DNA of 54,951 nucleotides from Acidimicrobiia bacterium (GTDB lineage Bacteria > Actinomycetota > Acidimicrobiia > IMCC26256 > PALSA-555): the NCBI GenBank assembly GCA_009694435.1, contig SHUY01000003.1, positions 1 through 54,951 of the forward strand, written 5' to 3'. This document shows, piece after piece, positions 1-54,951 of the stretch (the stretch's first letter is position 1; each line of letters opens with the position of its first letter). A program made the translations under genes and the position numbers. The notes beneath the pieces are model-generated. The model worked only from the letters and a program-made list of their open reading frames with translations. It did no database searches and had not been told where the DNA came from.

Positions 1-2
1 CC

Positions 3-233
3 GAAGGCGAATGGGTCAAAGACGAAAGCGGAGAATTGGTATTCCAACCTGCTGGCGGTGGTGAGGCGATTTCGGCTGAGGCTGCGGGATATTCTGCCGC
101 CGAAGAAGCAGTGGCCGAGGCAGTCGAAGAAGCAGTCGAAGAAGCGGTAGCCGAGGCGGTCGAAGAAGCAGTGGCCGAGGCAGTCGAAGAAGCGGTAGCC
201 GAAGAAGCAAACGAGGAGCAGGCTGACGCGTGA
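3..233 (+). CDS. nusA: NusA C-terminal tail (5' end outside window)
   Basis: The open frame enters from the left edge and ends at TGA 231-233, so only about 76 C-terminal residues are visible. They are a hydrophilic linker followed by a strongly acidic tail made of repeats of the type EEAVAEAV. No catalytic or RNA-binding domain is inside the window. The assignment rests on position: in actinobacteria nusA lies directly before ylxR and infB, and NusA often ends in an acidic extension. NusA binds RNA polymerase and modulates pausing and termination. The family cannot be proven from this fragment; it could be another protein with an acidic tail. Confidence 0.55.
   Translation, partial: EGEWVKDESGELVFQPAGGGEAISAEAAGYSAAEEAVAEAVEEAVEEAVAEAVEEAVAEAVEEAVAEEANEEQADA
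104..207 (+). repeat. In-frame imperfect tandem repeat coding EEAVAEAV units
   Basis: Short blocks such as GAAGCAGTGGCCGAGGCAGT recur with small variations (cagtggcc / cggtagcc, gaggcagtc / gaagcggtc). All are in the reading frame of the tail and code for Glu/Ala/Val octads. Length changes by multiples of 3 would keep the gene open, so this may vary between strains. Confidence 0.75.
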
Positions 234-255
234 TCAAGATCGCCTCCCGAGTCGC

Positions 256-513
256 TTGTGTGTGGGGTGTCGAACGAACGCGTCGGTCGACGACCTGGTT
301 CGTTTGTCGGCCAATGCTGACGGATCGCTTAGTCTCGGGCCGGGAACGGGTCGAGGCGCATGGCTGTGTGGTCCACCCGACGGAATCGAATGTCTTAATC
401 AAGCCGTTCGCCGCGGAGCCCTTGACAAGGCGCTGCGCATTCGCGTGCTCGAATCAGAAATTGAAGCGGTACGAAGTAAAATGCAAGACCCTAATAGCGA
501 GTTCCTCAGTTAG
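256..513 (+). CDS. ylxR: YlxR family RNA-binding protein (DUF448)
   Basis: Small basic protein of 85 residues. It opens with the family signature CVGC-R (residues 2-6), followed by a DLVRL strand, a GRGAWLC turn and a region rich in Arg and Leu. The order nusA-ylxR-infB is classical. No ATG or GTG lies in frame upstream of the CVGC motif, so the TTG at 256 is the best start; this makes the protein begin right at the motif, slightly shorter than relatives that carry a few residues before it. The family binds nucleic acid and has been proposed to modulate RNase P or transcription. The exact role here is unknown. Confidence 0.8.
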   Translation: MCVGCRTNASVDDLVRLSANADGSLSLGPGTGRGAWLCGPPDGIECLNQAVRRGALDKALRIRVLESEIEAVRSKMQDPNSEFLS

Positions 514-534
514 TCCGACGAGTTAGGTAGAGGC

Positions 535-3174
535 TTGGCCAAGAAAGTACGAATTTATGAAATAGCGCGTGAGTACGGCGTCTCTAATGAGGTCGTGCTC
601 GAGCTTGCTAATGAACTAAAGATTGGCGCTACTAGCCATTCGGCCAGTTTGGAAGAAGCGATGGGCGATCGCGTGCGCCGTTTAGCCGACTCTAAAGGAA
701 TGACTCGACAAGCCCCCGCTAAAAAAGCCCCCGCTAAAAAAGCCCCGGCTAAAAAAGCCCCCGCTAAAAAAGCTCCCGCTAAAAAAGCTCCCGCTAAAAA
801 AGCCCCGGCTAAAAAAGCCCCGGCGAGTAAATCGGCTCCGGACGAAGAGGCGGACGCGAAGATTGCCCCCGCGGTCCCTAATCCGACTAGTCGAGTAGTG
901 CGTTCTTCGGCTCGAGTCGAAGAACCCGAAGCGATTGTTTCTACTCCTAAAATTACTCCGAGCGCTTCAGAAATTCCCTCGGTGCCGGCCGCTACCCCCG
1001 AGAGTAAAGTTGAACCAACTGCGGCTAATGCTAAGCCGATTCCACCACCGCCAGGTCAACGTCGAGTACCTCCACCGCCCGTTCCGGGTCGTTCTTTTTC
1101 TTCTGGTCCTCGCCCTGGTGGCGCGGGACCCGCGCGCCGCAGTCCGACCGACGGTACGACTGGTGAAGCGGCCGCGCCTCGGCGTTCTCCCGGCGGTTAC
1201 ACCCCTCGTCCCGGTCCCGCAGCAACTCCGGGAGCAGGGGCCCCGGCTGGTCGCCCCGGTGGTGGCCGTGGTCGGCCAACCCCTCAAGGACAACGGCCCC
1301 GGCGTAAGAAACGGCGGCGCCGCAGTTTTGAAGAATTAGGTCCCGCTTCCGCTCCGGTACTCACCCCAATAGATGCTCCAGTGCCGGAAGGCGAGATTGT
1401 GGTGCCTCGAGGGTTGACGCTGCAAGAACTAGCCCCCATGTTAAATCGCAATACGGCCGACTTGGTGCGGTTGCTTTTTGATGCGGGTGAATTAGTAACC
1501 GGCACGCAGTCGCTAGCCGACGAGATGGTAGATCTCATAGCAGAAACCCTTAACGCGGAAGTACTGCTGGTCGAACCTGGTCAAGAGCAAGAACTTGAGT
1601 TGCAAGGCATGCTTGGTGACGAAGAAGAAAATGAAGACGAGAGTCTTCTGGTTCCGCGCGCTCCGATTGTTACCGTTATGGGTCATGTCGACCACGGAAA
1701 AACTACTTTGCTTGACCGCATTCGCAGTGCCAATGTTGTTGCTGGCGAAGCGGGGGGAATAACTCAGCACATCGGTGCTTACCGAGCTGAGCATAATTCT
1801 AAACCCATAACTTTTATCGATACTCCTGGACACGAAGCCTTTACTTCGATGCGTGCTCGCGGTGCACAAGCCACCGATGTAGTCGTTTTAGTTGCGGCCG
1901 CAGATGACGGTTTGATGCCGCAAACTTTAGAGGCGCTTAATCACGCCCGTGCGGCAGACGTTCCGATCATTGTGGCCATTACCAAAGTGGACCGTGAGGA
2001 CGCTAACCCTGAACGAGTTCGCCAACAATTTGTTGAAAACGAATTAGTCCCCGAAGAGTGGGGGGGCGACACGATAATGATCGATGTCTCCGCTCCTACT
2101 GGCCAAGGGGTAGACGCATTGCTAGAGGCAATTTTGTTAGTGGCCGAACTTGAAGAACTCTCGGCTAACCCAGACGCACCCGCCCGAGCATTTGTTTTGG
2201 AGTCCAACCTTGATCCCGGGCGAGGGCCAGTAGCGACAGTTTTGATTGAACGAGGAACACTAAAAGTCGGCGCCCCCGTCGTGGCCGGTGGCGGATGGGG
2301 CCGAGTTCGAGCGTTGTTTGACGAGCACGGAAAATCAATCAAAGAGGCGGGGCTCTCTATGCCAGTAGAGGTCCTTGGTCTGGACGAAGTTCCGTTAGCG
2401 GGTGACGAATTGCGCGTTGCTCCCGACGAAAAGACCGCCCGCTTGGTTGCTGAAGCACGAATCCACCGCCGTCGATCAGCCAGTAGCTCTCACCCGGCAT
2501 CGCTGGCCGGCGGGGCTCGCCTAGAAGATATTTTCGCCATGGTGCAACGCGGTGAAGTTGCCACTCTCAATCTGATCTTGAAAGCCGACGTGCAAGGCTC
2601 GCTGGAAGCCATAACTGATGCGTTGCGCAAACTCGATAAAGATCATGAAGAAGTTCGACTTTCGTTTGTTCACCGAGCCGTAGGCGGTATTAGTGAATCG
2701 GATATCGATTTGGCGGCCGTTTCTAATGCCACGGTGATTGGTTTTAATGTTCGGCCCGATCGCAAGGCGCGTGAACGAGCCGAGTTTGAAAAAGTGGAAC
2801 TTCGTCTTTACGAAGTTATCTACAAGGTTCTTGAAGATGTCAACTCTGCCCTCATTGGTATGTTGGAACCAGAATTTGAGGAAGTCGTCACCGGAGATGC
2901 TGAAGTGCGTGAAATATTCGGGATTCCCCGAGTCGGGAAAGTGGCCGGTTGTTTTGTGCGCAATGGTGTAGTTACTCGAGGTTCGAAGGTGCGTTTCTTG
3001 CGTGACGGGGTTGTCATCTGGAATGGCGCAATCAACTCTTTGCGCCGATTCAAAGATGATGCTCGCGAAGTTCAGGCCGGATTTGAGTGTGGTATTGGTC
3101 TTTCTGACTTCCAAGACCTAAAAGCGGGTGACATCATTGAGACTTATGACCTCAAGGAGATTCCCCGCACCTAA
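535..3174 (+). CDS. infB: Translation initiation factor IF-2
   Basis: GTPase that delivers fMet-tRNA to the 30S subunit. The 879 residues hold an N-terminal IF2-N helix ([19 protein letters not shown], residues 3-21), a long Lys/Ala then Pro/Gly/Arg-rich linker to about residue 265, a second IF2-N module, and the G domain. The G domain shows G1 GHVDHGKT (383-390), G3 DTPGHE (429-434) and G4 TKVD (483-486) in place of NKxD. Beta-barrel domains and the tRNA-binding C-terminal domain follow. The start is TTG 535, preceded by a purine-rich GGTAGAGG. It lies in the ribosome-maturation operon and ends 12 nt before rbfA. Confidence 0.97.
712..816 (+). repeat. Seven 15-bp tandem repeats (APAKK) inside infB
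   Basis: Seven consecutive 15-nt units of the form GCC-CC(C/G)-GCT-AAA-AAA code for Ala-Pro-Ala-Lys-Lys. Only silent third-position differences separate the copies (gcc/gct, ccc/ccg). The repeat sits in the unstructured IF-2 linker. Confidence 0.95.
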
Positions 3175-3186
3175 GCGGAGCGAAGT

Positions 3187-3546
3187 ATGGTCAGCCGAGC
3201 CCCTCGCAAGTTCTCCCGCATGCTGCGGGTTAACGAGTTGGTGCGGGAAGTTCTAGGCGACGAGCTTGAACGGCTGGCCGATCCTCGACTCGAATTAGTC
3301 ACGGTCATGAGTGTCGATGTGAGCCCTGATCTCCGTAACGCTACGGTTTACTACGGAGCGTTGGGCCGAGATGATCCCTCAATCGCGGTAGCACTTAAAT
3401 CGGCTACGCCGCGACTGCGCAAAGCCATTAGCCGGGAAGCTCGGTTGAAGTATCTCCCCGATTTGAAATTCAAAGAAGACCCTTCACTCGAAACTGGACA
3501 ACGAGTCGAAGAGATTTTGCGCAAGATCCGCGAGTCAAAACAATGA
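3187..3546 (+). CDS. rbfA: 30S ribosome-binding factor A
   Basis: Protein of 119 residues with the single KH-like fold of RbfA: N-terminal RMLRVNELVREVLGDEL, central DPRLELVTVMSVDVSPDLRNATVYY, and C-terminal PDLKFKEDPSLETGQRVEEIL. It helps mature the 5' end of 16S rRNA and the 30S subunit. ATG 3187 follows a GCGGAGCGAAGT ribosome-binding region. It overlaps the next gene by 4 nt (ATGA), which indicates translational coupling. Confidence 0.95.
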   Translation: MVSRAPRKFSRMLRVNELVREVLGDELERLADPRLELVTVMSVDVSPDLRNATVYYGALGRDDPSIAVALKSATPRLRKAISREARLKYLPDLKFKEDPSLETGQRVEEILRKIRESKQ

Positions 3547-4547
3547 GCCCGGCCCGAGCCGCGGGCTCCGATAAGGCCGTAGTCGCGGCCGCGGCGGCAC
3601 TAAGAGACGCGTCCGAGATTGCTCTCGCTTGTCATGTAGGACCTGATGGTGACGCTTTGGGGTCAACCCTTGGTCTGTTCCATGTGTTGCGTGCGGCCGG
3701 ACGACCAGTAGTGGCGTCGTTTCCCGACCCGTTCGTAGTGGGTCCAACTTTTACCGGCCTACCCGGCTTGGAAGATTTAGTACCACCCGAAAAATTTCCT
3801 GCTGCGCCCGAAGTGATGGTTACTTTCGACTGCGGTTCACTTGATCGTCTAGGAAATTTAGAGCCCGCGGCGCGTGCGGCGAGCGAACTTATTGTTGTTG
3901 ACCATCACCTTTCTAACGATTCTTACGGGACGATCAACCTAATTGAATCTGATGCTGCGGCCAGCGCCAGTGTGGTGCTCAAACTGATCGACGAGCTAGG
4001 CCTCGAGCTGAATCGCGATGCTGCTTTTTGTCTGTACGTAGCACTAATTTCAGACACCGGCCGTTTTCAGTACGAAAACACCACTCCCGCAGTATTCGAA
4101 ATGGCCCGCCGACTCACTGAATTTGATTTACCCGTAGCCGATCTTTCGCGTCAGCTTTTCGAAGTAGACAGTTTTGCTTACTTGCGCTTATTGGGTGAGG
4201 TGCTTAACGGAGTCGAATTAGATTCTGAATTTAACCTTATTTGGGCAGTTGCGACTAACGAAATGTACGAACGGCACGGGGTGAAGCGGGAAGAGGCCGA
4301 AGGATTAATTGACATAGTTCGGCGAGCTGCTGAGTCTGAAGTTGCTCTGCTGTTGCGAGAAGAACCCGACTCGACTACGCGCGGGAGTTTGCGCTCACTA
4401 GGTGGGGTAGACGTTTTGGCTATTGCGCAAACTTTTGGTGGTGGGGGACATCGTCTCGCGGCTGGATTTAGCTCAGACAAGCCGCCCTTAGAAGTGCTTG
4501 CTCTTGTGCGCTCCGAGCTTGGTGCGGTTGGTGGTCAAAATGGTTGA
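3543..4547 (+). CDS. nrnA: DHH/DHHA1 phosphoesterase, NrnA-like oligoribonuclease/pAp phosphatase
   Basis: Protein of 334 residues with the DHH-family metal motifs: H31-x3-DGD (HVGPDGDALGS), the name-giving DHH at 120-122, and SDTGRFQYENTTP further on. The C-terminal DHHA1 domain carries the substrate loop GGGGHRLAAG. The family degrades 2-5 nt RNA (nanoRNA) and dephosphorylates pAp, using Mn2+ in the cytosol. Its place between rbfA and truB is conserved in actinobacteria and firmicutes. The start ATG 3543 overlaps rbfA, and its 3' end overlaps the truB start by 8 nt. Confidence 0.92.
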   Translation: MSPARAAGSDKAVVAAAAALRDASEIALACHVGPDGDALGSTLGLFHVLRAAGRPVVASFPDPFVVGPTFTGLPGLEDLVPPEKFPAAPEVMVTFDCGSLDRLGNLEPAARAASELIVVDHHLSNDSYGTINLIESDAAASASVVLKLIDELGLELNRDAAFCLYVALISDTGRFQYENTTPAVFEMARRLTEFDLPVADLSRQLFEVDSFAYLRLLGEVLNGVELDSEFNLIWAVATNEMYERHGVKREEAEGLIDIVRRAAESEVALLLREEPDSTTRGSLRSLGGVDVLAIAQTFGGGGHRLAAGFSSDKPPLEVLALVRSELGAVGGQNG

Positions 4548-5433
4548 TGGCCTAGTAATCGTTGACAAAGAGCCGGGCTGGACTTCCCATGACGTAGTGG
4601 CCAAGTTGCGCTCGGTCTACGGGCAAAAACGAGTGGGTCATGCCGGCACACTTGACCCCGATGCCACCGGTGTTTTGTTGGTCGGTCTGGGACGAGTTAC
4701 TCGGCTAATGCGATTTTTACAGGCGGGGAAAAAGGTCTACCGCTCCACGATTCAGTTCGGCGTGGCTACGAACACGCTCGATGCCGCGGGAGAGGTAACC
4801 GGCGAAGTTGCCATGACGTTTACCCGTAGTGATCTCGAGGCCGCTTTACCGCAATTTGTGGGCGATATCAAACAAATACCGCCGATGGTTTCTGCCGTGA
4901 AGATTGACGGGAAACGGTTGTACGCGTCGGCCCGCGCGGGCGAAGAGGTTGCTCGTCCACCGCGGCCAGTAACGGTACATAAATTTTTATTAGAAGATTT
5001 TGATGACACAGAACCAGGTTTTCCTCGGGCCACGGTTTTAGTGGAGTGTTCTTCGGGAACTTACATTCGCTCGTTGGCGGCCGATTTGGGCGAAGCCTTG
5101 AGCGGGCTAGGACACATAATCACTTTGCGGCGAGTTTCGAGTGGCTCTTTTGGGGTTGAAGAAGCTCACGCTATTGATTCGGTAATAGCCGCGCCCAGTG
5201 ATTGTTTGTTATCACCATTAATTGCTATGCGCGATCTTGACCAAGTTAAAGTTGATTCGGCGACCGAAAAGTTGGTAAGTCACGGGCGACGTATTTGTAT
5301 AAATCAAGAAGAAGAAAATATTAGCGGGCCGTGCGCGGTGGTGGGAGCGAGGGGTGAGCTGCTCGCGGTTTATGAGCCAAAAGAAAATGAATTTGTGGCC
5401 GCCGTCGTAGTCTCTCCTGGAGCCGGAGAGTAA
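4540..5433 (+). CDS. truB: tRNA pseudouridine-55 synthase
   Basis: Makes pseudouridine 55 in the T-loop of tRNA. ATG 4540 gives a 297-residue protein whose N-terminus MVDGLVIVDKEPGWTSHDVV matches the family exactly; the longer open frame from 4498 would add residues not found in TruB. The catalytic Asp39 lies in GHAGTLDPDATGVL. A KxIPPMVSAVKIDGKRLY loop and a SSGTYIRSLAADLGEALS segment follow, with a C-terminal PUA-like part. It overlaps nrnA by 8 nt and ends 5 nt before ribF. Confidence 0.96.
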   Translation: MVDGLVIVDKEPGWTSHDVVAKLRSVYGQKRVGHAGTLDPDATGVLLVGLGRVTRLMRFLQAGKKVYRSTIQFGVATNTLDAAGEVTGEVAMTFTRSDLEAALPQFVGDIKQIPPMVSAVKIDGKRLYASARAGEEVARPPRPVTVHKFLLEDFDDTEPGFPRATVLVECSSGTYIRSLAADLGEALSGLGHIITLRRVSSGSFGVEEAHAIDSVIAAPSDCLLSPLIAMRDLDQVKVDSATEKLVSHGRRICINQEEENISGPCAVVGARGELLAVYEPKENEFVAAVVVSPGAGE

Positions 5434-5438
5434 CTGCT

Positions 5439-6428
5439 ATGGATAGTGTTGTAGACCTAGTTGGTTACGAGCCTCCCGTCGGGGGGACGGTAGTAACTAT
5501 TGGGGCTTACGACGGCGTTCATTTGGGTCATCAAGCGGTCCTACGGCTAGTACGCGATTTAGCTACGGCTCGAAATTGTGAAGCAGTCTGTCTGACTTTT
5601 GATCGTCATCCGGCTGAAGTAGTGCGAACGGCGACTGCACCCAAACTCCTCACTAATCTTGAGCAAAAACTAGAACTTTTAGCCCAAACCGGCTTTGTCG
5701 ACACAACTTGCGTTTTGACTTTTGACGAGGAGCGCAGCAAAGAAGCCGCAGAAGATTTCGTTCGCACAGTTCTTGTCGAAGGTTTGGGTGCCCGTTTAGT
5801 TGTGGTTGGAGCCGATTTCCATTTCGGCCATCGCCGACACGGAAAAGTTGAGTTACTTGAGCAAATGGGGGCAGAGCTGGGGTTCGAAGTTATTGGCTTG
5901 GGCCTAGTTCCGGTGGCGGGTGACTCGACGGGGGTCGCTTATTCGTCGACTCGTATTCGTGAGCTGCTTGGTGAAGGAAACGTAACTGGTGCCGCGCGGT
6001 TGCTTGGTCTACCCGCTCGAGATTATGAAGTTCGAGGAACGGTAGTGAAAGGTGATCAGCGCGGGCGAGAGTTGGGCTATCCCACCGCAAACGTCGCCGT
6101 TTCGGATCGTATGTGTTTACCCGCCGATGGAATCTACGCAGGCTATTTTCGTTGTGGGCCGTCCTCGGGTGCTCCGCTAGATGACGGCGACGGGATTGAA
6201 CGGCCGTGTGCTGTCTCGCTGGGTCGCCGACCAACGTTTTACGAAGACGCACCGGTATCACTGCTAGAGGCTTTTCTGCTTGATTTTGATGACGACCTCT
6301 ATGGTCGCAACGTAGCGGTTCGCTTCGTTGATCGAATCCGAGGTGAGGAGCGTTTTGAGAGTAGCGAGAGCCTAATTAAGCAAATGGGCCTCGATGTTGA
6401 GGAAACTCGGCGGCTTCTAGGTGCCTGA
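5439..6428 (+). CDS. ribF: Bifunctional riboflavin kinase / FAD synthetase
   Basis: Converts riboflavin to FMN and then FAD. In 329 residues it has the N-terminal FMN adenylyltransferase domain (GAYDGVHLGHQAVL at 22-35; YSSTRIRELL near 167) and the C-terminal flavokinase domain (KGDQRGRELGYPTANV; GRRPTFYED; LLDFDDDLYGRNVAVRF). ATG 5439 is preceded by GGAGCCGGAGAG. No FMN riboswitch is seen, as expected for a gene embedded in this operon. Confidence 0.95.
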   Translation: MDSVVDLVGYEPPVGGTVVTIGAYDGVHLGHQAVLRLVRDLATARNCEAVCLTFDRHPAEVVRTATAPKLLTNLEQKLELLAQTGFVDTTCVLTFDEERSKEAAEDFVRTVLVEGLGARLVVVGADFHFGHRRHGKVELLEQMGAELGFEVIGLGLVPVAGDSTGVAYSSTRIRELLGEGNVTGAARLLGLPARDYEVRGTVVKGDQRGRELGYPTANVAVSDRMCLPADGIYAGYFRCGPSSGAPLDDGDGIERPCAVSLGRRPTFYEDAPVSLLEAFLLDFDDDLYGRNVAVRFVDRIRGEERFESSESLIKQMGLDVEETRRLLGA

Positions 6429-6439
6429 GCTGAGTCTGC

Positions 6440-6506
6440 TACCGTAAAGGGGTTCCCAACCAGGGAATTAAAAGCACCAAAGACGAAAACAAGTAGAAGC
6501 GAAGGT
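6440..6506 (+). promoter_or_regulatory. Putative rpsO promoter -10 and leader hairpin
   Basis: A TACCGT hexamer at 6440-6445 would start transcription near 6452. The first bases of that RNA can fold as TTCCC-AACCA-GGGAA (6453-6467), extendable by two G-U pairs. S15 represses its own mRNA by binding leader structures in several bacteria, so this hairpin is a candidate site; the function here is inferred. No clear -35 is seen. Confidence 0.35.
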
Positions 6507-6764
6507 ATGCCCGAATCATCAACAACGATCTCCGATCACCGCCGCCACGAGACTGACACTGGTTCGGCGGAAGTCCAGATAGCCCTGCTTACTGGCCGCA
6601 TTGATCACCTAACCGAACATCTCAAGACGCACAAAAAAGATCATCACTCGCGTCGTGGTTTGCTCATGATGGTTGGTCGCCGCCGCCGTTTGCTTGACTA
6701 TCTAAAGCGCAAAGAAGTTGACCGATACCGAGCGATCATCGCGAAGTTAGGTCTGCGGAGGTAA
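6507..6764 (+). CDS. rpsO: 30S ribosomal protein S15
   Basis: Protein of 85 residues, close to the usual 88-89. It carries the S15 signature: [22 protein letters not shown], then [19 protein letters not shown] and [16 protein letters not shown]. It binds the central domain of 16S rRNA early in 30S assembly. A GAAGG lies 3 nt before the ATG. It is separated from ribF by 78 nt and from pnp by 113 nt; rpsO-pnp is an old conserved pair. Confidence 0.97.
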
Positions 6765-6774
6765 TCGTTCTAAA

Positions 6775-6832
6775 GAATTACTCGCGTTTTTATTCTTGTT
6801 CGACCCTCGTGGCTCTCACCGGAATTACTCGC
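6775..6832 (+). repeat. 11-nt direct repeat in the rpsO-pnp spacer
   Basis: GAATTACTCGC occurs at 6775-6785 and again at 6822-6832, 47 bp apart. The second copy runs into CAAGTATAAG, whose TATAAG could be a -10 element for pnp. The ribosome-binding site GAGAGGAG lies at about 6864-6871. Confidence 0.6.
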
Positions 6833-6877
6833 AAGTATAAGTAAAGACGTCGAAAAATAATCAGAGAGGAGCGTCTT

Positions 6878-9259
6878 ATGGAAGGCGCCATTCGTGTTTC
6901 CGGTCCTATCAACGCTGAAGGGACCGTATTGTCGCTAGAGACGGGAAAGCTTGCTCGTCTTGCTGCTGGAGCAGTTTTAGTTCAGATTGGTGACACCACC
7001 TTGCTCACCACCGTTGCGACTAGCAAGCCGCGCGACGGGATCGATTTCTTCCCGCTTACGGTTGACGTAGAAGAGCGGATGTATGCCGTAGGTAAAATTC
7101 CTGGGTCATTTTTTCGCCGTGAAGGTCGGCCTGGTGAAGCCGCTATTTTGACTTGTCGTCTTACCGACCGTCCGTTGCGCCCTTCGTTCCCCAGCGATTT
7201 TCGCAACGAAGTGCAGGTGATTTCCACCATTCTTGGCGCTGATCTTGAGAACCCCCACGACGTTGCTTCAATTAATGGCGCATCGGCGGCACTGATGGTG
7301 TCGGGGATTCCCTTTGACGGACCGATTGGTGCAGTACGCATTGCTGCTATTGACGGCGAATGGGTTGCTCACCCGACTTACCAGCAAGGTGATGAGTCCA
7401 CCTTCGAAATGGTGGTGGCCGGTCGCAAACTTCATGATGGTGATGTTGCAGTAATGATGGTGGAAGCAGGCGGTACTGCTGGTTCGTTCGAAATGTACGA
7501 AGCCGGTGCGCCGAAGGTAACCGAAGAAACTATTGCTGATGGTTTGGAGTTCGCGAAACAGTGGATCTTGGCGTCTATTGAGTTGCAACTTGAACTAGTT
7601 AAAAAAGTTCAGGCGGAAAAAGGTCCAATTCAAGACATTCCTTATGCTCCTTCCATCGACTACGCCGACGATATTTTCGATGCCATTGCCGACGAAGCGC
7701 GTACCGCTACTGCTCAAGCGATGTTTGTTGCGGATAAAAATGATCGCAACAACCGTCTTGACGAGATTGAGTCGGCTGCGATCGCTACTTTGGTTGGTTC
7801 TGACGAAGCTCCGGGACAATTTGCCGGGCGTACTGGTGAACTCAAAAAAGCGTTCCGTTCGTTGCAAAAGCAGGTCGTGCGTGACCGTATTGTCAATGAA
7901 GGTGTGCGTATTGACGGGCGTGGTCTTACCGACCTACGCCCAATTTCTTCTGAAGTTGGTTTGTTGCCTACTGCTCACGGAACCGGTTTGTTCCAGCGAG
8001 GTGAGACTCAAGTTTTGAGTGTGGTCACACTCGGAATGCCGCGTATGGAGCAAATGGTCGATTCGATTGGCACTGATGACCGGAAGCGCTACATGCATCA
8101 CTACAACTTCCCGCCGTTCTCAACCGGTGAAACTGGCCGAGTGGGATCACCTAAGCGGCGTGAAATCGGTCACGGGGTACTGGCAGAACGAGCATTGGTG
8201 CCCGTGTTGCCTAGTGCCGAAGAGTGGCCCTACACCTTGCGAGTCGTGTCTGATGTGATGTCGTCAAACGGCTCTACCTCAATGGCGTCAGTGTGTGGAT
8301 CGAGTCTCTCTTTGATGGATTCTGGTACTCCGCTTAAAGCGCCGGTGGCGGGAATTGCCATGGGCCTCGTTTATCACGATGGAAAATACGTAACCCTTAC
8401 CGACATCCTCGGAGCGGAAGACGCTTTTGGCGACATGGACTTCAAGGTGGCCGGAACTCGTGATGCCATTACTGCTTTGCAACTCGACACCAAAATTGCT
8501 GGCATTCCCGCCAGTGTTCTGGGCGACGCATTGCGCCAGGCTCGAGAGGCACGATTGCAAATCCTTGACATTATGAACGAGGCCATCTCTGCCCCGCGTG
8601 AAGATGTAGGCCCCACCGCACCAAAAATAATCAGCATAGAAATACCGATTGACAAAATCGGTGAGGTGATTGGTCCTAAGGGCAAGGTCATTAACACTAT
8701 TACTCAAGAAACTGGAGCCGATGTTTCGGTTAGTGACAATGGGGTAGTGGGTACGGTTTCAATTGGTTCTAAAGATGGGCAAGCCGTTGAAGAGGCTCGG
8801 CGTCGCATTGAACTAATTCTTGATCCACCGACCGCCGAATTGGGAGCGACTTACACCGGTCGAGTGGTGAACGTGACTAAATTTGGAGCGTTTGTAAATA
8901 TCTTGCCTGGTCGAGACGGGCTGCTGCATATCTCTAAATTGGGTGGCGGTAAGCGCATCGATCGAGTTGAGGACGTGGTTAATCTTGGCGACGAAGTTGA
9001 AGTACGCGTTGACGACATTGACAACTCGGGCAAACTCTCGCTCAGCATGGCTAATGACGAAGGATCGAATTCTAGTGATAGCGATTCGGCTCCTAAGCGC
9101 GAAGCGAGCAAATCTGACTCAAGTCGGAGTGCGGTTTCGTTTGAAGATACTTGGGAAGCTAAAGCTAAAGAAGAGTTCGGTGACCTTGGTCCCGACGATG
9201 CTGGCCGAGGGGAGAAAAACTCGGGTGGAAATCGCGGCGGCGGTAAGCGGCGGCGCTAA
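6878..9259 (+). CDS. pnp: Polyribonucleotide nucleotidyltransferase (PNPase)
   Basis: Phosphorolytic 3'-5' exoribonuclease and RNA-tailing enzyme. In 793 residues it has two RNase PH domains flanking an all-helical linker (second core: RIDGRGLTDLRPISSEVGLLPTAHG... FQRGETQ), a KH domain (IEIPIDKIGEVIGPKGKVIN) and an S1 domain (YTGRVVNVTKFGAFVNILPGRDGLLHIS). A charged tail of about 70 residues ends in GNRGGGKRRR, typical for actinobacterial PNPase. The start ATG 6878 has a strong GAGAGGAG Shine-Dalgarno sequence. It is followed after 6 nt by the M16 peptidase. Confidence 0.97.
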   Translation: MEGAIRVSGPINAEGTVLSLETGKLARLAAGAVLVQIGDTTLLTTVATSKPRDGIDFFPLTVDVEERMYAVGKIPGSFFRREGRPGEAAILTCRLTDRPLRPSFPSDFRNEVQVISTILGADLENPHDVASINGASAALMVSGIPFDGPIGAVRIAAIDGEWVAHPTYQQGDESTFEMVVAGRKLHDGDVAVMMVEAGGTAGSFEMYEAGAPKVTEETIADGLEFAKQWILASIELQLELVKKVQAEKGPIQDIPYAPSIDYADDIFDAIADEARTATAQAMFVADKNDRNNRLDEIESAAIATLVGSDEAPGQFAGRTGELKKAFRSLQKQVVRDRIVNEGVRIDGRGLTDLRPISSEVGLLPTAHGTGLFQRGETQVLSVVTLGMPRMEQMVDSIGTDDRKRYMHHYNFPPFSTGETGRVGSPKRREIGHGVLAERALVPVLPSAEEWPYTLRVVSDVMSSNGSTSMASVCGSSLSLMDSGTPLKAPVAGIAMGLVYHDGKYVTLTDILGAEDAFGDMDFKVAGTRDAITALQLDTKIAGIPASVLGDALRQAREARLQILDIMNEAISAPREDVGPTAPKIISIEIPIDKIGEVIGPKGKVINTITQETGADVSVSDNGVVGTVSIGSKDGQAVEEARRRIELILDPPTAELGATYTGRVVNVTKFGAFVNILPGRDGLLHISKLGGGKRIDRVEDVVNLGDEVEVRVDDIDNSGKLSLSMANDEGSNSSDSDSAPKREASKSDSSRSAVSFEDTWEAKAKEEFGDLGPDDAGRGEKNSGGNRGGGKRRR

Positions 9260-9265
9260 CTCTTC

Positions 9266-10534
9266 GTGGGCGAAGCCGTAGAACGCAGCATCCTTGACTC
9301 GGGGCTGCGGGTAGTTACCGAAGCACTGCCGGGCTTACGCTCGGCCGCAGTAGGTTTTTGGGTTGGTACGGGTTCGCGCGACGAGACCAACCAGATATCC
9401 GGTGCTAGCCACTTTCTTGAACACTTGCTGTTTAAGGGTACGGCTCGTCGAGGAGCACTTGAGATTGCCAACTCGGTTGAGTCGGTGGGTGGAGACATGA
9501 ATGCCTTTACCACCCACGAAGCAACAGTTTTCTACGTACGCGTTCCTGATGAGCGGATCTACGAAGCGCTTGACATTCTTTCTGACATTGTTTGGTCTCC
9601 AAGTTTGCGCGGTGAAGATGTTGACGCAGAGCGGCAAGTCATTCTTGAAGAGATTCGCATGCACGATGACTCACCCGAAGATTTAGTCCACGATGTTTTT
9701 GCCCAAGCGATATTTCCTGATCACGCAATTGGGCGCACAGTGATTGGAATTCCCGAAACTATTAATTCTTTGGGGCCAAAAGAAATAGGCGATTTTCACG
9801 CCGCTCATTACCATCCGAGCAATGTGGTGGTCGCCGCAGCTGGAAATCTCAACCATGACGAAGTGGTTAAGCAAGTTGAAGCCGCCTTGCTCCCCGACAC
9901 GAGTCACCAGCGCCCCGAGCGTGAGGTTTGGACGGACGGGACTGCCCCAAAGAGACTGGCGGTGGTTGAACGCGATAGTGAACAAGCCCACGTCGTTTTA
10001 GGGATGCGCGCGCTGCGCGGTGATGACCCCGATCGTTACGCCTTTGCGGTACTCAACCAAGTTTTGGGCGGCGGAATGTCTTCTCGATTGTTTCAAGAAG
10101 TGCGAGAAAAACGGGGTTTGGCTTATTCGGTTTACGCCTATCGCAGCGCTTTCGATGAAACCGGCACGTTTGCCATTTCGGCCGGCACGGCTCCGGATCG
10201 ACTGCCAGAACTCTTAGAAGTAATCGGCACCGAAATTGATCGAGTGATTGTCGACGGAGGAGTGGGGGACGACGAATTGATGGCCGCTAAAGGCCACCTA
10301 ACCGGATCGCTAGCGTTATCGCTGGAGACCTCGGGCTCGAGAATGCACCGGATTGGGTCAAACGAACTGTCGCTAGGAGAGATTGCCACGCTTGATGAAC
10401 TCGTTGACCGAGTCAACGCAGTGGGTCCTGATGATATAGCTCGAGTAGTAGAGCGAGTCATGGCCCCTCCGGAAAGATCTCTAGCGGTAGTGGGCCCAGT
10501 CAAAACCGCCGATGTAAAGGCGTTGTTTAATTAA
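9266..10534 (+). CDS. M16 zinc metallopeptidase (PepR-like, processing-peptidase family)
   Basis: Protein of 422 residues with the inverted zinc motif HxxEH at residues 49-53 (H49, E52, H53; context SHFLEHLLFKGT). The distal glutamate region (EVRED-type, here near NSVESVGGDMNAFTTHEATVFYV) and the C-terminal inactive half (GGGMSSRLFQEVREKRGLAYSVYAY) follow. No signal peptide is visible, so it should be cytosolic. The GTG start at 9266 lies 6 nt after pnp without its own Shine-Dalgarno, which suggests coupling. pnp-peptidase-dapB is a known actinobacterial gene order. The substrate is unknown. Confidence 0.9.
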   Translation: MGEAVERSILDSGLRVVTEALPGLRSAAVGFWVGTGSRDETNQISGASHFLEHLLFKGTARRGALEIANSVESVGGDMNAFTTHEATVFYVRVPDERIYEALDILSDIVWSPSLRGEDVDAERQVILEEIRMHDDSPEDLVHDVFAQAIFPDHAIGRTVIGIPETINSLGPKEIGDFHAAHYHPSNVVVAAAGNLNHDEVVKQVEAALLPDTSHQRPEREVWTDGTAPKRLAVVERDSEQAHVVLGMRALRGDDPDRYAFAVLNQVLGGGMSSRLFQEVREKRGLAYSVYAYRSAFDETGTFAISAGTAPDRLPELLEVIGTEIDRVIVDGGVGDDELMAAKGHLTGSLALSLETSGSRMHRIGSNELSLGEIATLDELVDRVNAVGPDDIARVVERVMAPPERSLAVVGPVKTADVKALFN

Positions 10535-10571
10535 CTCACGAATGTTCGTGTTTGGTCCGACTGGTTGCCGG

Positions 10572-10577
10572 TAGCCT
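10572..10577 (+). promoter_or_regulatory. Leaderless-type -10 element of dapB (TAGCCT)
   Basis: TAGCCT in the context CCGGTAGCCT lies 6 nt before the ATG at 10584, so transcription would begin at or next to the start codon. There is no purine-rich Shine-Dalgarno sequence. The same CGGTAG(C)(A/C)T context recurs before rimO. Confidence 0.55.
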
Positions 10578-10583
10578 GAAGTG

Positions 10584-11381
10584 ATGGCATCGAAACGAGT
10601 TGGAGTATTTGGGGCCGGCGGGCGCATGGGCGTCGCGGTTTGCGCTGCGGTGGCTAGTGCTCCCGACTTAGATTTGGTCGCGGCCATTGATCCTGCGTGG
10701 GCTGGAGTCGAACTCAGTGAGCGGGGCGTTGTCGATACCGGTTTAGTGGTCTCTCCGACTGCGGCTGAGTTGGTAAAAGTAAAAGCTGAAGTAGTAGTCG
10801 ATTTTACGGTGGCCGAGGCGGCTCGGGATAATTTAGTTTGGTGCGCGGAAAATGAGATTCACGCCGTAGTTGGCACCACCGGATTTTCGGCCGCCGACCT
10901 TGAAGATATTCGCGTTCGCTTTGAAGCCAGTAAAGCCAATGCGCTCATCGCTCCTAATTTCGCTATTGGCGCAGTTCTTATGATGCGCTTTGCTGAACTC
11001 GCTGCGCCGTATTTCGAAACGGCCGAGATAATCGAACTCCACCACGACCAAAAAGTTGATGCCCCTTCCGGAACGGCTATCCTCACCGCCGAGCGAATGG
11101 CCGCAGCATCAAGCGACTTCGCCGCCGACCCCACCGAGCAGGTAGTGATCGCAGGTGCTCGAGGGGCAAGTGGGCCGGGTGGAATTCCGATTCACTCAGT
11201 TCGTATGCGGGGAATGGTTGCGCACGAAGAAGTAATTCTAGGTTCCACCGGACAAACACTAACCGTACGCCACGATTCGTACGATCGAACTTCGTTCATG
11301 CCTGGAGTCTTATTAGCGATTCGATCGGTATTCGATCGCCCAGGGCTTACCGTAGGACTCGACGCACTGCTTGATATCTAA
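10584..11381 (+). CDS. dapB: 4-hydroxy-tetrahydrodipicolinate reductase
   Basis: NAD(P)H-dependent reductase of the DAP/lysine pathway. ATG 10584 gives 265 residues; a GTG at 10581 directly before it is an alternative. The Rossmann motif GAGGRMG is at residues 10-16, and the catalytic region ELHHDQKVDAPSGTA has H153/H154 and the substrate-binding Lys. The C-terminal substrate-binding domain contains GARGASGPGGIPIHSVR. It acts with dapC, dapD and dapF found later in this window. The TetR gene follows after 1 nt. Confidence 0.96.
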   Translation: MASKRVGVFGAGGRMGVAVCAAVASAPDLDLVAAIDPAWAGVELSERGVVDTGLVVSPTAAELVKVKAEVVVDFTVAEAARDNLVWCAENEIHAVVGTTGFSAADLEDIRVRFEASKANALIAPNFAIGAVLMMRFAELAAPYFETAEIIELHHDQKVDAPSGTAILTAERMAAASSDFAADPTEQVVIAGARGASGPGGIPIHSVRMRGMVAHEEVILGSTGQTLTVRHDSYDRTSFMPGVLLAIRSVFDRPGLTVGLDALLDI

Positions 11382-11382
11382 A

Positions 11383-11958
11383 ATGAGTGACGCTAAGGAG
11401 CGGGTCTACTCCGCTACTTATACTCGCGTCGCCCGGGTTGGTCTTGATAAAACAACTCTCGATGATGTTGCTAAGGAAGCAGAAATTTCACGCGCCACTT
11501 TGTACCGCATGTTTCCTGGTGGTCGAGAACAAATACTGCGGGAAACTATCGGTGCCGAGATGGACCGATTTTTTATTTCCTTAGCGAACGCTATTGCTGA
11601 CGCTTCCGATATTGAGACTTGCTTGGAACGCGGGCTTGTATTTGCTCGGAAGTCTTTGTTGGAACACGCGGTGCTCCAGAAGATTTTGACTACCGAGCCC
11701 GAGGCGTTACTTCCGATTATCACGATTGAGCAACACCGAATCGTGGGGGAGATCGCTCAATATCTAGTCCCGCTAATAAGCGCGGAGAAGGATCGGCTCC
11801 GATCTGACCTCGATCCCGCGCGCGCGGCAGAGTTCTTAGCCCGCATGGTGTTATCAATCATTGCCAGCCCCGGGCGCTGGGATCTGAGCGACCCTCAGGC
11901 GGTTCACGCTTTGGTGGGCGAAGAACTGTTGGCTGGGATTCTTCAACCCCGGTCTTGA
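11383..11958 (+). CDS. TetR/AcrR family regulator (first of two)
   Basis: Protein of 191 residues. The N-terminal helix-turn-helix reads LDKTTLDDVAKEAEISRATLY-R-MF (about residues 22-45), which is diagnostic of the TetR family; the C-terminal helical ligand domain is not assignable. ATG 11383 lies 1 nt after the dapB stop, so it may be co-transcribed with dapB. It is a divergent homologue of the next TetR gene, which shares the segment KTTLDDVA...SRATLYR. Target and ligand are unknown. Confidence 0.88.
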   Translation: MSDAKERVYSATYTRVARVGLDKTTLDDVAKEAEISRATLYRMFPGGREQILRETIGAEMDRFFISLANAIADASDIETCLERGLVFARKSLLEHAVLQKILTTEPEALLPIITIEQHRIVGEIAQYLVPLISAEKDRLRSDLDPARAAEFLARMVLSIIASPGRWDLSDPQAVHALVGEELLAGILQPRS

Positions 11959-11992
11959 TATTTACCCATACCGCGTATGGTTTTACTGAGGC

Positions 11993-12027
11993 TTGACAAT
12001 GAGACAAAAAGAGTCATAATGTCTCAT
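11993..12027 (+). promoter_or_regulatory. Promoter and palindromic operator of the second TetR gene
   Basis: TTGACA (11993-11998) and CATAAT (12015-12020) form a strong promoter with a 16-nt spacer. A perfect inverted repeat ATGAGAC-N15-GTCTCAT (11999-12005 and 12021-12027) covers the spacer and the likely transcription start. The start codon is ATG 12030, so the mRNA would be leaderless or carry only 2-3 nt. This is the layout of an autoregulated TetR gene; that TetR binds here is inferred. Confidence 0.7.
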
Positions 12028-12029
12028 AT

Positions 12030-12698
12030 ATGGCTTTAACCTTTGCCCCCGAAAAAGATCAGGTGCGAGCTGATCTTGAGTTGCCCGTAATTGATGGCAC
12101 TAACGACGGCATTAAAGAACGAGCGCTTATTGCCACGTGTGAGTGCATTGCTCGCTTGGGCTTTGCCAAAACCACTCTTGACGACGTCGCGCGCTCGGCT
12201 CGATGTTCTCGAGCCACTCTCTATCGTTACTTTCCTTCCAAGGCCGAAATGGTGCGCGATGCAGTAAGGGCGGAAGTGATGCGCATTACGCGCGCGATCC
12301 ATTTTGCTGCTCAAGAACAAGACAGTCTTGAAGACACGGTGGTGGCAGTGCTTTTAGTGGCCGGGCGAGAAATAGGAGAGCATCCGGCTCTGCGGTATGT
12401 AGCTAATTTTGAATCCGAGCGCTTGCTTCCCCATTTGGCTTTTACTGGCGGCGATCGCTTTTTGAGCCGGGCGGCCAAGATAATTACTCCTTGTCTCGAA
12501 CCATACTTAGGGGATAAATCTAACCGAGCGGCCGAGTGGATCGCGCGTAACGGTTTAACCCTTTGGCTTACTCCAACAGACGCCGGGGCGCTTACCAATC
12601 TCGTAGCACTGCGTGCTTACGTGAGGGAGTTTGTTTTACCCGCGTTCACTATCGAAGTTAAAAAATCTAGAATTCAAAATCCAAACGGGAGGCTATAA
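12030..12698 (+). CDS. TetR/AcrR family regulator (second)
   Basis: Protein of 222 residues with HTH FAKTTLDDVARSARCSRATLY-RYFPSKAEMV (about residues 45-75), preceded by an extension of about 30 residues. The C-terminal domain is helical, of unassigned ligand type. It has its own promoter with a palindrome over the transcription start, and stops 4 nt before the ATG of the diiron gene. The simplest reading is an autoregulated repressor controlling its own operon with the diiron protein. Confidence 0.9.
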   Translation: MALTFAPEKDQVRADLELPVIDGTNDGIKERALIATCECIARLGFAKTTLDDVARSARCSRATLYRYFPSKAEMVRDAVRAEVMRITRAIHFAAQEQDSLEDTVVAVLLVAGREIGEHPALRYVANFESERLLPHLAFTGGDRFLSRAAKIITPCLEPYLGDKSNRAAEWIARNGLTLWLTPTDAGALTNLVALRAYVREFVLPAFTIEVKKSRIQNPNGRL

Positions 12699-12702
12699 AA
12701 TC

Positions 12703-13827
12703 ATGGCTACTACTAACGAAGAACTTATCGGTCGGTCTCAAGTAGACGACATTGAGGCGATATTGGCAGTCTCTAATGGTGATTCTGATAGCAAGCAACA
12801 CAGTATTGTTACCGAACAAGAAGTTTCTTTTACTTGGGACTACGAACAAACCCGTGAGCCACTGCGCAAACTTTATGAAAAAGCCAAGACCTCGCAGTGG
12901 AACGCTAACGACCTCCCGTGGCATATCGAAGTTGATCAAGAGGCAGTAGTAGCGGCTAACCAAGCGGCTAACAGTTACCTTTATCAAGAAGGAATGGATA
13001 TGTCCGGCACTCCTTTCGCCAAGTGGGGCGATAAAGAGTGGTTGGCGTTTGGAGTTGAGTCGCAGAACTGGACGCTTTCGCAGTTCATGCACGGAGAACA
13101 AGGTGCGTTGCTTTGCACTGCACAAATAGTTGAAACTGTTCCGTGGATTGATGCTAAGTATTACGCCTCAACTCAAGTAGTTGACGAAGCTCGTCACGTG
13201 GAAGTATTTGCCCGTTATCTAGACACCAAGTTGTCGGGGCATTACCCCATTAACGCACACTTAAAAGCCTTGCTCGATGACATCATTACTGATTCTCGTT
13301 GGGACATGACCTACCTAGGTATGCAAGTAATGGTCGAAGGATTGGCGCTGGCGTCATTTGGCTTCATGCGTCAGATGACTACTGAACCTCTCATCAAAGA
13401 ACTTTTGCGTTACGTCATGAGCGACGAAGCTCGCCACGTGGCTTTTGGTGTGTTGTCGTTGCAGGAGTACTACAAAGAACTGGACGGTAAAGAAATTCGT
13501 GAGCGTCAAGAGTTCGCTTACGAAGCTGCGGTACGCATGCGCGATCGTTTCTTGCAACAAGAAGTCTGGGAGCGCATGGGTGTCAACGTAAAAGATGCGG
13601 TCAATTTTGTTATGCAAGCCCCTGACCGTCCAATTTTTACGGGCATGTTGTTCTCTAAGATCGTGCCTAACTGCAAGAAGCTAGGGCTTCTTGACGCGGG
13701 TGACGGCTGGCTGCGGGAGAAGTTCACCGAGTTGGGAGTTATTCAGTTTGAGGACTGGGCCGACACCAGTGAAGAGTACGGCTCGCTTGATGCTGTTACG
13801 CAAGATCGCGAAGAAGCCGCGGTCTAG
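12703..13827 (+). CDS. Ferritin-like diiron protein (AurF / R2-like oxygenase family)
   Basis: Protein of 374 residues, start ATG 12703 after GGGAGG (spacing 10). It carries a complete carboxylate-bridged diiron ligand set: E132 (HGEQ), E162-x2-H165 (DEARHVE), E212 (MVEGLAL) and E242-x2-H245 (DEARHVAFG), that is four Glu and two His in the order of the ferritin-like/R2 superfamily. This points to an O2-activating oxidase or oxygenase in the cytosol. Mycobacterial and other actinobacterial relatives often sit beside TetR genes. The substrate is unknown; an N-oxygenase (AurF-like), a fatty-acyl desaturase or a ligand-binding oxidase are possible. Confidence 0.82.
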   Translation: MATTNEELIGRSQVDDIEAILAVSNGDSDSKQHSIVTEQEVSFTWDYEQTREPLRKLYEKAKTSQWNANDLPWHIEVDQEAVVAANQAANSYLYQEGMDMSGTPFAKWGDKEWLAFGVESQNWTLSQFMHGEQGALLCTAQIVETVPWIDAKYYASTQVVDEARHVEVFARYLDTKLSGHYPINAHLKALLDDIITDSRWDMTYLGMQVMVEGLALASFGFMRQMTTEPLIKELLRYVMSDEARHVAFGVLSLQEYYKELDGKEIRERQEFAYEAAVRMRDRFLQQEVWERMGVNVKDAVNFVMQAPDRPIFTGMLFSKIVPNCKKLGLLDAGDGWLREKFTELGVIQFEDWADTSEEYGSLDAVTQDREEAAV

Positions 13828-13845
13828 CTCTTCGTCTTGAGGCAG

Positions 13846-13851
13846 TAGCCT
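13846..13851 (+). promoter_or_regulatory. Leaderless-type -10 element of RNase J (TAGCCT)
   Basis: TAGCCT ends 7 nt before ATG 13859. No Shine-Dalgarno sequence is present (the bases between are CTTACAA). It uses the same hexamer as dapB. Confidence 0.5.
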
Positions 13852-13858
13852 CTTACAA

Positions 13859-15520
13859 ATGGCGACACCGGTTCGCGTCGTCTTTTTGGGCGGCCTAGGA
13901 GAAATTGGGCGCAACTGCTTTTGTCTTGAAGTAGAGGGGCGCATTGTTGTCGTTGATTGCGGCTTGATGTTTCCCGACGCCGACATGCCCGGAGTCGACC
14001 TAGTTCTACCGGACTTCACTTATCTTCGTGACCACGCCGACCAAGTTGACGGGATTGTTCTTACTCACGGCCACGAAGACCATGTAGGGGCACTGGGGTA
14101 TCTGTTGGCTGATGTTTCCGCCCCGATCTACGGCTCCCCGCTGTGTTTAGGTTTCGCCCGGAAACGATTAGAAGAAGCTCGGGTGATGGACCGCACCACG
14201 CTCGTTCCCGTTGGTGATGGTGATGTAGTGCAGATTGGACCCGTTACGGCGGAGTTCATTCCGGTCACCCATTCAGTCCCGCACGCGTTTGCGGTGGCTT
14301 ATTCAACTTCAGTCGGAACGATTTTGCACACGGGTGATTTCAAACTTGACCTTATGCCCGTTGATGGCCGTCGCACTGATGTATCGCGACTCGGTGAACT
14401 GGGTCGGCAAGGGGTAAAACTCCTGTTGTCTGATTCGACTAACGCGGAGACGCCGGGCCGTACTGAATCGGAGTCGAGCGTGGGTCCAGTGATTGAAGAT
14501 TTATTACACCGGTATTCAGACCGTCGTTTTGTGGTGGCTTCGTTCGCTTCCCACCTACACCGCATACAGCAAGTCGCTTACGCCGCGGTAGCGGCGGGTC
14601 GGCAAGTGGCATTTGTAGGTCGTTCAATGATTCATAACACCGCGTTTGCTCGTGAAATCGGCCTGTTTGATCTACCGGCTGATCGGGTTATAGACATTGA
14701 AGACGCCACCAAACTTGCGCCCGGGAAAGTTTGTGTTATTTGCACTGGTTCTCAAGGTGAGCCCATGAGCGCGTTGTCATTAATGGCGGCCAGCGAACAT
14801 AAACATATAAAACTTGGTCCCGAAGATGTAGTCGTTATTTCCGCGCACGCTATTCCAGGTAACGAAGTGAGTGTTTCTAAAGTTATTGACGCGCTTTATC
14901 GTTCGGGGGCCGAAGTCATTCACGGTGGCTCAGCGCCGGTGCACGTTTCGGGGCACGCCGCCCAAGATGAGTTGAAGTCAATGATTGATCTCGTCAAACC
15001 GGAGTGGTTCGTTCCGGTTCACGGCGAGTTTCGTCATATGGTTCACCACGCCCGATTAGCTAACGAAATGGGGGTCGATTCTGATCACATTATTGTTTGT
15101 GAAGATGGTGACGCATTGGTTATGCAAGGAGACAAGGTCTCAGTAAAACGCCGAGCAGTTCCGGCGGGATATCAATACGTCGACGGCATCACGGGTGATC
15201 TTGATCCGGGAGTTTTGCACGACCGGCGTTCACTCGCAGAAGAAGGGTTTGTAGTTGTGATCGTCACCGTTGTGGCTACTACCGGGGAGATTGTCACTGG
15301 CCCTGAGATAGTCACGCGTGGGTGGGTGCACGCCGATGAAGCCGAAGAGTTGCTCGAAGATGCTCGCGAAGCCGTTCGCAGTGCGATAGCCCAAGGTGCA
15401 GCTAACGATGCTATTGATGCAGAAACTTTGCGCCGGCGAGCGCGACGGGCACTGGGGCGTTTGATAAATGAACGTACTCGGCGTCGGCCTACGATTATCC
15501 CCGTGGTCATGGAGGTATGA
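13859..15520 (+). CDS. rnj: Ribonuclease J
   Basis: Metallo-beta-lactamase/beta-CASP ribonuclease with 5'-3' exo- and endo-activity in mRNA decay and rRNA maturation. In 553 residues: zinc motif HGHEDHVG (H70, H72, D74, H75), further ligands in THSVPHAF and HTGDFKLD, the beta-CASP motif region LLSDSTNAETPGRTESE, CTGSQGEPMSAL, and GHAAQDELK followed by PVHGEFRHMVHHA. The C-terminal RNase J domain ends RTRRRPTIIPVVMEV. In this phylum it is normally next to dapB/dapA; here the TetR-diiron cassette lies between them. Confidence 0.96.
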   Translation: MATPVRVVFLGGLGEIGRNCFCLEVEGRIVVVDCGLMFPDADMPGVDLVLPDFTYLRDHADQVDGIVLTHGHEDHVGALGYLLADVSAPIYGSPLCLGFARKRLEEARVMDRTTLVPVGDGDVVQIGPVTAEFIPVTHSVPHAFAVAYSTSVGTILHTGDFKLDLMPVDGRRTDVSRLGELGRQGVKLLLSDSTNAETPGRTESESSVGPVIEDLLHRYSDRRFVVASFASHLHRIQQVAYAAVAAGRQVAFVGRSMIHNTAFAREIGLFDLPADRVIDIEDATKLAPGKVCVICTGSQGEPMSALSLMAASEHKHIKLGPEDVVVISAHAIPGNEVSVSKVIDALYRSGAEVIHGGSAPVHVSGHAAQDELKSMIDLVKPEWFVPVHGEFRHMVHHARLANEMGVDSDHIIVCEDGDALVMQGDKVSVKRRAVPAGYQYVDGITGDLDPGVLHDRRSLAEEGFVVVIVTVVATTGEIVTGPEIVTRGWVHADEAEELLEDAREAVRSAIAQGAANDAIDAETLRRRARRALGRLINERTRRRPTIIPVVMEV

Positions 15521-15524
15521 AGCA

Positions 15525-16313
15525 GTGATTCGCGATTGGTCAAACTTTATTGGTGGCCGGACGGCTTTAGTAACTGGATCTGGCGACGGTGTGGGGCGAG
15601 CCATTTCTATGCATATGGCGCGCGCGGGTGCTGAAGTATGGATAAACGATATTGACGCCGCTCGCGCCGACAAAGTAGTGGCGGAGATTATTAGCGAAAG
15701 CGGTATCGCTCATTCGGTTGTCGCTGATGTATGCAATCCTGAATCGGTGCATGCTATGTATGACTCCACTGGACCCGTAGACATTTTGGTCAACAACGCC
15801 GGCAGCGGTGTGCGCTCATGGGTCGACGGAAGCAATCGGTTAGTTACTTTCGCGGAGAGTTCGCCCACGGAGTGGGAACCGCTAATGCGGGTGAACCTAA
15901 CCGGTGTACTTCACGTAACCCATACTTATTTGCCTGGGATGTTGGCGAAAGAGTGGGGGCGAATTTTATCTATCGTTTCTGATGCCGGTCGACGGGGCGA
16001 GCGTCGGCAGGTTGTTTACGGTGCGGCTAAAGCTGCGGCTATGGGATTTTCTCGTGGGCTCGCGGCCGAAGTGGGCCGCCGCGGGGTGACCGTAAATTGC
16101 ATTTCTTTGGGAGCAATGCAACACGGATCCCTCGCCGATGCTGTCGCCGATGACCCTGATCTCGAGGGAAAACTCGCCGCGGCTTACCCAATCGGGCGTT
16201 TGGGTCGAGTGGATGACCCCGCTCCGCTCGCGGTTTTGCTCTGCAGTGATGCTGCCGACTGGATCACGGGCCAGGTGTATCCCGTAGACGGTGGCTACGC
16301 TCCGGCGCTTTAG
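15525..16313 (+). CDS. Short-chain dehydrogenase/reductase
   Basis: Classical SDR of 262 residues. The start GTG 15525 has GGAGG at 15511-15515, inside the 3' end of rnj; the longer frame from 15468 would overlap rnj deeply and lacks a Shine-Dalgarno. Cofactor motif TGSGDGVGRA (GxxxGxG) lies near residue 18, structural NNAGSG mid-protein, and catalytic S(215-type)...Y-x3-K as VVYGAAKAA. The C-terminus DWITGQVYPVDGGYA is typical of the FabG-like group. The substrate cannot be told from sequence. It is probably co-transcribed with rnj. Confidence 0.9.
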   Translation: MIRDWSNFIGGRTALVTGSGDGVGRAISMHMARAGAEVWINDIDAARADKVVAEIISESGIAHSVVADVCNPESVHAMYDSTGPVDILVNNAGSGVRSWVDGSNRLVTFAESSPTEWEPLMRVNLTGVLHVTHTYLPGMLAKEWGRILSIVSDAGRRGERRQVVYGAAKAAAMGFSRGLAAEVGRRGVTVNCISLGAMQHGSLADAVADDPDLEGKLAAAYPIGRLGRVDDPAPLAVLLCSDAADWITGQVYPVDGGYAPAL

Positions 16314-16414
16314 GATGATCAACCCCAGATAAAATCAAGTGCGGTAACGGTCAAACGCCCGAAGGCTCAACTGGCGTCGTTATTGGGTGCTCCTGAGGCC
16401 CTTGTTGCTGGTGT

Positions 16415-16420
16415 TAGCGT
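16415..16420 (+). promoter_or_regulatory. Leaderless-type -10 element of ftsK (TAGCGT)
   Basis: TAGCGT lies exactly 6 nt before GTG 16427 and there is no Shine-Dalgarno sequence. Confidence 0.45.
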
Positions 16421-16426
16421 TAGTGG

Positions 16427-18886
16427 GTGGCAACTCGCATAGGTTCTCGGGGTAAAACTCGAACTAAGGCCAAACCCAAGACTCGCGCCACCGCTAAGCG
16501 CGCCACCGCTAAATCGACCTCCCGCTCGGCTCCTCGCCGAAGCAGCCGGCTCAAAGAGTCGGCTCGGCGCGACCTCGAAGGCCACGGGGCCGATGCTTTA
16601 GCTATCGGTCTAGTCGTTTTGGCTGCTCTCGCGATGCTGGGCTTAGTCTCGGATCTTGCTGGCCCAGTCGGGGTGACGATTGCTAATACTTTAGGAACGG
16701 TTTTAGGGCGAGCTCGCTACGCGGTACCGGTGGTTTTTCTAGTGCTGGCGGTGGCGTGTTTCGCTCAGCGCCCTGCTTCATCTCGCTCGCTTGATCGTAA
16801 AGAGAAGAGGGAAAAAGAAAATTCTGAAACTGACGATTACGCCAACGGTGACAATGAGTTGGCCCTCGCGTCTTCTGAACTCGCACCCTTGCGCGTCGGT
16901 ATTGGTTTTATCCTTCTAGGGATAGCGGCCGTGGGGGCATTGCAGTTAGCGGCGGGCGATCCCTCAATCAATGCCTCGGGGGCCCGGTTACGCGACGCGG
17001 GGGGTTACACCGGAGTAGTAGTTGGCGGCGGGTTATCTTCGGCGGCAGGGGTAGTGGGGGCGGCCGTAGTGCTATTTGGTTTTGCTTTGTTAGGCACTTT
17101 GTTGGCTCCTGGAATTCCGATGCGCGACGCGATTTCGTCAATTGGCCGAGCGTTTCGTTCGTTTTTTTCTTTTTCGGGGCGCGCGGTTCGTAAGTTTGGT
17201 GAGATGCCCAGCCACGACCAAGAAACTGATGCACCCGAGCCGGATGCCAACGTGAGCGTCGACTTAGCCGCCCCGCCGGTCGAGGCTATAACTCCAGTTT
17301 TTGACGCGTCTTTGCCGCCCGAAGGTGAAGAGTATGACGACTCGACCGAAATAGTGGTTGAAGACGATGGTCAAACCGCCTTGGGCTTTGGTTCCCGCTC
17401 GGGTAAAAAGCGCGGTGCTTGGAAGTTGCCGCCGAGCAATCTTTTACAAAAAGGCGAAAAAACAACTATCGATCAAAAAATGGTTGACGAAAGCGGTCGC
17501 CTCTTGCAAGCGGCGCTCGAACAACATGGCGTCGGCGCTACTTTGATTGGGGCCACAGTCGGCCCCACGGTTACTCGCTACGAACTCGAACTCGCGCCCG
17601 GGGTGAAAGTAAGTCGAGTAACCGGCTTGAGTCACGACCTCGCTTACGCCATGGCCGCCGCCGATGTACGCATTTTGGCCCCCATACCGGGGCGTTCGGC
17701 GGTGGGGGTTGAGGTTCCCAACAAGGCTCGTCAACTTGTGACTCTAGGTGACATCCTCAACGCTCCCGAAGCTAAAAGTGCCAAGCATCCTCTCGAGGTT
17801 GGATTGGGTCGCGACATTGCCGGCCGGCCGGTGATGCTTAATCTTGCCGCGCTGCCTCACGTTTTGATTGCCGGTGCCACCGGAGCCGGTAAATCGAGTT
17901 GTATCAACTCTTTAGTTACTTCGCTGCTCATGCGTACCACTCCCGATCAGGTGCGCATGATTTTGGTTGACCCCAAGCGGGTCGAACTCGGGGCGTATAA
18001 CGATGTTCCTCACCTGCTTACCCCAGTGGTAACTGATCCTAAAAAAGCGGCTAACGCACTTTCGTGGGCCGTGCGCGAAATGGATCTGCGCTACGAGATG
18101 ATGTCGGAAGTGGGGGCGCGCGACATAACGGGTTACAACTCGTTGATTGATTCGGATAGTTTGCCCACGCCATCCGAGCCTGACCCGGTAACCGGTAAAG
18201 GATACGAGCGACTGCCTTTTATTGTCATCGTGGTCGACGAACTCAACGACCTAATGATGGTGGCTGCGCGCGACGTGGAGGCCAGTGTTTGCCGGATTGC
18301 TCAGATGGCCCGAGCGGTTGGTATCCATCTCGTCATCGCCACTCAGCGACCTTCGGTTGATGTAATCACTGGTGTCATCAAAGCTAATATTCCGAGCCGG
18401 TTGGCGTTTAGCGTTTCGAGTTTGGCCGACTCTCGCGTCATTCTCGACCAAGCGGGGGCCGAAAAATTAATTGGTCAAGGGGACTTGCTGGCTATTACTG
18501 CGAGTTCGAATCGGGCTCAGCGTATCCAAGGGGCTTGGGTGGAAGAGGCGTGTGTGCGCAAGGTGGCCGCGCACTGGAAACGCCAAGCGGCATCCGAAAT
18601 GTACGTCAAAGGTATTGCCGAAGAAACTTCTACTTCTGTTCACGGGGCGGAAGACTCAAATAACGATGACCCGCTTTTAGTAGAAGCGATGGAGTTGGTG
18701 GTTCGAGCGGGATCGGGCTCCACCTCAATGCTGCAGCGCAAGTTGCGAGTGGGATTTTCTCGGGCCGGTCGACTTATTGACTTGCTTGAACGTAAAGGCG
18801 TAGTGGGCCCCGCCTCGGGCTCGAAAGCGCGTGAAGTGCTTATGAGCGTTGATGAGTTTGAGGCTATGGAGCGCCGCGGCGAGTAA
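16427..18886 (+). CDS. ftsK: DNA translocase FtsK/SpoIIIE
   Basis: Septal DNA pump for chromosome segregation, 819 residues. A basic Lys/Arg/Ala N-terminus is followed by four predicted membrane segments (about 59-80, 90-113, 157-175, 195-225), an acidic linker, an alpha domain (VGPTVTRYELELAPGVKVSRV), and the RecA-like motor with Walker A GATGAGKS at 483-490 and Walker B FIVIVVDELNDLMM. A winged-helix gamma domain (LVVRAGSGSTSMLQRKLRVG) closes the protein. GTG 16427 is the start. The linker is short, and the membrane part is a compact actinobacterial type. Confidence 0.96.
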   Translation: MATRIGSRGKTRTKAKPKTRATAKRATAKSTSRSAPRRSSRLKESARRDLEGHGADALAIGLVVLAALAMLGLVSDLAGPVGVTIANTLGTVLGRARYAVPVVFLVLAVACFAQRPASSRSLDRKEKREKENSETDDYANGDNELALASSELAPLRVGIGFILLGIAAVGALQLAAGDPSINASGARLRDAGGYTGVVVGGGLSSAAGVVGAAVVLFGFALLGTLLAPGIPMRDAISSIGRAFRSFFSFSGRAVRKFGEMPSHDQETDAPEPDANVSVDLAAPPVEAITPVFDASLPPEGEEYDDSTEIVVEDDGQTALGFGSRSGKKRGAWKLPPSNLLQKGEKTTIDQKMVDESGRLLQAALEQHGVGATLIGATVGPTVTRYELELAPGVKVSRVTGLSHDLAYAMAAADVRILAPIPGRSAVGVEVPNKARQLVTLGDILNAPEAKSAKHPLEVGLGRDIAGRPVMLNLAALPHVLIAGATGAGKSSCINSLVTSLLMRTTPDQVRMILVDPKRVELGAYNDVPHLLTPVVTDPKKAANALSWAVREMDLRYEMMSEVGARDITGYNSLIDSDSLPTPSEPDPVTGKGYERLPFIVIVVDELNDLMMVAARDVEASVCRIAQMARAVGIHLVIATQRPSVDVITGVIKANIPSRLAFSVSSLADSRVILDQAGAEKLIGQGDLLAITASSNRAQRIQGAWVEEACVRKVAAHWKRQAASEMYVKGIAEETSTSVHGAEDSNNDDPLLVEAMELVVRAGSGSTSMLQRKLRVGFSRAGRLIDLLERKGVVGPASGSKAREVLMSVDEFEAMERRGE

Positions 18887-18921
18887 CTCTGCGCTCTCGT
18901 TTTCGGGGCGCGTTCCACCGG

Positions 18922-18927
18922 TAGCAT
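18922..18927 (+). promoter_or_regulatory. Leaderless-type -10 element of rimO (TAGCAT)
   Basis: TAGCAT in CCGGTAGCAT lies 6 nt before ATG 18934; the intervening bases TACCCA are not a ribosome-binding site. Confidence 0.55.
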
Positions 18928-18933
18928 TACCCA

Positions 18934-20364
18934 ATGACTTTTGAAACCAAGACGGCGAGGTTTTGGGTAGAGACTCTGGGGTGTCCTAAGAACGCGGTCG
19001 ATTCGGACAAGGTAATCGCATCGCTTTTGGGCGACGGGATGATTCCGGCCGATAATCCTGAAGGCGCTGATCTAGTAGTGGTTAACACCTGCGCGTTCGT
19101 TGAAGCGGCCCGACGAGAATCAATTGACACCGTTCTCGACTTGGCCGCTCGGCGTCAAGCGGGCGCTCGGGTGGTGGTTACCGGTTGTTTAGCCGAACGC
19201 TACGGCGAGGAGTTGGCTACTTCACTCCCCGAGGTTGACGCGGTAGTTGGTTTTGCGGGCGAGGGTTCGCTGGCGAAGTTTTCTCCCGTAGCCCTTACTC
19301 CAATTTCGCAACCCGTTCAGTGGGCCGGTGGAAAATCATTGCCGGTGCGCCCGGACGGGGTGGTGCGGGACTTGCTGGAGTTACCCCGAGCGGCCCCCAG
19401 TCGACCGTGGGCGTATCTGAAAATTGCCGAAGGCTGCGATCGGGCCTGTGCTTTTTGCGCCATTCCGTCGTTTCGGGGCGCCCAACGATCTCGCTCGCCG
19501 GAAGTAATCATGGCCGAAGCTCGAGAACTGGTCGAAGCCGGAGTGGTCGAACTCGTTCTAGTGGCTCAAGACCCTGCGTGGTACGGCCGCGACATCGGTG
19601 CCCCGGGGGCACTGGCGGGTTTGTTGCAACAACTCGATTCCGAGTTGGGCCCGAGTGGGTTGCTGCGAGTTCGGATCCTCTATCTGTACCCGAGCGAAGT
19701 AAAGGGTGAGCTAGTCAGGACAATGTTGGAGTTGCCGACGCCGGTGCCCTACTTCGATTTGTCGCTCCAACACGCCGACCGGGCGCTGTTGGCCAGAATG
19801 AAGCGGTGGGGCGGGGCAGAAAAGTTTATGGCGATGATTGGTTCAATTCGCGACCAAGAGCCTACCGCAACCTTTCGGTCGTCGTTCATCGTGGGCTTCC
19901 CGGGCGAAACCGAAAGCGCGCACGAATCTTTACTCGAATTTTTGTCTGCCGCTCAACTCGATTGGGCCGGGTTTTTCCCGTTTTCTCCCGAAGAGGGCAC
20001 GGCGGCAAATAGTCTCGACCAAACCGTGACCGAAGAGTTAATGAACGAGCGACTGCGAGAGTGTGAAGAAGTTCAGACGCCGATAACCCAAGGCGCGCGC
20101 GACTCTATTGTGGCGAGTGAGACTGATCTCGAAGTTTTGCTTGACGAGGTTGACCCAAATACTGGAGTTGCGGTGGGTCGTAGCCACCGAGAAGCCCCCG
20201 AGATTGATGGGTTGATTCATATCTCTGGCGGTCTCAATTTGACCCCCGGAGTAATGGTCAAGGCCAAAGCCCAAGCGGCTCTAGGGCCTGATCTGTACGC
20301 CGATTTTGTGCGGTTAGCCGATCCCGACTTGAGCGGCATCAATCCAATAGGGTCAAGCGCGTGA
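18934..20364 (+). CDS. rimO: Ribosomal protein S12 methylthiotransferase RimO
   Basis: Radical-SAM enzyme that adds a methylthio group to the conserved Asp of S12. In 476 residues: UPF0004 domain with C17 (TLGCPKNAVDSD), C53 (NTCAFVEAA) and a third Cys in TGCLAERYG; radical-SAM cluster C168-x3-C172-x2-C175 (GCDRACAFC); then a C-terminal TRAM domain. TLGCPKN separates it from MiaB, which begins TFGCQMN and is present at 27.2 kb. It overlaps pgsA by 4 nt (GTGA). Confidence 0.94.
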   Translation: MTFETKTARFWVETLGCPKNAVDSDKVIASLLGDGMIPADNPEGADLVVVNTCAFVEAARRESIDTVLDLAARRQAGARVVVTGCLAERYGEELATSLPEVDAVVGFAGEGSLAKFSPVALTPISQPVQWAGGKSLPVRPDGVVRDLLELPRAAPSRPWAYLKIAEGCDRACAFCAIPSFRGAQRSRSPEVIMAEARELVEAGVVELVLVAQDPAWYGRDIGAPGALAGLLQQLDSELGPSGLLRVRILYLYPSEVKGELVRTMLELPTPVPYFDLSLQHADRALLARMKRWGGAEKFMAMIGSIRDQEPTATFRSSFIVGFPGETESAHESLLEFLSAAQLDWAGFFPFSPEEGTAANSLDQTVTEELMNERLRECEEVQTPITQGARDSIVASETDLEVLLDEVDPNTGVAVGRSHREAPEIDGLIHISGGLNLTPGVMVKAKAQAALGPDLYADFVRLADPDLSGINPIGSSA

Positions 20365-20948
20365 ATCAGCCATCACCGCGCGCTACTCGATTCGGTGAGA
20401 CCGCCATTTTCACTCTGGCCAATTTGGTTACTTTGGCTCGGCTGGTATTGGCTATCCCGGTGTTGGTGCTCATGCTCGATCAAGGGGCCAACTGGCTCAC
20501 TTACGCCGGCTGGGCGGTACTGGCGTTTTCGGACCGGCTCGACGGTTATCTCGCTCGGCGTGAAGGCACCACTCGCTCGGGCGCCTTTTTAGACCCAATG
20601 GCCGACAAGGTCATGGTGCTGGGTGGGTTCATCGTTTTGGGTATCAACGGCGATTTCGCGTGGATCGCGGTGGCGATAGTGGTACTGCGAGAAGTTTCGG
20701 TTTCGATTTACCGAGTAGTGGCTGCTCGAAAGGGGGTCTCACTACCGGCACTTAGGTTGGGCAAGTGGAAGGCTGCGGTGCAGTACTTTGCCGTGGGCTT
20801 TGTTTTGTTTCCTCCTACCGCGGACATCATTTGGTTCCAACAGATCTGGCTGTGGTCGGCAGTGGCCCTCTCGGTAGTTTCGGGTATTGAAATTATTCGC
20901 GCCGGTTGGAGCCCAAATAAAAGCACTGGGCCTTATCCCGCTTTATGA
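20361..20948 (+). CDS. pgsA: CDP-diacylglycerol-glycerol-3-phosphate 3-phosphatidyltransferase
   Basis: Integral membrane CDP-alcohol phosphatidyltransferase of 195 residues for phosphatidylglycerol synthesis. The family motif D-x2-DG-x2-AR-x8-G-x3-D-x3-D is complete: DRLDGYLAR...SGAFLDPMAD. About five to six hydrophobic segments are visible. GTG 20361 overlaps the rimO stop, and ATG of cinA overlaps its own stop, so rimO-pgsA-cinA is one translationally coupled operon. PgsA rather than another CDP-alcohol transferase is supported by the rimO-pgsA-cinA gene order. Confidence 0.88.
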   Translation: MNQPSPRATRFGETAIFTLANLVTLARLVLAIPVLVLMLDQGANWLTYAGWAVLAFSDRLDGYLARREGTTRSGAFLDPMADKVMVLGGFIVLGINGDFAWIAVAIVVLREVSVSIYRVVAARKGVSLPALRLGKWKAAVQYFAVGFVLFPPTADIIWFQQIWLWSAVALSVVSGIEIIRAGWSPNKSTGPYPAL

Positions 20949-22174
20949 AGTGCAATGTTCTCGCCATCGGCACTGAGTTATTACTCGGCCAGATAGTCGA
21001 CACCAATAGTGCGTGGCTCGGTGAACAACTCGCACTGGCCGGAATAGATTCTTACGATCATCGTAAAGTAGGCGACAACCTTGGTCGCATGGTCACCGCG
21101 CTGAGCGACTTACTCGACGAAGCCCAAGCAGTTATTGTTTGCGGCGGGCTTGGCCCCACTCCCGACGACGTAACCCGAGAAGCCATCGCTGAAGTCATGG
21201 GGGTTCCCCTTGTTCGGCGCGAAGAATTGGTCGAAAAGATTGCCGCCATGTTCGGTATGCGGGATCGAGATATGCCGGCTAATAATCTGCGCCAGGCCGA
21301 TATCCCTGAAGGAGCCTGCGTTATTCCTAATTCCTTGGGTACCGCCCCCGGAATTATGGCCGAGATTGCCGGCAAAGTCATTTACGCGGTTCCCGGAGTG
21401 CCGTACGAGATGCAGGCCATGATAAAAGATTTTGTTATCCCTGATCTGCTGGAGCGAGCGGGCATGCGGTCGGTAATTGTTTCGCGGTCACTAAAAACTT
21501 GGGGTACTTCGGAGTCAGGTCTAGCCGAAATGATCGCGACTCAAGTTGACGCACAGAGCAACCCTTCGATTGCCTTTTTAGCTCGGGGCATAGAGGGGCT
21601 TTATGTGCGCCTCACGGCTAAGGCGGCGAATGAATCGGACGCGCGGGCGTTGATTGAAACCGAAGAGACCGAGCTGCGAGCAATTTTGGGTGATTTAATT
21701 TTTGCCGTTGACGACGAAACGATGGAGTCAGTGGTATTGAAGGCCTGCGCCGAGCGGGGGTGGAGCCTGGGTGTCGCCGAGTCACTTACCGGCGGTTTGA
21801 TTGGCGCGCGTCTGGCCAATGTTCCGGGGGCGAGTACAACTTTTCGGGGTTCAATTGCCAGTTACGCCACCGAGGTCAAACGATCGGTGCTGGGAGTTAC
21901 CGCGAGTTCGGTGGTGAGTGCTGAGTGTGTCGCCCAAATGGCCGAGGGGGCCCAAAGAGTGTTGGGGTGCGACGCGGCGGTGGCGGTTACCGGAGTGGCG
22001 GGCCCGGACGAACAAGAAGGTCAGCCGGTAGGGACGGTGTGGTTTGGCGTAGCGGTGACCGGCCACGCAACCGAGACGGTGTCAACCCGATTGCCTGGCG
22101 ATCGAGAGCGAATCCGTCAGTTCTCTACCATCTCGGCGCTCAATCTATTGAGACTTCGCCTTAATTCTTTTTAA
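20945..22174 (+). CDS. cinA: CinA family protein (MoaB-like domain plus nicotinamide-nucleotide amidase)
   Basis: Protein of 409 residues. The N-terminal molybdopterin-binding-like domain reads GTELLLGQIVDTNSAWLGE and GGLGPTPDDVTREA; this part has ADP-ribose/COG1058 pyrophosphatase activity in relatives. The C-terminal CinA domain (WSLGVAESLTGGLIGARL; AVAVTGVAGPDEQEGQPVGTVWFGV) matches NMN amidohydrolase, which recycles NAD breakdown products. Last gene of the rimO-pgsA-cinA operon. recA often follows cinA in bacteria; here an amidohydrolase gene sits between them. Confidence 0.94.
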   Translation: MKCNVLAIGTELLLGQIVDTNSAWLGEQLALAGIDSYDHRKVGDNLGRMVTALSDLLDEAQAVIVCGGLGPTPDDVTREAIAEVMGVPLVRREELVEKIAAMFGMRDRDMPANNLRQADIPEGACVIPNSLGTAPGIMAEIAGKVIYAVPGVPYEMQAMIKDFVIPDLLERAGMRSVIVSRSLKTWGTSESGLAEMIATQVDAQSNPSIAFLARGIEGLYVRLTAKAANESDARALIETEETELRAILGDLIFAVDDETMESVVLKACAERGWSLGVAESLTGGLIGARLANVPGASTTFRGSIASYATEVKRSVLGVTASSVVSAECVAQMAEGAQRVLGCDAAVAVTGVAGPDEQEGQPVGTVWFGVAVTGHATETVSTRLPGDRERIRQFSTISALNLLRLRLNSF

Positions 22175-22382
22175 TTTTCACCGTTCTAGCCGTGGCGCTC
22201 GGAGTGCCGCCGGTGGGAGTGAACAGAACTTTTAGGCGCACCGAAAGAGCCTCTTTATTTGTTGGTGATGAAGTAGTCAATAGCGAGCATTTAATTCGGT
22301 AGGTTGCGGCCTTAGTTGCTGTAGCGTTGGCGGTAGAGTAGTCGCCGAAGTAAAGCGCAGGTGGCCGGAACCATCCATCGAT
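22161..22382 (-). pseudogene. Possible 3' remnant of a surface/secreted protein gene
   Basis: On the minus strand an open frame of 73 codons runs from just inside a TGA (22383-22385) to TAA 22161-22163, overlapping the end of cinA by 14 nt. It has no plausible start codon near its 5' end. The translation is Thr/Ser/Ala rich and ends in VLFTPTGGTPSATARTVKIK plus KN, resembling the C-termini of bacterial secreted beta-sandwich proteins. The family is not identified. It may be the surviving tail of a gene whose front was lost when the neighbouring amidohydrolase segment arrived. It could also be a chance open frame. Confidence 0.35.
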
Positions 22383-22402
22383 TCACTAGTTGTTCTGCCG
22401 AC

Positions 22403-22408
22403 TACGAT
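22403..22408 (+). promoter_or_regulatory. Leaderless-type -10 element of the amidohydrolase (TACGAT)
   Basis: TACGAT lies exactly 6 nt before GTG 22415 and no Shine-Dalgarno sequence precedes that codon, which supports choosing GTG 22415 over the upstream in-frame GTG at 22361. Confidence 0.5.
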
Positions 22409-22414
22409 TCGCCT

Positions 22415-24238
22415 GTGACTAAACCCGTTGTTTACCGAGCCCAACGCATCGTCACAATGAACGACGATTGTCCATCGGCGCAGGCGGTAGCTATTCGAGA
22501 CGGCCGGTTTCTCGCCGTAGGAACTCTCGAAGAAGTTTTGGCCGCAGTTGGTCCCGACCATGAATTATCCGATGTTTTTACCGATCGAGTTCTTCTTCCT
22601 GGACTCATCGATCAACACCTGCATCCGATATTGGGGGCAACCACGTTGACAACCGAAGTCATAGCACCCGAGGACTGGATTCTGCCGCGCCGAACATTTA
22701 CCGCGGCGGTAAGTGAAGCCGAATACGACCGTCGTATACTCGCCGCCCATCGTTCTCTGCCAGACGGCGAGTGGCTATTCTCCTGGGGCTGGCATGCCCT
22801 GTGGCACGGACCGCTCAGTCGCGAACGTCTTGACCGGATAGTGAAAGATCGCCCGACTGCGGTATGGCAACGATCCTGTCATGAATGGATCCTCAATTCG
22901 GCGGCGCTCGATGCAATTGGATTGACCTATGAGTTGACTCAAGGGCATGGCCTCGCCAGCGAACAGTTGGATTGGGCGCGGGGTCATTTTTATGAAAATG
23001 GCTCTATGGTAATTCTTGCGCAGTACCTGTTTCCGCACTTCGTGACCACAGAGCGATTCCACACGGGACTGAACCAGATGGTCGAGTATCTCCATATGAA
23101 TGGTGTAACTGCGATCAACGAGCCTGGGATTTATTGGACAAGTGAGCCGTGGGATCTCTATCAAGAGATTCTCGGTCATGACGACGTGCCGTTCGAGAGC
23201 ACGTTTATGGTTCAGGCTCGCACACAACCATTACGGGAATTATCACCCGAGCAGTTCGTTTCCGATGCGAGCAGTCAGGTTGAGCTTGGAAGTGGCACCA
23301 AGGTAAGGATGATTGACCACCACGTAAAACTTTTCGCCGATGGTGCAATCATCTCGCAGTTGATGCAGATGAAGGAACCGTATCTTGATCGCGACGGAAA
23401 TCCGGACCCTCATCACCGCGGTGAATGGTTGATGGAGCCTGATCAACTAAAAATTGTTTTCGACACCTATTGGGACGCTGAGTGGCAGATCCATATTCAC
23501 GTCAATGGAGACCTTGGTCTTGAAGTTCTTCTCAACATCATCGAAGAGGCGCAGCGCCGCAAGCCAAGAGATGATCACCGCACCGTCATCGTGCATTTCG
23601 CAAACTCAACTGAAGATCAGGTAAATAAAATTGCTCAACTTGGCGCCATCGTTTCCGCGAATCCCTACTATCCCGTCGGATTTGCCGACAAGTACAGCGA
23701 GTGGGGTCTCGGCCCAGAACGAGCCGATGTGATGGTGCGCTCCGCATCGGTACTGCGACGAGGTATTCCACTTTCTTTCCACTCGGATCTTCCGATGTGC
23801 CCCAGTGATCCGATGTTGATGGCCGCGTACGGCGTGAATCGGACGACGCCATCGGGACGTGTTGCGGGGCCGGAGCAAAGAATCGGAATTCATGACGCAC
23901 TGCGGGCGGTGACCATCGAAGCCGCGTACTCGTGGCGGCGCGAGCATGAACTCGGGAGTATTGAAGTGGGAAAGATCGCTAATTTGACGGCGCTCGACTC
24001 CGACCCATACGACTCCGACCCCAAACTGATTGGCCAGATTCCCATTAGGGCGACGGTGTTTGCGGGCCGAGTTTTCGATGTTCCGCCGGAACTCATCGCC
24101 CAACGAAATGGCGCCGTTGGTTCTGTCGCCGAGATCTCGGACAGCTCTTCGTTCTCCGGTGTGAACGAACACGGCTGCGCCTGTGAAATAGCAGAGTTCA
24201 TCGCGAATTATCTTGCCCAGAGCGCTCGGGCCGCCTGA
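22415..24238 (+). CDS. Amidohydrolase family 3 metal-dependent hydrolase (YtcJ-like)
   Basis: Protein of 607 residues from GTG 22415. It shows the N-terminal composite domain typical of the superfamily (VVYRAQRIVTMNDDCPSAQA, AVAIRDGRFLAVG), the metal motif HxH in LPGLIDQHLHPILGAT, later ligands in IHIHVNGDLG and VIVHFANS, a catalytic-Asp region SFHSDLPM, and a closing beta strand segment (GSIEVGKIANLTALDSDPYD). It acts on C-N or related bonds; the substrate is unknown. No signal peptide. It stands alone between cinA and recA, a pair that is usually close, so it looks like an insertion into that locus. Confidence 0.85.
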   Translation: MTKPVVYRAQRIVTMNDDCPSAQAVAIRDGRFLAVGTLEEVLAAVGPDHELSDVFTDRVLLPGLIDQHLHPILGATTLTTEVIAPEDWILPRRTFTAAVSEAEYDRRILAAHRSLPDGEWLFSWGWHALWHGPLSRERLDRIVKDRPTAVWQRSCHEWILNSAALDAIGLTYELTQGHGLASEQLDWARGHFYENGSMVILAQYLFPHFVTTERFHTGLNQMVEYLHMNGVTAINEPGIYWTSEPWDLYQEILGHDDVPFESTFMVQARTQPLRELSPEQFVSDASSQVELGSGTKVRMIDHHVKLFADGAIISQLMQMKEPYLDRDGNPDPHHRGEWLMEPDQLKIVFDTYWDAEWQIHIHVNGDLGLEVLLNIIEEAQRRKPRDDHRTVIVHFANSTEDQVNKIAQLGAIVSANPYYPVGFADKYSEWGLGPERADVMVRSASVLRRGIPLSFHSDLPMCPSDPMLMAAYGVNRTTPSGRVAGPEQRIGIHDALRAVTIEAAYSWRREHELGSIEVGKIANLTALDSDPYDSDPKLIGQIPIRATVFAGRVFDVPPELIAQRNGAVGSVAEISDSSSFSGVNEHGCACEIAEFIANYLAQSARAA

Positions 24239-24432
24239 CTCAGTTCCGGTGGGTTTTTCAACCCGTCAGGGCAGAGCATAGAGTCGAGCCTTTGCGGGCC
24301 ACAGTCGCAGAGAGCAGCACCGCAGGCCACGCAACGCTTACTTCACCCAGCGGCGAGCATCACGCGCTGTGCGGGTTTCAGCCCGTTTCCACTCCCCAAA
24401 CCCTAGTAAACAAGCCGTTTTACGGGGTATCC
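24239..24432. other. Non-coding stretch before the recA promoter
   Basis: No supported gene. Two similar short hairpins occur: GGGTT-TTTC-AACCC (24251-24264), just after the amidohydrolase stop, and CGGG-TTTCAG-CCCG (24372-24385). Neither has a long T-run, although the second is followed by TTTCC. The first may help terminate the amidohydrolase transcript. The rest shows no recognised structure. Confidence 0.4.
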
Positions 24433-24461
24433 TTGACCCCGAACGCATGTTCGATTAGTCT
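24433..24461 (+). promoter_or_regulatory. recA promoter with LexA (SOS) box
   Basis: TTGACC (24433-24438) and TAGTCT (24456-24461) form a promoter with a 17-nt spacer. The spacer holds the perfect palindrome CGAAC-GCAT-GTTCG (24440-24453), which matches the actinobacterial/Gram-positive LexA box CGAAC-N4-GTTCG. LexA bound there would block RNA polymerase. The mRNA leader would be about 105 nt. Confidence 0.88.
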
Positions 24462-24573
24462 CACGCGTGTAATTCACTCATAACCGTCACACCCTCGTCG
24501 TACCTTCTCAATCAACCAACGGGCACCCGCCCCAACAACCGAAAACCCCTCAGGGGGAGACCAGGAGAATCCA

Positions 24574-25770
24574 ATGGAAGAAAAACAAGCTCTCGAAATG
24601 GCCCTCGGCCAAATTGAAAAGCAATACGGTAAGGGCGCCATCATGCGCCTAGGTGAGCGGTCGCACGTAGGTATCGCTGCTATTCCTACCGGTGCTTTGG
24701 CCCTCGACCTTGCTTTGGGTATAGGCGGGTTACCTCGAGGTCGGGTAGTAGAGATTTTTGGTCCTGAAGCCTCCGGTAAGTCAACGCTGGCGATGCACGT
24801 TGTGGCCGAGGCCCAGCGCAACGGTGGTGTGTGTGCCTACATTGATGCGGAGCACGCGATGGATCCTAATTACGCCAGTGCTATCGGCGTCAATGTTGAC
24901 GAGCTTTACATCTCTCAACCCGACACCGGAGAACAAGGCCTTGAAATCGCCGACATGTTGATTCGCTCCGGCGCGCTCGACGTGGTGGTAATCGACTCCG
25001 TGGCCGCGTTGGTGCCTCGGGCCGAAATCGAAGGTGAAATGGGTGCGAGCCATGTAGGTTTGCAGGCTCGTTTGATGAGCCAAGCCCTGCGCAAACTCAC
25101 CGCGAACTTAAATCGCTCGCGCACCGTTTGTGTGTTCATCAACCAGCTGCGAGAAAAAATCGGTGTGATGTTTGGATCACCCGAAACCACTCCGGGTGGA
25201 CGAGCGTTGAAGTTCTATTCGTCAGTTCGCCTAGACATTCGTCGTATTGAGGCGATTAAGGATGGCGCCGAGGTTACGGGTAACCGCACTCGAGTAAAAG
25301 TGGTGAAAAATAAGGTTTCCCCACCGTTTCGCCAGGCTGAATTCGACATTATGTACGGCAAGGGCATCAGCCAAGAAGGGTCACTACTCGATGTTGGAGT
25401 AGACCTCGGAATCATCAATAAGGCTGGAGCTTGGTTCACTTACGAAGGTGAACAACTAGGTCAAGGACGGGAGAACTCCAAAGTGTTCTTGGCTGAACAC
25501 GTCGACATGATGCTGGAAATTTTGGAGAAGATCCGGGTCGCCGCCGGCATTGGCGACTTCGAAGCCGTTGACGCGGCTCGAGATGCTGCCGGCTTGGCTG
25601 CTATTGCCGAAGAAATGAAAGTAATGACCGAGGCGGCTACGGCCGAAAAGGCCAAGGCCAACGGTAACGGCTCAACTCCCGAGCCCGACCCGACGGTTGT
25701 GGACGAACCCGCCCCTGCGCCGACTAAGGCCAAAGCGACTAAGAAGCCGGCTAACGCGGAAGCGGTTTAA
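24574..25770 (+). CDS. recA: Recombinase RecA
   Basis: ATP-dependent strand-exchange protein and coprotease for LexA. In 398 residues: N-terminal [18 protein letters not shown], Walker [10 protein letters not shown] at 63-71, Walker [15 protein letters not shown]1/L2 loops with [27 protein letters not shown], and a C-terminal acidic/Ala-Lys-Pro-rich tail (about residues 340-398) longer than in E. coli. The Shine-Dalgarno CAGGAG lies 8 nt before ATG 24574. No recX gene follows; a minus-strand permease converges on it with a 4-nt overlap. Confidence 0.98.
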
Positions 25771-26489
25771 CTCAAGCCTCTAATCAAAGCCGCGGCTCCG
25801 GCTACTGCTGAAAGAATCAGCATGGCCGGCCGGAGCCAACCGCGGTCTATGAATATATGGGTGTGGCGGCTGAGCCAGAAGCCCGCGATTAGGGCCGGTA
25901 AAAGTTCAAGAGAAAAGATGATCTGATTTACGCTGATGGTTCCGGTAATTACGTAACCGATAAGCGAAAGTCCACCGCTCACGGCAAAAAACGCTCCGAG
26001 AGTCGATCGAGTGGCCGGTCCGGGGTGGCGTTGGAGTAGTAGCGCCACTGGGGGTCCGCCGACTCCGCTGGCGGTGCCAAAAACGTTAGAGATAAAACCT
26101 GTTCCCGCGCTAGTGGTCGGTTTGATCGGAATGCTCGCCGAAATCAAACTCAGCCCGACGCCAAAAAGAGTGATTGAGCCGACCACTATTGCGATGTCAG
26201 GCCCTTCAAATTGAGTGACGATCAATAATCCAATCAGCGTTCCCGGTACTGCTCCGAGCAGCATCCAGGGCAAGACGTGGCGGTCGATGGCGTGGTGCTC
26301 TCGCACGATCGAAGCGATGGTATGAGGGAAAGCGACTAAAACGAGTGATGCGGGCAAAGCGGCGGGTACGACAAGAGCAATGAACGGAGCACCGATAATG
26401 CCAAGGCCAAAACCAATAGATCCTTGAACCAGCGAACCAAGAAATATGGCCACTAGGGCGACTATTAATTCCAGGGCACTAACGTTCAT
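25767..26489 (-). CDS. TauE/SafE family membrane permease
   Basis: About 240 residues with seven to eight hydrophobic segments and the TauE/SafE pattern: [18 protein letters not shown] near the N-terminus, and the duplicated half with [21 protein letters not shown]. The family exports sulfite, sulfoacetate or other organosulfur anions; the substrate here is unknown. ATG 26489 is preceded by AGGA at 9 nt spacing; a GTG at 26507 is an alternative. It converges on recA with a 4-nt overlap of the two 3' ends. Confidence 0.85.
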
Positions 26490-26700
26490 ACCCCAAGATC
26501 CTGCCACAGCGCGTCCGTTCTGATTCGCCCAGCAACACCGCGACCAGCCGTTGCCGCAACCGTAATAGCGAAACGCAAGCGAACCTTGCTCGCAGGTCGT
26601 ATTTCCTCGGTTTACTTTTGTGGCGCGCGAAACATACTAATAGGACTTTCGTTGCTTATGCCTAGAGAAGAACGTTTATTAAATAGATCGCAGTAGCGAA
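26490..26700. other. Spacer without recognised features
   Basis: About 210 nt between two minus-strand genes. It contains an alternative GTG start for the TauE-like gene at 26507. I see no coding frame, strong hairpin or promoter pair that I can defend. Confidence 0.4.
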
Positions 26701-27078
26701 CTAGGCGTCTAGTACCAACCAGATAGCCAACCCGAAGACGGCAATATCGATAAGAAAAATCAGCGCAGTGGTTAGCGAGGTAAAGGCTTGTGAGTTGCCG
26801 ATTACTTCGCCGACTTTGCTAGTCCCTTTGGCTTCCTTTAATTCTGACGCAATCGCAGCGCCTTCACGGATTGTCGCGTACTGCGAAAGGGTGGCCAAGA
26901 TGCCACTAACCGCAATCACCGCAAGCGTGAACCACTTGAGTGCGTCACTAGCGCCTTGGAATTCACCTATTGCGCCAAGAACAATGACAATACCCAAAAT
27001 TATGGTGGGGGCTAAGTGGGAGCTAATAATTTGTGCGCGGCCTTTATTCCATAACTTTATTAGGTCTAGTTCTTGCAT
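26701..27078 (-). CDS. Small membrane protein of unknown function
   Basis: Protein of 125 residues, start ATG 27078 after GTGAGGT. Three hydrophobic segments are visible (about 24-42, 50-66 and 102-123); the loop between the second and third (about 67-98) is hydrophilic, with EGAAIASELKEAKGTSK. No known domain or catalytic motif is recognised. It is monocistronic between the TauE-like gene (211 nt away) and divergent miaB. Confidence 0.6.
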   Translation of the reverse strand: MQELDLIKLWNKGRAQIISSHLAPTIILGIVIVLGAIGEFQGASDALKWFTLAVIAVSGILATLSQYATIREGAAIASELKEAKGTSKVGEVIGNSQAFTSLTTALIFLIDIAVFGLAIWLVLDA

Positions 27079-27237
27079 TTTTGTACCTCACTTTTGGTTG
27101 GGCGGGGTTTTCCCGCTGCTGACATTGTTGAGAAAAACAGTTCTCGTCACGGTAACACCTATCGCCCACCCGCACGCCGGGGGATGAGATAATCAATCCT
27201 CGGACGATTTCTAGTGGGTGGCGGCGATCAGTCGTCC

Positions 27238-27243
27238 TAGACT
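27238..27243 (+). promoter_or_regulatory. Leaderless-type -10 element of miaB (TAGACT)
   Basis: TAGACT is followed by 7 nt (CAAAGAG) and ATG 27251. The AAAGAG is too close to serve as a good Shine-Dalgarno sequence. This supports ATG 27251 rather than the in-frame GTG 27218 as start. Confidence 0.45.
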
Positions 27244-27250
27244 CAAAGAG

Positions 27251-28657
27251 ATGACCCGTAGATTCCATATCCGCACTTTTGGGTGCCAGATGAACGAACA
27301 CGACTCTGAGCAAATAGCGGGGTTGCTCGTGGCCGAAGGCATGGAGGCGGTCGACGATGTCGAAGAGGCCGATGTGGTGGTGCTCAACACTTGCTGCATA
27401 AGAGAGAACGCGGACAATCGGCTTTATGGCACTTTGGGACATCTCCGCTCTCTCAAAGAGCGTCACCCGGGGTTGCAAATTGCCGTCGGCGGTTGCTTGG
27501 CGCAAAAGGACCGAGCGAAGATCATGGCTCGGGCCGACCATGTCGATGTGGTTTTCGGTACTCATAACATCGCTCGTGCGCCCGCCCTGTTGGACCAGGC
27601 CCGCTTTGGTCCGGTAGTGGAAATCCTAGAAGAGCACGACGCCGACCCGACGGCTCTGCCCGCCCAGCGTAAATCTGGCCACTCGGCGTGGATAACTATT
27701 CAGATTGGTTGCGATAACTCGTGCACCTTTTGCATCGTCCCGAGTGTGCGCGGCGCGGAGATCAGCCGCCGGATGGGCGACATCGTGAGCGAGGCCGAGC
27801 AATTGGCCGCCGGCGGCGTACGCGAGATAACGCTGCTGGGGCAAAATGTAAATTCTTACGGGCGCGACCTTGGCGCCGGTCAGTACCAACCGCAGTTCGC
27901 CGATCTATTACGCGCTATTGATGAAGTCGACGGGATTAGTCGGATCCGTTACATATCGCCTCACCCCAAAGACCTGCGTCCCGACACAATTGCTGCGATG
28001 GCTGAGTGTGATGCGGTGTGTGAGCACATTCACTTGCCGCTGCAGTCGGGGAGTGACCGAATTTTGGCCCGAATGCATCGGGGCTATCGAGCCGAGCGTT
28101 TTCTTGAGCGCCTCGGCGCGGCCCGAGCGGCCATTCCTGATCTCGCGGTGACGAGCGACATCATTGTGGGCTTTCCGGGTGAGACTGACGCAGATTTTGC
28201 TGCCACTTTGGCCGTCGCCGAAGAGGCCAAATTCGATAGCGCCTACACCTTCGTGTTCTCGCCTCGCCCGGGCACTCCCGCGGCCGAGATGGTCGACGAT
28301 TTTGTTGACCCCGAGATAATCCGCGACCGGATGACTCAACTCACCGAGGTAATAGAGCGCCACGGAACGGCTCATCATAAGGCTCGCATGGGGCGAACGG
28401 AAGAGATCTTGATTGAGGGGCCCGAGAAGCGATCGAGCCGATCCAAGTCGACCGAAGATTCGGATCCCGCTGCGGTGCGAGTATCGGGTCGTTCTCGACA
28501 AGGGAAAATGGTCCACCTAGAGGCCGATCTCGCTGCGGGAACGATCGCGAACGTGCTCATTACCGAAACCGCCCCCCACTGGCTGGCGGGAGAACTGGTG
28601 GAGATAGTCGAACCCGCTCCCATCCGACGAGTTCGCATTCCGCTTGCGGCGGGTTAG
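27251..28657 (+). CDS. miaB: tRNA-2-methylthio-N6-dimethylallyladenosine synthase MiaB
   Basis: Radical-SAM methylthiotransferase acting on i6A37 of tRNA. From ATG 27251 it has 468 residues: TFGCQMNEHDSEQ at the N-terminus (C12), a second Cys in NTCCIRENA, a third in GGCLAQKD, the radical-SAM cluster C154-x3-C158-x2-C161 (GCDNSCTFC), IRYISPHPKDL, HLPLQSGSDRIL, and a C-terminal TRAM domain. It is directly followed by miaA (3 nt apart), whose product makes the i6A substrate, so the two modify the same base in sequence. Confidence 0.95.
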   Translation: MTRRFHIRTFGCQMNEHDSEQIAGLLVAEGMEAVDDVEEADVVVLNTCCIRENADNRLYGTLGHLRSLKERHPGLQIAVGGCLAQKDRAKIMARADHVDVVFGTHNIARAPALLDQARFGPVVEILEEHDADPTALPAQRKSGHSAWITIQIGCDNSCTFCIVPSVRGAEISRRMGDIVSEAEQLAAGGVREITLLGQNVNSYGRDLGAGQYQPQFADLLRAIDEVDGISRIRYISPHPKDLRPDTIAAMAECDAVCEHIHLPLQSGSDRILARMHRGYRAERFLERLGAARAAIPDLAVTSDIIVGFPGETDADFAATLAVAEEAKFDSAYTFVFSPRPGTPAAEMVDDFVDPEIIRDRMTQLTEVIERHGTAHHKARMGRTEEILIEGPEKRSSRSKSTEDSDPAAVRVSGRSRQGKMVHLEADLAAGTIANVLITETAPHWLAGELVEIVEPAPIRRVRIPLAAG

Positions 28658-28660
28658 AGG

Positions 28661-29590
28661 GTGTTGGCGCCAACACCGGTAACTCATCTGGCTCTGGTAG
28701 GTCCAACCGCTTCGGGCAAGTCGTCGCTGGCGTTAACTGTGGCTAGAACTCTTGGGAATATCGAAATTATTTCGGTTGATTCGATGCAGGTTTATCGGGG
28801 AATGGATATCGGGACCGCGAAGGCGACTTTATCGGAACAATCTGAGGTTCCCCATCACCTTCTCGATGTAGTTGATCCGCAAGATGATTACAGTGCGGCT
28901 CGCTTTCAGACTGAAGCTCGCGCCGCGGTGGCCGAAATCGAATCTCGAGGCAATAGAGCCTTGTTGGTGGGTGGAACCGGGCTCTACGTGCGAGCGGTAA
29001 TAGATGATTATCGTTTTGCCGGCGAAGATTTAGCACTGCGAGCCGAGATTGAAGAACGGGTGGCCACCCCGGAGGGGTTGCGAGCGGCTTACGAAGAATT
29101 ACAAGCGCGCGATCTGGCCGCCGCGAGTCGTATTGAACCCGACAACGCTCGGCGCATCGTGCGGGCCCTTGAAGTGATGGCCATCACGGGCCGGAAATTC
29201 TCTGAATCGTGGCTGCCGCCGGGCGGGGCGACGGTATTTCCCGTTGCTATTGCTGGGGTTTGGCGCACTCGGGCCGACTTGGCCGAGCGTATCGCTAGGC
29301 GGGTTAGCGCAATGCGCGAAGGTGGCCTGGTGGATGAAGTTGATGCGCTGTTGAGCCGGGGGAGCCTTTCTCGCTCGGCCGCGGCCGCCATTGGCTATCG
29401 CGAAATGATCGACGCTCGGGCGGGGCGCTTCACGATCGACGAAGCCTTTGCCGAAATGGTACGCCGGACGCGCGCGTTTGCCCGTCGGCAACGCATGTGG
29501 TTCCGCCGCGACCCGCGCGTCGTGTGGTGGGGGGCGAGCGGTGCTCCCGAGAGTATCTTGCCCGGGCTTTTGGCGGGGTGGAGTAAATGA
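28661..29590 (+). CDS. miaA: tRNA dimethylallyltransferase MiaA
   Basis: Transfers the dimethylallyl group to A37 of tRNAs reading UNN codons. 309 residues with P-loop GPTASGKSSLA near the N-terminus, the catalytic DSMQVYRGMDIGTAK, HHLLDVVDPQDDYSAARFQ, VGGTGLYVRAV, and the insertion ending RRTRAFARRQRMWFRRD. GTG 28661 is the start, 3 nt after miaB. Its stop overlaps dapF by 4 nt (ATGA). Confidence 0.95.
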   Translation: MLAPTPVTHLALVGPTASGKSSLALTVARTLGNIEIISVDSMQVYRGMDIGTAKATLSEQSEVPHHLLDVVDPQDDYSAARFQTEARAAVAEIESRGNRALLVGGTGLYVRAVIDDYRFAGEDLALRAEIEERVATPEGLRAAYEELQARDLAAASRIEPDNARRIVRALEVMAITGRKFSESWLPPGGATVFPVAIAGVWRTRADLAERIARRVSAMREGGLVDEVDALLSRGSLSRSAAAAIGYREMIDARAGRFTIDEAFAEMVRRTRAFARRQRMWFRRDPRVVWWGASGAPESILPGLLAGWSK

Positions 29591-30423
29591 AACTTGTGGT
29601 CAGCCGACTCCACGGCACTCATAATGATTTTTTGGTCACCGTAGTGGCACCCGGTGCGGCCGCTCCCGACGCAGATACGGCGCGTCGCGTGTGCGATCGG
29701 GCTCACTCGGGGGGCGGAGCGGACGGTTTGATCGCACTTCTGCCCGCTACTAACGACGCCGACTGCGCAATGGAGCTCCGCAACGCCGACGGTGAGCTCG
29801 CCGAGATGAGCGGTAACGGGATCCGATGTTTAGCTTGGGTGGCAGTGCGCGCCGGTCTCGCTCGGGGTAATCAATTGGTGGTCAAAACCTCCGCGGGACT
29901 GCGCACCCTCACTCTCACCATTGATCCGACCTCGGGGGAAATGCTTCGGGCTTCGGTTGATATGGGCCCGGCGGCCTTTTCCCCTGCGGCCGTTCCCGTC
30001 ACCAGTGATTCGGTCGATAATTTGGCCATCGACATTGATGGCGTCACCTACGAAGGCACCGCGTGCTCTATGGGAAACCCGCACTGGGCAATTTTGGTGA
30101 CCGACCCCAAGGCGGTTGCGGTGGCACAAATTGGCCCGGTACTCGAATGCGACCAACGCTTCCCTGACCGCACCAACGTTGAGTTTTATCGGGTTATTGA
30201 CCGATCCACGCTTGATATGCGGGTCTGGGAGCGAGGGGTGGGCGAGACTCAGTCGTGCGGTACCGGTGCTTGTGCCGTGGCCGCGGTGGCCCATCGAGCG
30301 GGGCTGGTCGACTCTGGGGTGCAAGTTCAAGTTCTGGGGGGAGAATTGTCCGTCGAACTTGGTTCCACGATTTTGCTGGGTGGGCCGGTGGTGTTTATGG
30401 GTGACGAAACGATCGAATTGTGA
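29587..30423 (+). CDS. dapF: Diaminopimelate epimerase
   Basis: Converts LL-DAP to meso-DAP without cofactor. 278 residues with the two catalytic cysteines C81 (MSGNGIRC) and C224 (SCGTGACA). The substrate signatures HGTHNDFLV and GNPHWAILV are present. It is coupled to miaA by an ATGA overlap. meso-DAP is used for peptidoglycan and lysine. Confidence 0.95.
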   Translation: MKLVVSRLHGTHNDFLVTVVAPGAAAPDADTARRVCDRAHSGGGADGLIALLPATNDADCAMELRNADGELAEMSGNGIRCLAWVAVRAGLARGNQLVVKTSAGLRTLTLTIDPTSGEMLRASVDMGPAAFSPAAVPVTSDSVDNLAIDIDGVTYEGTACSMGNPHWAILVTDPKAVAVAQIGPVLECDQRFPDRTNVEFYRVIDRSTLDMRVWERGVGETQSCGTGACAVAAVAHRAGLVDSGVQVQVLGGELSVELGSTILLGGPVVFMGDETIEL

Positions 30424-30449
30424 GTAAATGAACGAGACGCGACCACTCG

Positions 30450-31760
30450 GTGAGTAGATCGGGACGCAATACTAGGCGACTTACCGCTACTGAAATCGAT
30501 CTGACGGTAACTCGCCAGTTGGCCTTGGTGGTGGGGACGGCGACTAACGAAAGATCTCGTGAGGAATGCGACTCTTCCCTCGAAGAGTTAGTGCAATTAG
30601 TTGACACCGCGGGAGCAGATGTTGTCGAGAGAGTTGTTCAATCGCGTGAGCGCCCCCATCCGGCAACTTACGTTGGTTCGGGTAAGGCACAAGAAATAAA
30701 AATGCTCACTCAAGCTCTTGATGTTGACGTAGTAGTTTTTGACGACGAACTTGCTCCTAATCAACAGCGTAACCTTGAAAAGATTTTAGAATGTGACGTT
30801 GTCGATCGCACTGCTTTGATTCTTGACATTTTTGCCCAGCACGCCACCACTCAAGAAGGAATGGTGCAAGTCGAGTTGGCGCAATTGCGCTACCGCATGC
30901 CTCGCCTAAGTGGACGAGGGTTGCAGCTAAGTCAGCAAGGTGGTGGTATCGGAACTCGCGGGCCCGGCGAAACGCTCCACGAAGTCGATCGACGGCGTAT
31001 CCGCACTCGTATGGCCCAACTTGAACGAGAGCTCGACCGGCTTGCCCGTACTCGTAGCACCCAGCGAAAAGCGCGGCAACGCAGCCGCATACCGGTTGTG
31101 GCCTTGGTGGGATATACCAATGCCGGCAAGTCGACGCTGCTCAACCGGATCACTGCAGCCGACGTTTACGTCGAGAACCGACTCTTTTCTACTCTCGACC
31201 CCACCACCCGAAAACTCTCCCTTCCGGGGGGGCAAATGGTGTTGTGCTCCGACACAGTGGGCTTCTTGCGGCGTTTGCCTCACCAACTAGTAGAGGCATT
31301 TCGGTCGACTCTTGAAGAAGTGGCTGCCGCGGATCTTTTAATTCATGTAGTTGACGCCAGCGCTCCTGACGCCCCCGCCCAAATAGAGGCGGTTCATCGT
31401 GTGCTTAAAGAAATTGGTGCCGACACTGTCCCTGAGTTGCGAGTAATAAATAAAATCGATATCGCTAACCCCGATCAGATACGTCAAATCCAAACTTTTG
31501 ATGCGCTGTGTGTCTCGGCTTATCGCGATGAGGGAATCGAAAAGTTTGTTAGTGCTATCGGCGATAAGTTGCGGTCCCTAGGGGAGATTTTGGAATACTT
31601 GGTGCCTTACGAGCGGGGAGACGTAATCGCGAGCCTGCATCGCGACGGCGAGGTTCTCGTCGAGGTTCACTCCGATGTGGGAACTCGGGTGCGAGTGCGT
31701 CTCGATGCGGCCCAACACTCTCGCTACTCAGAATTTATTGCCGACCCCGCTGCTTCGTGA
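30450..31760 (+). CDS. hflX: Ribosome-associated GTPase HflX
   Basis: GTPase that rescues stalled or splits 70S ribosomes under stress. 436 residues: N-terminal nucleotide-binding-like domain (LVDTAGADVVERVVQSRERPHPATYVGSGK region), the glycine-rich linker GRGLQLSQQGGGIGTRGPGE, and the G domain with G1 GYTNAGKST starting at residue 221, SDTVGFLRRLPHQLVEAF (G3) and NKID (G4). GTG 30450 is the start, 26 nt after dapF. Its stop overlaps the GTG of the amidohydrolase remnant (GTGA). Confidence 0.93.
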   Translation: MSRSGRNTRRLTATEIDLTVTRQLALVVGTATNERSREECDSSLEELVQLVDTAGADVVERVVQSRERPHPATYVGSGKAQEIKMLTQALDVDVVVFDDELAPNQQRNLEKILECDVVDRTALILDIFAQHATTQEGMVQVELAQLRYRMPRLSGRGLQLSQQGGGIGTRGPGETLHEVDRRRIRTRMAQLERELDRLARTRSTQRKARQRSRIPVVALVGYTNAGKSTLLNRITAADVYVENRLFSTLDPTTRKLSLPGGQMVLCSDTVGFLRRLPHQLVEAFRSTLEEVAAADLLIHVVDASAPDAPAQIEAVHRVLKEIGADTVPELRVINKIDIANPDQIRQIQTFDALCVSAYRDEGIEKFVSAIGDKLRSLGEILEYLVPYERGDVIASLHRDGEVLVEVHSDVGTRVRVRLDAAQHSRYSEFIADPAAS

Positions 31761-31931
31761 CTACAACCGAAGCCCCCGCGACGCTTTTTATCGGCGGTCG
31801 AGTGATGACCATGACCCCTAGGCTGAGAGCCGACTTGGTGGTGCTTGAAGGTGAACTCGACCCAAAAAATCCACCGGGGCTTGGCCGAGACCTGGGTTGC
31901 GGGGCCGCGGGTTTATCAGTCGGTTCGCTAG
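31757..31931 (+). pseudogene. Collapsed amidohydrolase gene (head joined to tail, frameshifted)
   Basis: GTG 31757 begins a frame reading ATLFIGGRVMTMTP, the N-terminal strand pair of metal-dependent amidohydrolases, and then jumps directly to RADLVVLEGELDPKNPPG, which matches their C-terminal end. About 31880 the frame shifts by one base: the next frame gives LAETWVAGPRVYQSVR and a TAG stop at 31929-31931, the usual final strand (xTWVxGxxVY). The whole catalytic core is missing. The short 62-residue frame that runs to 31945 is therefore not a real protein. The deletion and frameshift are read from sequence; the parent family is inferred. Confidence 0.75.
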
Positions 31932-31934
31932 CGT
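31929..31934 (+). promoter_or_regulatory. Leaderless-type -10 element of dapC (TAGCGT)
   Basis: TAGCGT is followed by 7 nt (GGCCGGC) and ATG 31942. Its first three bases are the stop codon of the amidohydrolase remnant. No Shine-Dalgarno sequence is present. Confidence 0.4.
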
Positions 31935-31941
31935 GGCCGGC

Positions 31942-33093
31942 ATGACTGGTTTTGTTTCCGGATTCGTTCCGCCTCCTTACCCTCAAGCTCAGTTGGGGTC
32001 ACTGCGTTCTTTAGCCGAAGCCGCTCCGGGTGGATTAGTCGACACTTCGGTCGGCACTCCCGTCGACCCAATTCCCGAAGTCGCGCGCCGCGCCCTCATC
32101 GAGGCTCTTCCGAGTTCGTCGGGTTACCCCACCTCAATTGGTTCACCCGAATTCCGCCAAGCGGCCGCCGACTGGATGGCGAGACGCTTGTCGGCGACCG
32201 TGAACCCCACCGACATAACTGCGTGCGTTGGTACTAAAGAAGCGGTGGCGTCTTTGGCGTACTATCTCGCGTTACGTTCTCCCGGCCGGGACACGGTGCT
32301 TTACCCCGAACTGGCCTATCCCACTTACGCCATGGGGGCCACTTTGGCGGGGTTACGCGTCCAGCCGGTTCCGGTTGACGAAAATTGGTGTATCGACCTA
32401 AGTCGAGTAGATCCGGCTGACGCGAAGCGCGCCCTTGTGCTTTGGCTCAACGATCCCGCCAACCCCACCGGAGCGAGTGCGAGCGCGAGCGCGATGGCGA
32501 ACGCAGTGGCGTGGGCTCAACAACGAGGCATCGTGGTTGCGAGCGACGAGTGTTACGCCGAGTTCACTTTCACCGCCGCGGGCGCACCCGCCCCCCCGGT
32601 TACCGCTCTGGCCGGTGATCACACTGGGGTCTTGGCCGTGCATTCGCTTTCGAAGCGCTCAAATCTTGCCGGTCTAAGGGTGGGCTTTATGGCCGGCGAC
32701 CCCGATCTAGTGAGTTACCTAGGCGAGGTGCGCCGCCACGCGGGGCTTATGGTGGCAGCGCCAAACCAGGCTGCAGCGGCGGCTGCTCTTGCGGATGATG
32801 CTCATGTCGATGAACAACGCTCCCGCTATCAGCACCGGCGAGCGGTGATGACCCCCGCCCTTGAATCCTTTGGCCTTGTTTCGGACGGAGGACCTTCAAC
32901 CTTTTATCTCTGGCTCACCGACCCAGCCGATCCATCAACTAACGGGTGGGCGATAGCTGAGCGATTGGCCCGCACCGGTTTGTTGGTGGCCCCCGGCGAC
33001 CTCTACGGCGCTGCGGGGGCTAAACACGTGCGACTAGCGCTTAGTATCACCGACGAACAAACCGAACTCGCGGCGAGCCGACTTAGGCAATGA
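31942..33093 (+). CDS. dapC: Succinyldiaminopimelate transaminase
   Basis: PLP-dependent class I/II aminotransferase of 383 residues. Start ATG 31942 gives MTGFVSGFVPPPYPQAQLG, typical for actinobacterial DapC; the longer frame from 31897 lies inside the pseudogene. PLP-contacting LNDPANPTG, Schiff-base K238 (VHSLSKRSNLAGLRVGF) and the C-terminal Arg in KHVRLAL are visible. It converts N-succinyl-2-amino-6-oxopimelate using glutamate. dapD follows, which fixes the role more firmly than the fold alone. Confidence 0.9.
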   Translation: MTGFVSGFVPPPYPQAQLGSLRSLAEAAPGGLVDTSVGTPVDPIPEVARRALIEALPSSSGYPTSIGSPEFRQAAADWMARRLSATVNPTDITACVGTKEAVASLAYYLALRSPGRDTVLYPELAYPTYAMGATLAGLRVQPVPVDENWCIDLSRVDPADAKRALVLWLNDPANPTGASASASAMANAVAWAQQRGIVVASDECYAEFTFTAAGAPAPPVTALAGDHTGVLAVHSLSKRSNLAGLRVGFMAGDPDLVSYLGEVRRHAGLMVAAPNQAAAAAALADDAHVDEQRSRYQHRRAVMTPALESFGLVSDGGPSTFYLWLTDPADPSTNGWAIAERLARTGLLVAPGDLYGAAGAKHVRLALSITDEQTELAASRLRQ

Positions 33094-33141
33094 TGGTGAG
33101 CGAAGGAATGTCACCCAGTCCATTTACCGGAAGGGCCAGCA

Positions 33142-33969
33142 GTGGATGATCTAGAAGCCAAGATCGGCGAACTATGGGCCGAGCGCGAGAGCGTCTCGGC
33201 AACTGACGCAAAAGCCGTAGCCACAATCCACGCAGCTATCAATGCCCTTGACGCGGGTGAAGTACGGGTAGCCGAGATCAATCCCAGTGACGGGTCGGTC
33301 GTAGTTAATCAATGGCTCAAGCAAGCGATCTTGTTACTGTTTCGAATTTCGGCTATGGAGACCATCGAGCTCGGTCCGTTTGAGTACGCCGACAAGATTC
33401 CCCTCAAACGCGATTACCAAAGCGTGGGGGTGCGAGCAGTGCCCGGAGCGTCGGCCCGCTGGGGTTCGTTCCTTGCTCCCGGGGTGGTGATGATGCCTAG
33501 TTACGTAAACATCGGCGCTCACGTGGGGACCGACACCATGGTCGACACCTGGGCCACCGTGGGATCGTGCGCTCAAATTGGCGAACGGGTTCATCTTTCT
33601 GGGGGAGTAGGTATCGGGGGAGTGCTCGAACCGCCTCAAGCTTCTCCAGTAATGATCGGCGATGACACCATGATCGGCTCGCGCTGCATTGTGGCCGACG
33701 GTGCTCGAGTCGGAGCCGGAGTGGTGCTGGGTGCGGGCGCGATATTGACTAGTTCGATCCCGGTTATCGACGCCGAAACTGGAGAAGAGATCAGCCGAGG
33801 CGTTGTGCCCGACTGGTGCGTCGCGGTCGCGGCGACGCGGGCCCGCACTTTTGCCGGAGGCGACTTTGGCTTACCTTGTGTTCTGGTCGTGAAGCGTCTG
33901 ACCGAAGGCGCTCGGCACGAAAAATCGCAACTTGAAGCAATACTGCGCGACCATAACGTGGCGACTTGA
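33142..33969 (+). CDS. dapD: Tetrahydrodipicolinate N-succinyltransferase
   Basis: Left-handed beta-helix acyltransferase of 275 residues with hexapeptide-type turns (VNIGAHVGTDTMVDTWATVGSCAQIGERVHLSGG, given here only as the region around residues 119-152). The KRDYQSVGVRAVPGASARWGS and GGVLEPPQASPVMIGDD segments are typical for DapD. It succinylates tetrahydrodipicolinate from succinyl-CoA. The start is GTG 33142 with GGAAGG upstream. It converges on lexA with a gap of 14 nt. Confidence 0.93.
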   Translation: MDDLEAKIGELWAERESVSATDAKAVATIHAAINALDAGEVRVAEINPSDGSVVVNQWLKQAILLLFRISAMETIELGPFEYADKIPLKRDYQSVGVRAVPGASARWGSFLAPGVVMMPSYVNIGAHVGTDTMVDTWATVGSCAQIGERVHLSGGVGIGGVLEPPQASPVMIGDDTMIGSRCIVADGARVGAGVVLGAGAILTSSIPVIDAETGEEISRGVVPDWCVAVAATRARTFAGGDFGLPCVLVVKRLTEGARHEKSQLEAILRDHNVAT

Positions 33970-33983
33970 TCGGCGGTTATTTT

Positions 33984-34613
33984 TTAGAAGCGCCGCAACA
34001 GAGTGACGACCTTGCCGTAGATCGAAATCTCATTAGGTGCAAAAACCATCTCTTCCATGGTGGAGTTTTCGGGTCGTAAAATAACTTGACCGTCACGACG
34101 CAAGAAAGTTTTTACCGTTGCCTCTTCTCCGGGTATTCCGGCTACTACGATTTCACCTTGTTCAGCCGTGGGCTGATGACGCACGACGACGTGATCGCCG
34201 TCGACTATCCCGACGTCAATCATTGAGTCGCCTCGTACTCTCAACATGAACAGTTCGCCTGATCCGGTGAAGTCTTCGGGCATCGGGATGGTTTCCTCGA
34301 TGTTTTCTTCGGCCAACACTCCCACTCCGGCGGCCACATCGCCCACGATAGGAATATGGCGCACCGGGCGGCGCTCTACTGCCGCGCCCGAGGCCGAGTC
34401 GTAGACCAATTCCATCGCCCGAGGCTTGGCTGGGTCGCGCTTAATGAAGCCCTTGTCTTGGAGGGCGGCAAGGTGAGCGTGAACGGTTGAGCTCGACGAG
34501 AGGCCAATGGCGTCACCTATTTCTCGCACGCTGGGCGGATATCCCCGAGTGCGGACCTCGGTGTCGATGAATTCAAGGACTTGGCGCTGGCGGTCAGTCA
34601 GATCTTGGCTCAT
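33984..34613 (-). CDS. lexA: SOS repressor LexA
   Basis: Repressor-protease of 209 residues. N-terminal winged helix-turn-helix (LTDRQRQVLEFIDTEV...SVREIGDAIGLSSSSTVHAHL), Ala95-Gly96 self-cleavage site in DVAAGVG, and the catalytic dyad Ser130 (RGDSMID) and Lys168 (ATVKTF). RecA on ssDNA triggers cleavage. ATG 34613 has AAGGAG at 7 nt spacing. SOS boxes begin about 94 nt upstream, so the gene is autoregulated. Confidence 0.98.
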   Translation of the reverse strand: MSQDLTDRQRQVLEFIDTEVRTRGYPPSVREIGDAIGLSSSSTVHAHLAALQDKGFIKRDPAKPRAMELVYDSASGAAVERRPVRHIPIVGDVAAGVGVLAEENIEETIPMPEDFTGSGELFMLRVRGDSMIDVGIVDGDHVVVRHQPTAEQGEIVVAGIPGEEATVKTFLRRDGQVILRPENSTMEEMVFAPNEISIYGKVVTLLRRF

Positions 34614-34697
34614 GGGGTTACTCCTTATTTCTTTATGTTTCCTTATGTTTTGTCGTATATCGACGAAATTAAGATGGGATTTTTTCTCTTATCCACC

Positions 34698-34720
34698 ACC
34701 CTAACACGAATATATGTTCG
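34698..34720 (-). promoter_or_regulatory. lexA promoter candidate with SOS box 1
   Basis: SOS box CGAA-TATATG-TTCG (34707-34720; one base off CGAAC-N4-GTTCG) lies 3 bp from a minus-strand TAGGGT (plus ACCCTA 34698-34703) that can serve as the -10 of lexA. The leader would be about 80 nt. No convincing -35 is seen. Confidence 0.5.
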
Positions 34721-34723
34721 GGG

Positions 34724-34781
34724 CGAACATTTGTTCTTGACTAGCGAACGTATGTTCTGCCATAATACGAACATACGTTCG
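34724..34781 (+). promoter_or_regulatory. LysM-gene promoter with three further SOS boxes
   Basis: TTGACT (34737-34742) and CATAAT (34761-34766) form a promoter (18-nt spacer) directed at the LysM gene. Three LexA boxes cover it: CGAACATTTGTTCT (34724-34737), CGAACGTATGTTCT (34745-34758) and CGAACATACGTTCG (34768-34781). They lie on the -35 edge, in the spacer and on the transcription start. With box 1 at 34707 this makes four operators in 75 bp. Confidence 0.9.
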
Positions 34782-34790
34782 GAGAGTTAA

Positions 34791-34816
34791 ATCCCTCCTT
34801 GATTCAAAGGCGGGAT
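34791..34816 (+). other. Hairpin in the 5' leader of the LysM gene
   Basis: ATCCC-T-CCTT-GATTCA-AAGG-C-GGGAT folds as a 5-bp plus 4-bp stem with one T/C mismatch. It lies near the start of the SOS-induced mRNA, about 65 nt before the ATG. Its role is unknown; it could stabilise the mRNA or tune translation. Confidence 0.5.
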
Positions 34817-34881
34817 CCATAAGCGTCACAGCTAGGTGATTTCATAAGTATCAGCCCAACCAGAACAGGAGAGAAAGATCC

Positions 34882-35310
34882 ATGACTGCCATTACTACTA
34901 ATCCCGGCTTTATCACGATCGGTCCCGCGACCCGCCGTGTGAGCTCACGTCCGACCCCTCGGCGTAATGCTCGGTTTCCTGTATCTCGGGTCTCTCGGAG
35001 TCGGGTTTCTCGAGCCACCTACCTACGTCGCCGGCTTACGGTTGCCGTTTTGGCGTTGGGGCTCGTGGTCATGGTGGCCCAGGCTGGCAGCGCGCTCGGA
35101 GGTGACCCCCTCTCATCCTCCGAGCGCACTCCACCTAGTGGAGCAGTTTCTTCTGAGCGAACCGTCGTGGTGCGCTCCGGCGACTCTTTATGGTCGATAG
35201 TTTCGCGCTTGGCCCCCGATCAAGACCCTCGACCCCTGGTTGATGATTTGTCTATGGCTCGCAACGGAGCACCGTTAATCCCCGGCGAAGTCATCAGTCT
35301 CGATCAATAA
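34882..35310 (+). CDS. SOS-induced LysM membrane protein, candidate cell-division suppressor (YneA/DivS/Rv2719c type)
   Basis: Protein of 142 residues: Arg/Ser-rich cytoplasmic N-terminus, one membrane helix (about 52-71), a short extracellular linker and a C-terminal LysM domain (about 94-140, TVVVRSGDSLWSIVSRL...PLIPGEVISL). It is divergent from lexA and followed by nrdR, as are yneA in Bacillus, divS in Corynebacterium and Rv2719c in Mycobacterium. These small proteins delay septation during DNA damage. The sequences of such proteins are poorly conserved, so the role is inferred from architecture, SOS boxes and position. Shine-Dalgarno CAGGAGAG precedes ATG 34882. Confidence 0.82.
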   Translation: MTAITTNPGFITIGPATRRVSSRPTPRRNARFPVSRVSRSRVSRATYLRRRLTVAVLALGLVVMVAQAGSALGGDPLSSSERTPPSGAVSSERTVVVRSGDSLWSIVSRLAPDQDPRPLVDDLSMARNGAPLIPGEVISLDQ

Positions 35311-35370
35311 CAGTATTCAAGGCTGATAATCATGAATTACGGTTCACAAGATTTTTCTCGCTCGTGCGGG

Positions 35371-35376
35371 TACGGT
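35371..35376 (+). promoter_or_regulatory. Leaderless-type -10 element of nrdR (TACGGT)
   Basis: TACGGT ends 7 nt before ATG 35384, and an overlapping TAGCAA is 2 nt from it. There is no Shine-Dalgarno sequence before the ATG. Confidence 0.4.
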
Positions 35377-35383
35377 AGCAATT

Positions 35384-35854
35384 ATGAATTGCCCCTACTG
35401 CCAAGCCGACGACGACAAGGTCGTCGACTCGCGGCCCTCCGAAGACGGTGGTGCGGTGCGGAGGCGGCGAGAATGCCTGAGTTGCGGCCGCCGCTATACC
35501 ACCCACGAACGAGCAGTCGAACTACCGCTAATGGTGGTGAAGCGCTCCGGTCTGCGAGAGCCTTTCGATCGGGCCAAGATCGCCGACGGCATAGAAAAAG
35601 CTTTAGCCGGAGCCGAGATTGCCCCGGAAGCCTTGGAGGCCATTGTTGACGGAATCGAAGAAGACGCTCGGGCTTCCGCCCCCGAGGTAGCCAGCGAGCA
35701 ACTAGGGCTGGGGGTGCTTGAGCGGCTGCGAGAAGTTGACCAAGTCTCTTACCTGCGCTTCGCCTCGGTCTACAAAGGGTTCAACGCGGCGGCTGATTTT
35801 GAGCGAGAAGCAGTTGAACTCGGAAAAGCCACTGAACCCAAGCGCCCCCGGTAG
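35384..35854 (+). CDS. nrdR: Transcriptional repressor NrdR
   Basis: Protein of 156 residues that senses ATP/dATP and represses ribonucleotide reductase genes. An N-terminal zinc ribbon has C3, C6 (NCPYC), C31 and C34 (CLSC), followed by the ATP-cone (VVKRSGLREPFDRAKIADGIEKAL and the region EQLGLGVLERLREVDQVSYLRFASVYKGF). Its target nrdJ is the next gene, and candidate NrdR boxes lie in between. Confidence 0.96.
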   Translation: MNCPYCQADDDKVVDSRPSEDGGAVRRRRECLSCGRRYTTHERAVELPLMVVKRSGLREPFDRAKIADGIEKALAGAEIAPEALEAIVDGIEEDARASAPEVASEQLGLGVLERLREVDQVSYLRFASVYKGFNAAADFEREAVELGKATEPKRPR

Positions 35855-35855
35855 T

Positions 35856-35870
35856 CGCCCCCAACGGGCG
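35856..35870 (+). terminator. Weak hairpin after nrdR
   Basis: CGCCC-CCAAC-GGGCG forms a 5-bp GC stem right after the nrdR stop. It is followed by GTATAAAACAG rather than a T-run, so intrinsic termination is uncertain. Confidence 0.3.
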
Positions 35871-35907
35871 GTATAAAACAGTTCTAAATATGGGGCTCGT
35901 GGGGGGG

Positions 35908-35937
35908 TTGACAAGAGGGGAGTTTCAGTGTTGTAAT
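35908..35937 (+). promoter_or_regulatory. nrdJ promoter
   Basis: TTGACA (35908-35913) and TGTAAT (35932-35937) with an 18-nt spacer. Transcription would start near 35944 and give a leader of about 87 nt, with AAAGGA as ribosome-binding site before ATG 36031. Confidence 0.6.
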
Positions 35938-35939
35938 TC

Positions 35940-35986
35940 ACACCCCATGTCGCGTAGTCCACTAAGTGAACCACAACATATGGTAT
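35940..35986 (+). promoter_or_regulatory. Pair of NrdR-box-like sites upstream of nrdJ
   Basis: Two 16-bp sites resemble the NrdR consensus acaCwAtATaTwGtgt: ACACCCCATGTCGCGT (35940-35955, about 10/16) and CCACAACATATGGTAT (35971-35986, about 11/16). They lie exactly 31 bp apart, the three-helical-turn spacing described for functional NrdR box pairs, and just downstream of the predicted start. The individual matches are moderate; the spacing and the neighbouring nrdR gene raise the confidence. Confidence 0.6.
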
Positions 35987-36030
35987 TAATATCAAGTCGT
36001 ATTTAAACCCACCGAAAGGAACAAAAAAGC

Positions 36031-38802
36031 ATGGCCATCGCACCGGAGCAAATCGGAATAGGAATTCGTCGCTACTTCACTCAAGCCGGTGTACATCCTT
36101 ACGACGAGATCGAGTGGGAACGACGCGAAGCGCGTATTCAAAATTACAAAGACGGAACCGACGCGTTCTTTCAGCCCGACGTTGAGTTCCCGATGGACTG
36201 GTCACAAAACTCCACCAACATCGTGGCGCAAAAATATTTCCGCGGTACTCCTAACACCGACGAGCGCGAAACTTCACTACGCCAAGTAATCGATCGCGTC
36301 GCCGACACCATTACCGCGTGGGGAACAAACGACGGTTACTTTGTTGACGATCAAGAAGGCGCAGCTTTTCGCAACGAGCTGAAAGCAATTTTAGTTACGC
36401 AACGAGCTGCATTTAATTCGCCGGTGTGGTTCAACATTGGGGTCGAGGGCGTTCCTCAACAAGCCAGCGCGTGTTTCATTCTCGCGGTCGAAGACACCAT
36501 GGACGGAATTCTTAACTGGTACCGCGAAGAAGGAACGATTTTCAAAGGCGGTTCAGGTTCGGGTATCAACCTATCGGGCATACGTTCTTCGGTGGAAAAC
36601 TTGGCCGGCGGCGGTACTGCTTCGGGACCGGTAAGTTTTATGCGCGGCGCGGATTCGTCGGCGGGAACAATTAAGAGCGGCGGGAAAACTCGTCGCGCTG
36701 CGAAAATGGTTGTGCTCAACATTGACCACCCTGATGTCGAAGAATTCATCTGGTGTAAAGCACGCGAGGAGCGCAAGGCGCGTGCGTTGCGCGATGCGGG
36801 CTTTGATATGGACCTTGATGGCGCGGACTCATTTTCAGTTCAGTACCAAAACGCAAACAACTCAGTGCGTATCACTGATGACTTTATGGCCGCGGTTGAA
36901 GCCGACCGAGACTGGGATTTGCGTGCGGTTAAAACTGGTGAGCCAGTAAAGACCTTACGGGCTCGCGACCTTATGCTCCAGATCGCTAAGTCGGCGTGGG
37001 AGTGCGCTGATCCTGGCCTGCAATTCGACACCACAGTTAACCGCTGGCACACCGCTCCTAACACTGCTCGCATTAACGCTTCTAACCCGTGCTCGGAATA
37101 CATGCACATTGATAACTCTGCCTGCAACTTGGCCAGCATCAACCTGCTTAAGTATCTCGATGAAGAAGGAAACTTCGATGTTGCCGGTTTCGAACACACC
37201 GTTGAGGTGATGTTCACCGCCCAAGAGATTCTGGTTGGTAACGCTGACTACCCAACCCCCATGATTGGTGAGAACAGTCGCAAGTTCCGTCAACTTGGTT
37301 TGGGTTACGCCAATCTCGGAGCGTTACTTATGGCTCAAGGGCTCGCCTACGACTCGGCTGAAGGTCGGGCTTGGGCGGGTGCCATCACCGCGCTTATGAC
37401 CGGACACGCGTACGCCACTAGCGCTCGTACTGCTGGGCGGATGGGTCCGTTTGCCGGTTACGCCGAAAACTCCGGACCGATGCTTGAGGTATTACGTATG
37501 CACCGCGCGGAAGTAGCCAAAATCGACGAAGAGATCGTTCCGCTCGAAATCTTGGGCGCGGCGCAACGTTCGTGGGATGAGGCGGTCGAGATCGGTGAAA
37601 CTCACGGTATTCGTAACGCTCAGGCCACCGTGCTCGCTCCGACCGGAACCATCGGCCTGATGATGGACTGCGATACCACCGGCATCGAGCCCGACCTGGC
37701 CCTCACTAAGGCCAAGAAGCTCGTGGGCGGAGGAACGATGTTCATCGTCAACCAGACCATTCCCCGTTCGCTGCGCAAGTTGGGCTATTCGGCCCCCGAA
37801 ATCGACGCCATCATCGCTTACATCGATGAGCAAAAAACTATCGTCGGTTCGCCCAATCTAAAAGAAGAACACTTGCCGGTATTTTCCTGCTCAATGGGTG
37901 ACAACGTCATCCACTACATGGGGCACGTAAAAATGATGGCCGCGGCCCAACCGTTTTTGTCCGGAGCGATCTCCAAGACGGTCAATATGCCCGAAGAAGC
38001 CACGATCGAAGATGTCGAAAGTCTTTACTTCGAATCATGGAAACTAGGGCTCAAGGCCGTGGCGCTCTACCGCGACAACTGCAAGGTTGGTCAGCCACTC
38101 TCGACCCAAAAGAAAGCCGGAGCGGACGAAACCGATCCACTCACTTCGCAAGTTGAGCGGATTATTGAGACTGTCATCGTTCAAGAGCCGGTACGGCAAA
38201 AACTTCCTCGGATTCGTCAGTCGAAGACCTTCTCGTTCCGGGTGTCCGACTGTCACGGCTACGCCACGGTGGGCGAATTCGAAGACGGACGCCCCGGCGA
38301 AGTGTTCCTTAAGGTGGCCAAGCAAGGTTCAACTCTCTCGGGGGTGATGGATGCTTTCGCCATCGCTATGAGCCTGGGGCTCCAGTACGGAGTTCCGCTG
38401 CGGGCCTTCATCGAGAAGTTCACCAGTATGCGCTTCGAACCGGCGGGTATCACCGACGACCCTGACATCCGTTTCGCTACCAGTTTGGTGGATTACATCT
38501 TCCGACGCTTGGCGGTGGAGTACATCTCCCCCGAAGAGCGGGCCGACATGGGCATCTTCACTGTCGATGAGCGTTCTCAGCCCACTTTGCCCGGCGTAGA
38601 AGAAGCGACCACGCCGAACCTTATGAGCACGAACCCATTACCCCTTGAAGATCAAGCTCCGTCAGCGGCTCTACGTTCGCCCGAGCGTCCCGCGGCACGT
38701 CAATCCGAGATGGTTATCTGCTCGGTGTGTGGTGACATTATGCAGCGCGCCGGCTCGTGCCATGCGTGTCCTTCGTGCGGCGCTACTAGCGGCTGTTCAT
38801 AA
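36031..38802 (+). CDS. nrdJ: Adenosylcobalamin-dependent ribonucleotide reductase (class II)
   Basis: Reduces ribonucleotides to deoxyribonucleotides with a cobalamin radical, so it needs no oxygen or diiron subunit. 923 residues: N-terminal FNSPVWFNIGVEGVPQQASACFI with the first redox Cys, phosphate/substrate loops SGIRSSVENL and GGGTASGPVSFMRG, active site NPCSEYMHIDNSACNLASINLL, and ATVLAPTGTIGLMMDCDTTG. A C-terminal Cys-rich module (CSVCGDIMQRAGSC...CPSCGATSGC) re-reduces the active site. No cobalamin riboswitch is seen upstream, so control is probably through NrdR. Confidence 0.97.
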   Translation: MAIAPEQIGIGIRRYFTQAGVHPYDEIEWERREARIQNYKDGTDAFFQPDVEFPMDWSQNSTNIVAQKYFRGTPNTDERETSLRQVIDRVADTITAWGTNDGYFVDDQEGAAFRNELKAILVTQRAAFNSPVWFNIGVEGVPQQASACFILAVEDTMDGILNWYREEGTIFKGGSGSGINLSGIRSSVENLAGGGTASGPVSFMRGADSSAGTIKSGGKTRRAAKMVVLNIDHPDVEEFIWCKAREERKARALRDAGFDMDLDGADSFSVQYQNANNSVRITDDFMAAVEADRDWDLRAVKTGEPVKTLRARDLMLQIAKSAWECADPGLQFDTTVNRWHTAPNTARINASNPCSEYMHIDNSACNLASINLLKYLDEEGNFDVAGFEHTVEVMFTAQEILVGNADYPTPMIGENSRKFRQLGLGYANLGALLMAQGLAYDSAEGRAWAGAITALMTGHAYATSARTAGRMGPFAGYAENSGPMLEVLRMHRAEVAKIDEEIVPLEILGAAQRSWDEAVEIGETHGIRNAQATVLAPTGTIGLMMDCDTTGIEPDLALTKAKKLVGGGTMFIVNQTIPRSLRKLGYSAPEIDAIIAYIDEQKTIVGSPNLKEEHLPVFSCSMGDNVIHYMGHVKMMAAAQPFLSGAISKTVNMPEEATIEDVESLYFESWKLGLKAVALYRDNCKVGQPLSTQKKAGADETDPLTSQVERIIETVIVQEPVRQKLPRIRQSKTFSFRVSDCHGYATVGEFEDGRPGEVFLKVAKQGSTLSGVMDAFAIAMSLGLQYGVPLRAFIEKFTSMRFEPAGITDDPDIRFATSLVDYIFRRLAVEYISPEERADMGIFTVDERSQPTLPGVEEATTPNLMSTNPLPLEDQAPSAALRSPERPAARQSEMVICSVCGDIMQRAGSCHACPSCGATSGCS

Positions 38803-38809
38803 ATACCGC

Positions 38810-38856
38810 TAGACCGGCTCAGTAAAACTCTTGGCCGGTCTAATCCGGTCAAGAGT
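38810..38856 (+). terminator. Two mutually exclusive hairpins between nrdJ and the MFS gene
   Basis: Hairpin A pairs TAGACCGGC (38810-38818) with GCCGGTCTA (38834-38842), a perfect 9-bp stem. Hairpin B pairs ACTCTTGGCCGG (38827-38838) with CCGGTCAAGAGT (38845-38856), a 12-bp stem with one G-U pair and loop TCTAAT. The two share bases 38834-38842, so only one can form. B followed by AATTT could be the nrdJ terminator, and A an alternative fold. Confidence 0.55.
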
Positions 38857-38875
38857 AATTTGAGGGGGGGTAGAC

Positions 38876-40246
38876 GTGAAAAGCATGTCAAAGTGGCTTT
38901 GGCTAGTCGGCCTAGTGACGATTCTTTCGGGGTTGTTATTCGGCTATGACCAAGGCGTTATCTCTGGGGCGTTACCGTTCATTACTAAGTCGTTTGATTT
39001 AACCACCTTTCTTCAAGAAGTAGTCACCTCGTGGGTAACTCTGGGCGCCCTAGTCGGCGCGCTCCTCGCGGGGGCAATGGCGGATCGTTTCGGCCGGCGC
39101 GCCACTTTGATCACGGCGGGAATGCTCTTTTTTGTGGGCGCATTGGTGCAATCTCTAGCCCCCGATACGGCGATCCTCGTAGTCGGGCGCTTCGTGATTG
39201 GCGGCGGTGTCGGTATCGCTTCGGTGGCCGCTCCGCTTTACGCGGCCGAAATGGCACCGGCCAAAATGCGTGGTCGCTTCGTGTCTTCGTACCAACTCGC
39301 TATAACTATCGGTATTTTGGTGGCTCAGATCGTCGACCGCGCGCTAAGCGACAGCGCAAACTGGCGGCTCATGCTCGGGCTCGCAGTCATACCCGGTGTT
39401 CTCTTGGCTCTAGTCATGATCCCGATGCCCGACACTCCTCGCTGGTTACTAAAGATGGGTTGGCGCCCCAAGGCGCGCGTGGCGGCAGTAAAAGTGCAGG
39501 GCGTCGACGGGGTTGATTCTCGTTTAGACGACATTGCCGCTGAATTGGCGATGGAAGAAAAAGATAAGGGTTCGTGGAGCGATGTACTCAGCCCAAAAAT
39601 CCGTCCGATGCTCAAGGTCGGTCTCGGACTGGCGATTTTTCAGCAGGTAACCGGGATCAATGCGGTCATTTACTACTCCGACAGCATCTTCAAGGCCGCC
39701 GGGTTCTCTTCGGTGCAACAGCAAACTGACGCCACTATTTTGGCTATCGGGTGCGTAAATGTTTTGGCCACTTTCGTAGCCATAGCATTTATCGATCGTT
39801 TTGGTCGTCGACCTTTGCTCCTCGCGGGGTTGACGGGAATGATCGTTTCGTTAGCCGGACTCACGCTGGCGTTTATTTTCCTCGAAGATCAAGGTAAAAC
39901 TACCGGAACAAGTTTCTTAGGGCTGGCCACTCTCGTCCTTTTAGTTATCTACATTGCCTCGTTCGCGTTTTCGCTTGGCCCCGTAGTGTGGACCATGATT
40001 TCTGAGATTTTCCCCACTCGAGTACGAGGGCGCGCTATCGCAGTGGCCACGGCGGCTAACTGGGGGGCAGCATTTGTTGTCAGCGCTTCATTTCTTAGCA
40101 TCGTCAATATCGTGGGCACGGCGGGCGCTTTCGCCCTCTTTACGGTCATGAGTATCTTGGCCTTCGTCTGGATTTCCAAGAAAGTGCCCGAAACTAAAGG
40201 CAAACCACTAGAAGAGATTGAGGAATTATTCTCGGCCCCAAAGTGA
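38876..40246 (+). CDS. Sugar-porter family MFS transporter
   Basis: 456 residues with 12 predicted membrane helices and all sugar-porter signatures: FGYDQGVISGALPFI in helix 1, DRFGRRA (loop 2-3), PDTPRWLL after helix 6, QQVTGINAVIYYSDSIF in helix 7, DRFGRRPLLL (loop 8-9), and VPETKGKPLEEIEELF at the C-terminus. It is likely a proton symporter for a hexose, pentose or inositol. GTG 38876 with GAGGGGGG is chosen; ATG 38885 is also in frame. Downstream lies a GMC dehydrogenase pair that could oxidise a polyol or sugar. Confidence 0.92.
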   Translation: MKSMSKWLWLVGLVTILSGLLFGYDQGVISGALPFITKSFDLTTFLQEVVTSWVTLGALVGALLAGAMADRFGRRATLITAGMLFFVGALVQSLAPDTAILVVGRFVIGGGVGIASVAAPLYAAEMAPAKMRGRFVSSYQLAITIGILVAQIVDRALSDSANWRLMLGLAVIPGVLLALVMIPMPDTPRWLLKMGWRPKARVAAVKVQGVDGVDSRLDDIAAELAMEEKDKGSWSDVLSPKIRPMLKVGLGLAIFQQVTGINAVIYYSDSIFKAAGFSSVQQQTDATILAIGCVNVLATFVAIAFIDRFGRRPLLLAGLTGMIVSLAGLTLAFIFLEDQGKTTGTSFLGLATLVLLVIYIASFAFSLGPVVWTMISEIFPTRVRGRAIAVATAANWGAAFVVSASFLSIVNIVGTAGAFALFTVMSILAFVWISKKVPETKGKPLEEIEELFSAPK

Positions 40247-40300
40247 CTTGTTGGGGCGCCTCAGTCAAGAAAGTGTTGCGCGCGCTTAAGCCACAAAAGA

Positions 40301-40312
40301 GGAGCTAGCTCC
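40301..40312. repeat. 12-bp perfect palindrome at the 3' end of the secreted-protein gene
   Basis: GGAGCTAGCTCC spans the last codons and the TAG stop of the minus-strand gene. It has no loop, so it is a poor RNA hairpin; it could be a protein site or chance. Confidence 0.4.
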
Positions 40313-40871
40313 CGCTAATGGTTACTACTTTTTTACACGCCTTAACCTGCTGAAAGGTTTTTAGTAGGTCAGAGTTAGTAACACTAGAAAACGGGTCTGA
40401 TAATCCATTGAGTGAGCCCAAGGTCAAGTTGATCGTCGTATTGAATCCCAAGTTAGTGCCGGTAAACCCCGCGCTCGTAGGGTCGGCAGCTCGGAGATCG
40501 GCAAATGCGTCCGTTAGGTCCGATTGGTTGCCTTGAATTTTCTTAGTAAAAGTCGCGGCGTTGGCTTTGCCACCACTGGTATTTGGATAAATCGCCATCA
40601 ATTGAGTAACCGCAGTGTTGTAGGTGGCCAACAATTGGTCGCCGAGAGCGAGAGTGGCCGTTTGAAAAGTAGAAGTATCGTTGATTGGAAGAACATTGTA
40701 ACTCTCCGCAAAATTTTTATTAGCTTTGGCCACCGCCGTATAATTTTTGCACAGCGTCTTAGCATATTTAGTGGCCGACACTTTCTTAGGTGTATCCGCC
40801 CCTGCAGTTATCGCACCACCACTCACCGCGCCCAAGATCAGTACTCCGACTAAAGCGATTGCTCGTTTCAT
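40305..40871 (-). CDS. Secreted protein of unknown function
   Basis: 188 residues from ATG 40871. A signal peptide is clear (MKRAIALVGVLILGAVSGGA, then ITAGADTPKK, with cleavage probably after AGA or nearby). The mature part is helical and Thr/Asn/Ala-rich with two cysteines (KTLCKNY and QVKACKKV) that could form a disulfide. No lipobox is seen. No family is recognised. The start is supported by a -10-like TAGGCT 6 nt before it. It is divergent from the GMC operon. Confidence 0.65.
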   Translation of the reverse strand: MKRAIALVGVLILGAVSGGAITAGADTPKKVSATKYAKTLCKNYTAVAKANKNFAESYNVLPINDTSTFQTATLALGDQLLATYNTAVTQLMAIYPNTSGGKANAATFTKKIQGNQSDLTDAFADLRAADPTSAGFTGTNLGFNTTINLTLGSLNGLSDPFSSVTNSDLLKTFQQVKACKKVVTISGS

Positions 40872-40877
40872 GCCCAA

Positions 40878-40899
40878 AGCCTATCAAGACTTGTATACT
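40878..40899. promoter_or_regulatory. Back-to-back leaderless -10 elements (TAGGCT minus, TATACT plus)
   Basis: Minus strand: TAGGCT (plus 40878-40883), 6 nt from ATG 40871. Plus strand: TATACT (40894-40899), 6 nt from ATG 40906. Only 34 bp separate the two start codons, so each promoter's -35 region must lie in or beyond the other's -10 or first codons. No Shine-Dalgarno sequence is present on either side. Confidence 0.6.
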
Positions 40900-40905
40900 C
40901 CGAAT

Positions 40906-41427
40906 ATGTTTTCAAATTTCACTGCTTCTCAGTTAGTCGCCTTGCGTTGTGTCCTCGACCGGGTGATTCCTGGCGATGATCTGACCCCTGGCGCCGGCGA
41001 AGCCGGGGGAGCGGAATACATAGATCGCTTGTTGGGGGCGTTTAATTTCGACCCACCGCAAATTTGGGCCGGAGGCCCGACTTCGGGGCGAAGAGGAGGA
41101 GCGGCAGCGTTTGACCATTGGATTGAAATGGGAGAGTGGGAAAAACTGGCCTGGCGCACTCGTATTGACCAGTGGTCCCTTGTCTACGAGGCCGGACTTC
41201 TAGCTCTCGGCGATGATTTCGTCGAGTTAAGCCCCGACCAGCAGACCGAGCGCCTAAAGCAAACATCAACCGAGTTTCGCTCGGTGCTTTACGAACACGG
41301 GTGCGAAAGTCTTTACGGCGATCCGATCTATGGCGGAAATCGTGATGCCAAAGCCTGGCAGGCGATCGATTACCGCGGTGATGTTCAACCCGAGGGCTAT
41401 ACCGATCAAGAGGTGAGCGCGCCATGA
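40906..41427 (+). CDS. Gluconate 2-dehydrogenase subunit 3-like protein
   Basis: 173 residues from ATG 40906; the much longer open frame from 40747 runs through the divergent gene and is rejected. The N-terminus FTASQLVALRCVLDRVIPGDDLTPGAGEAG-type segment with YIDRLLGAF matches the subunit-3 family, which pairs with GMC flavoproteins. No Tat or Sec signal is visible, whereas many relatives carry a Tat signal. It overlaps the GMC gene by 4 nt (ATGA), consistent with a complex. Confidence 0.8.
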   Translation: MFSNFTASQLVALRCVLDRVIPGDDLTPGAGEAGGAEYIDRLLGAFNFDPPQIWAGGPTSGRRGGAAAFDHWIEMGEWEKLAWRTRIDQWSLVYEAGLLALGDDFVELSPDQQTERLKQTSTEFRSVLYEHGCESLYGDPIYGGNRDAKAWQAIDYRGDVQPEGYTDQEVSAP

Positions 41428-43166
41428 CCGGTTCGGTTACTGGCAATGACTGCGACGTGGTAGTAATCGGTTCGGGCCCAGGGGGAGCGACTGCGGCTCA
41501 TATTTTGTCGAGCGCGGGCTGGAATGTCATTGTGCTCGAAAAAGGCCGCAATCACCTGCTTGAATTAACCGAACCCTACGGCCCGATGGGCCACTTCTCT
41601 AACGATGAAATCAAATTCACTCGCCGGCACTTTCTCGGACCGGATCCTATTACCGAGCCCCGCACTTTTCGACGCAGTGAATCTGATGGTGATCGATTTT
41701 TGACTGGCCACGTCAACAGCCTGCCGTCAACGGTTGGGGGTGGGGGGGTGCACGCTGACGGTAAGCTGCCTCGTTTTCGCGAAGTCGATTTCTCTCTTCG
41801 TAGTGAACTGGGTGGAGTTGAAGGTGCTGATGTAGTTGATTGGCCGCTTGAGTATTCTGACCTCGAGCCTTATTACGCCGAAGCCGAAGAACTAGTCGGC
41901 GTGGCGGGGGAAGCAGGAAACCCCTTTGCTGCTTGGCGCTCGAGTCCTTATCCGATGCCTCCAGGGGCTGACATGTACGGATCGTTGTTATCCGGCGCGG
42001 CCGCGCTTCGCCACGGGCTGCATCCGTACCGAGCGCCAACGGGAGTAAATTCAGTTCCTTACGATGGCCGCCCCGCGTGCAATAACTGTGGGTTTTGCGC
42101 TTTTTATGGGTGCCCAATTGAAGCCAAGGGTGACCCAGTAGCGCTGTTGCGGCGAGCACTAAATACGGGCCGGTGCCAAATCATCCCTGAGGCTTATGTC
42201 CACGAAATAACTACTGATACCAGTGGAAAAAAGGCAACCGGAGTGCGCTATCTCGACCTTCGTGCTCCAGTAGATAATCCCGGAGGGCCACCGGTGCACG
42301 AAATTCGTTCTGATTATGTTGTGCTCGCGGGAGGTGCGTTTGAAACCCCCCGACTCTTGTTGCGTAACGGGCTAGGGAATTCTTCGGGGCTAGTGGGTCG
42401 CAACTTAATGTTTCACTTTCAGACCATGGTCGCGGGCGGGTTTCCCGAACGACTATGGGGCGCGAGTCGGGGTCGTTCGGTAACGCACCTCCACGACGAT
42501 CACATCGTGGGCGACAAAGCTCAAGATGTCGCCGCTAATGGTGCGGGGTTACCGTGGCTAAGAGGGGGAATCGTTGAGCACGGCGGCGCCGCCGGTCCTA
42601 TTCTTGAATCTTTGAGTTACGGATCAAATCAACACCACGCAGCCTCAATGCGAGCATCGGCGTTGCGAGAAAGACTGTGGGTTTTCACTATGCAAGGCGA
42701 AGATCTCGCTCAGCCGAATAACCGCATCGATCTCGACCCTTCAGTGCGCGACGCGTGGGGCTTTGCGTCGGGGCGAGTTACTTATCGGCCTCATCGGCAT
42801 GAGATTGCGACTTCTGATCATGTCGCTCCCATCCTTGAGTCGGTGCTACGCGACGCAGGGGCTGAGTGGACCGCAGTTTCCACTTCACCCCCGACCAACG
42901 AAAATGATCCTCACCCCGCCATGGGGCACGCTCCGGTGAGTTATCACATCATGGGGACAGCCCGAATGGGTGACTCTCCCGAGTCGTCGGTGGTCGATCC
43001 TTCGGGTCGCCTATGGGATATTGACAATGTGATTGTGGCCGATAGTTCGGTATTTCCAACTTCTACGGGTTACGGGCCCACGCTTTCACTGGTCGCACTA
43101 GCCGCTCGGGCCACTCGGCTGGCAGTGGGCGATCCGTTACCCCCCACCGCTCCCGCTAAGCCCTAA
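41424..43166 (+). CDS. GMC family FAD-dependent oxidoreductase
   Basis: 580 residues. Dinucleotide-binding motif VVVIGSGPGGATAAHIL (G16-G21), FAD-contacting STVGGGGVHADG, a Cys-rich patch CNNCGFCAFYGC that resembles the CxxCGxC motif of membrane-type polyol and gluconate dehydrogenases, and the GMC C-terminus with H (YHIMGTARMG) and NVIVADSSVFPTSTGYGPTLS. It probably oxidises a sugar acid, polyol or other alcohol with electrons leaving through its partner. No cytochrome subunit gene is adjacent. The substrate is unknown. Confidence 0.88.
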   Translation: MTGSVTGNDCDVVVIGSGPGGATAAHILSSAGWNVIVLEKGRNHLLELTEPYGPMGHFSNDEIKFTRRHFLGPDPITEPRTFRRSESDGDRFLTGHVNSLPSTVGGGGVHADGKLPRFREVDFSLRSELGGVEGADVVDWPLEYSDLEPYYAEAEELVGVAGEAGNPFAAWRSSPYPMPPGADMYGSLLSGAAALRHGLHPYRAPTGVNSVPYDGRPACNNCGFCAFYGCPIEAKGDPVALLRRALNTGRCQIIPEAYVHEITTDTSGKKATGVRYLDLRAPVDNPGGPPVHEIRSDYVVLAGGAFETPRLLLRNGLGNSSGLVGRNLMFHFQTMVAGGFPERLWGASRGRSVTHLHDDHIVGDKAQDVAANGAGLPWLRGGIVEHGGAAGPILESLSYGSNQHHAASMRASALRERLWVFTMQGEDLAQPNNRIDLDPSVRDAWGFASGRVTYRPHRHEIATSDHVAPILESVLRDAGAEWTAVSTSPPTNENDPHPAMGHAPVSYHIMGTARMGDSPESSVVDPSGRLWDIDNVIVADSSVFPTSTGYGPTLSLVALAARATRLAVGDPLPPTAPAKP

Positions 43167-43239
43167 GCGCCCTTTGGCGTTGAGCCCTTAGAAGGTGGCA
43201 CGATAGCGACTTCGTTCGTAAAACTAGGAGGATCCAACC

Positions 43240-44103
43240 ATGCCGATTAACCCCGAAGCCGTAGGCGCGACCAGCTCTCCTTCCGAGGCCAGCTGGTCTT
43301 CTAAAGACTCTTTGCTCTACGCATTAGGAGTTGGCGCGGGCGTTACCGACCCAACTGGATTTGAGTTGGAGTTCACTACCGAGAACAGCCAAGACATCAC
43401 TCAGCAGGCTCTGCCTACTATGCCAGTAGTCATTAACGGTAGCGGTGGCTCGGGTCCTAACTTGATGGAAGTCATCGGAACATTCAACTGGGCAATGTTG
43501 GTTCACGGTGAACAGTCCGTAACTTTGCACAAACCTCTTCCCGTTTCTGGAAAAGCCACCATGGTTGGAAAAGTTGCCGCGATCTACGACAAAGGTAAAG
43601 CTGCCATCGTTGTGCTCGAAAACGAAGCCACCGATTTAGCCGACGGTAAACCGTTGTTCACTACCAGCATGTCCGCGTTTATTCGGGGTGAAGGGGGTTG
43701 GGGTGGCGATCGCGGCCCCAGCGGTCCCCGCAATGTCGCCCCCGAGCGCGAGCCCGATCACGTGGTTTCTTACGATACTCGTGCTGACCAAGCATTGCTC
43801 TACCGTCTAAACGGTGACCGCAATCCGCTCCACTCTGACCCTAAGTTCGCCGAACTGGCGGGATTTCCCAAGCCGATTCTGCACGGACTGTGCACCTACG
43901 GCTTTACCGGGCGAGCGTTGTTGCACGCAGTATGTAAAGGCGATCCGGCGCGTTTTCGCCAGATGGAAGGTCGATTCTCTAACCCAGTTTTCCCGGGTGA
44001 CCGACTTGACGTTCGCATCTGGATGGAGGGAGACGACGCCATTTACCAAACGTGGGTGGGCGAAAACCTCGTACTCGACTCCGGCCGGCTGGCGTTTTCC
44101 TAA
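43240..44103 (+). CDS. MaoC/hydratase-2 type enoyl-CoA hydratase
   Basis: 287 residues, double hot-dog fold. The hydratase-2 motif is complete: YRLNGDRNPLHSDPKFAELAG with D193, N195 and H198, where Asp and His are catalytic. The N-terminal half is an inactive hot dog (SLLYALGVGAG; TFNWAMLVHGEQ). It hydrates trans-2-enoyl-CoA to (R)-3-hydroxyacyl-CoA, as do mycobacterial HtdY/ChsH-like enzymes in fatty acid or sterol breakdown. Shine-Dalgarno AGGAGG lies 8 nt before ATG 43240. It converges on the next gene with 3 nt between them. Confidence 0.9.
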   Translation: MPINPEAVGATSSPSEASWSSKDSLLYALGVGAGVTDPTGFELEFTTENSQDITQQALPTMPVVINGSGGSGPNLMEVIGTFNWAMLVHGEQSVTLHKPLPVSGKATMVGKVAAIYDKGKAAIVVLENEATDLADGKPLFTTSMSAFIRGEGGWGGDRGPSGPRNVAPEREPDHVVSYDTRADQALLYRLNGDRNPLHSDPKFAELAGFPKPILHGLCTYGFTGRALLHAVCKGDPARFRQMEGRFSNPVFPGDRLDVRIWMEGDDAIYQTWVGENLVLDSGRLAFS

Positions 44104-44106
44104 ACC

Positions 44107-44565
44107 CTAGGTAGTGGTGCGGGAGCGCCGCGCCGCGATCAAGGCTCCGACCATTCCGAGGGCTGTAGATATCACTAACGCGCCAAAAATTTGTCCCGGT
44201 CGCAGTATCGCTTGGTTTCCTTTTAGCAATGCGTGACCATCTTCTCGTATTGCCCATATAACGACACGGATGGGTATCCATAGCACTACCGTGCCCAGTC
44301 CGGCTAGGGCCCCGTTAGCGAGGGGTGTATCTGGGCGAGCGCGCCCGGCCACGTAGCCGGCCACAAAATAGCCAACCAGTACCACTACAAAAAGCAGGTA
44401 AACCCAGATCGATTTTTTAAAGTCGTCCATCTGATGATTAAGCACCGCTCGCGCTATCGCGGCGACAACAACTATCGCCAAACCCACCAGCGCCCCGCGG
44501 GTGATACTTGGCCAACTCAGTATTTTCTGATTATTAGTAGAAGCAGGCTCGCTAATTGCGTTCAT
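44107..44565 (-). CDS. Four-helix membrane protein of unknown function
   Basis: 152 residues with hydrophobic segments at about 24-42, 53-74, 84-104 and 127-145. Glycines are frequent in helices 2-4 (VAGYVAGR; NGALAGLGTVV; GALVISTALGMVGALIAARR). No known domain is recognised. ATG 44565 overlaps the end of the exchanger gene by 14 nt, so the two are likely co-translated. Confidence 0.65.
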   Translation of the reverse strand: MNAISEPASTNNQKILSWPSITRGALVGLAIVVVAAIARAVLNHQMDDFKKSIWVYLLFVVVLVGYFVAGYVAGRARPDTPLANGALAGLGTVVLWIPIRVVIWAIREDGHALLKGNQAILRPGQIFGALVISTALGMVGALIAARRSRTTT

Positions 44566-45622
44566 CGCTACCTATCATCTCACCCGCAGGGGTTCGTAGC
44601 CCGTCACGCAGTATTGGCCCCAAGAAACGCCGTTGATTTATCAGTACGCCGCCGGCCAACACTAGATAGAAGATGCCGACCCCAATCCGTTCCCACTCCG
44701 CCAAACTGGGCGGCAAAATTACCCCCAGAACAAACTGGGACAAAAATAACCCGAGCAACCACCAAGCCTCTTTGACGCTTAGGCTGCGATTCATCAAAAT
44801 TGCCACCGCAAAAGCTGACTGCGCCGCAGTCAAGAAAAGTTCTTCCCGCTGGCGTACGTCGACCGGGAGACCCGACATTGCTCCACCCGCAATTATGAAG
44901 ACTAAAGGAAGACAGCCAACTAATAGCGTCCACTGATTCACTTTTGATGAGACCAGCACTCCTAGACCAGCAGAAGATTTAAGTCGGTAGGCAAATAATC
45001 CCGCAACTAAAAGTTCGGGTTCTCCCGCGGGTGCTCGCCAAATTCGGGTCACATAAAAAAAGTAAAGGCCGATAAGAATGACCGCATCATAGGGAGTGAT
45101 GTGGTTTTTCAGGGGAAGGCTAAGTGAATAGATGGTCGCCATGGCCAAGATAACGATTTCGATGGCTTGCGGGCGAGCGAGTTTGACTTCGGTGTCGATT
45201 AATCCGGAGTAGTCCTGACGGCGAGCAATTTTCCGCAATTTCCAAGCCCCAATAAACACCACTAAGGGCCAGCCAATTCCGATAAGCAACCGGTTACTTC
45301 CAGTCATATTGGCTAGCGCGAGCGGAGCGTAATCAAGATTGTTCCCCGCCTTGTAAGCAAAAGTGAAGTCAACGGCGTATTCGGGTAAGACCGCAATTAA
45401 AGCCAAAACCCCAATGGCGAGCCCACGCGAAACGTCTAATTCGAGCGCCTCAGCCGCCCAGGTCAAGAGAAAGGCCGCTCCTACGATCCCTAATCCAAAA
45501 ACTACGGCGGCCGGAATGTCATCGAGATGAGTTCCACTAACTCGCAAAAACAAAGCCGGAGTGGTAATTACCAATGCACCAATAAAAGCCGTAAACTGCC
45601 GGCGGCGGTTTTCGGTGGTCAT
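44552..45622 (-). CDS. Cation (sodium/calcium-type) exchanger, CaCA superfamily
   Basis: 356 residues from ATG 45622 with about 10 hydrophobic segments. The first alpha repeat has AVLPEYAVDFTFAYKAG and LANMTGSNRLLIGIGWP, matching the exchanger signature PE...GN/GSN; the second repeat is weaker (GVLVSSKVNQWTLLVG, with the ALS/SKxNxxT part). An upstream ATG at 45652 with AAGGAG is in frame and adds 10 residues. ATG 45622 is preceded by TAGCCT at 7 nt, like other leaderless genes here. The ion is unknown. Confidence 0.78.
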   Translation of the reverse strand: MTTENRRRQFTAFIGALVITTPALFLRVSGTHLDDIPAAVVFGLGIVGAAFLLTWAAEALELDVSRGLAIGVLALIAVLPEYAVDFTFAYKAGNNLDYAPLALANMTGSNRLLIGIGWPLVVFIGAWKLRKIARRQDYSGLIDTEVKLARPQAIEIVILAMATIYSLSLPLKNHITPYDAVILIGLYFFYVTRIWRAPAGEPELLVAGLFAYRLKSSAGLGVLVSSKVNQWTLLVGCLPLVFIIAGGAMSGLPVDVRQREELFLTAAQSAFAVAILMNRSLSVKEAWWLLGLFLSQFVLGVILPPSLAEWERIGVGIFYLVLAGGVLINQRRFLGPILRDGLRTPAGEMIGSDERN

Positions 45623-45807
45623 CACTTTGAGGCTACCGGCTCTTGTGCTCATAATCGCTTATCGCTCCTTTTTATGCGGGTAGGAAAACTTTTGACTAAA
45701 TACCGGTGAAAAATCGGGAGTACTCCAGCATTTTGGTGGGTTATCAGGTAGTTGTGTATTTGTAAGTAAACCGACGCAGTCGGAAGCGAAACTCACTGAA
45801 GGGCAAT

Positions 45808-46059
45808 ATGGAGAATAAGATGAGCGAGTTGAGCAGCAGGTCGTCATGGTGGGGTTTAGCTAGTTGCCAAGGCGTCAACCCCGATCTCTTTTTCCCGGCT
45901 TCGGAACAAGATGCGACCCCCGCGTTAGAAATTTGTGCCTCTTGTCCAGTGCGAGAAGTGTGTCTAGAGCATGCCTTGGCCAGTGAAGAGCGAGAGGGCA
46001 TATGGGGGGCTACCACCCCTCGACAGCGCCGCGAGATGCGCCGTTCTAAAAGCGCCTGA
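45808..46059 (+). CDS. WhiB family iron-sulfur regulator
   Basis: 83 residues with the four cluster cysteines C20, C43, C46 and C52 (SCQGVNPDLFFP; CASCPVREVC), then the beta-turn EGIWGATT and the basic DNA-binding tail PRQRREMRRSKS. Wbl proteins bind a 4Fe-4S cluster, partner with the sigma factor and are restricted to actinobacteria. A second in-frame ATG at 45820 with GGAG at 6 nt spacing is equally plausible. The WhiB subclass is not clear, and the Shine-Dalgarno before 45808 is weak. Confidence 0.93.
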   Translation: MENKMSELSSRSSWWGLASCQGVNPDLFFPASEQDATPALEICASCPVREVCLEHALASEEREGIWGATTPRQRREMRRSKSA

Positions 46060-46080
46060 CACTGAACTGGGCCCGTCCGG

Positions 46081-46086
46081 TATTCT
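46081..46086 (+). promoter_or_regulatory. Leaderless-type -10 element of trpD (TATTCT)
   Basis: TATTCT in CCGGTATTCT lies exactly 6 nt before ATG 46093; the bases between (TTACCG) are no ribosome-binding site. Confidence 0.55.
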
Positions 46087-46092
46087 TTACCG

Positions 46093-47151
46093 ATGGCCAA
46101 TTCATCAACGTCTAGCGAGTTATGGCCCGATGTCTTGGGGCGTTTATTGGCCGGCGACGATTTGCCCGATGATTTAGTGGAAGCGACATTCACCCAAATC
46201 CTTACCGGCGCGGCCACTGACGCCCAGATCGCGGGTCTTGTGGTTGGTCTGCGGGCTAAGGGTGAGTCGGCGAGCGAACTGGCGGCCATGGTCCGTACCA
46301 CCTTGGGTTTCGCCGAAAATCTCACGATTGCTCCGGGCACGCCATTGGTGGATACCTGCGGCACGGGAGGAGATCGATCCGGAACAGTGAACGTTTCCAC
46401 TATGGCGGCTTTGATCGCGGCCGGAGCCGGCGCGCGCGTAGTCAAACACGGGAATCGAGCGAGCTCTTCTCGGTGTGGATCGGCCGATGTCCTGGAAGCG
46501 CTCGGCGTGGCTATCGACCTAGGTCCCCAAGGTGTGGCTCGGTGCGTCGAAGAAGTGGGGATCGGATTTTGTTTTGCCCCTCGGTTTCACGCGTCATTTC
46601 GCTTCGCCGCCGCCGCTCGACGCGACTTAGGGGTTACTACCACTTTCAATTTGCTGGGCCCGCTGGCGAACCCCGCGCGGGTTAAAAATCAGGCCCTTGG
46701 AGTTTCTGACGCCAACATGGCCGAAAAAATGATTATCACTTTGGCCGAATTGGGCTCTGAGCATGTGTTGGTATTCTTTGGCCACGATGGGCTTGACGAA
46801 TTGACTACCACAACCACTTCAACAATTTTTGAACTTAAAGCTGGGTCTATTACTAATTATAAAATTGACCCCGCGGACTTAGGCTTAACGAGAGCGACCT
46901 CTAAAAGCTTGGCCGGAGGTGATGCCAACACTAACGCCGCCATAGTAGGTAAAACTTTGACCGGAGAGATCGGCCCTGTGCGCGACATAGCGGTTCTTAA
47001 CGCCGCCGCCGCTCTAGTGGCGGCCGATCACGCTACTGATTTAAGTGAAGGTATCAGTCAGGCAATCGCGGCGATTGACTCGGGAGCAGCTCGGGCAATT
47101 CTAGAGAGCTGGGTCGTGGTTAGTTCCGAAGCACGAGCGAGTGAAGCCTGA
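46093..47151 (+). CDS. trpD: Anthranilate phosphoribosyltransferase
   Basis: 352 residues. Substrate motifs: DTCGTGGDRSGTVNVST (PRPP loop), KHGNRASSSRCGSADVLEALGV, FAPRFHASFR, and FNLLGPLANPA. It transfers phosphoribose to anthranilate, the second step of tryptophan synthesis. No other trp gene is nearby; a lone trpD is common in actinobacteria. It overlaps the next gene by 1 nt (TGATG). Confidence 0.95.
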   Translation: MANSSTSSELWPDVLGRLLAGDDLPDDLVEATFTQILTGAATDAQIAGLVVGLRAKGESASELAAMVRTTLGFAENLTIAPGTPLVDTCGTGGDRSGTVNVSTMAALIAAGAGARVVKHGNRASSSRCGSADVLEALGVAIDLGPQGVARCVEEVGIGFCFAPRFHASFRFAAAARRDLGVTTTFNLLGPLANPARVKNQALGVSDANMAEKMIITLAELGSEHVLVFFGHDGLDELTTTTTSTIFELKAGSITNYKIDPADLGLTRATSKSLAGGDANTNAAIVGKTLTGEIGPVRDIAVLNAAAALVAADHATDLSEGISQAIAAIDSGAARAILESWVVVSSEARASEA

Positions 47152-47702
47152 TGGCTCGCGCTATCCGCTGCGGATCGTGCGGTGCTTCTAATCCGCTCGA
47201 ATCTAAAGTTGGGGTTACGACTCAAATGTGTCATTCGTGCGGCACGGCAATAACTATTCCTCCCAGTGCGCAAACTCGGCGGGCTAGTGATCGCCCAATT
47301 CGTCCGCCGGCTGCTCTCGCTCCGGTTAAACAACGCTCGCCCCGACGGGTCTCCACTAACCCAGTAGTTAGAACCGAGTCGGCTAACCAACCTCGCACGC
47401 GTCCTTGGCTGGTGAGGGTCTTGGCTTGGGTGCTCGCGCTCCCTCTCGCCTTTTTATTAGTTGGCATTCCCGCTCGACTCGGCGGCTATTTAACTAGTCA
47501 AAAACTGCTTGACGTTATTATTAAGCACAACATCACTCGTTTTGTTCCCGTTTTTTTGATTATCTTGGCGTGGGCGTTGGCCACAGCAATATTGGTAACT
47601 CTCATTGTTGAGATATTAAGTCTTCTTCTTGATCGCCGGCGTTTGCGCCGAGCAGAAAAGCGTTCCTCTTCTTCTCAACCACAAGCACTGCAGACTAGGT
47701 AG
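47151..47702 (+). CDS. Zinc-ribbon membrane protein of unknown function
   Basis: 183 residues. An N-terminal zinc ribbon has C7, C10, C27 and C30 (IRCGSCG; MCHSCG), followed by an Arg/Pro-rich linker and two membrane segments (about 84-104 and 127-155). The C-terminus is basic. No function is recognised. It is coupled to trpD through TGATG. It converges with the exonuclease gene, 2 nt apart. Confidence 0.7.
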   Translation: MARAIRCGSCGASNPLESKVGVTTQMCHSCGTAITIPPSAQTRRASDRPIRPPAALAPVKQRSPRRVSTNPVVRTESANQPRTRPWLVRVLAWVLALPLAFLLVGIPARLGGYLTSQKLLDVIIKHNITRFVPVFLIILAWALATAILVTLIVEILSLLLDRRRLRRAEKRSSSSQPQALQTR

Positions 47703-47704
47703 GA

Positions 47705-48313
47705 CTAAATAGTCAATCCTTTTGGTAAATCAACACCGTCAGTTGCGGCCCGATCCATAAGTGCATGTAATACTTCCACCGTAGCTCTAGCATCAGCCAA
47801 GGCACGATGCGATGGTTCGGTTTTGACTTTAAAATACTGCGCCAGCGTATTGAGACGAAAATTTGGCACTTCGCCGGGTATTAATTTGCGGGCAAGAAAA
47901 AGAGTGTCAATTTTTTTGTGCCTCAGTTTTTTTCGCTCGCTCGCTTGTAGGGCAAAATCGAGAAAAGAAATATCGAAACTTACGTTGTGTCCACCAATAA
48001 ACGTATTTCTCGGTGATCCGAGAAACTCAAGCAGCAATGGTAAAACCTCATTTATAACCGGTTTAGATTTGACCATGGCGTTAGTTATCCCTGTGAGGTT
48101 AGTTATGACGCTCGGGATTTTCTCTTCTGGGTTTATTAAAGTCTGAAACTCGCCCAGGAGCGTTTTCCCACAATATTTGATCGCGGCGATTTCGGTAATT
48201 GCCGCCCCCGTGGGCGAGATCCCGGTGGTTTCGATATCAATAATTACCAAGGCTTCTTTCAACACCGACCCGTCGGCCGCGGTTTTAGCGTTGCTGGGGG
48301 TGATGATGGCCAT
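47705..48313 (-). CDS. DEDDh 3'-5' exonuclease (DnaQ/PolC epsilon-like)
   Basis: 202 residues. ExoI DIETTG (D26, E28), ExoII GHNVSFDISFLDF, and ExoIII HRALADARAT near the C-terminus; these give the full DEDDh catalytic set. It is free-standing and could be a proofreading subunit or a repair exonuclease. The minus-strand start ATG 48313 has AAGGTG 7 nt upstream, and a TAAGGT there may also serve as a -10. A LexA box abuts this element, so the gene is probably SOS-induced. The C-terminus has no polymerase-binding domain that I recognise. Confidence 0.9.
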   Translation of the reverse strand: MAIITPSNAKTAADGSVLKEALVIIDIETTGISPTGAAITEIAAIKYCGKTLLGEFQTLINPEEKIPSVITNLTGITNAMVKSKPVINEVLPLLLEFLGSPRNTFIGGHNVSFDISFLDFALQASERKKLRHKKIDTLFLARKLIPGEVPNFRLNTLAQYFKVKTEPSHRALADARATVEVLHALMDRAATDGVDLPKGLTI

Positions 48314-48328
48314 ATCTATTCACCTTAG

Positions 48329-48342
48329 CGAACATGTGTTCG
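48329..48342. promoter_or_regulatory. LexA (SOS) box between exonuclease and zinc-ribbon/NYN genes
   Basis: CGAACATGTGTTCG is a perfect CGAAC-N4-GTTCG palindrome. It is 1 bp from the minus-strand TAAGGT of the exonuclease and covers the -35 position of the plus-strand TACACT (48362-48367) of the zinc-ribbon gene. One LexA dimer could therefore control both directions. Confidence 0.85.
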
Positions 48343-48361
48343 AAATCCTTGGATCTCGGGA

Positions 48362-48367
48362 TACACT
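48362..48367 (+). promoter_or_regulatory. Leaderless-type -10 element of the zinc-ribbon gene (TACACT)
   Basis: TACACT lies exactly 6 nt before ATG 48374 without a Shine-Dalgarno sequence. The bases 48339-48344 (TTCGAA) occupy the -35 position and overlap the SOS box. Confidence 0.55.
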
Positions 48368-48373
48368 CGCCCT

Positions 48374-48583
48374 ATGAGCTCTCGATACCGCTGTGATGCC
48401 TGCGGCAACTTGACCCGCTTCAATGTCACCGTCACTCGCCGCACGGCTGAGTTCCATCACTTCAGCGTAGGGGGCGATCTGGAAGTTGAAGATCAGGAAC
48501 TTTTGTCCGAAAAAATCGAAACCGTTCAGTGCCGCTGGTGCGGAGCAGAAGCAGCCGAGTTGACCGCGGAGTCGGCTTTATGA
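48374..48583 (+). CDS. Small zinc-ribbon protein
   Basis: 69 residues with two CxxC knuckles: C8/C11 (RCDACG) and C53/C56 (QCRWCG), separated by a beta-rich acidic stretch (EFHHFSVGGDLEVEDQELL). This fits a single zinc ribbon. Its stop overlaps the ATG of the NYN gene by 4 nt, so both are translated together. No known family name is recognised. It may act as a nucleic-acid or protein adaptor for the NYN nuclease. Confidence 0.75.
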   Translation: MSSRYRCDACGNLTRFNVTVTRRTAEFHHFSVGGDLEVEDQELLSEKIETVQCRWCGAEAAELTAESAL

Positions 48584-49968
48584 CTTCTATCCCCGAATCC
48601 ACCGTATCGAGTGTTGATGCTCCACCAATTCCCGAATCGCTTCTTGGGCCACTGCTCGACGCGGCGGCCGACTCGTTCGGAAGTTTTTCTTCCGAATTGC
48701 CGGCAGTGCTGCGCCCGTTGATCGGTTTTGATCGCCGAGGGCTTTCTCACGGGCCGGCTCGAGTTCAATTGCAACGTGCGATTGAAATCGATCCCGCTTT
48801 CCGGGACTACGTTTGTGAAGTATTTATTAGTCGTGAGGCCACCATTCAGGCGCTTGCGGATTGGGATATCGAGTCGGGCTTAGAAGTTATTACTGATGCC
48901 GCTCAGCGATCCGATTTGGCGCTCTTGGCGTCAGCTCTTTACGCGGCTCGTCCATCTGGGTGGGAGTTCGGTCTGGGCTTAATTGTCGCCCAAGCCGATC
49001 AGGTTCGCTCTGACGATGAGCGAGCCGATGACGCCAAGGCGAGACAAACTGAGATCGACGCTCTTATCGAAGCCCGTCGCCGCGCGGAGGACTCTCGGGC
49101 AGAGGCAGAAAACAAAGCCAAAAATCTTGAAGATCAGTTAAAAGAAGAACGACGATCGCGCCGCGAGCGTGAATTGGTGGCCGAGCGCACGGTTTCCCTG
49201 GCCAACAAGAAAGACCAAGCGGCCCTTGCGGCTATCGCGGCGGCAGAAGCATCGGTCAGTAAGGCCGAATCTTTAACTGCTCGTGAGGCCGATCGCGCCC
49301 GAGCCGCGGAGTCGGCCCTGCGAGACTTGCGGCGCGAGTCGGGTGAATCGGTGGCCCCATCGCCCCCACTTTCTTCTGATGACTTACACGTCTTGACTCA
49401 AGCTGCCAACACTGCTCGCCAGTTGGCCACTCGGCTTGAAGGGGTAGTCACCACTACTCAGGTAGTGGCAAGAACCGTGGCCACCAACCCAGCCGATGGG
49501 TCAGTCAAGGCCACCAAGAAACGCATTCCTCCTACTTGTCCGCCCGGTTTAGTCGCTGATTCTCCCGACGCCCTCGACGCCATGTTACGCACGCGCGGAA
49601 TCTATTTAGTTGTTGATGGCTACAACATCTCTATGACCGCATGGCCGGAGGCTCGCATCTCTGACCAACGAGAGCGTTTACTCGTTGCTCTTGATCGACT
49701 CCACCAACGACTGCGCTGTGATGTGGTGGTGGTCTTCGATGGTTCTGATGCCGCGGCCACCGTTCCCGCCAAGCGGCCTGGGGTTCGAGTTATTTTTTCG
49801 ACGGGAGGAGAAAAGGCCGACCCAGTGGTGGTGCGAGAGGTAGATCAATTGCCGGCCAATACCTCGGTAATTGTGGCTTCATCAGACCGTTGGGTGGCCG
49901 AACACTCCGAAGACCTCGGCGCCTTAGCTGTTTCCGCCTCTTCGTTGGTTGAGGTTCTGCGTCGATAG
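48580..49968 (+). CDS. NYN (PIN-like) nuclease domain protein with coiled coil
   Basis: 462 residues from ATG 48580. N-terminal helical domain (about 1-150), long coiled coil (about 165-275, with repeated EARRRAEDSRAEAEN-type heptads), a linker, then a C-terminal NYN/YacP-like domain: LVVDGYNIS (D346), VVVVFDGSDA and VIVASSDRWVAEH supply the acidic residues of a Mg-dependent RNase. Similar proteins occur in actinobacteria, but the target RNA is not established. It is coupled to a zinc-ribbon peptide and to a shared LexA box with an exonuclease. Confidence 0.82.
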   Translation: MTSIPESTVSSVDAPPIPESLLGPLLDAAADSFGSFSSELPAVLRPLIGFDRRGLSHGPARVQLQRAIEIDPAFRDYVCEVFISREATIQALADWDIESGLEVITDAAQRSDLALLASALYAARPSGWEFGLGLIVAQADQVRSDDERADDAKARQTEIDALIEARRRAEDSRAEAENKAKNLEDQLKEERRSRRERELVAERTVSLANKKDQAALAAIAAAEASVSKAESLTAREADRARAAESALRDLRRESGESVAPSPPLSSDDLHVLTQAANTARQLATRLEGVVTTTQVVARTVATNPADGSVKATKKRIPPTCPPGLVADSPDALDAMLRTRGIYLVVDGYNISMTAWPEARISDQRERLLVALDRLHQRLRCDVVVVFDGSDAAATVPAKRPGVRVIFSTGGEKADPVVVREVDQLPANTSVIVASSDRWVAEHSEDLGALAVSASSLVEVLRR

Positions 49969-49979
49969 CAATTTAAAAC

Positions 49980-50031
49980 ATAGATAGAAGTCAATATTGA
50001 CAGCCATCTATAAATAAAGTATTATTTTTGC
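49980..50031 (+). promoter_or_regulatory. arsR promoter with symmetric operator
   Basis: TTGACA (49997-50002) and TATTAT (50020-50025) have a 17-nt spacer. Six nt later is GTG 50032, so the mRNA is leaderless. A nested palindrome ATAGAT-N4-GTCAATATTGAC-N4-ATCTAT (49980-50011) covers the -35 box. The core GTCAATATTGAC is perfect and is of the type bound by ArsR/SmtB repressors. Confidence 0.85.
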
Positions 50032-50391
50032 GTGGAGTCTTCGGCTAGGGTCGCGAAAACTACTAAAGCCTGCAGGGGTAAATCCTTGCCTGCGTCGCTC
50101 ACCGAGTCTCAGTCCACTGACCTAGCGAGCGCTTTTAAAGTTCTGGCCGACCCAATTCGAGTCCGCCTACTTAGTCTTATCGCCGCTTCCCCCGAAGGCG
50201 AAGTTTGCGCCTGTGATCTCGTCGATACCTTAAAACGCAGTCAACCGACTATTAGTCATCACCTTGGGGTGCTTTGTGACGCGGGTTTTCTTAGTCGAGA
50301 GCGACAAGGCACCTGGATTTGGTATTCAGTTGTACCTGAGCGTTGGGCACAACTGAGGGTGGCTTTTGATTCTGCCACCGCTCTTGTTTGA
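50032..50391 (+). CDS. arsR: ArsR family metalloregulator
   Basis: 119 residues. Winged helix with the recognition helix RSQPTISHHLGVLCDAGFL, and an arsenite-binding motif EVCACDLV (matching the classic ELCVCDL, Cys-x-Cys). This implies release from the operator by As(III) or Sb(III). GTG 50032 is supported by the leaderless promoter. Its stop overlaps the aquaporin ATG (TGATG). It is the first gene of an arsenic operon. Confidence 0.93.
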   Translation: MESSARVAKTTKACRGKSLPASLTESQSTDLASAFKVLADPIRVRLLSLIAASPEGEVCACDLVDTLKRSQPTISHHLGVLCDAGFLSRERQGTWIWYSVVPERWAQLRVAFDSATALV

Positions 50392-51080
50392 TGAGCCACA
50401 ATCACGTTCCTCTGGTACGGAGATTGATAGGTGAAGTCGTAGGTACGGCCTTGCTTTTAATCGCGGTAGTGGGCTCGGGGATTATGGCGCAAAAATTAAG
50501 TCCTAATGACGTAGGGCTTCAGTTACTTGAAAATGCTTTTGCTACCGGAGTGGCGTTAGTGGCCATCATCTTGGCCATTGGCCCCGTTTCGGGAGCTCAT
50601 TTGAATCCAGTAGTTACCGGAGCTGATCGATATTTTGGGGGCATCACTACTCGAGCCGCCGTGGCTTATTGCGGTGCGCAAACGTTGGGAGCGTTAGTTG
50701 GAGTAATGATCGCCAACTTGATGTTCGATTACTCAGCCCTAGAACTTTCTACCAAAGTCCGAACTGGTAGCAATCTGTTTTTGAGCGAAATCGTAGCCAC
50801 GATCGGATTACTTTTGGTAATTTTTGCTATTTCGCGTTCAGGTCGGAGTCGTTATGCAGCCTTTGCTGTGGGCGCGTATATAGCCGGTGCTTATTTTTTT
50901 ACTTCCTCAACTAGCTTTGCCAACCCTGCGGTAACCGTGGGTCGTATGTTCTCTGATACTTTCGCCGGCATCGATCCCAGCTCGGTTCCCGCGTTTATCG
51001 GCGCGCAACTACTCGGGATGGTGTTAGCGGTAGGCCTGGTAGTCGTTCTTTATCCTCATAAACACCCTGAGGAGGCGTGA
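50391..51080 (+). CDS. MIP family channel, probable arsenite-conducting aquaglyceroporin (AqpS-like)
   Basis: 229 residues with six membrane segments and two half-helix motifs: HLNPVVTG (NPV instead of NPA) in the first half and FANPAVTVGR (NPA) in the second. Its place between arsR and arsC suggests it lets arsenite made by ArsC flow out, as shown for AqpS of Sinorhizobium meliloti. No ArsB or Acr3 pump gene is present in this operon, so the channel is the only obvious exit. Water or glycerol transport cannot be excluded. Confidence 0.85.
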   Translation: MSHNHVPLVRRLIGEVVGTALLLIAVVGSGIMAQKLSPNDVGLQLLENAFATGVALVAIILAIGPVSGAHLNPVVTGADRYFGGITTRAAVAYCGAQTLGALVGVMIANLMFDYSALELSTKVRTGSNLFLSEIVATIGLLLVIFAISRSGRSRYAAFAVGAYIAGAYFFTSSTSFANPAVTVGRMFSDTFAGIDPSSVPAFIGAQLLGMVLAVGLVVVLYPHKHPEEA

Positions 51081-51085
51081 CCGGA

Positions 51086-51490
51086 ATGGGCGAAAAACCT
51101 GTCGTCCTGTTTGTTTGCGTCCATAACGCTGGTCGCAGCCAGATGGCCGCCGCGTTCCTCGAGCAGTTGGCCAACCAACGGGTGCTAGTGGCTTCTGCGG
51201 GGAGTGACCCCGCGAGCCAACTAAATCCGGCGGTGATATCAGTAATGGCCGAAGAAGGCATTGATCTCACTAGCCGTTCCCCCGCGCGCCTTGACGCCCA
51301 GATGGTAAAGGCCGCCGATGTGGTGGTGACTATGGGCTGTGGCGATGCTTGCCCGATTTATCCATCGAAGCGTTATCTCGACTGGGCTTTAGCCGACCCC
51401 GCGGGCCAAGATCTTGCCTCGGTGCGGGTAATTCGTGATGAAATCAAGTCTCGGGTCGAAGCGCTGCTGGCCGAGATAACTCCCCCATAA
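51086..51490 (+). CDS. arsC: Arsenate reductase, low-molecular-weight phosphatase type
   Basis: 134 residues from ATG 51086, which has GAGGAGG at 10 nt spacing; GTG 51077 in frame is too close to that site. The P-loop CVHNAGRS (catalytic Cys11, Arg17) and the later MGCGDACPIYPSKRYLDWALADPAGQD supply the other Cys. Arsenate is reduced to arsenite with thioredoxin or mycothiol. It overlaps the aquaporin 3' region through GTGA. Confidence 0.92.
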   Translation: MGEKPVVLFVCVHNAGRSQMAAAFLEQLANQRVLVASAGSDPASQLNPAVISVMAEEGIDLTSRSPARLDAQMVKAADVVVTMGCGDACPIYPSKRYLDWALADPAGQDLASVRVIRDEIKSRVEALLAEITPP

Positions 51491-51519
51491 GCGTCACACC
51501 CGCATGCGATCCTCTGTTT

Positions 51520-51714
51520 ATGAGAATCAGTTGCGACGATTGTGTGGGTCAAGGCACCGATGCGTGTACCGATTGCGTGGTTACTTTCATTTGTAACCGT
51601 GAACCGGGCGATGCCTTAATCATTGATGCCGACGAAGAACGGGCAGTGCGAGCGTTGGCTCGAGCTGGTTTGGTTCCCGAGTTACGCCACCAAACCCGAG
51701 CGTTACCTAATTAG
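51520..51714 (+). CDS. Small Cys-rich protein of unknown function
   Basis: 64 residues. Five cysteines in the first half: C5-x2-C8-x7-C16-x2-C19-x5-C25 (ISCDDCVGQGTDACTDCVV then TFIC), which suggest a metal or iron-sulfur site. The second half is a helical, charged stretch (DADEERAVRALARAGLVPELR). It starts 29 nt after arsC and may be read with it; it has a weak GATCCT 6 nt before ATG 51520. Similar short Cys-rich frames occur in actinobacteria, but I cannot name the family. Confidence 0.65.
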   Translation: MRISCDDCVGQGTDACTDCVVTFICNREPGDALIIDADEERAVRALARAGLVPELRHQTRALPN

Positions 51715-52904
51715 TTAGGTACTTCTGCCCGCAGAGCCGCCACGGTACTTTTTTCTTTACTGCGGTGAGCAAAAGGATCAAACCTATAGATCCGCATAGC
51801 GTTTTCATAAGTCATCTTGGCGATTTCACTATCGGGCACACCGTCAAGTTGTTTTGTAAGCATTTCGGGCGAGTTGGGCCAAGTTGAATCTGAGTGGGGG
51901 TAGTCGCATTCCCACGTAATGGCATCAATACCAACATCGTGCCGATCTTGGATGCCGATGCGGTCGCTAATAAAGCAGTAATTGAAGTGCTCGGCCGCTA
52001 CTTGGCTCGGCAATTTGTCCCCAAAGTCTTGACCCGTCCAGAAGTGATGCTGGTGATAGACGTAGTCAATGCGCTCTAGCCAATAAGGGATCCATCCAGT
52101 TCCCCCTTCAGATAAAGCAAATTGCAGATCAGGGAACTTACGCAGTACGGGCGACCACAACAAGTCAGTTGCTGCGTTCATGGTATTGAGTGGGGTGAGA
52201 GTAATCATCACATCTATTGGTGCGCCCGGGGCCATTTCGATCATCGTTGAAGAAGACCCAATGTGTAGAGCGATGATGGTCCCTTCGTCTTGGCACGCGG
52301 CGAAGAAAGGGTCCCAGTGATCACCAAAAATATGTGGCCATCCCAACTTAAAAGGATTTTCCGAAAAAGTAACTGCGTGGCAACCTTTTTTAGCCACTCG
52401 GCGAACTTCGTCGGCCATTAGTTGTGGATCCCAAATCGGGGGAATCGAAAGCGGGATAAAGCGACCGGGGTACGTTCCACACCATTCGTCAATGTGCCAG
52501 TCGTTGTAAGCCCGAAGTAATTGCAGGCTGGTGTCGAGGTCGGAAGATTTAGAAAATAGTTGCCCACAAAACTGCACGAAACTCGGAAAGCACATTGAAC
52601 CCAAAACTCCGTTCCGGTTCATGTCGAGTACTCGTTCGTGAATGTCGTAGCAACCTTTACGAATCATGTCGTAAGAGGTGGGCTCAATGTTGTATTCCTC
52701 GGGCGGCCGTCCGGCCACCGCGTTAAGACCAATGTTGGGGATCTCGTTGCCTTCAAAAACCCATACGTCGGTGCCGTCGTCCTTGCGAATACTGCGCGGC
52801 GCCGCATCTTTCCATTTAGCCGGCAAGTGATTGTCAAAGAGAGTGGAGGGCTCGACTACGTGGTCATCAACGCTGACGAGAATGAGATCTTCGGCTACCG
52901 CCAT
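51711..52904 (-). CDS. Amidohydrolase-2 family metal-dependent hydrolase/decarboxylase
   Basis: 397 residues of the ACMSD-like branch. N-terminal SVDDHVVEP (D/H ligands near H15), central GCHAVTFSENPFKLGWPHIFGDHWDPFFAACQDEG around residues 179-213, LHIGSSS with a metal-binding His, and TWECDYPHSDSTWP with the catalytic Asp. Many actinobacterial paralogues act in aromatic or steroid breakdown; the substrate here is unknown. Shine-Dalgarno AGAGGAGG lies before ATG 52904. Its 3' end overlaps that of the 64-residue gene by 4 nt. Confidence 0.87.
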   Translation of the reverse strand: MAVAEDLILVSVDDHVVEPSTLFDNHLPAKWKDAAPRSIRKDDGTDVWVFEGNEIPNIGLNAVAGRPPEEYNIEPTSYDMIRKGCYDIHERVLDMNRNGVLGSMCFPSFVQFCGQLFSKSSDLDTSLQLLRAYNDWHIDEWCGTYPGRFIPLSIPPIWDPQLMADEVRRVAKKGCHAVTFSENPFKLGWPHIFGDHWDPFFAACQDEGTIIALHIGSSSTMIEMAPGAPIDVMITLTPLNTMNAATDLLWSPVLRKFPDLQFALSEGGTGWIPYWLERIDYVYHQHHFWTGQDFGDKLPSQVAAEHFNYCFISDRIGIQDRHDVGIDAITWECDYPHSDSTWPNSPEMLTKQLDGVPDSEIAKMTYENAMRIYRFDPFAHRSKEKSTVAALRAEVPN

Positions 52905-53025
52905 TTAAAGCCTCCTCTTATCGACTGGTCTCAACTGATTGGGCGCATCCACCTTTTAGGATGACATAAGCGTCAGACTAGTGAAGTTAGAGACTCCGTG
53001 GGGAAAACTTGAAAACAAGGAGAAA

Positions 53026-53553
53026 ATGATGATAGATAACGCCGACGCCGTCAATTTCGCTTTAGCCTTGGCTCACATCTGGCTGGGATTCATGATTTTC
53101 GCTCACGGCTGGAAACACGTCAAGGCGCTTAAATCTGGACCCGGTATGGCTCAGTGGTTCGAGAGCCTTGGTCTTCGCCCCGGAACTTTACACGCGCTTC
53201 TAGTGACACTCACCGAACTGGGCGTGGGGGTGGTGTTAATTCTCGGACTACTTACTCCCTTGGCTTACGGTGGGCTTTGTGCCCTGATGCTCGTGGCGGC
53301 AATAACAGCTCACGGCAAGAACGGTTTCTTTACTGACAGTCAGCCTCCGGGTTGGGAGTACCCCGGAACGATAGCGCTGCTTTCCATCGCGTTAGGCACG
53401 CTCGGTTCTGGGCAATGGTCGCTTGACCACGTTTTGAAACTCGAGTTTCCCTTTGACCCCCAAAAAGCGTTGGTGATAACGGCAGCATTAGGAATCCTTG
53501 GTGCGGCGTTGTTCTTGATTACTTTTTGGCGGCCGGCAAAGAAAGCGCCGTAA
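53026..53553 (+). CDS. DoxX family membrane protein
   Basis: 175 residues from ATG 53026, which follows AAGGAG (53017-53022); ATG 53029 next to it and GTG 52981 are in-frame alternatives. Four hydrophobic segments and the DoxX pattern LGFMIFAHGWKHV (helix 1) and TELGVGVVLILGLLTPLAYGGL. DoxX proteins act in quinone or thiol redox at the membrane. No partner gene is adjacent. It converges on the SHOCT gene. Confidence 0.85.
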   Translation: MMIDNADAVNFALALAHIWLGFMIFAHGWKHVKALKSGPGMAQWFESLGLRPGTLHALLVTLTELGVGVVLILGLLTPLAYGGLCALMLVAAITAHGKNGFFTDSQPPGWEYPGTIALLSIALGTLGSGQWSLDHVLKLEFPFDPQKALVITAALGILGAALFLITFWRPAKKAP

Positions 53554-53586
53554 CGTTCCTTCGCCGACCGTAGCCAAAAATATTAA

Positions 53587-53973
53587 CTAGCCGAGTACGT
53601 TAGCTTTCGCCTTGGCGTACTCATCGTCGCTGAGTGTGCCGGCGGAGTGAAGCGTCTTGAGTTTCTCAAGTTCGTCGGCTGAGCTGTATCCCGCGGCGCC
53701 ACGCATTTGCTCACGGGCAACATCCATCTGCTTCTGGTTGCGCTCGGCCATACCGCGTCCATTGACGAGGATATAAATAAGCACACCAAACCACAGAGTG
53801 ATGATCACTATCGCGGCCCACAGCACCTTCATTCCTCCACCAATGTCGTGGCGACGGAAAAGGTCGTTAAACACGTTTACGAGTAGCCAGAACCAAACTA
53901 CGAACATGAAGATATACAACACGCCGAGCAAAAAATACCCGAACGTCCAGTCGGTGTCAGCAAAAAGCTCCAT
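53587..53973 (-). CDS. SHOCT-domain membrane protein
   Basis: 128 residues: two membrane helices (about 12-36 and 47-70) of the PLDc_N type (FWLLVNVFNDLFRRHDIGGGMKVLWAAI), a hydrophilic linker, and a C-terminal SHOCT motif (ADELEKLKTLHSAGTLSDDEYAKAKANVL). SHOCT is a short oligomerisation/regulatory module of unknown function. The start ATG 53973 has AGAAAGGAA upstream. Confidence 0.85.
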   Translation of the reverse strand: MELFADTDWTFGYFLLGVLYIFMFVVWFWLLVNVFNDLFRRHDIGGGMKVLWAAIVIITLWFGVLIYILVNGRGMAERNQKQMDVAREQMRGAAGYSSADELEKLKTLHSAGTLSDDEYAKAKANVLG

Positions 53974-53989
53974 CCTAGATTCCTTTCTC

Positions 53990-54017
53990 AGTTATTCCGT
54001 AGGCTTACGGAATAACT
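53990..54017 (-). terminator. 12-bp perfect hairpin between etfA and the SHOCT gene
   Basis: AGTTATTCCGTA-GGCT-TACGGAATAACT forms a 12-bp stem with a 4-nt loop starting at the last base of the etfA stop. No T-run follows in the minus direction (GAGAAAGG), so it may be a 3'-end stabiliser or processing point rather than a strong intrinsic terminator. Confidence 0.7.
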
Positions 54018-54951
54018 TAGGTTAGCCCTTGCCGACCGTCGTTGTTGCTACGGTCGAGGCCAATAGCCAGCAAGGGCACCACTTCTCGCCAGTCACCCAC
54101 TATTCCAATATCAGCCTGAGCAAATATTGGCGCCTGGGGGTCAATGTTTATGGCCAGAACAGTTTGCGCCTGGCGCACACCAACCACATGGTTGAACTTT
54201 CCGCTGGTTCCAACCGCCACGAATAATCGAGGGGCTATTGATCGACCGGTAATCCCGATTTGTCGAGAGCGAGGTAGCCAACCCGCATCGGTCACTTTTC
54301 GGGTAGCCGCAAGAGGAGCGTTTAGGGCTATTAGCAGTGAATCGAGGACGGGGTAGTCGCCCGGGTCGACCCCTTGACCAACCCCAACTACTGCTTTGGC
54401 GTCAGCGAGCACATTGAGATCGTCGTTGCGAGTTCGGGCCAGTACCTTGACTCGGCTCACGCGCGCAATATTCGATTGTTCGATAGGGGCTTCGTAGGCG
54501 CGCGGCGCTAGACACTCGATTACCCCACTGCGCACGGTGGCCATTTGGATTGGCGACGTGGTGGTGATGGCCGCCACGAGTTGACCACCAAATGCTGGTT
54601 TCCAGGCGACCAAGCGGCCGTTATCTACTTCGAGGGCTACGGCATCACTGGTTAGCCCCGCGTTGAGTCGCACTGCGGTACGGCCACTTACCTCTCGACC
54701 CCATGTAGTGCTGGGCGACAAAATCGCCCACGGATTTACCGATTTGCCCCACGCCGCCGCCGCTTTGGCTGCGTCTTGTTCGAGCACTCCGATTTTTTGC
54801 GAATCAAAATCTATAATCGAGTCCGCACCCCATGATCCGAGGGGAAGTTTTTCTCCACTGAAATCAAGTGCGATTACATCACCCTCAATCAGTCCACCCA
54901 AACCGGTAGCCGCGCTAAGTAATTCTTGGGTCAACTCAGCTCGATCGGGCT
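54017..54951 (-). CDS. etfA: Electron transfer flavoprotein alpha subunit (5' end beyond window)
   Basis: About 311 codons visible; the frame stays open to the right edge, so the true start lies outside and perhaps 10-20 N-terminal residues are missing. The FAD-binding C-terminal domain is complete: GRSIAPRLFVAVGTSGKFNHVVGVRQAQTVLAINIDPQ region with APIFAQADIGIVGDW. With an EtfB partner, expected upstream outside the window, it passes electrons from acyl-CoA dehydrogenases to the membrane quinone pool. The TTG at 54934 is not taken as the start. Confidence 0.9.
   Translation of the reverse strand, partial: PDRAELTQELLSAATGLGGLIEGDVIALDFSGEKLPLGSWGADSIIDFDSQKIGVLEQDAAKAAAAWGKSVNPWAILSPSTTWGREVSGRTAVRLNAGLTSDAVALEVDNGRLVAWKPAFGGQLVAAITTTSPIQMATVRSGVIECLAPRAYEAPIEQSNIARVSRVKVLARTRNDDLNVLADAKAVVGVGQGVDPGDYPVLDSLLIALNAPLAATRKVTDAGWLPRSRQIGITGRSIAPRLFVAVGTSGKFNHVVGVRQAQTVLAINIDPQAPIFAQADIGIVGDWREVVPLLAIGLDRSNNDGRQGLT

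Follow-up and report, generated by a model that had tools for sequence, protein, structure and literature searches.

A conserved predicted LexA operator of a Cho-like nuclease in Acidimicrobiia and its retention beside a zinc-ribbon–NYN gene pair

Introduction

The Cho protein of Escherichia coli, an SOS-inducible UvrC-like GIY-YIG endonuclease, is under LexA control, which fits a nuclease combining DEDDh and GIY-YIG domains being an SOS repair gene as well. The NCBIfam family PRK07883 (NF005907) bears the name 'DEDD exonuclease domain-containing protein'. A different type of nuclease, the Rae1/YacP endoribonuclease of Bacillus subtilis (PF05991; PDB 5MQ8 and 5MQ9), has the same NYN domain as one of the proteins analysed here, and its solved chain of 181 residues is essentially that domain. 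Among actinobacteria, the LexA regulon of Streptomyces venezuelae has been defined experimentally (PMC9380542), and the main text of that paper makes no mention of an exonuclease, GIY-YIG, UvrC or NYN (PMC9380542). Our literature searches on LexA with NYN, on Acidimicrobiia with LexA and on Rv2191 with UvrC returned nothing on point. No published LexA regulon for Acidimicrobiia was found, nor any publication on a LexA-run Cho-like nuclease or on a zinc-ribbon/Rae1-type pair in this class, in a search mostly of openly accessible literature.

Here we analyse a stretch of 54 951 nucleotides from an Acidimicrobiia bacterium (contig SHUY01000003.1), hereafter the window. An initial annotation of this DNA had proposed that two nucleases and an adaptor-like peptide are placed under one damage operator and act together on DNA and RNA.

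Materials and methods

The comparison comprised about 200 related stretches, with loci around the zinc-ribbon and NYN genes taken from the order, the phylum and a named collection. LexA boxes were scored beside each gene and loci were de-duplicated; an exonuclease gene was called distant when it lay more than 350 bp from the zinc-ribbon gene. The window's own family was sampled with 12 genomes. Perfect LexA sites were sought in the 1.77-Mb assembly with the pattern CGAACN4GTTCG; the one-mismatch scan of the genome, which was at background level, was left out of the definition of the regulon.

Results

The divergent exonuclease and zinc-ribbon genes lie on the two sides of a 60-bp gap (48314–48373) that contains CGAACATGTGTTCG, an exact palindrome and perfect LexA box, in agreement with the initial annotation (Table 1). 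That annotation spoke of one perfect box, which holds for the gap; the window has several others, at recA and lexA, and these two genes and their boxes are located on the same contig as the gap. The genome scan returned five perfect sites in the assembly vs two for the backward control pattern: at recA (24440), lexA (34768) and ruvC (C40:11817), in the exonuclease/zinc-ribbon gap, and at one place without an obvious client. The cluster upstream of lexA consists of the perfect box and three one-mismatch boxes, the first from 34707. The palindrome in the gap is therefore of the host's own type, agreeing with the recA, lexA and ruvC sites, and it overlaps putative promoters. One-mismatch sites in the genome numbered 90 vs 82 for the control, so that only conservation separates real sites of this kind from background. 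A divergent gene at 34882 faces the lexA-upstream gap with its four boxes. At ruvC the perfect box (1501–1514 in locus L004, equivalent to G000:C40:11817–11830) overlaps the predicted ATG (L004 1508) and lies upstream of ruvA.

Table 1. Coordinates of features in the window
Feature	Position	Strand	Basis or remark
recA LexA box, reference site	24440..24453	.	recA ATG at 24574
Four LexA boxes upstream of lexA (33984–34613, -), reference sites	34707..34781	.	sequence scan
DEDDh 3'-5' exonuclease, 202 aa, shortened from a DEDDh-GIY-YIG-UVR form	47705..48313	-	PF00929 E=3e-31
Putative -10 TAAGGT, exonuclease promoter, abuts box	48322..48327	-	direct reading
Predicted LexA operator CGAACATGTGTTCG, common to two divergent putative promoters	48329..48342	.	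exact palindrome; same site class at recA, lexA, ruvC; kept in relatives
ATCC element, 2 nt after box, 13 nt before TACACT	48345..48348	+	5/5 conserved: window and four exonuclease-less relatives
Putative -10 TACACT, leaderless zinc-ribbon promoter	48362..48367	+	direct reading; same spacing in four relatives
Zinc-ribbon protein (69 aa) of an uncatalogued family, CX2C...CX2C motif carried by a long beta hairpin	48374..48583	+	28-member alignment
NYN (YacP/Rae1-type) nuclease, 462 aa, with a long coiled coil after a helical N-domain	48580..49968	+	PF05991 2.6e-17
Cys-rich protein, 64 aa, CDxCV..T..CxDCVV.F	51520..51714	+	follows NYN or zinc-ribbon closely in many relatives

On direct reading, the box abuts the sequence TAAGGT (48327–48322) on the exonuclease side, as had been described. 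On the other side, TACACT ends 6 nt before the zinc-ribbon ATG, which fits a leaderless promoter, and with a spacing of 17 bp the -35 element would overlap the box in its right half; the earlier proposal that the box covers the -35 position of this promoter is consistent with that arrangement. A generic sigma-70 scan of the gap scored neither putative promoter. In many exonuclease-bearing relatives the position of the ATCC element is occupied by GTCAAG, whose reverse complement, CTTGAC, may serve as the -35 of the exonuclease gene there. A PafBC-type promoter was considered for the ATCC element and set aside, since the element does not appear to fit the PafBC motif.

The exonuclease had been described as a free-standing DEDDh protein. 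Its DEDDh domain stands, with a clear PF00929 match (Table 1) and the DEDDh residues intact as judged by eye, and the protein proved to be the shortened form of a larger one. Its best NCBIfam match was PRK07883, at 217 bits vs a cut-off of 454, the alignment covering the first third of that family (E=3.9e-64). At this position complete relatives are longer, with a median of 558 aa, and contain GIY-YIG and UVR domains; a full-length protein from the window's family (P0004) matched PF00929, PF01541 (GIY-YIG) and PF02151 (UVR) and reached 581.9 bits against PRK07883 (cut-off 454). The DEDDh domain is the last one in the window protein, GIY-YIG and UVR being absent; a search 3' of its stop codon found no GIY-YIG remnant, and the sole GIY-YIG match in the genome, located at the edge of a contig, was a fragment resembling UvrC. 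By sequence, the divergent gene of the relatives is that of a predicted DnaQ-UvrC/Cho-like nuclease (DEDDh, GIY-YIG and UVR); in the window copy the GIY-YIG/UVR part is gone. What is left would be expected to process 3' ends of DNA. Five other loci (L126, L129, L145, L146 and L165) likewise have an exonuclease that is damaged or reduced to the DEDDh domain. In L129, L145 and L146, the DEDDh-only gene adjoins the zinc-ribbon gene and is followed by a frame for an AsnC-type ligand-binding domain (Pfam check in L129); no LexA box was present at these three loci. A gene for a zinc-ribbon membrane protein (47151–47702) lies downstream of trpD in the window and occurs near the same place in L036, L038 and L062.

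The 69-residue zinc-ribbon protein had no match above cut-off in Pfam, NCBIfam or PADLOC, and neither a PDB profile search nor Foldseek gave a fold match. Its structure model is confident (pLDDT 92), and an alignment of 28 members has invariant C7, C10, C53, W55 and C56; T14, R15, F16, H29 and G34 are invariant in this tight family as well. The family was present in 64 of 297 sampled genomes of the phylum, including large genomes, by their size and gene context probably Streptomyces, in which the zinc-ribbon gene precedes NYN and NlpC/P60-like genes come after the pair. We suppose the protein to be a nucleic-acid- or ribosome-binding partner.

The stop codon of the zinc-ribbon gene overlaps the start of the NYN gene (ATGA, 48580–48583) and the NYN protein has a long coiled coil, both as reported in the initial annotation; the protein consists of a helical N-domain, a long helix (128–253) and the NYN domain (341–461). 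The latter exceeded the PF05991 NYN_YacP gathering threshold (63.8 bits vs 24.6) and matched Rae1 both by profile (5mq9, 6.5e-9) and by Foldseek (3.4e-6), so that Pfam, profile and fold agree on a Rae1/YacP type. Of its acidic residues, D346 and D436 are invariant and D387 and D414 nearly so; by analogy with Rae1, the protein would cleave RNA.

In 74 loci NYN lies downstream of the zinc-ribbon gene on the same strand, and it was not found near the zinc-ribbon gene in 59 loci with at least 2.5 kb of downstream sequence. An antisense yjbQ/UPF0047 gene splits the two in many relatives; an extra operon member in this interval was considered and rejected, since the interval holds that antisense gene. 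The 64-aa Cys-rich protein, for which no Pfam match was obtained, is encoded close behind NYN in L036 and other relatives, and in the window it is parted from NYN by genes for an arsR-like regulator, an aquaporin (MIP) and a low-molecular-weight (ArsC-like) phosphatase (50032–51490). From this gene order, the zinc-ribbon, NYN and Cys-rich genes make up a separate conserved string, in which a box is often missing and which antisense yjbQ often interrupts.

A small gene overlapping one for a PIN-like nuclease, beneath a LexA box, might suggest a damage-induced toxin–antitoxin pair similar to the SOS-induced RNA toxins of E. coli. We regard this as improbable and rejected it. An obligate two-gene pair is not what was found: the zinc-ribbon–NYN pair is present as a single copy and is distributed over the phylum, not in a patchy fashion within genomes, the partners are often apart or alone (zinc-ribbon genes without a nearby NYN are common, unlike an antitoxin, and NYN without zinc-ribbon occurs in L066 and L057), and neither protein matched the defence library.

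The related loci indicate which gene the box follows. Where the exonuclease gene is adjacent to the zinc-ribbon gene, a box was present in 57 of 65 de-duplicated loci, 50 of them perfect. Where the exonuclease is distant, 29 of 31 loci had a box at the exonuclease gene and one of 31 at the zinc-ribbon gene, the latter a weak site with one mismatch. In a separate class sample of exonuclease loci the box was found in 36 of 40 (34 perfect), and 24 of these 36 boxed loci had neither zinc-ribbon nor NYN within the fetched stretch. The cultured class member IMCC26256 (L149/L062) combines the box with all three genes, exonuclease, zinc-ribbon and NYN. Outside the window's family, 52 zinc-ribbon genes had no exonuclease next to them, with 1.5 kb or more of upstream sequence available; none of the 52 had a perfect box and four had a one-mismatch box. 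The probable Streptomyces zinc-ribbon–NYN pairs had no box.

This distribution leaves next to no room for a chance palindrome, a reading to which the two hits of the backward control pattern and the background level of one-mismatch sites might otherwise have pointed. The box is conserved over many families at the same position relative to the exonuclease; outside the zone of about 210 bp upstream of the zinc-ribbon gene, the same loci contain only 29 perfect boxes in 1.3 Mb, and in 23 loci with a distant exonuclease the perfect box sits beside that gene. As far as sequence conservation can tell, the box between the exonuclease and zinc-ribbon genes is genuine and widely conserved. Because it follows the exonuclease gene, often in the absence of the window's other genes, we conclude that the general client of the operator is the DEDDh-GIY-YIG nuclease: the box is first of all the predicted operator of this Cho-like repair nuclease, widespread in Acidimicrobiia.

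The initial annotation would have been refuted by relatives that keep the genes and lack the box. With the exonuclease the box is kept nearly everywhere; with zinc-ribbon and NYN it is not, when the exonuclease is elsewhere. A coordinated SOS module, in which exonuclease, zinc-ribbon protein and NYN act jointly on DNA and RNA after damage, draws on the single operator between both transcription units, on the ATGA overlap and on an adjacency kept across many Acidimicrobiia families. We nevertheless consider it unlikely, given that the box tracks the exonuclease, that NYN is so often missing near the zinc-ribbon gene or separated from it by antisense yjbQ, and that the exonuclease has been lost in relatives that keep the zinc-ribbon–NYN pair. 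As a general unit the three-gene module is not supported by these sequences, and its appearance is mostly an effect of adjacency, because at zinc-ribbon/NYN the box is not kept when the exonuclease is elsewhere, and is absent from the probable Streptomyces pairs. The part of the proposal that survives is SOS control of zinc-ribbon–NYN in the window's own family, which the following comparison makes probable.

Four species of two genera in this family (G001, G004, G007 and G009) have the zinc-ribbon locus and lack the exonuclease genome-wide, only UvrC-like matches being found; in all four a perfect box precedes the zinc-ribbon ATG, at -45/-46. Among the window and these four relatives, identity is 100% at the ten contact bases and 93% at the -10, vs about 33% in the sequence further upstream and 50% at the four bases in the centre of the box. 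The key evidence for zinc-ribbon–NYN as a client thus comes from four species only, in two genera and of common ancestry, one of them (G009) 80% complete, and all perfect instances of the operator with zinc-ribbon/NYN independent of the exonuclease fall within the window's family. Zinc-ribbon–NYN could instead be a bystander of the SOS exonuclease, its box a leftover of a shared promoter. The missing perfect boxes at zinc-ribbon genes without an adjacent exonuclease outside this family, and the boxless probable Streptomyces pairs, would agree with that. We think it rather doubtful for the window's family: across four exonuclease-less species the contact bases are invariant and the spacing fixed while the flanks are saturated, and a box without function should have decayed. 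As such a box is not expected to survive this divergence, zinc-ribbon–NYN is probably itself a genuine LexA client in this family.

Discussion

The likely explanation, in our judgement, is a LexA operator of an SOS DEDDh-GIY-YIG nuclease situated in a promoter shared with the zinc-ribbon–NYN–Cys-rich string, such that both sides would be derepressed after damage, with zinc-ribbon–NYN having become a LexA client of its own in the window's family. LexA bound at the box would cover the -10/-35 region of both divergent promoters, and damage, through RecA-stimulated cleavage of LexA, would release both. In the window's family the exonuclease side appears to be eroding, cut to the DEDDh domain here and absent in two other genera, and with the spacing between the box and the zinc-ribbon start kept constant, the pair would have come under LexA in its own right. 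More tentatively, DNA damage in this family may induce a Rae1-type endoribonuclease together with its zinc-ribbon partner and perhaps the Cys-rich peptide, an SOS RNA-decay arm whose operator would have been taken from a vanishing Cho-like nuclease.

The DEDDh-GIY-YIG nuclease would add a widely conserved LexA target to a class for which we found no published regulon. The loss of a repair gene with retention of its operator amounts to a natural experiment, and it points to an uncharacterised pair of zinc-ribbon protein and Rae1-type RNase as likely to belong to the damage response. A further outcome of the analysis is a zinc-ribbon family not previously catalogued, whose function is testable in a tractable actinobacterium.

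Compared with described systems, the full-length relatives resemble Cho in having a UvrC-type GIY-YIG domain and a LexA box. Unlike Cho, the protein of Acidimicrobiia starts with a DEDDh domain and also contains a UVR motif, and the window copy is without the GIY-YIG part, retaining only the DEDDh domain of PRK07883. The neighbourhood recalls that of Mycobacterium tuberculosis, where the DnaQ-UvrC-like Rv2191 lies next to trpD in the trpD/Rv2191/Rv2190c neighbourhood: the window has trpD (46093–47151) near the exonuclease, and the NlpC/P60-like genes behind the probable Streptomyces zinc-ribbon–NYN pairs are presumably reminiscent of Rv2190c. The likeness of the NYN protein to Rae1 is one of sequence and fold; the window protein adds to the NYN domain a helical domain and a helix of about 125 residues and, unlike Rae1, it is accompanied by a zinc-ribbon partner gene and a LexA box.
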